The notes below the pieces were generated by a model that saw only the letters and a list, made by a program, of their open reading frames with translations, made no database searches and was not told where the DNA came from. 34,914 bases of DNA, from the NCBI GenBank assembly GCA_023261445.1, contig JAHFOX010000011.1:1-34914 (forward strand), given 5' to 3'. The translations under genes and the position numbers were made by a program. Positions 1 to 34,914 of the stretch are shown piece after piece (the stretch's first letter is position 1; each line of letters begins with the position of its first letter). This DNA is from Planctomycetota bacterium. GTDB lineage: Bacteria > Planctomycetota > Brocadiia > Brocadiales > Brocadiaceae.

Positions 1-1
1 A

Positions 2-124
2 AGCGAGGATGAACTGAAAATGCGTGTACTGAGCGATGAACATCTTAAAGCATTTTTAGACGGCAAGAAAATTATCAACACCATCATCGTACCCAAGAAA
101 CTTGTAAATATTGTGGTGAATTAA
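2..124 (+). CDS. leuS: Leucyl-tRNA synthetase, C-terminal end (partial)
   Basis: Only the last 40 codons are present; the gene begins before the window. The reading frame ends in the tail IIVPKKLVNIVVN followed by TAA at 122-124. This pattern, a short strand with VP-x-KLVNIVV, is the typical extreme C-terminus of bacterial LeuS, part of the domain that contacts the tRNA elbow. LeuS charges tRNA-Leu in the cytoplasm; a tRNA-Leu(CAA) is encoded elsewhere in this window. It converges on the aconitase gene across a 223-base spacer containing repeats. The identification rests on this short tail alone, so it is likely rather than certain. Confidence 0.72.
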   Translation, partial: SEDELKMRVLSDEHLKAFLDGKKIINTIIVPKKLVNIVVN

Positions 125-162
125 GCCTCCTTCGGTGACTACTTTTATGCAGAAGTGCGTAC

Positions 163-215
163 GCTGCAACACAAGGCTTTGATTTCGTCAAACTTGAAGG
201 TTTGAGTTACATATT
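163..215. repeat. Degraded copy of a palindromic intergenic element
   Basis: This stretch contains TCAAAC-TTGAAGGTTTGAGTTAC preceded by a CTTTGAT segment. It resembles, in opposite orientation, the intact three-hairpin element at 8928-8977. The inner hairpin CAAAC/GTTTG survives, but the outer arm is decayed. Confidence 0.5.
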
Positions 216-254
216 GGTTGTCCCATAACTCAGGGCATTCGGCCCTTTAGCCTT

Positions 255-310
255 CAGTCTTCAGCCTTTTTCTTCTACCCCTTCCTAGCCTCCCCCATCA
301 AAGGGGGAAG
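255..310 (+). repeat. Direct repeat, copy 1 (3' side of aconitase gene)
   Basis: This 56-base segment matches 2735-2790 in the same orientation. The first 18 bases and a CCTAGCCTCCCCCATCAA block are identical, with a variable middle. It ends in a small hairpin TCCCCC/GGGGGA (291-308). No T-tract follows, so it is not a convincing terminator. The two copies bracket the aconitase gene. Confidence 0.7.
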
Positions 311-347
311 TACTATAGTTTGAAATTCCTTAGCATTGAAGCCTGAT

Positions 348-2300
348 CTATTCAACAGGACACGAGACAAACAATTTGCCCCGAACAGTATTTAATAATC
401 CTCCGTTTAGAAGTATTTTCCGCTCTCTTTCCGTTGCCTTGAGAATAAGGACAATTTCCTTCTCTCTATTCCACAATCCCTTTAATTCTTCATGTCCATC
501 CCTTACGGCCTTCTTAATATCCATAATAACAATGTAATCGCCCCGTAATACTGAATTATAATCATTTGGATTCTTGAACACAAGCGGGACTACACCAAAG
601 TTGATAAGATTTGAACGATGGATACGGGCATAACTCTTCGCCATTTTCACCTGAATACCAAGAAATCTTGGGGCAAGTGCGGCATGTTCGCGGCTGGAGC
701 CCTGTCCATAATTTTCGCCTCCCACAATAATCCCACCGCCCACCTCTTTGCATCGTCTGGCAAACAACGCATCAACCCTCTCATAAACATGCTCACTAAT
801 GGCAGGAATATTGCTCCTTAGCGGAAGCACTTCATTACCTGCCGGCATAATGTGGTCGGTAGTGATATTATCGCCCACCTTTAAGACAACTTCTCCTTCG
901 TAATGCTCTGGGAGGGACTTTAATTGCGGAAATGGAGCAATATTTGGACCTCTTATAATTTCTATATTTTTACGTTCCTTAACAGGCAATGGTTTCAGGA
1001 TAAGTTTTTCGTTAAAGAGGTAACGGCCCGGTTCATTAATCTTAGGGTAATCGCCTAACTTTCTAGGGTCAGTAATTTTGCCAAAAATAGCCGCGGCTAC
1101 AGCCGTTTCAGGACTGCACAGATAAATCTGGTCGCCTTCCGTGCCGCTCCTGCCCGTAAAATTTCTTGGAAACGTTCTCAGTGAAACTGTGCCGCTGGCT
1201 GGCGACTGTCCCATACCAATACACCCAAGGCATCCTGACTGCTGAATACGCGCGCCAGCGTGAATGAGTGTTAAGACGCCGTTTAGCGCAGCTATGTTCT
1301 CAATTACCTGACGGCTCCCCGGATTGATTTCAAAACTAACATTGGGATGAACCGTTTTCCCTTCCATCGTTTTACACACAATCATAAGATCACGAAAGGA
1401 AGAATTGACAGAGGACCCCACAATAACCTGGGATACAGAAATACCTTCTACATCAGAAACCCTTTTGACATTATCAGGCGAAGATGGACAGGCAATGAGA
1501 GGCTCAAGCGTACTCAGGTCAATTTCGTCATGCTCGTCATATTCGGCGTTTGTATCAGCCGAATATTCTTTCCATACGTGTTCCCTGCCCTGCCTTTTGA
1601 GAAATTCAAACGTCCTTCGGTCTGAGGGAAAAACTGTTGTAGTAGCGCCAAGTTCCGCACCCATATTGGCAATAGTAGCTCTATCGGTAACAGATAGCGT
1701 CTCTACCCCTTGCCCGTAATATTCAACAATTTTACCTATGCCCCCTTTGACAGTATGCCTCCTGAGCATCTCCAGAATTACATCTTTACCCGAAACCCAC
1801 GGAGGCAGTTGCCCTGTCAATTTTACCCCCAATATCTTTGGCGCCTGAAAATAAAAAGGTTCGCCTACCAGAGCAAGCGCAACGTCCAGACCGCCAACCC
1901 CGATAGCAATCATTCCCAGAGCGCCGCCCGTTGAGGTATGACTATCAGACCCCAATAACGTTTTGCCGGGCATACCAAACCGTTCAAGATGCACTTGATG
2001 TGATACGCCGTTGCCGGGCGGCGAAAAATAAATGCCAAAGCGCTGGGCAACAGACTGGAGAAAGCGGTGGTCATCTGCATTTTTATAATCTGTCTGAAGA
2101 AGATTGTGGTCAACATAGCTGACGGAGAGTTCTGTCTTAATACATCCAACGTCCATAGACTCAAATTCAAGGTAGGCAAGGGTGCCTGTGGCATCCTGGG
2201 TAAGCGTTTGGTCTATACGAATACCTATTTCCGTACCGGCTTGCCACTTGCCTGTTACGAGGTGTTCTTCAATTATTTTTCGCGCTAAAGGCTTTTTCAT
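348..2300 (-). CDS. acnA: Aconitate hydratase, short Aquifex-type
   Basis: The product is a 650-residue aconitase, which isomerises citrate and isocitrate in the cytoplasmic TCA pathway through a 4Fe-4S cluster. Visible motifs are YVDH (about 62-65), LLGSDSHTSTGGALG (115-129), the cluster pair SGCLGCIGMGQ (Cys357, Cys360) and the C-terminal swivel-domain motif GQGSSREHAALAPR. The length fits the short bacterial family rather than the roughly 890-residue AcnA. The usual third cluster cysteine lies in GSCTNSS; here it reads GSSVNSS, with a serine codon TCT at 1410-1412. I start at the ATG at 2298-2300. A longer frame to 2360 runs through an interspersed repeat and gives a nonsense N-terminus. 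No clear ribosome-binding site precedes the ATG. The family call is firm; activity depends on how the cluster is ligated. Confidence 0.93.
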   Translation of the reverse strand: MKKPLARKIIEEHLVTGKWQAGTEIGIRIDQTLTQDATGTLAYLEFESMDVGCIKTELSVSYVDHNLLQTDYKNADDHRFLQSVAQRFGIYFSPPGNGVSHQVHLERFGMPGKTLLGSDSHTSTGGALGMIAIGVGGLDVALALVGEPFYFQAPKILGVKLTGQLPPWVSGKDVILEMLRRHTVKGGIGKIVEYYGQGVETLSVTDRATIANMGAELGATTTVFPSDRRTFEFLKRQGREHVWKEYSADTNAEYDEHDEIDLSTLEPLIACPSSPDNVKRVSDVEGISVSQVIVGSSVNSSFRDLMIVCKTMEGKTVHPNVSFEINPGSRQVIENIAALNGVLTLIHAGARIQQSGCLGCIGMGQSPASGTVSLRTFPRNFTGRSGTEGDQIYLCSPETAVAAAIFGKITDPRKLGDYPKINEPGRYLFNEKLILKPLPVKERKNIEIIRGPNIAPFPQLKSLPEHYEGEVVLKVGDNITTDHIMPAGNEVLPLRSNIPAISEHVYERVDALFARRCKEVGGGIIVGGENYGQGSSREHAALAPRFLGIQVKMAKSYARIHRSNLINFGVVPLVFKNPNDYNSVLRGDYIVIMDIKKAVRDGHEELKGLWNREKEIVLILKATERERKILLNGGLLNTVRGKLFVSCPVE

Positions 2301-2323
2301 ACTAATTCTTGGATGCAGATGAA

Positions 2324-2396
2324 CACAGCGTGGCAGAGCCACAACCAAAAGACAGGACACAGATTAAGCGGATTTACACAGATTTTAATATGCTAC
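2324..2396. repeat. ACACAGATTA interspersed repeat, copy 1
   Basis: A CACAGCGTGG...GAGCCACAACC block is followed by ACACAGATTAAGCGG and ATTTACACAGATTTTAATATG. It is nearly the same as 10410-10487. Both copies sit immediately upstream of a minus-strand start codon (acnA here, rnfC there), and read-through of both creates spurious N-terminal extensions. A shorter related piece lies at 34368-34393. Confidence 0.75.
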
Positions 2397-2483
2397 AGCC
2401 TCCAAAGGGGAGGCTATATTATTAATTAGGTTTTGCAATGCAAAACAAAACGACTTTGCCTTTTTCTGTCATTTTTCTTATGG

Positions 2484-2544
2484 ATTCCCATTCCCCACTT
2501 TCGTGGGGACAAGTTTACCCCTGTGAAAACAGGGGTGGGAATGA
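2484..2544. repeat. Cluster of nested hairpins
   Basis: Two adjacent stems, CCCCAC/GTGGGG and CCCCTGT/ACAGGGG, are enclosed by ATTCCCA/TGGGAAT. This is the form of an intergenic palindromic repeat. There is no T-tract, so it is not called a terminator. Confidence 0.6.
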
Positions 2545-2588
2545 CAAAGAGGGTGTTTTGAAATTCCTTAACATTTAATTGGGGCACC

Positions 2589-2646
2589 TTAAACACCTGC
2601 TTCTTCAAGACGCAGAACAGACAAAGCTAACAACGAACTCAAAAAT
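2589..2646 (+). repeat. Direct repeat flanking kinase gene, copy 1
   Basis: 58 bases beginning TTAAACACCTGCTTCTTCAA match 3638-3695 in the same orientation, with about four mismatches by eye. The two copies bracket the kinase gene. Confidence 0.75.
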
Positions 2647-2734
2647 TAAAACTCAAAAATAAAATATTAAAATTGCGGCACTCCTTATTTTTGATATTTA
2701 ATTTTTAAATTCTAATTTTCCTGCCTCCCGCCCT

Positions 2735-2790
2735 CAGTCTTCAGCCTTTTTCCTTCACCACCACCTAGCCTCCCCCATCAAGGTGGAGGG
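2735..2790 (+). repeat. Direct repeat, copy 2 (between acnA and kinase)
   Basis: This is the partner of 255-310 in the same orientation, including CAGTCTTCAGCCTTTTTC and CCTAGCCTCCCCCATCAA. It ends six bases before the kinase stop codon. Confidence 0.7.
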
Positions 2791-2796
2791 TATATA

Positions 2797-3612
2797 TTAC
2801 ACCGACTCCAGTTCAGCCTTTAACGCCTCTGCGGACTGGATGCGATTATTTGGATTTTCCTCCAGCATGCCTGAAATTATCCTGTTTAGTTTGTCCGGAA
2901 CAGACTTGTTGATTTCTACAGGGGGAGTGGGGGACTCCTGCCATAGCTTCCCTGTTAACACCTGATAAAAGACCAAACCTACAGCATATAAATCAGAGGC
3001 GGTCCCCATCCTGACCTTTTTTAGCACGGACTTTTCATTCTCTCCATCCGGGAGATGCCGCAGTAACCGAATCATTTCCTTCTGCTCCGGAGAGGCATAT
3101 TCCCTGCTCATACCACAAATAATTTCCCCTATTTTAATCGCACACTCAAGGTCTATCAGCGCCATCGTGCAATCGGCAGGATTCAGAATGAGATGCCCTG
3201 GTTTGATGTCGGAATGAATGTATCCTTTGGAATGCATGTGTTGTAATGGCAGCATAGTGCTGGAGAAATATTGAATCACACGTCCAATTTCATGCTGGTC
3301 TGGAAGTCCTTTCTTTTTGTAATATTCAACGACATCTTCTCCCTCGAAATGGGATATAACCAGATAATTTTGGGCTATTACCGAGTTATTATCCTTGCGC
3401 ATCATATCAGTGCCTTCTGCGAGTCTTGTGGGAATTTGCGGATGTGAAAAGAGGGGAAGTATTTTGTATTCTCTCGAATAGTTATTAGCAGGAGAGTACT
3501 TCATACCCCACTGCCTTTCTTTAAACTCAGGGTTACAGAGAACGGCATAATTTGCCCTGTGTCCCGGCGCTATCTTAAATTCTTTAAACAAATACTTGTT
3601 GATAGAATACAC
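2797..3612 (-). CDS. Divergent Hanks-type Ser/Thr protein kinase
   Basis: The product is a 271-residue, single-domain soluble kinase-fold protein with no membrane segment or sensor domain. Recognisable elements are the probable ATP-anchoring Lys38, helix-C Glu48 (SREYKIL), hinge YLVISHFEGEDV, catalytic loop HSDIKPGH (133-140), DLE in place of DFG (154-156), REYASPEQ in place of the usual APE segment (170-177) and SDLYAVGLVFYQVLTG (206-221). The invariant Lys, Glu and Asp residues survive, but the glycine-rich loop is barely recognisable and the metal-binding Asn of HRDxxxxN is His140. It may be a low-activity or atypical kinase, or a pseudokinase; substrates cannot be read from sequence. The GTG start at 3610-3612 is supported by AAAGGAA seven bases upstream. 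Direct repeats flank the gene, and a YvcK-family gene lies upstream on the same strand. Confidence 0.85.
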   Translation of the reverse strand: MYSINKYLFKEFKIAPGHRANYAVLCNPEFKERQWGMKYSPANNYSREYKILPLFSHPQIPTRLAEGTDMMRKDNNSVIAQNYLVISHFEGEDVVEYYKKKGLPDQHEIGRVIQYFSSTMLPLQHMHSKGYIHSDIKPGHLILNPADCTMALIDLECAIKIGEIICGMSREYASPEQKEMIRLLRHLPDGENEKSVLKKVRMGTASDLYAVGLVFYQVLTGKLWQESPTPPVEINKSVPDKLNRIISGMLEENPNNRIQSAEALKAELESV

Positions 3613-3637
3613 GTCGAGTTCCTTTCATTAGGGCGTT

Positions 3638-3695
3638 TTAAACACCTGCTTCTTCAAAACGCAGAACAGGCAAAGCTAACAATAAACTCAAAAAT
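3638..3695 (+). repeat. Direct repeat flanking kinase gene, copy 2
   Basis: This is the partner of 2589-2646. It starts 26 bases upstream of the kinase GTG codon, so it lies in the gene's leader. Confidence 0.75.
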
Positions 3696-3847
3696 CAAAA
3701 ATAAAATATTAAACTAGGTTGGGTTTTAAAAAGCAAAACAAAGCGACTTTTTCTTGTACTGACAGAAGTTTCACCCTGTCACTGATAACAACCCCTGACC
3801 CCCTTTCCTAAGTGGGAATTATAGGTCTCACCCATCTACTCTTCGAT

Positions 3848-3870
3848 GGTTCAATCTTGCAGATTGAACC
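3848..3870. repeat. Hairpin GGTTCAATC / GATTGAACC
   Basis: A perfect 9-bp stem encloses a five-base loop (TTGCA). A near copy lies at 3937-3960, and looser relatives of the GGTTCAA core occur at 8892-8920 and 10583-10602. Confidence 0.65.
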
Positions 3871-3936
3871 ACATATTTTGAACTGAGTAACGGTTTTTGA
3901 ATTACTATCATAACGTTAAAACAGGCTAAACGTTTC

Positions 3937-3960
3937 GGTTCAATCGTGGACGATTGAATT
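3937..3960. repeat. Hairpin GGTTCAATCG / CGATTGAATT
   Basis: A ten-base stem, including G-T pairs at the base, closes on a TGGA loop. It is the same family as 3848-3870, about 90 bases away, downstream of the HAD-YvcK gene. Confidence 0.65.
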
Positions 3961-4002
3961 GTCAAGGGTATTTTGCCTCGCCGTACAAATTGTGTCCATG
4001 TT

Positions 4003-5715
4003 TTATTCCGTCAAATGCTTCGCCCCTGCCAACATTGGCAAATTTGCATAAACCCTGCAAATTGAATCGGCAAGCTTATCGGGGTCGTGTCGGAGCAGGT
4101 CTTGCTTTTCCCAGAGAATACGCTTCTGATTGAGGTCTTCAACAAGGTCAGCCTTTTTGACGTTTACATTCAGATTATAAACGCCTTCATCCATTAAAAC
4201 CACCTCGGCGCCTTCTTTCTGGTATCTGTCGAGAATGTCTTTGCGGGGAATATTGTTATTAACGATGACATAATCAAGCACGCCTTCCCCAAGATATTTT
4301 ATAACAGCCTTAATGTGATCAGAGACCTTGTAACGATCCGTTTGCCCCGGCTGAGTAACAATGTTACAAACGTAAATCTTTTTTGCCTTACTGGCGCGAA
4401 TTGCGTTCCTGATACCAGAAACCAGAAGATTTGTTATGACACTCGTATAAAGACTGCCAGGACCAATCACAACAATATCAGCCTTCAAAATTTCTTCAAC
4501 GGTTTCCGGAAGAGGCACTACATCGTTACTTTTGAGGAAGACCCTTTTAATTGGCGATTTTCCCACGGCACGCACATTGAATTCTTCTTCTACATGCTTT
4601 CCGTCTTCAAGCTCTGCACAAATGTGGGTATTGGCAAGTGTTGAAGGAAGCACTTTTCCGCGAATGTTTAATATCTTGCTGGCCTTTTTAATGGCTTGCT
4701 CAAAACTGCCCGTAATATCCGTCAATGCAGTCATCAGTAAATTTCCAAGACTCATGCCCTCCAACGAACCTCTGTTGAATCTATACTGAAACAGTTGGTA
4801 TAACTCTCGCTCTTGTTCTTCGGTTTCAGAAAGCGCTACAAGGCAGTTTCTTGCATCGCCCGGCGGGAGCATCCCAAATTCTTCCCTTAAAACCCCGGAA
4901 CTCCTGCCAGAATCGGTAACGGTTACCACGGCGGCAAGATGCTTGCTATACGTTTTTGAACCTTCCAACATAATGGGAAGTCCTGTGCCGCCGCCTATCG
5001 CAAGTATTCTAAGCTTGTCAGGCGTTTTTCCAATATTTCTAAGCTGGAGAATCGTAGGAATCTGAAATATGCGTTTGATCTTGTGGTCTGGCTTGTCACA
5101 TTCATTTACAGCAGGTTCGTTTTTAAACCTTCCATGCATCATCTGTATAGTAGTCATACCAAGCGACTTGGCAATTCGCAGTTCTTCCCGCACCCTGTCG
5201 CCCACCATAATGGTTTCAACGAGGTTAAGATTGTGTCGCCCGGCAAGATTGCAAATACAATCTTCCATGAGAAGTCCTATCTCCTGGTCGTTGATTACAA
5301 TTTCATCAAAGTATGGTTTCAGTCCGAGTATATTTATCTTTTTTTCCTGTCGTTCGTGAACGCCCACAGTCAACAGGAAAAGTTTATAGCCCCTTTCCTT
5401 CAATTCCTTGAGTGTATGAACAACATCAGGAAACGGTTTGATTTCGGACACTTCGCTGCTGTTGTATGCCTTATAAGCAATGTTGACCAATTTATTATCT
5501 GCATGATATTTATTTACTATTTCATTAAATACTAGATGATACGGACCGTGTTTTTCTGTAAGTTCCTTTTGTAACTGATAAGCATCTTCTTCCGTACAAG
5601 GCAATCCCGCCTCGACCATTGCCTTGGCGGCGCGCCTTCTGGATGCGTCTATAAGCGACCCTGTGCAATCGTACAAGGTGTCATCCAAATCAAAGATTAC
5701 TGCTTTTATTTTCAT
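4003..5715 (-). CDS. HAD-family hydrolase fused to YvcK/CofD-like protein
   Basis: This 570-residue protein joins two families. Residues 1 to about 215 are a HAD-like phosphatase: motif I FDLDDTLYD (Asp9, Asp11), motif II LLTVG (Thr116) and motif IV VGDRVREEL (Asp173). Residues about 235-560 match the YvcK/gluconeogenesis-factor branch of the CofD fold: LAIGGGTGLP (238-247), TVTDSGRSSGVLREEF (265-280), PPGDARNCL (284-292), GMSLGNLL (320-327) and GPGSLYTSV. YvcK proteins bind UDP-sugars and influence cell-wall metabolism and carbon use in Firmicutes and mycobacteria, where Hanks kinases can phosphorylate them. The frame is continuous across the junction, so the fusion is not an obvious assembly effect. 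The ATG at 5713-5715 has GAGG nine bases upstream. The nfi gene ends 13 bases before this start, so the two are probably cotranscribed. The HAD substrate is unknown. Confidence 0.9.
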   Translation of the reverse strand: MKIKAVIFDLDDTLYDCTGSLIDASRRRAAKAMVEAGLPCTEEDAYQLQKELTEKHGPYHLVFNEIVNKYHADNKLVNIAYKAYNSSEVSEIKPFPDVVHTLKELKERGYKLFLLTVGVHERQEKKINILGLKPYFDEIVINDQEIGLLMEDCICNLAGRHNLNLVETIMVGDRVREELRIAKSLGMTTIQMMHGRFKNEPAVNECDKPDHKIKRIFQIPTILQLRNIGKTPDKLRILAIGGGTGLPIMLEGSKTYSKHLAAVVTVTDSGRSSGVLREEFGMLPPGDARNCLVALSETEEQERELYQLFQYRFNRGSLEGMSLGNLLMTALTDITGSFEQAIKKASKILNIRGKVLPSTLANTHICAELEDGKHVEEEFNVRAVGKSPIKRVFLKSNDVVPLPETVEEILKADIVVIGPGSLYTSVITNLLVSGIRNAIRASKAKKIYVCNIVTQPGQTDRYKVSDHIKAVIKYLGEGVLDYVIVNNNIPRKDILDRYQKEGAEVVLMDEGVYNLNVNVKKADLVEDLNQKRILWEKQDLLRHDPDKLADSICRVYANLPMLAGAKHLTE

Positions 5716-5728
5716 AGATAAAACATCC

Positions 5729-6430
5729 TCAAGGTGAATGTGATTTCTCTCTTAATCTATTTACAAGCAGATGCGCCTGTCGTATTGGCTCGGGAATACG
5801 GTATCCCCGGCAAGTCTTTAATGCAATGCGGATAGCAAATGCCAGATTTGTCTTATGTCCCGGCGATACATAGACAGGGCTGGTGTTCGTTTTCGTCCTG
5901 AGTACAGCCCCAACAATCTTCTTTTTATAGAGAAGTTTTGAATAAGCGCCTGCGGTGTTTTTAACATGATTATATTCACCCACTAACCAACTTTTTGCAC
6001 ATCCGACAGATGGTTTATCGAGAATAAACCCCATGTGAGACGCCAAACCAAAGAAACGAGGATGCGCAATCCCCTGCCCGTCAAAAAGGATTACGTCAGG
6101 ATTATTTTTTAGTTTTTTAAATGCCGCGAGCAAGATGGGTGCCTCACGAAAAGAAAGCAGTCCGGGTATATATGGAAATTTTGCCTTGCCTATAGTCGTC
6201 GCATACTCAATTATTTCTAAATTTTTGTTTATTTTAAATACAACAACGCCTGCAAAAAAACGATCGCTGTGCTTGTCGTAAGAAACATCAGCGCCTGCTA
6301 CAGTTTGAAATTTTCCACAAGGTTTTTTTAAAATTAATAAGTCTTTTAAAGTTTCCTGTATCCGAACGGCTTTCTTGTAATCTACACGCCACGAGTGCAA
6401 TTGCTTAAATTTCACCTCGGAATACCTCAT
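5729..6430 (-). CDS. nfi: Endonuclease V (deoxyinosine 3' endonuclease)
   Basis: The 233-residue enzyme nicks DNA near deoxyinosine and other deaminated bases. Family signatures are complete: AGADVSY (first metal Asp), YIPGLLSFREAP (catalytic Glu), DGQGIAHPRFFGLASHMG (second metal Asp and DNA-wedge region), PVYVSPGHKTNL and YRIPEPIRQAH. The length is normal. It starts at ATG 6428-6430 with no obvious ribosome-binding site. It lies between scpB (88 bases upstream, with a hairpin in the gap) and HAD-yvcK (13 bases downstream). Confidence 0.95.
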   Translation of the reverse strand: MRYSEVKFKQLHSWRVDYKKAVRIQETLKDLLILKKPCGKFQTVAGADVSYDKHSDRFFAGVVVFKINKNLEIIEYATTIGKAKFPYIPGLLSFREAPILLAAFKKLKNNPDVILFDGQGIAHPRFFGLASHMGFILDKPSVGCAKSWLVGEYNHVKNTAGAYSKLLYKKKIVGAVLRTKTNTSPVYVSPGHKTNLAFAIRIALKTCRGYRIPEPIRQAHLLVNRLREKSHSP

Positions 6431-6454
6431 TTAGGTTTATTGGGTTTATAGAGT

Positions 6455-6498
6455 TTCTTGAGTTAGTAGTGTGTTTAACTCAACAAACCCAGTAAACT
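6455..6498. repeat. Hairpin in nfi-scpB spacer
   Basis: TTGAGTT and AACTCAA form a 7-bp stem with a 12-base loop. Further matching GGGTTT/AAACCC blocks lie outside it and can extend the pairing. It may affect expression of nfi relative to scpB, but no T-tract is present. Confidence 0.5.
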
Positions 6499-6518
6499 CA
6501 GGAAACCCAAGAAACTTA

Positions 6519-7046
6519 TTACGGCGCTTCCAACTCTTCTATCTTGGGTAGTTCCTTAATATTTTTTAACCCAAAATATTCAAGGAATTTTCTTGTGGTG
6601 CCATAGAGCAAAGGATGCCCCAGCGATTCGTCTCTTCCTACGACCTTAACAAGATCTTTTTCCATAAGCAATCGGATGATCTGACCTGACTGGACTCCGC
6701 GTATTGCTTCTAAATCAGCCCTTAAGACAGGCTGTTTGTAAGCAATTATAGCAAGCGTTTCAAGGGCTGCCTGCGAAAGTTTTGTTTCCCCAGATTTTTT
6801 CCGCAGCTTTACTATCCATTCGTAATATTCATGCCTTGTAAATAATTGATAACCGCCGGCAATTTCTTCTATCTGAAACGACCTGCCTTGTGTATCATAA
6901 TCACTCTTTAACTGCGCAATGGATTCCTGTATCTGGGCGCTCTCGACATCTTCAACAATCTCGACAATCTTACGTACAGAAATAGGCTCCTCTGCGGCAA
7001 AAATTAATGCTTCGACGATAGGTTTGATTTCTTCAATCTTTTTCAT
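6519..7046 (-). CDS. scpB: Segregation and condensation protein B
   Basis: ScpB is the winged-helix kleisin partner that, with ScpA and SMC, condenses and segregates the chromosome. The 175-residue protein shows the family hallmarks: an N-terminal IVEALIFAAEEPIS segment, the central LSQAALETLAIIAYKQPVLRADLE region and GRDESLGHPLLYGTTRKFLEYFGL near the C-terminus. I use the ATG at 7044-7046 (AAAGG ten bases upstream); a TTG two codons earlier at 7052 is also possible. It follows rnfG at 31 bases in the same orientation. scpA and smc are not in the window. Confidence 0.95.
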   Translation of the reverse strand: MKKIEEIKPIVEALIFAAEEPISVRKIVEIVEDVESAQIQESIAQLKSDYDTQGRSFQIEEIAGGYQLFTRHEYYEWIVKLRKKSGETKLSQAALETLAIIAYKQPVLRADLEAIRGVQSGQIIRLLMEKDLVKVVGRDESLGHPLLYGTTRKFLEYFGLKNIKELPKIEELEAP

Positions 7047-7077
7047 ATCCAATATACCTTTAGTTGGTTTTTAAAGA

Positions 7078-7809
7078 CTATTTAATTTCCCACGCTGAAG
7101 GTTGAACAATACCTTTAATTTTGCCAATAGCCTCTAGTACTGCGTTTATTACCGCCTTTGTGGATATTGTAGCTCCCGTTACTGCCGTAATCTTTTCCGT
7201 GTCTTTTACCTTAGACACGATAAGTTGGTTATATGTTTTTTGCTTAAATTGTTCCTGAAACCACGGACGAGCATTATTTCTTGTTCTTTTTAACAATCCA
7301 AATTTTCTTATTCTTTCCGGCTGTCTGAAAGGCGATAATTTCCAAGCCTCATCACTATCCCAGTCTATAGATTTCAATTCCCTGCCATAGATCAGACTGT
7401 ACAAGGTATTGGTGCTTTCCGCCTCTGTCATCTTTGTGCCTAGACCCGGCGTCTCTCGTTGCGCAAGGATATTAATCCCAAGTATCTTTTCGAGATTTGG
7501 ATCAATTCCCACCATAACTTTGATTTTGCTTGAATATCCCTGCGCTTCTCCGCAGGCTGCATAACCAATAAGATTGCCAGCCTTGTTTGTGCCCTTGTAA
7601 ACGCGATTATGCTCTGCTATTTCTGGCGGCGTAATTTCCACTGGTTGATCTTCCAAGCCGGGAAGGACTGTGTACAGCGCCTCTGCTAGTGAGGCTAATT
7701 CCTTTTTTTTAATAGTGTCTTTCGTAAGTAAAAAAGTTGACGATACACCTACAGAGGCTAAAAGAGAGACTATGGTCAGTATGATTGTGTATTGTACTTT
7801 CTTCTGCAT
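7078..7809 (-). CDS. rnfG: Rnf complex subunit G (covalent FMN protein)
   Basis: RnfG is the membrane-anchored flavoprotein of the Rnf ferredoxin:NAD oxidoreductase, an ion-pumping respiratory complex. The 243-residue product has one N-terminal membrane segment (about 8-29), the conserved LAQRETPGLGTKM region and VTGATIST near the C-terminus, where Thr214 is the expected site of phosphoester-linked FMN. It starts five bases after rnfD and has an AAAAAGG site inside the rnfD end, indicating cotranscription. Downstream is scpB, not the usual rnfE. Confidence 0.95.
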   Translation of the reverse strand: MQKKVQYTIILTIVSLLASVGVSSTFLLTKDTIKKKELASLAEALYTVLPGLEDQPVEITPPEIAEHNRVYKGTNKAGNLIGYAACGEAQGYSSKIKVMVGIDPNLEKILGINILAQRETPGLGTKMTEAESTNTLYSLIYGRELKSIDWDSDEAWKLSPFRQPERIRKFGLLKRTRNNARPWFQEQFKQKTYNQLIVSKVKDTEKITAVTGATISTKAVINAVLEAIGKIKGIVQPSAWEIK

Positions 7810-7814
7810 CTATT

Positions 7815-8846
7815 TCAAACCTTTTTAATCTTAGTGCCGTATAGCCGTGGTTTCGTAAACCTATCAATAAGAGGCGTTGCCGTATTCATGAGTAATATAG
7901 AATAACAAACACCCTCCGGATAGCCGGAATAAAAACGAATTAGTGCTGTTAGCATACCTGCTCCAATGGCGAAGATAACAAGTCCGCGTCTTGTCAGAGG
8001 GGCCGTAACCATATCCGTAGCCATAAAAAATGCGCCCAGAATCAGACCGCCCGCAAAGACATGATAAAAAGGATTTTTAGCCCACGGCGTTGCTATTTGT
8101 GAAGGCAAAATTAAGACCATTATAAAAACAGTTGCTATGTAATATGCAGGAACGTACCATTTGATATAACGCTTGTAAATCAGATAAGCGCCGCCCAGCA
8201 ATAAAGCAATTGCGGACGTCTCTCCGATACAACCGGGAACATTTCCTAAAAATAATTGGGCAAAGTGGTATGTCTCCGCACCTGCTTCTTTAGCCAGCGG
8301 CGTTGCCCTCGTTATCGCATCCACAAATTTGCCTTCAGGGTCCACGCTGGTGATGTTATGAGCAAAATTACCAACGCCGTGTTGTAAGATACGCCAGTCA
8401 GAGTTAATAACTGCGGGATACGACACCTGCAAAAATGCACGCGCTGCCAAGGCAGGATTCCATATATTATTTCCCAATCCGCCAAAGGTGTGTTTTACAA
8501 TGGCAATGGCAAAGAACGAACCTACTACAGGAACATACCATGGAACGCTCGGCGGCAGTATGTATGCCAGTAAGATTCCGGTAACAACAGCGCTGCCATC
8601 CTTAACGGTATTCAAAACTGGCAGTTTTCGAAGCCTCAGGATGAGTGCTTCGGTGATGACGGCAGTTATGCAACCTAAAGAAACAATATAGAGGCAATAA
8701 TATCCAAACACTAAAACTCCTGCAATCCCAGCAGGAATCAGGGAAAGCACCACCGCCCACATAATTCTGGGAATGTTTTCTATATCCCGAATGTGCGGTG
8801 GCGCACTGACAATTAATTGGTTATCGGTTTGATTTTTGCTGGACAT
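7815..8846 (-). CDS. rnfD: Rnf complex subunit D (membrane flavoprotein)
   Basis: The 343-residue integral membrane protein of the NqrB/RnfD family has many hydrophobic segments and the family motifs GLGNNIWNPALAARAF (123-138), DAITRATPL (176-184; Thr182 is the probable FMN-bearing residue) and TDMVTAPLTRRG. It carries electrons within the Rnf complex between RnfC and RnfG. It starts at ATG 8844-8846; the ribosome-binding site is poor. The 208-base gap to rnfC holds a complex hairpin element, so the rnfC-rnfD junction is unusually loose for an rnf operon. Confidence 0.95.
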   Translation of the reverse strand: MSSKNQTDNQLIVSAPPHIRDIENIPRIMWAVVLSLIPAGIAGVLVFGYYCLYIVSLGCITAVITEALILRLRKLPVLNTVKDGSAVVTGILLAYILPPSVPWYVPVVGSFFAIAIVKHTFGGLGNNIWNPALAARAFLQVSYPAVINSDWRILQHGVGNFAHNITSVDPEGKFVDAITRATPLAKEAGAETYHFAQLFLGNVPGCIGETSAIALLLGGAYLIYKRYIKWYVPAYYIATVFIMVLILPSQIATPWAKNPFYHVFAGGLILGAFFMATDMVTAPLTRRGLVIFAIGAGMLTALIRFYSGYPEGVCYSILLMNTATPLIDRFTKPRLYGTKIKKV

Positions 8847-8891
8847 ATAAGTTTTTTTAGTTTGTCATGTATATTTGGTATTACACCCTTG

Positions 8892-8977
8892 GCGGGTTCA
8901 AGTTGCAAACCTGAACCCGCAATGGATGTAACTCAAACCTTCAGGTTTGACGAATCAAAGCTAAAGCTTTGAGTTAC
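8892..8977. repeat. Compound palindromic element between rnfC and rnfD
   Basis: First comes a perfect 9-bp hairpin GCGGGTTCA/TGAACCCGC (8892-8920). Seven bases later follows an outer stem GTAACT/AGTTAC (8928-8977) enclosing two neat hairpins: CAAACC-TTCA-GGTTTG (8934-8949) and CAAAGC-TAAA-GCTTTG (8956-8971). As RNA this would form a three-way junction. A decayed inverse copy is at 163-215. It lies between cotranscribed rnfC and rnfD, where it could act in mRNA processing or stability; that role is inference. Confidence 0.7.
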
Positions 8978-9054
8978 AGCGTATGCGCTTATATATAAAA
9001 CTAATCACCGAAAGCGACCTAATTAAATTTGTTATAATTTAAAATATCCATCAT

Positions 9055-10398
9055 CTACACCTTTGTCTTCTGTCGTGCTATCTCGGCTTTCGCAAATTTA
9101 ATAAGATGAACAATAGGTCTTTTGGATGGACAGATATAACTGCAACAACCGCATTCCTTACATTCCATAACATTATTTTCCAGCGCCAGATTAAACTCCT
9201 TTGCTTCGCAAAGAATGCTCAACTCGCTGGGATTAAGTCCGTACGGACAGCTATCTATACAACGCCCGCATCTTATACATGCATGCGACCGCCACTGCTG
9301 CGCATTTCTTAACACAAGGATGCCGCCAGTGCCTTTTACCGTGACAGCCATGTCAATATTACCCTGAGCAATGCCCATCATAGGACCGCCAAAGATAATC
9401 TTGTTGATATTTGTGGTAATTTGGGCTTCTTCTAAAAGCTGTTTTATAGGTGTTCCTATCGGTACCAAAAAATTTTGCGGATTCTCAACACCATCCCCTG
9501 TTACGGTGACTATCCTCTGGATTAATGGTCTTCTGAATTTTACTGCCTCATATATAGCAAAAGCCGTCCCTACATTAATAACAACAGCGCCTACTTCTAA
9601 CGGTAGTTGTGTTGGTTTAAATTCACGATTCAATGACGCTTTAATAAGTTGATGCTCCGCTCCCTGTGGGTATTTTACTTCCATAAGGTCTATTTTAATA
9701 TTTGGCTCATTCGATAAAATATCTTTGAAGAGATTATAAACATCCGTTTTATTTGCCTCAACGCCAATGTGTGCCTTTTTACAACCAATACACTTCATTA
9801 TTAGTTTTAGACCATTGATAATTTCGCTGGGTTTATCTATCATGAGGCGGTAATCACAGGTAAGGTAAGGTTCACATTCAGCGCCGTTCATAACAACCGT
9901 ATCAATTACCTTGTCTTTGGGTGGGGTGAGTTTCACGTGGGTGGGAAAGGTAGCGCCTCCTAAACCCACAATACCAGCCGATTGGATACGTTGTTTAATC
10001 TCATCAGGAGAAATTTGGCCTGTATCCGAAGACTCATTAGCGCCTTCTATCCATGTATCATCTCCGGAATTTTCTATCATAACAGCAGGAGATTTTATAC
10101 CTGTAACAGGATGATGCCATGGTATGACGTCTATTACTTTACCTGAAACCGAAGCATGTATATTTGCGGATACAAATCCCTGCGCCTCACCTATCAATTG
10201 CCCTTTTTTAACTGTATCCCCCTTTTTAACATTTGGCTTGGCTGGAGCGCCAATATGCTGATTCATAAACAAATACACGGTCTTGGGGGATATAGAAGGT
10301 ACCTCCTTTTTGCTACAGGTAAGATTTTTGCCGTCTTCTTTTGGATGGATTCCACCAACAAAGGTTTTTAATTTCGATTTAATGAGAGTAGTCGTCAT
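9055..10398 (-). CDS. rnfC: Rnf complex subunit C (NADH/ferredoxin-side iron-sulfur protein)
   Basis: RnfC is the peripheral subunit that binds FMN and NAD(H) and passes electrons to the membrane part of Rnf. The 447-residue protein has the N-terminal GGIHPKEDGK region, a biotinyl-like hairpin (KKGDTVKKGQLIGEAQGFVS), the glycine-rich GIVGLGGATFPTHVKL, NGAECEPYLTCDYRLM, and two C-terminal 4Fe-4S motifs, CIRCGRCIDSCP (374-385) and CKECGCCSYICPS (413-425). The size is compact and typical. I start at ATG 10396-10398; the longer frame to 10434 is made from an interspersed repeat. No convincing ribosome-binding site is present. Confidence 0.95.
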   Translation of the reverse strand: MTTTLIKSKLKTFVGGIHPKEDGKNLTCSKKEVPSISPKTVYLFMNQHIGAPAKPNVKKGDTVKKGQLIGEAQGFVSANIHASVSGKVIDVIPWHHPVTGIKSPAVMIENSGDDTWIEGANESSDTGQISPDEIKQRIQSAGIVGLGGATFPTHVKLTPPKDKVIDTVVMNGAECEPYLTCDYRLMIDKPSEIINGLKLIMKCIGCKKAHIGVEANKTDVYNLFKDILSNEPNIKIDLMEVKYPQGAEHQLIKASLNREFKPTQLPLEVGAVVINVGTAFAIYEAVKFRRPLIQRIVTVTGDGVENPQNFLVPIGTPIKQLLEEAQITTNINKIIFGGPMMGIAQGNIDMAVTVKGTGGILVLRNAQQWRSHACIRCGRCIDSCPYGLNPSELSILCEAKEFNLALENNVMECKECGCCSYICPSKRPIVHLIKFAKAEIARQKTKV

Positions 10399-10409
10399 TT
10401 TCAGATAAT

Positions 10410-10487
10410 CACAGCGTGGTGGAGCCACAACCAAAAATAGAACACAGATTACACAGATTAAGCGGATTTACACAGATTTTAATATGT
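10410..10487. repeat. ACACAGATTA interspersed repeat, copy 2
   Basis: This is the partner of 2324-2396, with one additional ACACAGATT unit. It begins 12 bases upstream of the rnfC start, within its leader. Confidence 0.75.
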
Positions 10488-10582
10488 TATAAGACCACCA
10501 AGATGATTTAAAAAAACAAACAGCTTAAAAAGCAAGATTTTATAAATTTGTAATACAGATTGCTAAGACTATGTATTCTTTA

Positions 10583-10602
10583 CAGGTTCAATTTGTAACC
10601 TG
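10583..10602. repeat. Small hairpin CAGGTT / AACCTG
   Basis: A 6-bp perfect stem encloses an eight-base loop. It shares an AGGTTCAA core with the hairpins at 3848 and 3937. Confidence 0.4.
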
Positions 10603-10687
10603 ACTGTCGGAATTCAAAATTGGTTGCTCAAACAAAAAAACCTCTGCCGAAGGCATGCCAATTTATAGTAAACGTCAAATGAAAGTT

Positions 10688-10787
10688 GTCATTGCGAGAA
10701 GGACCGACGAAGCAATCTCATAATTCCCCTTAATCCCCCTTTATAAAAGGGGGAATAGGAGATTGTTTCGCTGTCGCTCGCAATGAC
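10688..10787. repeat. GTCATTGCGAG element with terminal inverted repeats
   Basis: The 100-base element begins GTCATTGCGAG...GACGAAGCAATCTC and ends with the near reverse complement GAGATTGTTTCG...CTCGCAATGAC. The interior carries a second palindrome, CCCCCTTTATAAAAGGGGG. Similar GTCATTGCGAG/GCAATCTC elements are scattered in many environmental bacterial genomes. The second copy (12041-12119) lies on the other side of the aminotransferase gene. Confidence 0.8.
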
Positions 10788-10832
10788 ATTTTAAGTCAAC
10801 TTATTTAATACGTTTACTATATATAGCAAGTC

Positions 10833-12023
10833 TCATCTCAAGGCACGGTCAATCTGGCGTACCGCCTGTTTTAGACGCAGTTCGTTTTCTACTATCGCCA
10901 AACGCAAATATCCCTCACCGTTTTCTCCAAAAGCAGCACCGGGAGCGACAGAAACCTCAGCTTCGTTTATGAGTTTATATGCAAAATCTACCGAACCCAT
11001 AGACCGCCATTTCTCAGGGATTGGCGCCCATACAAACATGGATGCCCTTGGTTTTTTTACATTCCATCCGATACGGTTCAGTCCGTCACAAAGCACATCT
11101 CGCCTATTTTGGTAAATAGCCGCCTGTTCCTGTGTAAATTTGTCACATTCACGAAGCGCAATGATAGATGCAATTTGCACAGGCTGAAAGATACCGTAAT
11201 CATAATATCCCTTGACTTTTGCCAATGTACTGACTATTTCTTTGTTACCCACGCAGAACCCAAGTCTCCAGCCAGCCATATTAAAGGATTTAGACATTGT
11301 GTTAAATTCAACGCCAATTTCTTTGGCGCCTTTTACCTGTAAAAAGCTGGGAGGTTTGTAACCGTCAAACGCAATTCCGCAGTATGCGAAATCGTGCACA
11401 ACAATAATATTGTTTTTTCTTGCAAAGGCGACAATCTCTTCGAAAAATCCCAATTCAACTGTGGCGGCTGTAGGATTATGTGGGAAGTTCAGAATGAGTA
11501 TCTTGGGGAGAGGGAGAATAGTTTTTGCAGTGTTGATTAAGTTTGGCAAAAATTTCTCGTCCTCCGTAAGCGGCACACTTATAACATTGCCCCCAGCTAA
11601 ATTCACGGCATGGATATGAATTGGAAATGCAGGATTAGGCACTAATGCAGTTTCGCCCGGATCTAATAATCCCAGACACATGTGAGATATGCCTTCTTTT
11701 GATCCAATGGTGCAGACTACTTCCTTTTCAGGGTCTAATGATACGCCAAACCGTCTTTCGTAGTATCTCGCAACTTCACGCCTGAGATTAAATATACCGT
11801 TTGCGGAGACGGTGTATCTATGATTTCTCGGATCCTGCACAGCTTCACATAATTTTTGAATAACTGGCTGAGGTGAAGGGTCGTTCGGGTTGCCCATGCC
11901 CAAATCTATTACGTCAATATTATTTCGGCGTTTCTCATATTTTAAGGCATTTAATCTGCCAAATAGGTATGGAGGTAATTGTTTAACCCTATTGGCGATG
12001 TTAATTACAAATTCTTCTGACAT
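10833..12023 (-). CDS. Class I/II aminotransferase, AlaC-like (probable alanine transaminase)
   Basis: The 396-residue PLP-dependent enzyme probably interconverts pyruvate/glutamate and alanine/2-oxoglutarate. Visible are [12 protein letters not shown] near the N-terminus, [49 protein letters not shown] and the PLP lysine motif [19 protein letters not shown]. The [10 protein letters not shown] signature and overall pattern fit AlaC/YfdZ-like and related DapL-like enzymes, so LL-diaminopimelate aminotransferase is an alternative. I start at ATG 12021-12023. The longer open frame to 12119 is translated GTCATTGCGAG repeat and should not be annotated. The weak site AGAAG precedes the ATG. Repeat elements lie on both sides of the gene. 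Confidence 0.9.
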
Positions 12024-12040
12024 TAAATTTCTTCTTTTAA

Positions 12041-12119
12041 TTAGGTTGCTTCGCTCACGCTCGCAATGACATGTATGGCATTTGTCATTGCGAGGAGTAA
12101 AACGACGAAGCAATCTCAA
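12041..12119. repeat. GTCATTGCGAG element, inside-out arrangement
   Basis: The half-site TTGCTTCGCTCACGCTCGCAATGAC (given in two parts: TTGCTTCGCTCACG and CTCGCAATGAC, 12046-12070) is followed after 13 bases by GTCATTGCGAGGAG...GAAGCAATCTC (12084-12117). The halves are in the opposite order to 10688-10787, forming a CGAGCG-type stem with a short loop. The element overlaps the aminotransferase leader. Confidence 0.75.
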
Positions 12120-12220
12120 CCTTGAAATTCCTGAACATTTAATTAATAGAGACGCAACATTTTGCGCCCATACAGGACGTGTAAGACAGGTTAAGCGAAG
12201 CGTCCCATCATTTATCAGAT

Positions 12221-13195
12221 TTAATCGCTAACCAAATTTTTAGTAATTGAGGCATTTTCAATGAGACTAATCAGCCATGGACCGAGTCTTTCTTTATAAC
12301 GTTGATTCCTTGCAACCTTTTCTATTTCACTTCTAACGGCATTGAAATCTTTGTTGCTGGCAGGCTTTTTACCATTGATTTTAATAATATGATAGCCATA
12401 ATCCGTCTTGATAATATCACTGATTTCACCAGCCTTCAGGTGTGCTACTTGCGAGCCAATACCGTCTTTTGGACTGAAAGGCTGCATCTTTCCGCCTTTA
12501 GCGGCAGAAACGCGGTCTATAGATTCACTTTTCGCTATGGTGGCAAAATCAGCGCCTGATTTTATTTTCTTAAGCGCATCTTCTGCATCACTGCGGCTTT
12601 TGAATACAATCTGGCTGGCTTCAATCTTTTCACCATACTCTTGCTCGTATACCTTTCTTAATTCTTCTTCAGTAATGGTAATCGTCTTCGTCATAACCTT
12701 TTCTGCCAGAACCTCAATCTCTGCCTGTTTTCGCATCTTTTTCGACAACTTTCCTTCAAATTCAGCAATACTGCTGTTAATCTTGGTTAATTCTTTTTCA
12801 AGGTCTGCCCTGTCTTTTATACGATATCTCCGCATTAAAGCATCAATTTCGCTGTTAATAAGAATTTTTAACCTTTGGGATATCTCCGAGCTTGTAACAC
12901 TAAGCCCTTCTTTTTCTGCTGCTTGCCGGATCAAAGTCCTTCTAATAAGTACATCTAAAGCATCCTCACCATAAGTATCCACTAATAGATTATAAAGCTC
13001 TTGCTTGGCAACCTTTTGTCCATTAACAATTGCCACGATATTTTTATCTGTAATCCCTTGTTGTTCGGCTTGCGGGGCTTTAGCGGTATTTTTTACCTCC
13101 CCTTCCCCAAAAATTGTTTTTGTAAAAACTATCCCTGAAGAAAGCATCAGGACAAAAAGCAGGACATTTGCGCGTATCTTCATTGTAATAAACAT
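12221..13195 (-). CDS. Exported peptidyl-prolyl isomerase (SurA/PrsA-like, parvulin domain)
   Basis: The protein has an N-terminal signal peptide (hydrophobic [13 protein letters not shown]), a SurA_N-type helical chaperone region that opens with [19 protein letters not shown], a Lys/Glu-rich helical middle and a parvulin rotamase domain. The last is shown by [44 protein letters not shown] and [16 protein letters not shown]. Such proteins help fold exported or outer-membrane proteins in the periplasm. No lipobox cysteine is present. The start is uncertain: ATG 13193-13195, ATG 13181-13183 and TTG 13202-13204 are all in frame and none has an ideal ribosome-binding site. A consensus promoter lies upstream at 13249-13278. 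The gene is divergent from mobA. Confidence 0.9.
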
Positions 13196-13248
13196 TCCAT
13201 TCAAAAAAAGTTATAGTAAATAAAAATAATGTATAAAATTGATTTTGG

Positions 13249-13278
13249 ATTATATCACAGTTAAAATTAAGGTGTCAA
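13249..13278 (-). promoter_or_regulatory. Consensus sigma-70 promoter for the PPIase gene
   Basis: On the minus strand a perfect TTGACA (13273-13278) and a perfect TATAAT (13249-13254) are separated by 18 bases. The predicted transcription start is near 13242, leaving a leader of about 45 bases before the isomerase start codon. Confidence 0.7.
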
Positions 13279-13316
13279 TGTTTTTTGATTTACCGAAGAT
13301 ATGTGGAGAATATAAA

Positions 13317-13883
13317 ATGACAGCAATTATCCTTGCAGGCGGAAAAAGTCAGAGGATGGGTTCCAATAAGGCGTTTCTTAAGTATAGCGACAAAACATTT
13401 ATCGAGCATCAAGTAAGCAATCTCAGTAAAGTTTTTGATGAAATCATCATATCCGCAAACGATGCCAGTGCATATTCTAGTTTGAAGATGCCGATAGTAA
13501 CGGATGTTATGCCAGGAAAAGGCCCGCTTGGCGGCATTTGTGCAGGACTAATACGAGCCAGAAGCCACTACGTTTTCGTAATTGCCTGCGATATGCCCTT
13601 TATCAATGAAAAGGTAATTCTTTATTTAAGGGATCAGATAAATGATTACGATGTGGTTGTGCCGCAAACGAGTCGCGGACTTGAACCAATGCACGCCTTT
13701 TATTCCAAGAATTGTATACAGCCTATTTATCGTTGTCTTGAAGAGGGCAAATTGCGGATAATTGATTTCTTCCCAAAAGTAAAGGTTAGGGTTGTAGACG
13801 AAAAGGAGTTCAAAGGGATTGACGCATCCATACAATCTCTTGTCAACCTGAATACCCCTGAAGAATACAAAAGATATTGCTAA
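13317..13883 (+). CDS. mobA: Molybdenum cofactor guanylyltransferase
   Basis: MobA transfers GMP from GTP to molybdopterin, making the bis-MGD cofactor used by DMSO-reductase-family enzymes such as nitrate and nitrite oxidoreductases. The 188-residue protein begins with the nucleotidyltransferase signature TAIILAGGKSQRMGSNKAFL, followed by GPLGGICAGL and the metal-binding ACDMPF. I choose ATG 13317 because GGAGAA lies about eight bases upstream; the longer frame back to 13239 lacks support. If the host is an anammox organism, demand for this cofactor would be high, but that link is inference. Other Mo-cofactor genes are not nearby. Confidence 0.93.
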   Translation: MTAIILAGGKSQRMGSNKAFLKYSDKTFIEHQVSNLSKVFDEIIISANDASAYSSLKMPIVTDVMPGKGPLGGICAGLIRARSHYVFVIACDMPFINEKVILYLRDQINDYDVVVPQTSRGLEPMHAFYSKNCIQPIYRCLEEGKLRIIDFFPKVKVRVVDEKEFKGIDASIQSLVNLNTPEEYKRYC

Positions 13884-13996
13884 CGGTTTACACGGAGCTG
13901 TGTTCTACCATATAGAAATGTACTAAGATTTTTAAAACGGATTACGTGTTGTAAGTTGAAAATATTACCTTGAATTTCCAACTTCCAATTTCCATT

Positions 13997-15274
13997 ATGA
14001 CAAAATTTCCTGACTTATTCATAAAGAACATCGGGCAATTGGTGACCGCTGCTGGTGCATCCAAGATACCAAAAACATTTAAAGGCATGAGTAATCTTGG
14101 AATTATATCAGACGGAGCCGTTGCCATTAAAGACGGAAATTTTATTGATGTTGGCACAACTAAAAAACTAAAAAACAAACATAACGGTGAGCATGTAAAA
14201 ATAATTGATGCTGAAGGAAAAGTTGTTATGCCAGGTTTTGTGGATAGTCATACTCATGCTGTCTTTGGCGGTGATCGTGCTGGTGAGTTTGTTCAGCGCA
14301 TTCAAGGAGCAACATATTTAGAAATCCTAAAAAAAGGTGGCGGTATATTAAGCACTGTTAAAAACACCCGCAAATTAACGCTTCAAGAACTTACTGAGGC
14401 TTCGAGAAAGCATCTGAATACTATGCTTTTGCATGGTACGACCACTGTGGAGATTAAGAGCGGGTATGGTCTCGATACAAAAAACGAACTAAAAATCCTT
14501 AAGGCTATACAACATTTACAAAAAACGCATTGTATGGATATTGTGCCTACTTTTTTGGGGGCGCATACGATACCGCCAGAATACAAATCTAAGCCCGATA
14601 CTTATGTTGGCTTGGTTTGTAACATGCTATCAAAGGTGAAGCCCTATGCAACCTTTTGTGATGTCTTTTGCGACGATGGAGGTTTCGATATAGAACAATC
14701 AGCAAGAATACTTTCGTTTGCAAAAAAGTTGGGCTTTAGACTAAAGATACATGTTAATGAATTTAAGGACATCGGCGGAGTGCCATTGGCTGTTAAGTTT
14801 GGCGTTACCTCTGCAGACCATCTTGACAATATAGAACATCGTGATATATTAAAATTGAAAAGAAGCCGTATTATTTGCGTCTTATTGCCGGGTGTGCCGT
14901 TCTTTCTGATGAAGGATGCCTACGCACCGGCAAGAAAAATGATAGAAAAAGGGTTGTCAGTTGCTCTGGCAACAGATTTTAATCCCGGCACTTGTCCCAC
15001 TGTAAATATGCAAACTATAGCTACTCTGGCATGTCTTAAAATGGATATGACGCCTGCCCAGGCGATTAATGCCGCCACAATAAACGCTGCGCATGCAGTA
15101 GGAATGTCTCATCGGATCGGAAGCATAGAAGTTGGCAAGCAGGCGGATTTGATAATGCTTGATATCTACGATTATAATCAATTGCCTTATTATTTTGGCA
15201 TAAACCACGTAAATACAGTAATAAAGCAAGGAAGGTTGGTCGTAAAGGGCAGACAAATGTTAGATTTGAATTAA
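13997..15274 (+). CDS. hutI: Imidazolonepropionase
   Basis: HutI hydrolyses imidazolone-5-propionate to formiminoglutamate in histidine breakdown. The 425-residue amidohydrolase shows the metal motif DSHTHAVFGGDR (His85, His87), VEIKSGYGLD, FLGAHTIPPEY, HVNEF, SADHLD and ATDFNPGTCPT. The length is normal. ATG 13997 is chosen over TTG 13970; neither has a clear ribosome-binding site. No hutH, hutU or hutG is adjacent, so the pathway genes are dispersed or the enzyme has a different role. It lies 113 bases after mobA in the same direction. Confidence 0.93.
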   Translation: MTKFPDLFIKNIGQLVTAAGASKIPKTFKGMSNLGIISDGAVAIKDGNFIDVGTTKKLKNKHNGEHVKIIDAEGKVVMPGFVDSHTHAVFGGDRAGEFVQRIQGATYLEILKKGGGILSTVKNTRKLTLQELTEASRKHLNTMLLHGTTTVEIKSGYGLDTKNELKILKAIQHLQKTHCMDIVPTFLGAHTIPPEYKSKPDTYVGLVCNMLSKVKPYATFCDVFCDDGGFDIEQSARILSFAKKLGFRLKIHVNEFKDIGGVPLAVKFGVTSADHLDNIEHRDILKLKRSRIICVLLPGVPFFLMKDAYAPARKMIEKGLSVALATDFNPGTCPTVNMQTIATLACLKMDMTPAQAINAATINAAHAVGMSHRIGSIEVGKQADLIMLDIYDYNQLPYYFGINHVNTVIKQGRLVVKGRQMLDLN

Positions 15275-15358
15275 ATTTTTCTCCATTCTAATAATTTGTT
15301 GTGTAAGCTATCAGCATTCGACTTTCAGGAATTTGTATTATAAAAGAAGGAGATTATT

Positions 15359-15802
15359 GTGAATATAAAATATTATGCAAAATGCCGATGTGTGTATTTG
15401 ACCCTTTTTGTAATATCTCTTTTGTTAATTGCGTTTTCTTATTGCCCTGCCGCTGAAGAGAAAAAAAACAAGCCTGAGGTACATGGGGTAATGATCGTAA
15501 CCCTCGATGCTCCCATGCGCGCAACAATCGTAAGAAATGTAAATATTGAAGTGATTATTGGCAATGAAAGGGCGTCAAAGGTAACAACCATATTAACTGT
15601 AACCTGCCCTACAACTAAACAGCAAATAGGTCGTGAGGCTGAAACATTAGATAGTTTTTCTTCAAAGAAAATTGTATATAGTTGGAATACGGAGGGACTG
15701 AAGGAAGGGAGTTACATAATAAAAGCGGAATTAGAGAAGGTGCCCGACGAAACAGACCTTGATGATAATGTTAGACAAGTAGAGGTTCAATTAACACGTT
15801 AA
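15359..15802 (+). CDS. Small exported protein with a probable CARDB-like Ig-fold domain
   Basis: The 147-residue protein has a signal peptide (hydrophobic LTLFVISLLLIAFSYCPAA, probable cleavage near residue 32). The mature part is a single beta-rich domain with the pattern of adhesion-type Ig folds: VNIEVIIGN, TILTVTCP, a central SSKKIVYSWNTEGLKEGSYII and a closing acidic DETDLDDNVRQVEVQL. The W-(x)-G-Y-I-(x)-A-(x)-DxDDN order resembles CARDB domains. The function is unknown; it may bind or present other surface proteins. It starts with GTG at 15359, supported by AAGGAG seven bases upstream. Confidence 0.75.
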   Translation: MNIKYYAKCRCVYLTLFVISLLLIAFSYCPAAEEKKNKPEVHGVMIVTLDAPMRATIVRNVNIEVIIGNERASKVTTILTVTCPTTKQQIGREAETLDSFSSKKIVYSWNTEGLKEGSYIIKAELEKVPDETDLDDNVRQVEVQLTR

Positions 15803-15916
15803 TATTTTAATCTTCTAAATCTTAATCAATTCATGATTTAACAGACACAGCGCGTTTATTGAAGGTGCTTAGACAAATACTACGCGCATTCTTCATTATT
15901 TCCAACCTCTGTTTTT

Positions 15917-17359
15917 TTATTCTTTCACTACCGTTACACTTACCTGTGTCTTTAAATTGCCGTCCTTGAATTTAACAGTCGCATTACCAACCTTCTCCTT
16001 GGCGGTTACCATAAACACTGCTTCGCCGTTTGCATCCGTTGCCTGTTTCTTTGGCGAAACCTTTATGTATTCCTTACTATCGCCAGCAACCTTTGCTTTT
16101 ACAGTATCACCTTCTATCGGACAGCCTCCATTGCCAGTTACCGTTATAGTTACTATATTACCTTCTTCTTTACTGAGTGTAAGCTCAGATGGGGACGCCT
16201 CAATATCCACAGCCGCTTCGCATGGTGTTGGTGTGGCAGTGGGTGTAGGAGTTGGTGTTTCCGTTGGCGTAGCGGTTGGAGTTGGCGTCGGCGTTGATTG
16301 TACAACATCGGTGGCGTACTTAAGGTTATCGTTAGTATAATCATAATAGCTAATATGCACCTTGTCCGACGAGTCAAGCGCTACAGAAGAATATTGACCT
16401 ACATTTCCTGTGCTATCCATAATTGTCGCTATCCATGAGCCCGAGGCATTAGTGGTGTACTTTAGATCGCCATTAACAGCATCGTGATAGCTAATACCTG
16501 CCTTGCCTGAAGAATCAAGCGCAATAGAGGAATATTGACCCACATCTCCTGCGCTATCTACAGTTGTTGTCGTCCATGAACCTGAGACGTTTGTGGCATA
16601 CGCAAGGTTAGAGTAATAATAGTAACTGATATGAACCTTGCTTAATTTGTCAACTGCCAGTGAGGTATATTGTCCCACATTTACATAATAATCAACAGTT
16701 GTTGTTACCCATGAACCAGAGTCATTTGTGGCGTACTTGAGGTCTTCATTTGTGCTGTCATAATAACTGATGTGTACCTTGCCTGATGTATCAACTGATA
16801 TAGAGGTATATTGACCTACATTTCCAGCACTATCAACAATTGTCGTTACCCATGAGCCAAAGGTATTAGTGGCATAAACAAGATCGCTGTTAGTAACATC
16901 ATAATAGCTAATGTGTATCTTGTCTGACGAGTCAATCGCTATAGAGGTATATTGTCCCACATTTAAGTTACTGTCAACAGTTGTTACTGTCCATGAACCA
17001 GAGATATTTGTAGCGTACTTGAGGTCGCCATTAGTAACATCATAATAGCTTATGTGTATCTTGTCTGACGAGTCAATCGCTATGGAGGTATATTGTCCCA
17101 CATTTCCACTACTTTCCACTGTCGTTGTTACCCATGTGCCAGACACATTCGTAGCATACTTAAGGTCGCCGTTAGTAGCATCCCAATAGCTAATATGTGA
17201 TTTGTCTGAGGTATCAAGCGCTATGGAGGTATATTGGCCTACGTCTCCGCTGCTATCCACAGTTTCGACTGTTGTTGCAAAAACATTCGCAACAATAACA
17301 AAAGAAACAAGAACGGCAAGGACCAAAAATATTCCCGACAAAAATCTCTTGCTACCCAT
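15917..17359 (-). CDS. Exported seven-repeat beta-propeller-like protein with Pro/Thr linker and Ig-like domain
   Basis: The 480-residue protein has a signal peptide (about 1-28). Residues 39-351 are seven tandem repeats of 47 residues (the fifth has 45 and the last is cut short). The consensus runs VGQYTSIALDSSDK, HISYYDxTNGDLKYATN, SGSWxTTTVDSxG. Seven units, with the missing last strand of repeat 7 supplied by the N-terminal TTVETVDSSG, fit a closed seven-bladed propeller. A Thr-Pro linker (356-379) joins this to a 101-residue beta-rich domain resembling bacterial Ig-like (invasin-type) modules. It is probably secreted or surface-exposed and binds a ligand or matrix; no enzymatic motif is visible. 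The ATG at 17357-17359 has a very strong AAGGAGGAGG site. Confidence 0.85.
   Translation of the reverse strand: MGSKRFLSGIFLVLAVLVSFVIVANVFATTVETVDSSGDVGQYTSIALDTSDKSHISYWDATNGDLKYATNVSGTWVTTTVESSGNVGQYTSIAIDSSDKIHISYYDVTNGDLKYATNISGSWTVTTVDSNLNVGQYTSIAIDSSDKIHISYYDVTNSDLVYATNTFGSWVTTIVDSAGNVGQYTSISVDTSGKVHISYYDSTNEDLKYATNDSGSWVTTTVDYYVNVGQYTSLAVDKLSKVHISYYYYSNLAYATNVSGSWTTTTVDSAGDVGQYSSIALDSSGKAGISYHDAVNGDLKYTTNASGSWIATIMDSTGNVGQYSSVALDSSDKVHISYYDYTNDNLKYATDVVQSTPTPTPTATPTETPTPTPTATPTPCEAAVDIEASPSELTLSKEEGNIVTITVTGNGGCPIEGDTVKAKVAGDSKEYIKVSPKKQATDANGEAVFMVTAKEKVGNATVKFKDGNLKTQVSVTVVKE
16307..17245 (-). repeat. 141-bp tandem repeat inside the propeller gene
   Basis: Seven in-frame units of about 141 bases encode the 47-residue blades. 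Units 2 and 3 are almost identical at the DNA level, suggesting recent duplication or conversion; unit 5 is six bases shorter. Confidence 0.85.
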
Positions 17360-17496
17360 AACCTCCTCCTTATAAGTGGGATGAGTTTGGCATACTGAAG
17401 CCTTATTTACATTTTATTGGATGTACTACGCTTCACCCAACGTTTTGCAGGTTACAAATCGTTCAGATTAGACTATTGTTAATAGAAATAAGTATT

Positions 17497-18333
17497 CTAG
17501 TTTTCCTGTTTCCTTAGCCGCTCGTATTCAGCAAATTCTCTTTCGGCTTCCGACAGCATTCCCTTCTTTTTATATGCAAGTCCAAGGTTGTAGTGTGCGT
17601 TAGCCATGTTAGGTTCAATGGCTGCAACTTTCTGAAATTCTTTTATTGCCTCGTCATACATTCCTTTTTTGCCGTATTCAATGCCCTTTTCATTAATCTT
17701 TTTTATATCAACCCCGCTAACACTTTCACCTTTCTGCCCTTCAGAGACGCTTCCTGCGGGCGGAGGATATAATTGTGACGAAGAGGCGTCTTCTACAGTT
17801 CCGGCGCTAGAGATCCTGTTGTTAGATGATTTTTGGCTTGTGCCTGACTTGGCGCTAGTTTTGCTTTTTTGTGACGATTTAGCAACGGAGGTATTCTTTG
17901 CTCTTGAAGTTGATTTTTTGGGGGTTGTAGCTACCTTGTTTTTGCTGGACATTTTCTTATAAGCAGTCTCAAGGGATGTGGTCTTTTTCTTTAGTTTCGC
18001 ATGTTCTTTTTCCATTGCAGATTGTTTTGCCTTCATTTGTGCGTATGCTTTATTGAGCTTATCCTTTTCGGATGCAAGCATATTGATACGCCCTTCGAGG
18101 TTCTGGTTCATCGCTTCGAGATTATCTGCCTTTTGCTCCAAATCGTTAATAGTTCGGTTGAGGCCTGTATTAAATTGATGCATTGCGCTGACTTGGAATC
18201 TTTTCTCTTGTTTTTCATACTTATATGGATTTTCTTCACCAAGGGTTAATCTTAAACATGTAGTTGACATAAACAACATTAAAGAAACAACTACAGCAAC
18301 ATAGCAATATTTGTTTAATCTTTTTAACGCCAT
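17497..18333 (-). CDS. Exported coiled-coil and TPR protein
   Basis: The 278-residue protein has an N-terminal signal sequence or anchor (about 8-32), a long predicted coiled coil (about 55-130, heptad-like Leu/Met in NDLEQKADNLEAMNQNLEG), a low-complexity Lys/Ser/Thr linker (131-175) and two TPR units (about 212-272: GIEYGKKGMYDEAIKEFQKV, then HYNLGLAYKKKGMLSEAERE). It is probably periplasmic, acting as a protein-protein scaffold. Its ends resemble CpoB/YbgF-type proteins, but the order and linker differ, so I give no name. The ATG at 18331-18333 has AAGGAGG upstream. Confidence 0.8.
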   Translation of the reverse strand: MALKRLNKYCYVAVVVSLMLFMSTTCLRLTLGEENPYKYEKQEKRFQVSAMHQFNTGLNRTINDLEQKADNLEAMNQNLEGRINMLASEKDKLNKAYAQMKAKQSAMEKEHAKLKKKTTSLETAYKKMSSKNKVATTPKKSTSRAKNTSVAKSSQKSKTSAKSGTSQKSSNNRISSAGTVEDASSSQLYPPPAGSVSEGQKGESVSGVDIKKINEKGIEYGKKGMYDEAIKEFQKVAAIEPNMANAHYNLGLAYKKKGMLSEAEREFAEYERLRKQEN

Positions 18334-18389
18334 TTTTTATCCTCCTTGGTTATAAAGAAGTGTTAAAAGTCTATAAATTACTATTTGAG

Positions 18390-18420
18390 AGTATATTACA
18401 CCTATGAATAGAATTTGCAA
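18390..18420 (-). promoter_or_regulatory. Candidate promoter for the coiled-coil/TPR gene
   Basis: On the minus strand TTGCAA (18415-18420) is followed either by TAATAT after 16 bases or TATACT after 19 bases. The match is moderate and the leader would be about 50 bases. Confidence 0.35.
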
Positions 18421-18482
18421 GTAATTTCAGCAATAATTTTACAAAATTTTGTAACTCAACGAAAACGAATCGTTATAGAAGA

Positions 18483-18549
18483 GGTTTTAGATTCACAATT
18501 TCGGATTTAAGATTTTGATTGGAGTGTGTTAAATCGTAAATCTAAAATC
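18483..18549. repeat. Imperfect inverted repeat upstream of the purA promoter
   Basis: GGTTTTAGATTCACAATTT and AAATCGTAAATCTAAAATC pair over 19 bases with three mismatches, with a loop of about 29 bases. It ends 26 bases before the -35 box of the purA promoter. It may be an intergenic repeat or a regulator site. Confidence 0.5.
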
Positions 18550-18575
18550 GTTGTTTCTTGTAAAAGTGTATTCCC

Positions 18576-20662
<2,087 letters not shown>

Positions 20663-20666
<4 letters not shown>

Positions 20667-21508
20667 ATACACTTCAAACTAGAATTGTACTCGGCGTTGT
20701 TATGTTCGCGCTGTTTTTTGGCGTCTTGTGCCTGGATTTAATATTTCATACAGACATAGGATTCTTATGTCTGGCTATTTTAGCGGGAATAATTGGGTTG
20801 CACGAATTTTATAATATCGCTGGCAAAAATGGCTTTTCTCCGTTTAGGTTGTCTGGGATTAGTGTAGGGATATGGCTTTCTGTTCTATATTGGTTATCAC
20901 TAAATAAAAGCCAAAATGTAAATCCACAATTTTTCAAACAGGAAGTTTTTCTTGTACTAATTTTTTGGCTATTGCTAATACAAACCTTCACGCGTAGTAC
21001 GAAAGACGCCATAAAAAATATATCGGTAACGATATTTGGTATATTTTACATATTTTTCCTGTTAAGCTATGCAATCGCTTTGCGCCATCTTCCTAATGGT
21101 GTTTGTATATTAGTCATGGTTTTACTAGTATCCAAATTTGGGGATATCGGAGGTTATTTACTAGGCAGAAAATTTGGCAAACACAAGTTGTCAAAGATTA
21201 TAAGTCCAAATAAAACAATAGAGGGCGCCTGTTTCGCCATTTTATTTAGTGTCCTAATTGCTGTAATTTTTAATTTAATTCCTCAAGTTAAGGTGATTAG
21301 TTTACCATGGGCAATTCTATTTGGAATAATTGTGGGATTTTCGGCTATGCTGGGTGATTTGGCAGAATCGCTTCTAAAAAGAGACGCTAATGTGAAGGAC
21401 TCAAGTCAACTTGTACCTGCTTTTGGCGGGGTATTGGATATTATAGATTGTTTACTTGTAAGTATGCCTGTTGCATATTATTTACTGGTTTCTTTTAAAT
21501 TAGTTTAG
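20663..21508 (+). CDS. cdsA: Phosphatidate cytidylyltransferase
   Basis: CdsA makes CDP-diacylglycerol, the precursor of membrane phospholipids. The 281-residue polytopic membrane protein has about eight hydrophobic segments and the C-terminal family signature region: SKFGDIGGYLLGRKFGKHKL, SPNKTIEG, GDLAESLLKRDANVKDSSQL and PAFGGVLDIIDCLL. The GTG start overlaps the uppS stop by four bases; phoH follows after one base. Confidence 0.95.
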
Positions 21509-21509
21509 A

Positions 21510-22502
21510 ATGAATCAAAAACTTAAAATTCAGAAACATTTTACAAACAAAGAACGTCACAATGAACCTGTGACATATCAAAACACCGTTATTCTTGAAA
21601 ATGATACAGAGGCATCTATCTTATACGGCAATCATGATAAGCATTTGCGTCTCGTGCGGGACGCATTTAAGATACAATTGGTTGCCCGTCATGGTTTGCT
21701 TAAACTAGAAGGTGAAAAAGAACGGGTAGATAAAAGCAAAGAAGTGTTTAGTAAATTGCTGGAAATTGTTCGTTCTACAGGAAGATTAGATTCGGAAGAT
21801 GTTGAACAAACCATTGTAGATATAAAAAACGGAGCTAGTGAGGAAACTGCACAAACTATTGACGTCTTCCTAAAAGGCAGCTTTATAAAACCCAAGACAG
21901 AGGGTCAGGCAAGTTATATAGAAGCAATTAAAAAAAATGATCTGGTTTTTTGTATAGGCCCTGCAGGAACTGGAAAGACATATTTAGCTGTAGCCATGGC
22001 GCTTTCTTATCTGAAAAGTGGCCGTATTAAAAAAATAGTACTTGCAAGACCGGCTGTTGAAGCAGGCGAGAAACTTGGATATTTACCGGGTGATATTAAG
22101 GCAAAGGTAAATCCATATCTGCATCCGCTCTACGATGCTATTGCCGACATGATGGATATTGGACATGTAAAAAAGTATCTGGAAAGCGACCTTATAGAGA
22201 TTCTACCACTCGCTTATATGCGCGGAAGAACGCTGAATGATGCCTTTATCATCCTTGATGAGGCGCAGAACTGCACTGTAAGGCAAATGAAAACTTTTTT
22301 AACAAGACTCGGCACTAAGTCTAAAATGGTTGTGACAGGGGATATTACACAGGTTGACTTATCTGTAGGAGAGTTGTCAGGTTTGATTGATACTCAGGAA
22401 AGATTAATAAACATCTGCAATATTTCCTTTGTATACCTTACTAAAGCGGATATTATCAGACACAAACTGGTTCAAGACATTGTTGATGCATATGAATCGT
22501 AA
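21510..22502 (+). CDS. phoH: PhoH-family ATPase (YbeZ-like)
   Basis: The 330-residue P-loop protein has an N-terminal KH-like RNA-binding region (about 30-100) and a RecA-like ATPase domain: Walker A GPAGTGKT, PAVEAGEKLGYLPGD, Walker B FIILDEAQN and the sensor-like TGDITQVDL. PhoH/YbeZ proteins work with YbeY in ribosome maturation and RNA quality control, consistent with ybeY 17 bases downstream. The exact activity is not settled for the family. Confidence 0.94.
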   Translation: MNQKLKIQKHFTNKERHNEPVTYQNTVILENDTEASILYGNHDKHLRLVRDAFKIQLVARHGLLKLEGEKERVDKSKEVFSKLLEIVRSTGRLDSEDVEQTIVDIKNGASEETAQTIDVFLKGSFIKPKTEGQASYIEAIKKNDLVFCIGPAGTGKTYLAVAMALSYLKSGRIKKIVLARPAVEAGEKLGYLPGDIKAKVNPYLHPLYDAIADMMDIGHVKKYLESDLIEILPLAYMRGRTLNDAFIILDEAQNCTVRQMKTFLTRLGTKSKMVVTGDITQVDLSVGELSGLIDTQERLINICNISFVYLTKADIIRHKLVQDIVDAYES

Positions 22503-22519
22503 ACGCATAAAAAATTCTT

Positions 22520-22960
22520 ATGAAGTTAGATATTATAGATCTGCAAAAATTTTGTCGTATTGATAAGAATAAGGTCAGAAAACTTGTGAAAGGCATTCTA
22601 AAAACCAAAAAAAAAGAGGCAGAGCTTAATATTGTCTTCTTAGATAATAAAAAAATAAGAAAAATTAACAAAACCTTCCTTGGACATAATTACGCCACCG
22701 ATGTGCTCAGTTTTGAATACAATGGAACATCTATCGGCAACAATATTACAGGCGAAATCATCGTGTCAGTTGAAATGGCTATTAAATTAGCGCAAATTTA
22801 CGGTCATGCAGTTGAAGGAGAAATTGCGCTTTATGTTGTTCACGGATTGCTACACATGCTTGGATACAACGACAAACGAAAAAAAGATGCAAAAAAGATG
22901 CATCTAAAAGAAAGAAACCTGCTATCTGATTACGGTTATAACGTTTCTATCCCTAATTAA
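22520..22960 (+). CDS. ybeY: rRNA maturation endoribonuclease YbeY
   Basis: YbeY is a metal-dependent RNase needed for 16S rRNA 3' end maturation and ribosome quality control. The 146-residue protein has LNIVFLDNKKIRKIN, the TDVLSFEY signature, GEIIVSVE and the metal motif HGLLHMLGYND. Most YbeY proteins read HGxLHLxGYDH; here the third ligand position is Asp instead of His, a variant also seen in other lineages, as best I recall. It pairs with the preceding phoH, a common arrangement. Confidence 0.95.
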   Translation: MKLDIIDLQKFCRIDKNKVRKLVKGILKTKKKEAELNIVFLDNKKIRKINKTFLGHNYATDVLSFEYNGTSIGNNITGEIIVSVEMAIKLAQIYGHAVEGEIALYVVHGLLHMLGYNDKRKKDAKKMHLKERNLLSDYGYNVSIPN

Positions 22961-22981
22961 AAACTGTTTATCTACATAAAT

Positions 22982-23737
22982 ATGTCTGTCTTTAAAACAG
23001 ATGCAATCACGCTTGGAAGGACGGATTATAGTGATTCCAGTCAAATAATTACTTTTTATACACGCGATCATGGTAAGATTCGTACCATCGCTAAAGGGTA
23101 CAAGCGTTTATCCAGAAAGTGCAGTTCAAAAGCAATTGATTTGTTAACACACTATCAAATTCTCTTTATAAAAAAAGAGCATACGTCTCTTCATACACTT
23201 ACGGAGGCTGTTTTACAGAATGATTACCCAATCCTCAGAAACAATCTGGATAACTACTACAGGGTTTCATGTATGGCTGAACTCGTGAATGAATTTACAG
23301 AGGAAAACGATCCGAGTAAACAACTCTTTGACGTTTTCTTAGACTCGTTGACTGGAATATCAAGGAATACAAACGCCATAATACAGTTGCTGACCTTTGA
23401 GACAAAAATGCTGAAGATATTGGGATATTTACCTGAGTTGAAACGTTGTGTAAACTGCAAAAATAGTATTCAGCAATTGCCCGAAGTGTATTTTAACGCC
23501 GCGGAGGGTGGTGTGCTTTGCAAAACTTGTCAGTCAAAATTTAGGAATGGAATTAATGTCCCTCTTGGCGCCATCCTCATTGCCGAAAGATTAGTGGATA
23601 TTAATTTGCAAAAGCTGGGGCGCGTTAAAATACAATTACCTATTTGTATTGAAATAGAAAAGATGCTGAGATATTATATCACTGCGATACTAAACAAAGA
23701 ATTAAACTCCTGGCAATATTTGAAAGGTATGGAATGA
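22982..23737 (+). CDS. recO: DNA repair protein RecO
   Basis: RecO helps load RecA on SSB-coated single-stranded DNA in the RecFOR pathway. The 251-residue protein has the N-terminal OB-fold (TDAITLGRTDYSDSSQIITF, HGKIRTIAKGYKR), a helical middle (LLTFETKMLKILGYLPEL) and a zinc site made of CVNC and CKTC. The size is normal. Its end overlaps the next gene by four bases. Confidence 0.95.
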   Translation: MSVFKTDAITLGRTDYSDSSQIITFYTRDHGKIRTIAKGYKRLSRKCSSKAIDLLTHYQILFIKKEHTSLHTLTEAVLQNDYPILRNNLDNYYRVSCMAELVNEFTEENDPSKQLFDVFLDSLTGISRNTNAIIQLLTFETKMLKILGYLPELKRCVNCKNSIQQLPEVYFNAAEGGVLCKTCQSKFRNGINVPLGAILIAERLVDINLQKLGRVKIQLPICIEIEKMLRYYITAILNKELNSWQYLKGME

Positions 23738-24654
23738 AAAGACTGAAATTTGCCTTTCCAATCTTTTTAATTACAATCTGTATAACAACGTCTTCCTATG
23801 GGAAGTGGGTGTGGAATAAAGAAATGGGTTGGATTGAATCGGCTTCGCCCGAAGTCACCACAATGAATCAGCGTTACAAGTATGCGCTTTCCCTTCTTGT
23901 AGAGCAAAAGTACCTAACCGCAATAAAAGAGTTTGAGTCAATCATTGACGCTGATCCCAATTCTGAATATGCAGAATCTTCTCAAATAAATATTGGATGG
24001 GCATATTTCCTCAATGGTGATTGTAAAAGGGCATTGAAGGCTTATGAGAATGCCTTGCAAAAATATTCGGGTTCAAAAAGAACAAAAGAAATACTGGAAA
24101 GAGTATATCAATTAGGCATTACCCAAATGGATACTGACGAAGAAGCGGCTATCAAAGTATTTGAAAAAATTGTGGAAAAACAGCACCTTGGACCTCTTGC
24201 GCCTGATGCGCAGGTTAAAATAGCGGATTGTTATTTTAAGCTCGGTCAATATGAAGAAGCCCTTGATGCGTATGAAAAGTTTCTGGAAGAATATCCAAAG
24301 AACGAATGGGTTCCTTACGTGCAATACCAGATACCGCTCTCAAAAGTTTACCACGAGAAGAAACAAGAACGCAATTATGGACTCCTAGTTTCCGCACGCG
24401 AGGGTTTTGAAGAATATTTGGTTTCAAATCCAAACAGCATACATGTAAAAGACGCAAAAAGGATGATTGAAGAAATAAGGGTCGTTGAGGCGGAAAGAGA
24501 ATTCAATATCGGAGAGTTTTATCTAAGACGCAAAAAACCGTCTTCCGCAGCTATGTATTTTGAATATGTTAAGACCGATTTCCCCGATACAATCTGGGCG
24601 GAGAGGGCTAATGAACGAATAGAATTTCTTAGAATGATCGAGGCTATAAAATAA
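23734..24654 (+). CDS. Exported TPR protein, BamD/YfiO-like
   Basis: The 306-residue protein has a signal peptide (about 1-23), a short aromatic segment KWVWNKEMGW and then repeated TPR helices (about 46-300), with pairs such as YALSLLVEQKYLTAIKEFES and KIADCYFKLGQYEEALDAYE. Repeats of the form DPNSEYAES and YPKNEW, at the end of each repeat, are typical of BamD-type lipoproteins that help insert outer-membrane beta barrels. No lipobox cysteine is visible, so it may be a soluble periplasmic relative. The neighbour lptE supports an outer-membrane role. It starts by ATGA overlap with recO. Confidence 0.8.
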   Translation: MKRLKFAFPIFLITICITTSSYGKWVWNKEMGWIESASPEVTTMNQRYKYALSLLVEQKYLTAIKEFESIIDADPNSEYAESSQINIGWAYFLNGDCKRALKAYENALQKYSGSKRTKEILERVYQLGITQMDTDEEAAIKVFEKIVEKQHLGPLAPDAQVKIADCYFKLGQYEEALDAYEKFLEEYPKNEWVPYVQYQIPLSKVYHEKKQERNYGLLVSAREGFEEYLVSNPNSIHVKDAKRMIEEIRVVEAEREFNIGEFYLRRKKPSSAAMYFEYVKTDFPDTIWAERANERIEFLRMIEAIK

Positions 24655-24656
24655 TT

Positions 24657-25205
24657 ATGTCGAAATATTTCTTAAGACTACAATCAAGCCATGTTGTGAA
24701 ATATAAATATACGATAACTTTAGCATGTTTTGTATTGTCGTTGCTTTCTTTTGCTTCTTTCGAAGGTTGCGGCTATAATTCAAAATCTTTATTACGTTCT
24801 AACGTCCGGAGCATTTACATTCCAATTTTTGACAATAACACATTCCGCAGGGGATATGAATTTGATCTTACCAAGTCTGTGCGCGATCAAATATTACTGC
24901 GGACACGTCTTAATATTGTTGATAAAGACGAAGCCGATTCTATCCTCTTTGGAAAAATAACAAGTGTGGATGAAAATGTGTTAATTGAAGATACAAAGGA
25001 CAACATTGTTGAAAGCCGTGTTTTTGTTGGAGTGGAAATTCGATGGGTAGACAAGCGAACAGGAAGAACTATTGTTGAACGAAAAAATATCAAAAGACCC
25101 GCTGAATTTATCGTCAGAAGAAATGAGACACTCAGTTCTTCCAGTGACGAGGCTTTTGTAAAAGTCGCACAAGGTATTATAGAAGCAATGGAAGAGGATT
25201 GGTGA
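24657..25205 (+). CDS. lptE: LPS-assembly lipoprotein LptE-like
   Basis: LptE plugs the LptD barrel and takes part in inserting LPS into the outer membrane. The 182-residue protein has an unusually long N-terminus, a hydrophobic segment (about 19-35) and then GCGYNSKSLL, the position where LptE proteins have their acylated cysteine (Cys38), although the preceding residues (SFEG) are not a canonical lipobox. The remainder fits the family: VRSIYIPIFDNNTFRRGYEFDLTK, split here as VRSIYIPIFDN and FRRGYEFDLTK, then ILLRTRLNIVDKDEADSILFG. Its presence implies an outer membrane with LPS-like lipid. It overlaps folP by four bases. Confidence 0.82.
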   Translation: MSKYFLRLQSSHVVKYKYTITLACFVLSLLSFASFEGCGYNSKSLLRSNVRSIYIPIFDNNTFRRGYEFDLTKSVRDQILLRTRLNIVDKDEADSILFGKITSVDENVLIEDTKDNIVESRVFVGVEIRWVDKRTGRTIVERKNIKRPAEFIVRRNETLSSSSDEAFVKVAQGIIEAMEEDW

Positions 25206-26095
25206 GCAAATTAACAGAAAATATTACCGAAAACACTATTGATAATTTTAAAAGAAGGCATTTTGATGTAACTTATCCCAATGGTATTTTGCGTCTCGGC
25301 AGTAAAACATATATCATGGGGATTCTAAACGTAACCCCAGATTCGTTTTATGATGGCAAGCGATATAATACCATAGAAAATGCCATTGACCATGCGATTA
25401 GAATGGCAGAAGAAGGCGCTGATATTATTGATGTCGGCGGCGAATCTACAAGGCCCGGTGCATATCCCATATCGGAGAAAGAAGAAACAAAGAGAATAAT
25501 TCCTGTTATAAAAATACTGTCGAAAAAGATCGGTTTGCCTATTTCTGTTGATACTTATAAGGCAAAAGTGGCGGAAAAGGCGATTGATGCGGGGGCATCA
25601 ATTATAAACGACATTGGCGGTTTACAAATGGATAAAAAAATGGCAAAGGTTGCCGACAAGGCAAAGGTACCTGTTATAATTATGCACAAAAAAGGCACAC
25701 CCAGAACAATGCAAAAATACCCAGTACGCAAAAATTTATTATCCGAGATAATGTCGTATCTAAAAAAATCAGTGTCTATTGCAATTGGTGCTGGAATAGA
25801 TAAAAACAAAATCATCATTGATCCTGGTGTTGGTTTTGGCAAAACCATGCAGCAAAATTTCCAAATCATCAAGAAGCTATGTGAATTTAAAAATATGGGA
25901 TTCCCCATATTAGTTGGCACATCACGGAAAAAGTTTATTGGTACTGTTTTGAAGGCCCCCGTTCAGGAATGTCTGTACGGTACGCTTGCAACCGTAGCCG
26001 TTGCAGCTATGAATGGCGCTCATATTGTACGGGTTCACGATGTATATGAAACTGTTCAAATTGTAAAGATTTGTGATGCAATCAGGAATAGCTAA
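25202..26095 (+). CDS. folP: Dihydropteroate synthase
   Basis: FolP condenses p-aminobenzoate with the pterin pyrophosphate to form dihydropteroate in folate synthesis. The 297-residue TIM-barrel enzyme has MGILNVTPDSFYDG, DVGGESTRPGA, PISVDTYKA, IINDIGG, IDPGVGFGKT, VGTSRKKFIG and the terminal RVHDV. I use GTG 25202 (four-base overlap with lptE, GAGGA upstream); TTG 25199 is adjacent. folE at the end of the same unit supplies an earlier pterin step. Confidence 0.95.
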   Translation: MSKLTENITENTIDNFKRRHFDVTYPNGILRLGSKTYIMGILNVTPDSFYDGKRYNTIENAIDHAIRMAEEGADIIDVGGESTRPGAYPISEKEETKRIIPVIKILSKKIGLPISVDTYKAKVAEKAIDAGASIINDIGGLQMDKKMAKVADKAKVPVIIMHKKGTPRTMQKYPVRKNLLSEIMSYLKKSVSIAIGAGIDKNKIIIDPGVGFGKTMQQNFQIIKKLCEFKNMGFPILVGTSRKKFIGTVLKAPVQECLYGTLATVAVAAMNGAHIVRVHDVYETVQIVKICDAIRNS

Positions 26096-26913
26096 TGTTT
26101 GAAAGAATATCTGAACTATTCGAAAATGTGAATATCTGGATGATTGGAAGATCTCTGGGCGAGATATTTCTTATCTATATGGTGGTTTATGTTGTATTAA
26201 GAATTATGCAGGGCACCCGTGGGACTAGCATGCTAAGGGGTTTGGCATTCATTATCGTATTGATCTCCGTTGGTGTGCTGTTCTTTGTAAGAAAGTTACA
26301 ACTATATACAATCAATTGGCTGATAACTGAATTTGTTCCTGTATTTATCATTCCTATAATTATTCTATTCCAACCTGAGTTCCGACGTGCATTATTGAGA
26401 CTGGGACAAAACCCTGTCTTTAACGTGTTTTTAAAATCTGAGTATCAGGTAACAAATGAAATTATAAAAGCTGTCAGCCTTTTATCCAAAAGCAAGGTTG
26501 GCGCGTTGCTTGCGATCGAGAGGGAAGTCGGTCTTGATAATTTTGTTGAAACTGGAACGAAACTGAATGCGGACGTGACTGGCGAACTGATAAGCACTAT
26601 ATTTTGGCCTGGTTCTCCTTTACATGACGGCGCAGTTATCATTCAGGAACAAAAATTAGTTGCCGCGGGATGCTTACTCCCGCTTACCGAAAATACAGAA
26701 TTGTCAAAAAGCCTTGGTACGCGACACAGGGCCGCTATTGGACTCACAGAAGAAACGGATGCCGTTGTTATCGTTGTATCAGAAGAAACAGGCACAATTT
26801 CAACAGGAGTCAGGGGCGTGCTGAAACGAGATATTGACGAAAAAGAACTGAAAAAGATGCTCGATGAATTGTCAACAGAAAGATTTAGCACTGCCAGGGG
26901 TACACAGGTGTGA
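26095..26913 (+). CDS. cdaA: Diadenylate cyclase CdaA (DisA_N domain)
   Basis: CdaA makes the second messenger c-di-AMP from ATP at the membrane. The 272-residue protein has three hydrophobic segments in the first 95 residues and then the DAC domain: FQPEFRRALLRLG, LLAIERE, the catalytic motifs LHDGAVII and GTRHRAAIGL, and VVSEETGTIS. The order and length match CdaA/YbbP. Its start overlaps the folP stop by one base, and the regulator-like ybbR gene follows with a four-base overlap. Confidence 0.96.
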   Translation: MFERISELFENVNIWMIGRSLGEIFLIYMVVYVVLRIMQGTRGTSMLRGLAFIIVLISVGVLFFVRKLQLYTINWLITEFVPVFIIPIIILFQPEFRRALLRLGQNPVFNVFLKSEYQVTNEIIKAVSLLSKSKVGALLAIEREVGLDNFVETGTKLNADVTGELISTIFWPGSPLHDGAVIIQEQKLVAAGCLLPLTENTELSKSLGTRHRAAIGLTEETDAVVIVVSEETGTISTGVRGVLKRDIDEKELKKMLDELSTERFSTARGTQV

Positions 26914-27914
26914 TAAAAGAAATATTTACGGGCAATATTCTCACAAAACTAATGGCGCTGGTTATGGCGGCGGCTCTCTGGTTATATGCAATTAATAGAC
27001 ATACAAGAGATCTGACGGAGATGGTCAAACTGTCTGTCTCTGTTCCTGAGGATGTTACTATACTTGAACAGAGCACTGAAGAACTTACTGTACATCTGCG
27101 AGGCCCGCAAAATAGTATTGACAGTGTTGAAGACATGATAAAAAATCGCAAGATTCTGGCTAAGTACATTGCTAAAGAATCTCCGTCTGGAATGGAAGAC
27201 CAGATAAAACAAACAATTCCTATAACAAGAGAATGCTTAAATCTGCCTGGTGACGTTAAAATGGTATCAGTTTATCCTGATAAATTTGATATATTACTCG
27301 GTAAATTACAGAAGAAAAAATTAAAGGTCAATTTACAGGAAAAAGGAGAACCTGCTATTGGGTATGTTATAGCAAATGCGTTCGTATTTCCGTCAGAAGT
27401 AGAGGTGACAGGGCCCCTAAACACATTGAAAGAAACTTCCGAAATAAATACAGTTCCGATAGATATTAGTGGAATAACTACTGACCAGAACCTTACGTTT
27501 CCTTGGAGGATCGGAATTGACCAGAAAGTAATACTAAAGCAAGGCAATAAAAACATTTCTGTGCCAGTCACATGCAAGGAAGACGTGCGGGTATGGCTGC
27601 AAATTGCGGAACAGCAAGACACAAAATATTTTGAGAAAATAAAGATTAAGGTGTTGAGACCTTCAGAATATCCTTACGAAATTAAATTGCAGGACGAATT
27701 CATCAAAGTAATGATAAAAGGCCCAAAACTCCTATTAGATAAGCTTAATACCGAAGATGTTGTTTTATATATTGATGTCACTTCACTAAAGCCGCCTGGG
27801 CCATATAAACAGCCAATAAAATGTGTTTTGCCAAAAAATATTGAACTTGTAGATAAGCTGCCTGAGGTGCGATTAGACCTAAGAGAAACCGTACGAGTAT
27901 CTGAGATAAAATGA
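26910..27914 (+). CDS. YbbR-domain protein (CdaR-like)
   Basis: The 334-residue protein has one N-terminal membrane anchor (about 11-28, LTKLMALVMAAALWLYAI) followed by extracytoplasmic YbbR-type beta domains. Repeated units contain patterns such as VTILEQSTEELTVHLRGP, FVFPSEVEVTGPLNTL and FIKVMIKGPKLLLDKL. In Firmicutes CdaR binds and modulates CdaA, and the two genes are adjacent as here. The GTG start at 26910 overlaps cdaA by four bases. I infer a role in controlling c-di-AMP synthesis. Confidence 0.9.
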   Translation: MIKEIFTGNILTKLMALVMAAALWLYAINRHTRDLTEMVKLSVSVPEDVTILEQSTEELTVHLRGPQNSIDSVEDMIKNRKILAKYIAKESPSGMEDQIKQTIPITRECLNLPGDVKMVSVYPDKFDILLGKLQKKKLKVNLQEKGEPAIGYVIANAFVFPSEVEVTGPLNTLKETSEINTVPIDISGITTDQNLTFPWRIGIDQKVILKQGNKNISVPVTCKEDVRVWLQIAEQQDTKYFEKIKIKVLRPSEYPYEIKLQDEFIKVMIKGPKLLLDKLNTEDVVLYIDVTSLKPPGPYKQPIKCVLPKNIELVDKLPEVRLDLRETVRVSEIK

Positions 27915-28651
27915 TAAAATTAGGCGTAAATATAGACCACATTGCCACTATTCGGCAGGCAAGAAGAACATTTGAACCTGATCCTGTAACGGCGGCATCC
28001 CTCGCAATACTTGGCGGCGCAGATATTATTACTATCCATTTGAGAGAAGACAGAAGGCATATACAGGACCGTGACGTTAGACTGTTCAGAGAAGTGGTAT
28101 TTACCAAATTAAATCTGGAGATGTCTATTGCACGGGAAATAGTGGACATCGCAATTAAAACAAAGCCCGAACAGGTTACCCTTGTGCCTGAAAAAAGGCA
28201 GGAGATTACAACGGAGGGCGGTCTGGACGTTGTTTCTCAAAAGAAGGTACTTGTAGATATTGTTAAAAGATTAGGGGATGAGGGCATACTTGTGAGTCTT
28301 TTCATTGACCCCGAAAATAGCCAAATAGCTGCATCGAAAGATGTAGGCGCTCAGTACATTGAGTTACATACGGGAAACTATGCTAACGCAAAGGACGATA
28401 TTTCTAAAGGCAGGCAGATTAAAAAACTTCAATCTGGTGTGGAAATAGCGCAGAAACTGGGTTTACGAGTTAACGCAGGTCATGGATTAACGTATCAGAA
28501 CGTTGGATTGCTCATGGAATCCATTGACGTTGAGGAATTGCATATTGGACACAGTATCGTATCGCGGGCAGTATTTGTAGGAATCCAGAAGGCTGTTTCA
28601 GAGATGAAGGAGTTAATTTACAAACATTGTCTTCAAAAAAAAGGAGAGTAA
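27911..28651 (+). CDS. pdxJ: Pyridoxine 5'-phosphate synthase
   Basis: PdxJ closes the pyridine ring in the DXP-dependent vitamin B6 pathway, joining 1-deoxyxylulose 5-phosphate and 3-amino-2-oxopropyl phosphate. The 246-residue protein shows LGVNIDHIATIRQARR, HLREDRRHIQDRDV, VTLVPEKRQEITTEGGLD, FIDPE, IELHTGNYA, VNAGHGLTYQNV and ELHIGHSIVSRAVFVG. It overlaps ybbR by four bases (ATGA). Confidence 0.97.
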   Translation: MIKLGVNIDHIATIRQARRTFEPDPVTAASLAILGGADIITIHLREDRRHIQDRDVRLFREVVFTKLNLEMSIAREIVDIAIKTKPEQVTLVPEKRQEITTEGGLDVVSQKKVLVDIVKRLGDEGILVSLFIDPENSQIAASKDVGAQYIELHTGNYANAKDDISKGRQIKKLQSGVEIAQKLGLRVNAGHGLTYQNVGLLMESIDVEELHIGHSIVSRAVFVGIQKAVSEMKELIYKHCLQKKGE

Positions 28652-28653
28652 AA

Positions 28654-29523
28654 ATGTTTAAGGGTTCCATTGTGGCTTTAGTAACACCCTTTAAAGATGG
28701 TCAGGTTGATTACAAAAAGATTAAAGAGCTGGTTGAATTTCATATAAAAAACAGTACCAGCGGCATTGTTCCTTGCGGCACAACCGGCGAGTCTGCAACA
28801 CTTTCGTTTGATGAACACGAACGGGTGGTTGGCGAGGTTGTCAGCACGGTAGCTGGGAGGATACAAGTCCTGGCTGGAGCAGGTTCAAATAATACATCGG
28901 AAGCCCTCCGCTTGACTAAACACGCCAAAAAAGCAGGGGCAAATGGAGCGTTGCTCATTACTCCCTATTATAATAAACCAACACCTGAAGGACTCTATCG
29001 TCATTACAAAGCAATTGCAGAAGAGGTAGATATTCCTATTGTGATATACAACGTTCCTTCCAGGACAGGCATATCCATTCTGCCAGAGACAGTTGCAAGG
29101 CTTGCTGAGATAAAAAATATCGTTGGAATCAAAGAAGCTAGCGGAAATATTGACCAAACTACTCAAATATTACAAATGTGCAATATCACAGTTCTTTCTG
29201 GTGACGATTCTCTCACACTGCCAATAATGTCAGTGGGTGGGAAAGGCGTTATATCCGTTGTGGCTAATGTCGTTCCTGCGGATACTGCGGCATTAACCCG
29301 TTTTTGCCTGGAAGGAAATTTTGATGCAGCTAGAAAATTTCATTACAAACTTTTCCCGCTGTGCAAGGGTATGTTCATCGAAACCAATCCAATTCCTGTA
29401 AAAACCGCTATGAAGCTGTTGGGTAGGTTAAACGGTGAGATGCGTTTACCATTATGCGAGATGACAAAAGAAAATGAAAATAAATTAAAAGGCATATTAA
29501 AAAATTATGGTTTAATGTCTTAA
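28654..29523 (+). CDS. dapA: 4-Hydroxy-tetrahydrodipicolinate synthase
   Basis: DapA condenses pyruvate with aspartate semialdehyde, the first step toward diaminopimelate and lysine, and so toward peptidoglycan cross-links. The 289-residue TIM-barrel protein has FKGSIVALVTPF, PCGTTGESATLS, YNVPSRTG and the Schiff-base lysine motif GIKEASGNI. I start at ATG 28654, seven bases after a strong AAGGAG site; the frame extends further upstream but only into pdxJ. Confidence 0.96.
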   Translation: MFKGSIVALVTPFKDGQVDYKKIKELVEFHIKNSTSGIVPCGTTGESATLSFDEHERVVGEVVSTVAGRIQVLAGAGSNNTSEALRLTKHAKKAGANGALLITPYYNKPTPEGLYRHYKAIAEEVDIPIVIYNVPSRTGISILPETVARLAEIKNIVGIKEASGNIDQTTQILQMCNITVLSGDDSLTLPIMSVGGKGVISVVANVVPADTAALTRFCLEGNFDAARKFHYKLFPLCKGMFIETNPIPVKTAMKLLGRLNGEMRLPLCEMTKENENKLKGILKNYGLMS

Positions 29524-29538
29524 AGGAGTTTGATTTTG

Positions 29539-30099
29539 ATGGACAAGAAAAAGATTATAGATTCTATCCGCTTATTTTTAGAAGGCATTGGAGAAGACCC
29601 TAAACGCGAAGGCCTCTTAGAAACGCCAGAAAGGGTTGCCGATATGTGTGAAGAGATATTTGCAGGTATCGGGCAAGATTCACATACGGAAATTAAGGTG
29701 CTGAAATCCGAAAAGTATGATGAAATTGTACTCTTAAAGGATATTCCATTTTATTCAATATGCGAACACCACCTACTGCCTTTCAGCGGCGTTGCGCACG
29801 TGGCCTATATTCCACAAGGAAATCGTGTAACTGGGATTAGCAAGCTTGCAAGGGTCGTTGAAATAGAGGCAAAGCGTCCGCAAGTCCAGGAAAGGCTTAC
29901 CACAGACATTGCAGAATCTATCATGAAGGCATTAAAACCCAAGGGTGTGCTTGCTATTATTGAAGCCGAACATCTCTGTATGACCATGAGAGGTATTAAA
30001 AAACCGGGCACAAGGGTGCAAACATCCGTTATGCGCGGCATCTTTCGTGATAACCCCGCAACCCGCGCAGAGGCTATGGCATTAATCAAGGGACACTGA
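29539..30099 (+). CDS. folE: GTP cyclohydrolase I
   Basis: FolE converts GTP to dihydroneopterin triphosphate, the entry step of folate and pterin synthesis. The 186-residue protein has [12 protein letters not shown], the zinc motif [33 protein letters not shown] and the terminal SVMRGIF region. ATG 29539 is chosen: AAAGGAG lies ten bases upstream, while in-frame TTG codons at 29530 and 29536 lie too close to it. It is the last gene of the unit; no strong terminator follows, only a weak ACAACA/TGTTGT hairpin near 30113-30132. Confidence 0.96.
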
Positions 30100-30165
30100 T
30101 ACAGGCAGATTGACAACAGACACTTTTGTTGTTCTAAGTAACGTGAATAATCTAATCAAATAAAA

Positions 30166-30251
30166 TGCCAGAGAAGGGAGTCGAACCCTTACCCCCTGTG
30201 ACGGGGACCAGATTTTGAGTCTGGCGTGTCTGCCAATTCCACCACTCTGGC
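30166..30251 (-). tRNA. tRNA-Leu (anticodon CAA)
   Basis: The minus strand folds as an 86-base class II tRNA. The acceptor stem is GCCAGAG/CTCTGGC with discriminator A; the anticodon stem CCAGA/TCTGG encloses loop CTCAAAA, giving anticodon CAA (reads UUG). A long variable arm (CCCCGTCACAGGGG) is typical of tRNA-Leu, and the T-arm carries GGTTCGACTCC. The 3' CCA is not encoded, so it must be added after transcription. Confidence 0.95.
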
Positions 30252-30264
30252 TTAAGCACAATTG

Positions 30265-30292
30265 AGTATAATATTTTGTTTAGAATAATCAA
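30265..30292 (-). promoter_or_regulatory. Candidate promoter for tRNA-Leu
   Basis: On the minus strand TTGATT (30287-30292) and TATACT (30265-30270) are 16 bases apart, and the -10 box ends 13 bases before the tRNA. The tRNA can therefore be transcribed independently of floA. Confidence 0.5.
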
Positions 30293-30301
30293 AGAGAAAT
30301 T

Positions 30302-31333
30302 TCATTTCTCGGTTGGTGTTGGAATTCCAGATTTTAAAATTGTTGACTTCATATCGGCGTCTGTCTGGACGTTTTTCAGATTATAATAATCCATAACTCC
30401 TAGGTTCCCTTCGCGAAATGCCTGTGCAATTGCTTTTCGTACATCTGCCTCAGCCGCTAATACCTTAGCCATATTTTCTTCTGCAAGCGCTTTCATCTCC
30501 TGTCCGCGTACAATAGCAACGCATTGTCGTCTCTCGGTTTCAGCCTGTGCTATTCGCTTATCCGCCTCTGCCTGTTCAGCTTGTAATTTTGCGCCAATAT
30601 TATCACTTACTTCTATATTGACAATGTTAATTGAAAGAATTTTACAGGCTGTATCTATATCAAGACCTTTGTCCATAACAAGTTTGGATATAGAATCAGG
30701 GTTTTCCAGCGCTTTTTTATATGTTTCAAACGAACCGATTGTCGTAATAATACCTTCGCCAACGCGTGCAATAATGGTTTCCTCCGTTGCACCACCCATA
30801 AGCTTGTCAATCCTTGTACGAACGGTTACGCGCGCTTTCACTCTCAATTTTATACCATCTTTTGTTATTGCATCCAGCATAGCGTTACCTTTGATAATGT
30901 CAGAGCAATCAATTACCTTAGGGTTGATGCTGGTTTTTACAGCATCAAATACATCTCTTCCTGAGAGGTCAATGATACAGGCATTGTCAAAACCAAGTTC
31001 GATATTCGCCTTGCATGCCGCAATAATAGCGCGAACTACATTGTTAACGTTTCCGCCTGTTAAATGATGCGCTTCAAGAGATTTTGGGGCAATGTCAATC
31101 CCTGCCTTCTTTGCCATAATACAGTGTTCAATAATGGTTCGTGCATTAACGTGTCGCAAAGCCATACCTACAATTTGTAAAAATGATACAGGGACGTCTG
31201 ATGCAACGGCTTTGATATAAAGCCAGCCAAATTTAAATATTATGAATGCGGCTGCAAGTATAAATAAAAATAGTATAACGAACGTGATAATTGAGGCGCC
31301 CGGGCACGCCGCCAGAATTGGTAAATATTGCAT
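30302..31333 (-). CDS. floA: Flotillin-like protein FloA
   Basis: FloA proteins sit in the membrane by an N-terminal hairpin or transmembrane segment and organise functional membrane microdomains. The 343-residue protein has a hydrophobic segment (about 14-38), the conserved DVPVSFLQIVGMALRHVN region, an SPFH-like core (KLRVKARVTVRTRIDKLMGG, split as KLRVKARVTV and RTRIDKLMGG) and a C-terminal helical Ala/Glu-rich segment (AEQAEADKRIAQAETERR). The ATG at 31331-31333 follows GGGGGAG. No NfeD-type partner gene is adjacent, although such genes often accompany floA. Confidence 0.94.
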   Translation of the reverse strand: MQYLPILAACPGASIITFVILFLFILAAAFIIFKFGWLYIKAVASDVPVSFLQIVGMALRHVNARTIIEHCIMAKKAGIDIAPKSLEAHHLTGGNVNNVVRAIIAACKANIELGFDNACIIDLSGRDVFDAVKTSINPKVIDCSDIIKGNAMLDAITKDGIKLRVKARVTVRTRIDKLMGGATEETIIARVGEGIITTIGSFETYKKALENPDSISKLVMDKGLDIDTACKILSINIVNIEVSDNIGAKLQAEQAEADKRIAQAETERRQCVAIVRGQEMKALAEENMAKVLAAEADVRKAIAQAFREGNLGVMDYYNLKNVQTDADMKSTILKSGIPTPTEK

Positions 31334-31630
31334 ATTCTCCCCCTTTGATGATAGGGTTGTGTGCTATGAGTTATAAGTTGAAAGTTATTGCTTGAATTCT
31401 CGTTGGGAAGAATCTCTCCCTTTTTGGCTTCCTTCAATTTCCGTTGCAAGACTGATTCGCAAAAACAATACTTTCTTGCTTTGCATCGGATTGCAAATCG
31501 CTTAAACGCCTTGCGGCTGTGTAATGCCAGTTTCAGCCGTTTACAAGGATTTCTGAAAAGTGAGCTAGTAATTTATTTCTTTCCAGTTGGTTTGTCAAGC
31601 GAAATAAAGATATGCGGTGCTTACAAATAA
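31334..31630. other. Spacer between argS and floA
   Basis: This 297-base gap has no credible gene. A short frame overlapping the floA start has no support. The only clear signal is a candidate minus-strand promoter (31570-31598), which would give floA a leader of about 230 bases. Confidence 0.6.
31570..31598 (-). promoter_or_regulatory. Candidate promoter for floA
   Basis: On the minus strand an exact TTGACA (31593-31598) is followed after 17 bases by TAAATT (31570-31575), four of six matches to TATAAT. It lies just downstream of the argS stop codon. Confidence 0.5.
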
Positions 31631-33328
31631 TTACATCTGCTCTGGTGCATGTATTCCAAGCATATTCAAGCCGTTCTTTATGACCTGACGAGTGGAATTT
31701 ACCAGCAATATCCTTGCCTTTGTCAAATTGTCATCTTCGGACAAGACACGATGGGTGTTGTAAAATCTGTTCAGGCTGCCGCACACATCAATAAGATAAT
31801 TGCACACCAAAGAAGGTTCGTAAAACTCTGCCGCTTTTAGTATGATAGTTGGAAATTGACACAGATTTTTTATAAGAATAATTGTTTCGTCTTCTTTCAG
31901 TAATGAATAGTTTATATCTGGTGTTACAGGTTTGCTGTATTTTCTCAGAATACTGCAGAGGCGGGCATGTGTGTACTGGATATAAGGGCCAGTTTCGCCT
32001 TCAAAATTAAGCGCCTCGTCCCAGTCAAAGACCACGTCCTTATTTCGTTTTGTGCATAAATCAGCAAAGATAACGGCGCCAATGCCTACATCATTCGCTA
32101 CGGATTCTTTATTTTCTAATGCAGGATTCTTTTCTTCTATAATTTTTCTGATGCGTTCAACGGCCTCGATCAACAGGTCTTCCAGTAAAACAACCTTTCC
32201 TTTGCGGGTAGACATCTTGCCATCTTTAAATTTCATGAGACCAAAATCTACATGCACACAGCGGTTTGCCCAATCGTATCCCATTAATTCTAAAACCTTG
32301 AAAACTTGTTTAAAATGCAGCTTTTGCTCAGAACCAACTACATAAATCGTCTTATCAAAGTTGTAGGTCTTCTTCCTGTATTCAGCGGCTGCAATATCGC
32401 GGGTGGCATAGAGGGTGGTATCGTCTTTTTTGCGCAAGAGACATGGAGGCATATTGTATGGCTCTAAATCAACAATCAACGCCTCTTCACTAATCCTAGT
32501 GAGTCCTTTTCCCTTAAGCCTTCGCACAGTATCCTCAACCATCGTGTTATAAAAACTCTCACCGATAAAGGCATCGAAGTGTATTCCAAGCATATCATAA
32601 ATCTTTTGAAATTCTTTTAAACTAATGTCCTTAAAGTGTTGCCAAAGTTCTCTTGCCTCAGTGTCGCCCGCTTCGAGTTTTTTGAACCATTCCCTGGACT
32701 CGTTTTCCAAGTCAGCATTCTTTTCAGCCTCCTGATGGAATTTTACGTAGAGATTGTTCAGGTCTGTAACAGTATATGATTTGTGAGTATTTTCATTTCC
32801 CCATTTCTTATAAGCAACGATCAATTGTCCAAATTGAGTTCCCCAGTCGCCAAGGTGATTAATCCCCACGCATTTATATCCAAGTGTTTTATAGATATGG
32901 TAAATTGCGCTCCCGATTAGCGCTGAACGGAGGTGGTGAACGGCGAGGTGCTTAGCGATATTCGGGGAAGAATAATCTATAACGACAGCCTTGTCGTTGC
33001 CTATTTTTGCATGCCCGTAAGCATCGCTCTCTTTGGAGATACTTTTCAAGACTTTTTCTGAATATACTGCTTTATCAACAAAAAAGTTTACATAAGGACC
33101 GATCGCCTTTATTTCTGAGATCGGATTGATAGCTTGTATTTTTTTGGCTAGTTCTGTGGCAATGACGTTTGGGGCTTTTTTAAGAGCTTTTGAAAGGCTG
33201 TAACAGGGGAATGCGTAATCGCCCATCTTGATGTCAGGCGGTATTTCAATAAGATTTTCTATCTCGTCTTCTTTTAGGTGTGTTTCTTCCTTTAATATAG
33301 ATATTATATTTTTTGCAAAATAATCCAT
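31631..33328 (-). CDS. argS: Arginyl-tRNA synthetase
   Basis: ArgS charges tRNA-Arg. The 565-residue class I synthetase has an N-terminal Add-1 domain (GDYAFPCYSLSKALKKAP), SSPNIAKHLAVHHLRSALIG (120-139), GINHLGDWGTQFGQLI (155-170), LLRKKDDTTLYATRDIAAA, FGLMKFKDGKMSTRKGKVV (KMSTR at 371-375) and a C-terminal DALR anticodon-binding domain ending in MLGIHAPEQM. The HIGH box reads AVHH, lacking its first His and the Gly. It lies 37 bases after trpS in the same direction. Confidence 0.95.
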   Translation of the reverse strand: MDYFAKNIISILKEETHLKEDEIENLIEIPPDIKMGDYAFPCYSLSKALKKAPNVIATELAKKIQAINPISEIKAIGPYVNFFVDKAVYSEKVLKSISKESDAYGHAKIGNDKAVVIDYSSPNIAKHLAVHHLRSALIGSAIYHIYKTLGYKCVGINHLGDWGTQFGQLIVAYKKWGNENTHKSYTVTDLNNLYVKFHQEAEKNADLENESREWFKKLEAGDTEARELWQHFKDISLKEFQKIYDMLGIHFDAFIGESFYNTMVEDTVRRLKGKGLTRISEEALIVDLEPYNMPPCLLRKKDDTTLYATRDIAAAEYRKKTYNFDKTIYVVGSEQKLHFKQVFKVLELMGYDWANRCVHVDFGLMKFKDGKMSTRKGKVVLLEDLLIEAVERIRKIIEEKNPALENKESVANDVGIGAVIFADLCTKRNKDVVFDWDEALNFEGETGPYIQYTHARLCSILRKYSKPVTPDINYSLLKEDETIILIKNLCQFPTIILKAAEFYEPSLVCNYLIDVCGSLNRFYNTHRVLSEDDNLTKARILLVNSTRQVIKNGLNMLGIHAPEQM

Positions 33329-33365
33329 CTTTAGACTTTTTTATGGTGTTCTCATGTTGTTTTGG

Positions 33366-34343
33366 TTACACTAACCCCATCTTCTTCTTTACCTCTGCCA
33401 TTGTGCTATTTGCAATATCTTTACATTTTTTAGCGCCTGCATGTAAGATATCCGACAACTGATCAGAATTCTTAATCAATTGCTCATACTTACAACGGAT
33501 GTGGGTTAACGCCTCAACAATATTTTCGGATAGAATCTTTTTACATTCGATACAGCCAATCTCGGCAGAACGGCACACTACATTGATGCGATCAATCTGT
33601 TCTTTTTTAGAAAAATGCTTATGCAAGGTGAAAAGATTACATATTTCAGGATTGCCCGGATCGGTGCGCCTCTTTCTATTCTCGTCTGTTACTGCCGTGG
33701 ATAGTTTCTTCCATATTGATTCTGGAGTTTCTACCAGCGAAATGTAATTTCCAAGACTCTTACTCATCTTGGTCTTTCCATCGAGTCCCATAATTCGTGG
33801 GGCTTCAGAAAGAACTTCCTGTGGCTCAGGGAACGTTTCTCCGTATCTCATATTAAATTTTCTGGCAATCTCCCTTGCAAGTTCAATATGCTGTACCTGA
33901 TCTTCGCCAATGGGTACAGCTTTGCCTTTATATAGCAAGATGTCCGCAGCCTGCAAAACGGGATATGTGAACAATCCCGCATTAATATTTTCCCTGTGCT
34001 GTTTTGCCTTGTCTTTAAACTGGGTCATTCGTTCAAGATGACCCATAGGAGTTATCGTGTTTAATATCCATGCGAGTTCTGTGTGCTCTGCCACATGAGA
34101 TTGGACAAAAATTATGCACCTATTGGGGTCAAGACCAGCCGCAATATTGACAGCCGCCGCATTGAGAATACGCCTTTGCATCTCTTTGGGTTCGTATTCA
34201 ATGGTAATTGCATGATAATCAACGATGCAAAAGATACACTCGTACTGTTCTATCATTCGCACCCAGTTCTTAATGGCACCTAAGTAGTTACCAATATGCA
34301 CATCGCCGCTGGGCTGAATCCCGCTGAATAACCGCTTTTTCAT
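33366..34343 (-). CDS. trpS: Tryptophanyl-tRNA synthetase
   Basis: TrpS charges tRNA-Trp. The 325-residue class I synthetase has RLFSGIQPSGDVHIGNYLGA (HIGN at 17-20), DYHAIT, the tryptophan-pocket region TYPVLQAADILLY, VPIGEDQVQHIELAR and TKMSKSLGNYI (KMSKS at 192-196). The length is normal. The ATG at 34341-34343 has AAGGA upstream. It is 55 bases after the partial aminotransferase, with a fragment of the ACACAGATTA repeat (34368-34393) in the gap. Confidence 0.97.
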   Translation of the reverse strand: MKKRLFSGIQPSGDVHIGNYLGAIKNWVRMIEQYECIFCIVDYHAITIEYEPKEMQRRILNAAAVNIAAGLDPNRCIIFVQSHVAEHTELAWILNTITPMGHLERMTQFKDKAKQHRENINAGLFTYPVLQAADILLYKGKAVPIGEDQVQHIELAREIARKFNMRYGETFPEPQEVLSEAPRIMGLDGKTKMSKSLGNYISLVETPESIWKKLSTAVTDENRKRRTDPGNPEICNLFTLHKHFSKKEQIDRINVVCRSAEIGCIECKKILSENIVEALTHIRCKYEQLIKNSDQLSDILHAGAKKCKDIANSTMAEVKKKMGLV

Positions 34344-34367
34344 GAAATGTTCCTTAGTTTTTATTTA

Positions 34368-34393
34368 TCTGTGTAATCTGAGAAATCTACGGT
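34368..34393. repeat. Fragment of the ACACAGATTA repeat
   Basis: ATCTGTGTAATCTGAGAAATC is written here as ATCTGTGTAATC and TGAGAAATC. The reverse strand reads AGATTACACAGAT, as in the copies at 2324 and 10410. It sits between trpS and the upstream aminotransferase gene. Confidence 0.5.
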
Positions 34394-34398
34394 TGCGT

Positions 34399-34914
34399 TT
34401 ATAAAATCTTTCTCAATATTTTTTTAATCCTTCTCGCTGCTTCTCTGGTATTTTTTACACTGGGCACCAGCGCAAACCGCACGTAGCCTTCGCCGGGATT
34501 TAATCCACTCTCAGTCTTATCGCTAATCCATGCCCCCGGTGTTGTGACAATAGCGATATCAGGAGAAAGCAATTTCTTGGCGAAATCAACAGAAGTCATG
34601 CCTTGTGGCACCTTCTGCCATAGATAAATTGTTGCTTCCGGGGTACAATCTGGCAGTTTGATACGTTTAAACGCATTAACTAGCAAATCCCTTTTAACCT
34701 TATATTCTGTTCGCATCTTCTCTACGTGAGTCTCGTCGCTGAGGGCGGCAATCGCTCCGTCTTGCACAAACGTTGCAGTACCAGAATCAATATTTGTTTT
34801 TACCTTTTTGAATATATCAATTATTTGTTTATCGCCTGCTACCCAGCCAACACGGTAACACGTCATAGCGCTTCTCTTGGAAAAGGAATTAAAAACGATA
34901 ACTCCTTCTTTTGC
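34399..34914 (-). CDS. PLP-dependent class I/II aminotransferase, C-terminal part (partial)
   Basis: The gene runs off the window edge; its last 171 codons are visible. They include VIVFNSFSKRSAMTCYRVGW, where the SKR lysine is the PLP-binding residue, and GYVRFALVPSVKNTREAARR, which carries the substrate carboxylate-binding Arg. The SKRSxMTxYRVGW form resembles the DapC/LL-diaminopimelate group of aminotransferases rather than the [10 protein letters not shown] form of the gene at 10833. With dapA in the window a lysine-pathway role is plausible but not shown. An internal ATG at 34864-34866 is not the start. Confidence 0.85.
   Translation of the reverse strand, partial: AKEGVIVFNSFSKRSAMTCYRVGWVAGDKQIIDIFKKVKTNIDSGTATFVQDGAIAALSDETHVEKMRTEYKVKRDLLVNAFKRIKLPDCTPEATIYLWQKVPQGMTSVDFAKKLLSPDIAIVTTPGAWISDKTESGLNPGEGYVRFALVPSVKNTREAARRIKKILRKIL

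Follow-up and report, generated by a model that had tools for sequence, protein, structure and literature searches.

A HAD phosphatase domain fused to a YvcK domain with an altered motif in Brocadiia

The window, meaning the whole 34,914-nucleotide stretch of Brocadiaceae DNA analysed here, contains a gene that is, on the evidence of its sequence, a true fusion whose product would be one chain comprising a HAD phosphatase and a YvcK domain (Table 1). The architecture, its conservation, its restriction to a single clade of domains and the change in its YvcK motif all emerge from comparison of predicted proteins. YvcK, a protein of cell-wall sugar metabolism, shares its chain with a phosphatase domain and has an altered active site in the anammox bacteria and a small number of their near relatives. 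The molecular role of YvcK/GlmR is still being settled, with GlmS activator, accessory uridyltransferase and UDP-GlcNAc sensor all under consideration; the fusion separates these roles in one protein, with ligand residues kept, the proposed catalytic motif changed and RapZ not found in Brocadiia. It is a variant of a well-studied regulator, not a new kind of system, and bears on how cell-wall precursor supply is controlled in anammox bacteria.

Table 1. Coordinates of the fusion gene, its predicted parts and the adjoining upstream gene in the window
Feature	Position	Strand	Details
HAD-YvcK fusion gene	4003..5715	minus	ORF, 570 aa, ATG start; Pfam and NCBIfam matches
HAD phosphatase domain	5032..5715	minus	residues 1-228 (about); D9, D11, T116, K126, D173, E178
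Short linker	5014..5031	minus	residues 229-234; gap between the aligned ranges of both folds
YvcK/GlmR domain	4042..5013	minus	residues 235-558 (about); DSGR 268-271; Y498, R542
Endonuclease V gene	5729..6430	minus	Pfam PF04493; ends 13 bp before the fusion gene begins

Architecture and active-site residues

The earlier note located the frame correctly without stating its strand: the plus-strand translation of the interval contains several stops, and the minus strand is open. Its reading of a HAD core and a YvcK core in a single frame is borne out, as all the residues it named are present and the Pfam and NCBIfam scores lie far above chance. Pfam HAD_2 matches residues 6-190 (E 3.6e-21) and CofD residues 237-524 (E 6.3e-101), and the NCBIfam YvcK model TIGR01826 matches residues 237-555 with 341.7 bits against a cut-off of 196, placing this half within the YvcK family. 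The characteristic motifs lie at residues 241-245 (GGGTG), 268-274 (DSGRSSG) and 284-290 (PPGDARN). No interruption of the frame was seen in any of 54 distinct fused proteins, each of at least 540 aa, that were left from 92 fused ORFs in the loci covered once shorter and near-duplicate ones had been dropped. The window is one contig of a 129-contig assembly, which might suggest that gene calling or assembly had artificially joined two neighbours; however, the identical open frame across the 54 proteins, including those of the single-contig genomes G010, G011, G013 and G042, refutes this reading and makes it vanishingly improbable. Long N-terminal extensions of two fusions (L040/L041, the same as L153/L152) were considered as a third domain and rejected, as by eye they look like GC-rich non-coding frame; the true start of these proteins most likely lies just before the HAD motif.

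An AlphaFold2 model built from an alignment of 59 window and locus proteins reached a mean pLDDT of 90.0 and a pTM of 0.90, so both folds and their arrangement are predicted confidently. The modelled YvcK half matches 2o2z (Z 41.7, 308 residues, rmsd 1.6) and the modelled HAD half matches PH1655 (2hoq; Z 22.2, 224 residues aligned, rmsd 5.3). By sequence, too, the nearest proteins of solved structure are BH3568 (2o2z, 2hzb) and the HAD protein PH1655.

The HAD half is apparently an active phosphatase, judging from its residues: D9, D11, K126, D173 and E178 are invariant in 54/54 fused proteins and position 116 is T or S, such that HAD motifs I-IV (DxD, T/S, K and the acidic motif) are present throughout. 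The usual form of motif IV is GDxxxxD. Its second acid is Glu in the fusions, as it is in 18/18 stand-alone HADs of the Brocadiales sister group, while 19 other HADs carry Glu (5/19) or Asp (14/19). The nearest described proteins, by best-scoring model and structures, are the TIGR02253-like HADs, PH1655 and NANP (2w4m, 4knw), which are alike in the HAD core motifs; the fusion differs from TIGR02253-like HADs in its GDxxxxE motif IV, its attached YvcK domain and its score of 115.6 against the TIGR02253 cut-off of 169.75. This was the best result among the NCBIfam HAD models, none of which exceeded its cut-off, and the PpaX pyrophosphatase model matched weakly (49.6 bits against 218). The sequence of the HAD half does not fix its substrate.

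In the YvcK half, the two ligand-binding residues are retained and the putative catalytic motif is altered. Two studies assign UDP-GlcNAc binding in Bacillus subtilis GlmR to Y265 and R301 (PMC7525490, PMC10128056); the corresponding Y265 and R301 of 2o2z align with Y498 and R542, which are kept in 54/54 fused proteins. The stand-alone YvcK proteins compared read DDGG at the motif site in 75/75 cases, a set comprising 15 from other Planctomycetota and 60 from the best 80 matches of a contig scan, mostly labelled Gastranaerophilales, after three short ones were dropped. The fusions instead read DSGR, with S (52), T (1) or C (1) at the second position and R271 in place of Gly in 54/54. The 'complete YvcK core' of the earlier note is thus complete as a fold and departs from the stand-alone proteins in this motif. 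A study of Listeria GlmR proposes D40, D41 and N198 as catalytic, with a triple mutant losing activity about 100-fold (PMC10128056). Through a constant offset of two to 2o2z numbering, these residues would correspond to D268, S269 and N429, so that the D40 and N198 equivalents are kept and that of D41 is lost. D41 is not known to be indispensable by itself, because the tested mutant was a triple one and Staphylococcus epidermidis YvcK (2ppv) has DNGG at this site; with D268, D287 and N429 kept in 54/54 fused proteins, uridyltransferase activity may persist. The loss of D41 would lower the case for an active uridyltransferase, not that for descent from the YvcK family. In addition, two GAK-system CofD-like proteins (L179, L180) have DSGG, so the motif site varies between subfamilies.

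The fusion can be set against several known systems. With the YvcK/GlmR family (TIGR01826; BH3568; B. subtilis and Listeria GlmR) it shares the full-domain fold, GGGTG, PxGD and the UDP-GlcNAc-binding Tyr and Arg; it differs in its HAD domain, in having DSGR for DDGG and in the finding of no RapZ/YvcJ gene in Brocadiia, and it carries P545 at the site of the phosphorylated T304 of B. subtilis GlmR. GAK-system CofD-like proteins (TIGR04357) belong to the same CofD superfamily and have the D-S of the motif in common, but the fusion has R where they have G, and membership was rejected at 127.7 against a cut-off of 340. CofD/FbiA of F420 synthesis (3c3d, 6uvx) has a distant common fold (Z 22.7-24.4; 17-19% identity), and membership of the CofD 2-phospho-L-lactate transferases (TIGR01819) was likewise rejected (33.7 against 257.45). 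The MtlD mannitol-1-phosphate dehydrogenase/phosphatase (7oct, 7ocu) provides, going by its entry titles, a precedent for sugar-metabolism and phosphatase domains in one chain, though its partner domain is unrelated to YvcK. Separately, one Brocadiaceae genome encodes a 689-aa CofD-like ORF with motif DDGL adjoining a nucleotidyltransferase-like match (L189; G008:C4:149000-158000), and three weak TIGR01826 matches in this genome represent one CofD-like ORF other than the fusion.

Distribution and descent of the fusion

The fusion occurs in 65/75 genomes of Brocadiia, the class that includes the anammox bacteria, with copies cut by contig ends or frameshifts in G005, G041, G045, G053, G067 and G071. 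The other 10/75 have no YvcK match whatever. Stand-alone YvcK was found in none of the 75 genomes, and every TIGR01826 match above cut-off falls in fusion frames. Across a phylum sample of 199 genomes, 11 of them Brocadiia, the fusion was detected in four genomes outside the class (G184, G199, G213, G227), whereas more than 50 genomes of this Planctomycetota sample have a YvcK match without the HAD part. These four belong to one other class, in which the fusion is present in 4/9 genomes and the other five have no YvcK match. Long frames with weak HAD matches in other Planctomycetota (G138, G193, G161, G075) were set aside, as they contain HAD only and YvcK was not found in them. A contig scan with the fused protein, from which the best 80 matches were taken, yielded an additional fused protein from a MAG (L077); related contigs among the matches listed are labelled Candidatus Brocadia, Jettenia, Loosdrechtia and Anammoxibacter. 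The search with the fused protein outside the phylum covered G263 and G264, the latter carrying L078, which stands next to contigs labelled Gastranaerophilales in the match ranking; 14 control genomes served for family searches, not for the fusion.

Within what was searched, the fusion appears confined to Brocadiia, one other Planctomycetota class and one MAG. The earlier note had named separate proteins in close relatives, or an architecture already widely described, as evidence to the contrary. No close relative was found with a separate YvcK, and no paper describing a HAD-YvcK fusion was found in the titles and abstract openings of literature on YvcK/CofD with HAD, anammox or Planctomycetota. 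As a side observation, G002, which represents a different genus, has a second fusion copy (L003; G002:C164) that is 100% identical to that of the window, its own copy being 82% identical; this looks like the product of cross-binned contigs.

One tree combined 27 of the 54 fused HAD domains with 18 stand-alone HADs of Brocadiales and 19 other HADs of Planctomycetota; the fused domains cluster together (94/93), and their sister group consists of the stand-alone Brocadiales HADs (100/99). A second tree, built from 22 fused YvcK domains and 28 of the 75 stand-alone ones, likewise unites the fused domains in a single group (100/99), which sits at the end of a long branch. A single fused group in each tree fits a single fusion event. 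In families f2 and f4 (e.g. G035, G026, G033), the stand-alone sister HAD comes immediately after the fusion. In Brocadiaceae it is unlinked to the fusion, and was located close behind an alpha-glucan phosphorylase gene in 6/9 loci examined, at a distance of 4 bp in L159.

Proposed function and alternative explanations

RapZ/YvcJ is the usual partner of YvcK, common although not strictly defining. Its family (PF03668) scored above cut-off in 0/75 Brocadiia genomes, with 6/14 control genomes positive. A 2020 paper indicates that yvcK of bacteria without F420 synthesis seems always associated with yvcJ or rapZ (PMC7525490), and the fused clade appears to be an exception to this association. In family f4, the fusion and the following HAD gene have glmM/glmU neighbours: an archaeal-type glmU (TIGR03992, 471 bits) and glmM (604.9 bits) lie convergent to them in L154, with equivalent clusters in L155 and L178. 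By coordinates, a glmU-like match lies near the fusion on the same contig in 10/16 f4 genomes with the fusion (G026, G029, G032, G035, G051, G055, G056, G057, G058, G060). As neighbours vary between families, gene context is no more than suggestive, and as related genomes are not independent, context counts are best treated as leads.

The kept UDP-GlcNAc residues, the missing RapZ and the glmM/glmU context together point to a sugar-phosphate substrate under UDP-GlcNAc control. We propose, as the likeliest reading but tentatively and with somewhat less than even confidence in the whole, that the YvcK half senses UDP-GlcNAc and controls the phosphatase in its own chain. The YvcK half would read the level of UDP-GlcNAc and regulate the HAD half, which would act on a hexose or hexosamine phosphate en route to UDP-GlcNAc, thereby adjusting precursor supply without a RapZ/YvcJ partner. 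Each element of this proposal, from sensing through substrate class to coupling, is deduced from the retained binding residues, the lack of RapZ and the neighbouring genes. Also in its favour are the invariant HAD motifs, the lack of stand-alone YvcK in the 75 genomes, the sister HAD next to the fusion in f2/f4 or behind alpha-glucan phosphorylase in Brocadiaceae, the PEP carboxykinase gene downstream in some loci and the confidently modelled domain arrangement. In a bolder version, which is unlikely, a YvcK minus its catalytic Asp and minus RapZ would serve as the built-in sensor of a HAD enzyme that drains or tunes hexosamine-phosphate flux; such a UDP-sugar-gated phosphatase in a single chain would let anammox bacteria and their relatives control the supply of cell-wall precursors in a way that differs from the GlmR-GlmS-YvcJ circuit known in Bacillus. 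The earlier note suggested that the HAD domain processes the UDP-sugar sensed by YvcK. HAD phosphatases normally cleave phosphomonoesters and UDP-GlcNAc has none, so the sensed sugar itself is an unlikely substrate and the suggestion is improbable as worded; the broader link to nucleotide sugars is favoured by the glmM/glmU neighbours and the conserved UDP-GlcNAc-binding residues.

The fusion may serve only co-expression or stability, holding together two functionally unconnected proteins, with the HAD half clearing metabolites as a general phosphatase. Broad substrate ranges are frequent among HAD phosphatases, and a related stand-alone HAD without a YvcK domain is present in many of the same genomes; against this, one fused clade spans 65/75 genomes and many genera, stand-alone YvcK was not found in any of the 75, the domain arrangement is modelled with confidence, and f4 has its glmM/glmU context. 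We regard this explanation as unlikely, if deserving of appreciable weight. If the uridyltransferase site works, the protein may be a two-enzyme chain instead of a sensor: the YvcK half would make UDP-GlcNAc as a working GlcNAc-1-phosphate uridyltransferase, and the HAD half would drive this synthesis by removing the pyrophosphate product or a phosphate that competes. GlmR of Listeria and B. subtilis can be cited in support, as can the full bifunctional GlmU, above cut-off in 0/75 Brocadiia genomes, the weak PpaX match, and Family I soluble pyrophosphatase, found in just 10/75, although membrane pyrophosphatases may cover pyrophosphate. However, the archaeal-type glmU beside the fusion means that another uridyltransferase exists in f4, all 54/54 fusions lack the catalytic motif's second Asp, and among solved HADs PH1655 and NANP come closest, not PpaX; such a chain is rather unlikely.

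The altered motif itself invites a further explanation, namely that the YvcK half has acquired a different chemistry, in which S269 and R271 serve in the transfer of some other nucleotide or phosphosugar, and that the HAD half dephosphorylates the same compound. DSGR in the fusions (R in 54/54) against DDGG in the 75/75 stand-alone proteins compared, the DSGG of L179 and L180, and the long branch of the fused YvcK clade are in keeping with such chemistry. Yet the UDP-GlcNAc-binding residues are unchanged, and the motif change might just tune or silence the old activity, such that we consider this explanation improbable.

Other features of the neighbourhood

The neighbours of the fusion differ between families. 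In the window these are the endonuclease V gene, possibly co-transcribed with the fusion, and a kinase-like ORF; the endonuclease V family is found near the fusion in 20/40 context loci. Downstream of the fusion, 7/40 of these loci have a PEP carboxykinase gene, and L142 has a pyruvate kinase gene. The kinase-like ORF, a short Ser/Thr-protein-kinase-like frame downstream of the fusion (2797-3612, minus strand), was rejected as a conserved partner, being absent from the other context loci. In Bacillus, PrkC phosphorylates YvcK. An inverted-repeat scan of 3600-4010 returned none at the settings used; an 11-pair stem with a 3-base loop is present at 3847-3871 (plus strand), in the gap after the fusion gene, around which terminator-like counts were no higher than in shuffles.

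Further from the fusion, at a distance of about 20 kb, a gene with a DisA-type diadenylate cyclase domain is followed by a YbbR-domain gene (26095-27914, plus strand), a pair that resembles cdaA-cdaR of Firmicutes with no glmM beside it. The Bacillus genes cdaA-cdaR-glmM make up an operon, and there is evidence there for a link between GlmR and c-di-AMP (PMC13046274). In its C-terminal part, an ORF at 15917-17359 (minus strand) has a match to NF052345, the anammox S-layer glycoprotein model, that falls far short of the cut-off (70.9 against 1400). Finally, rnfC, rnfD and an FMN-binding RnfG-like gene (7078-10434, minus strand) adjoin scpB, endonuclease V and the fusion; 16/40 context loci preserve this gene order.
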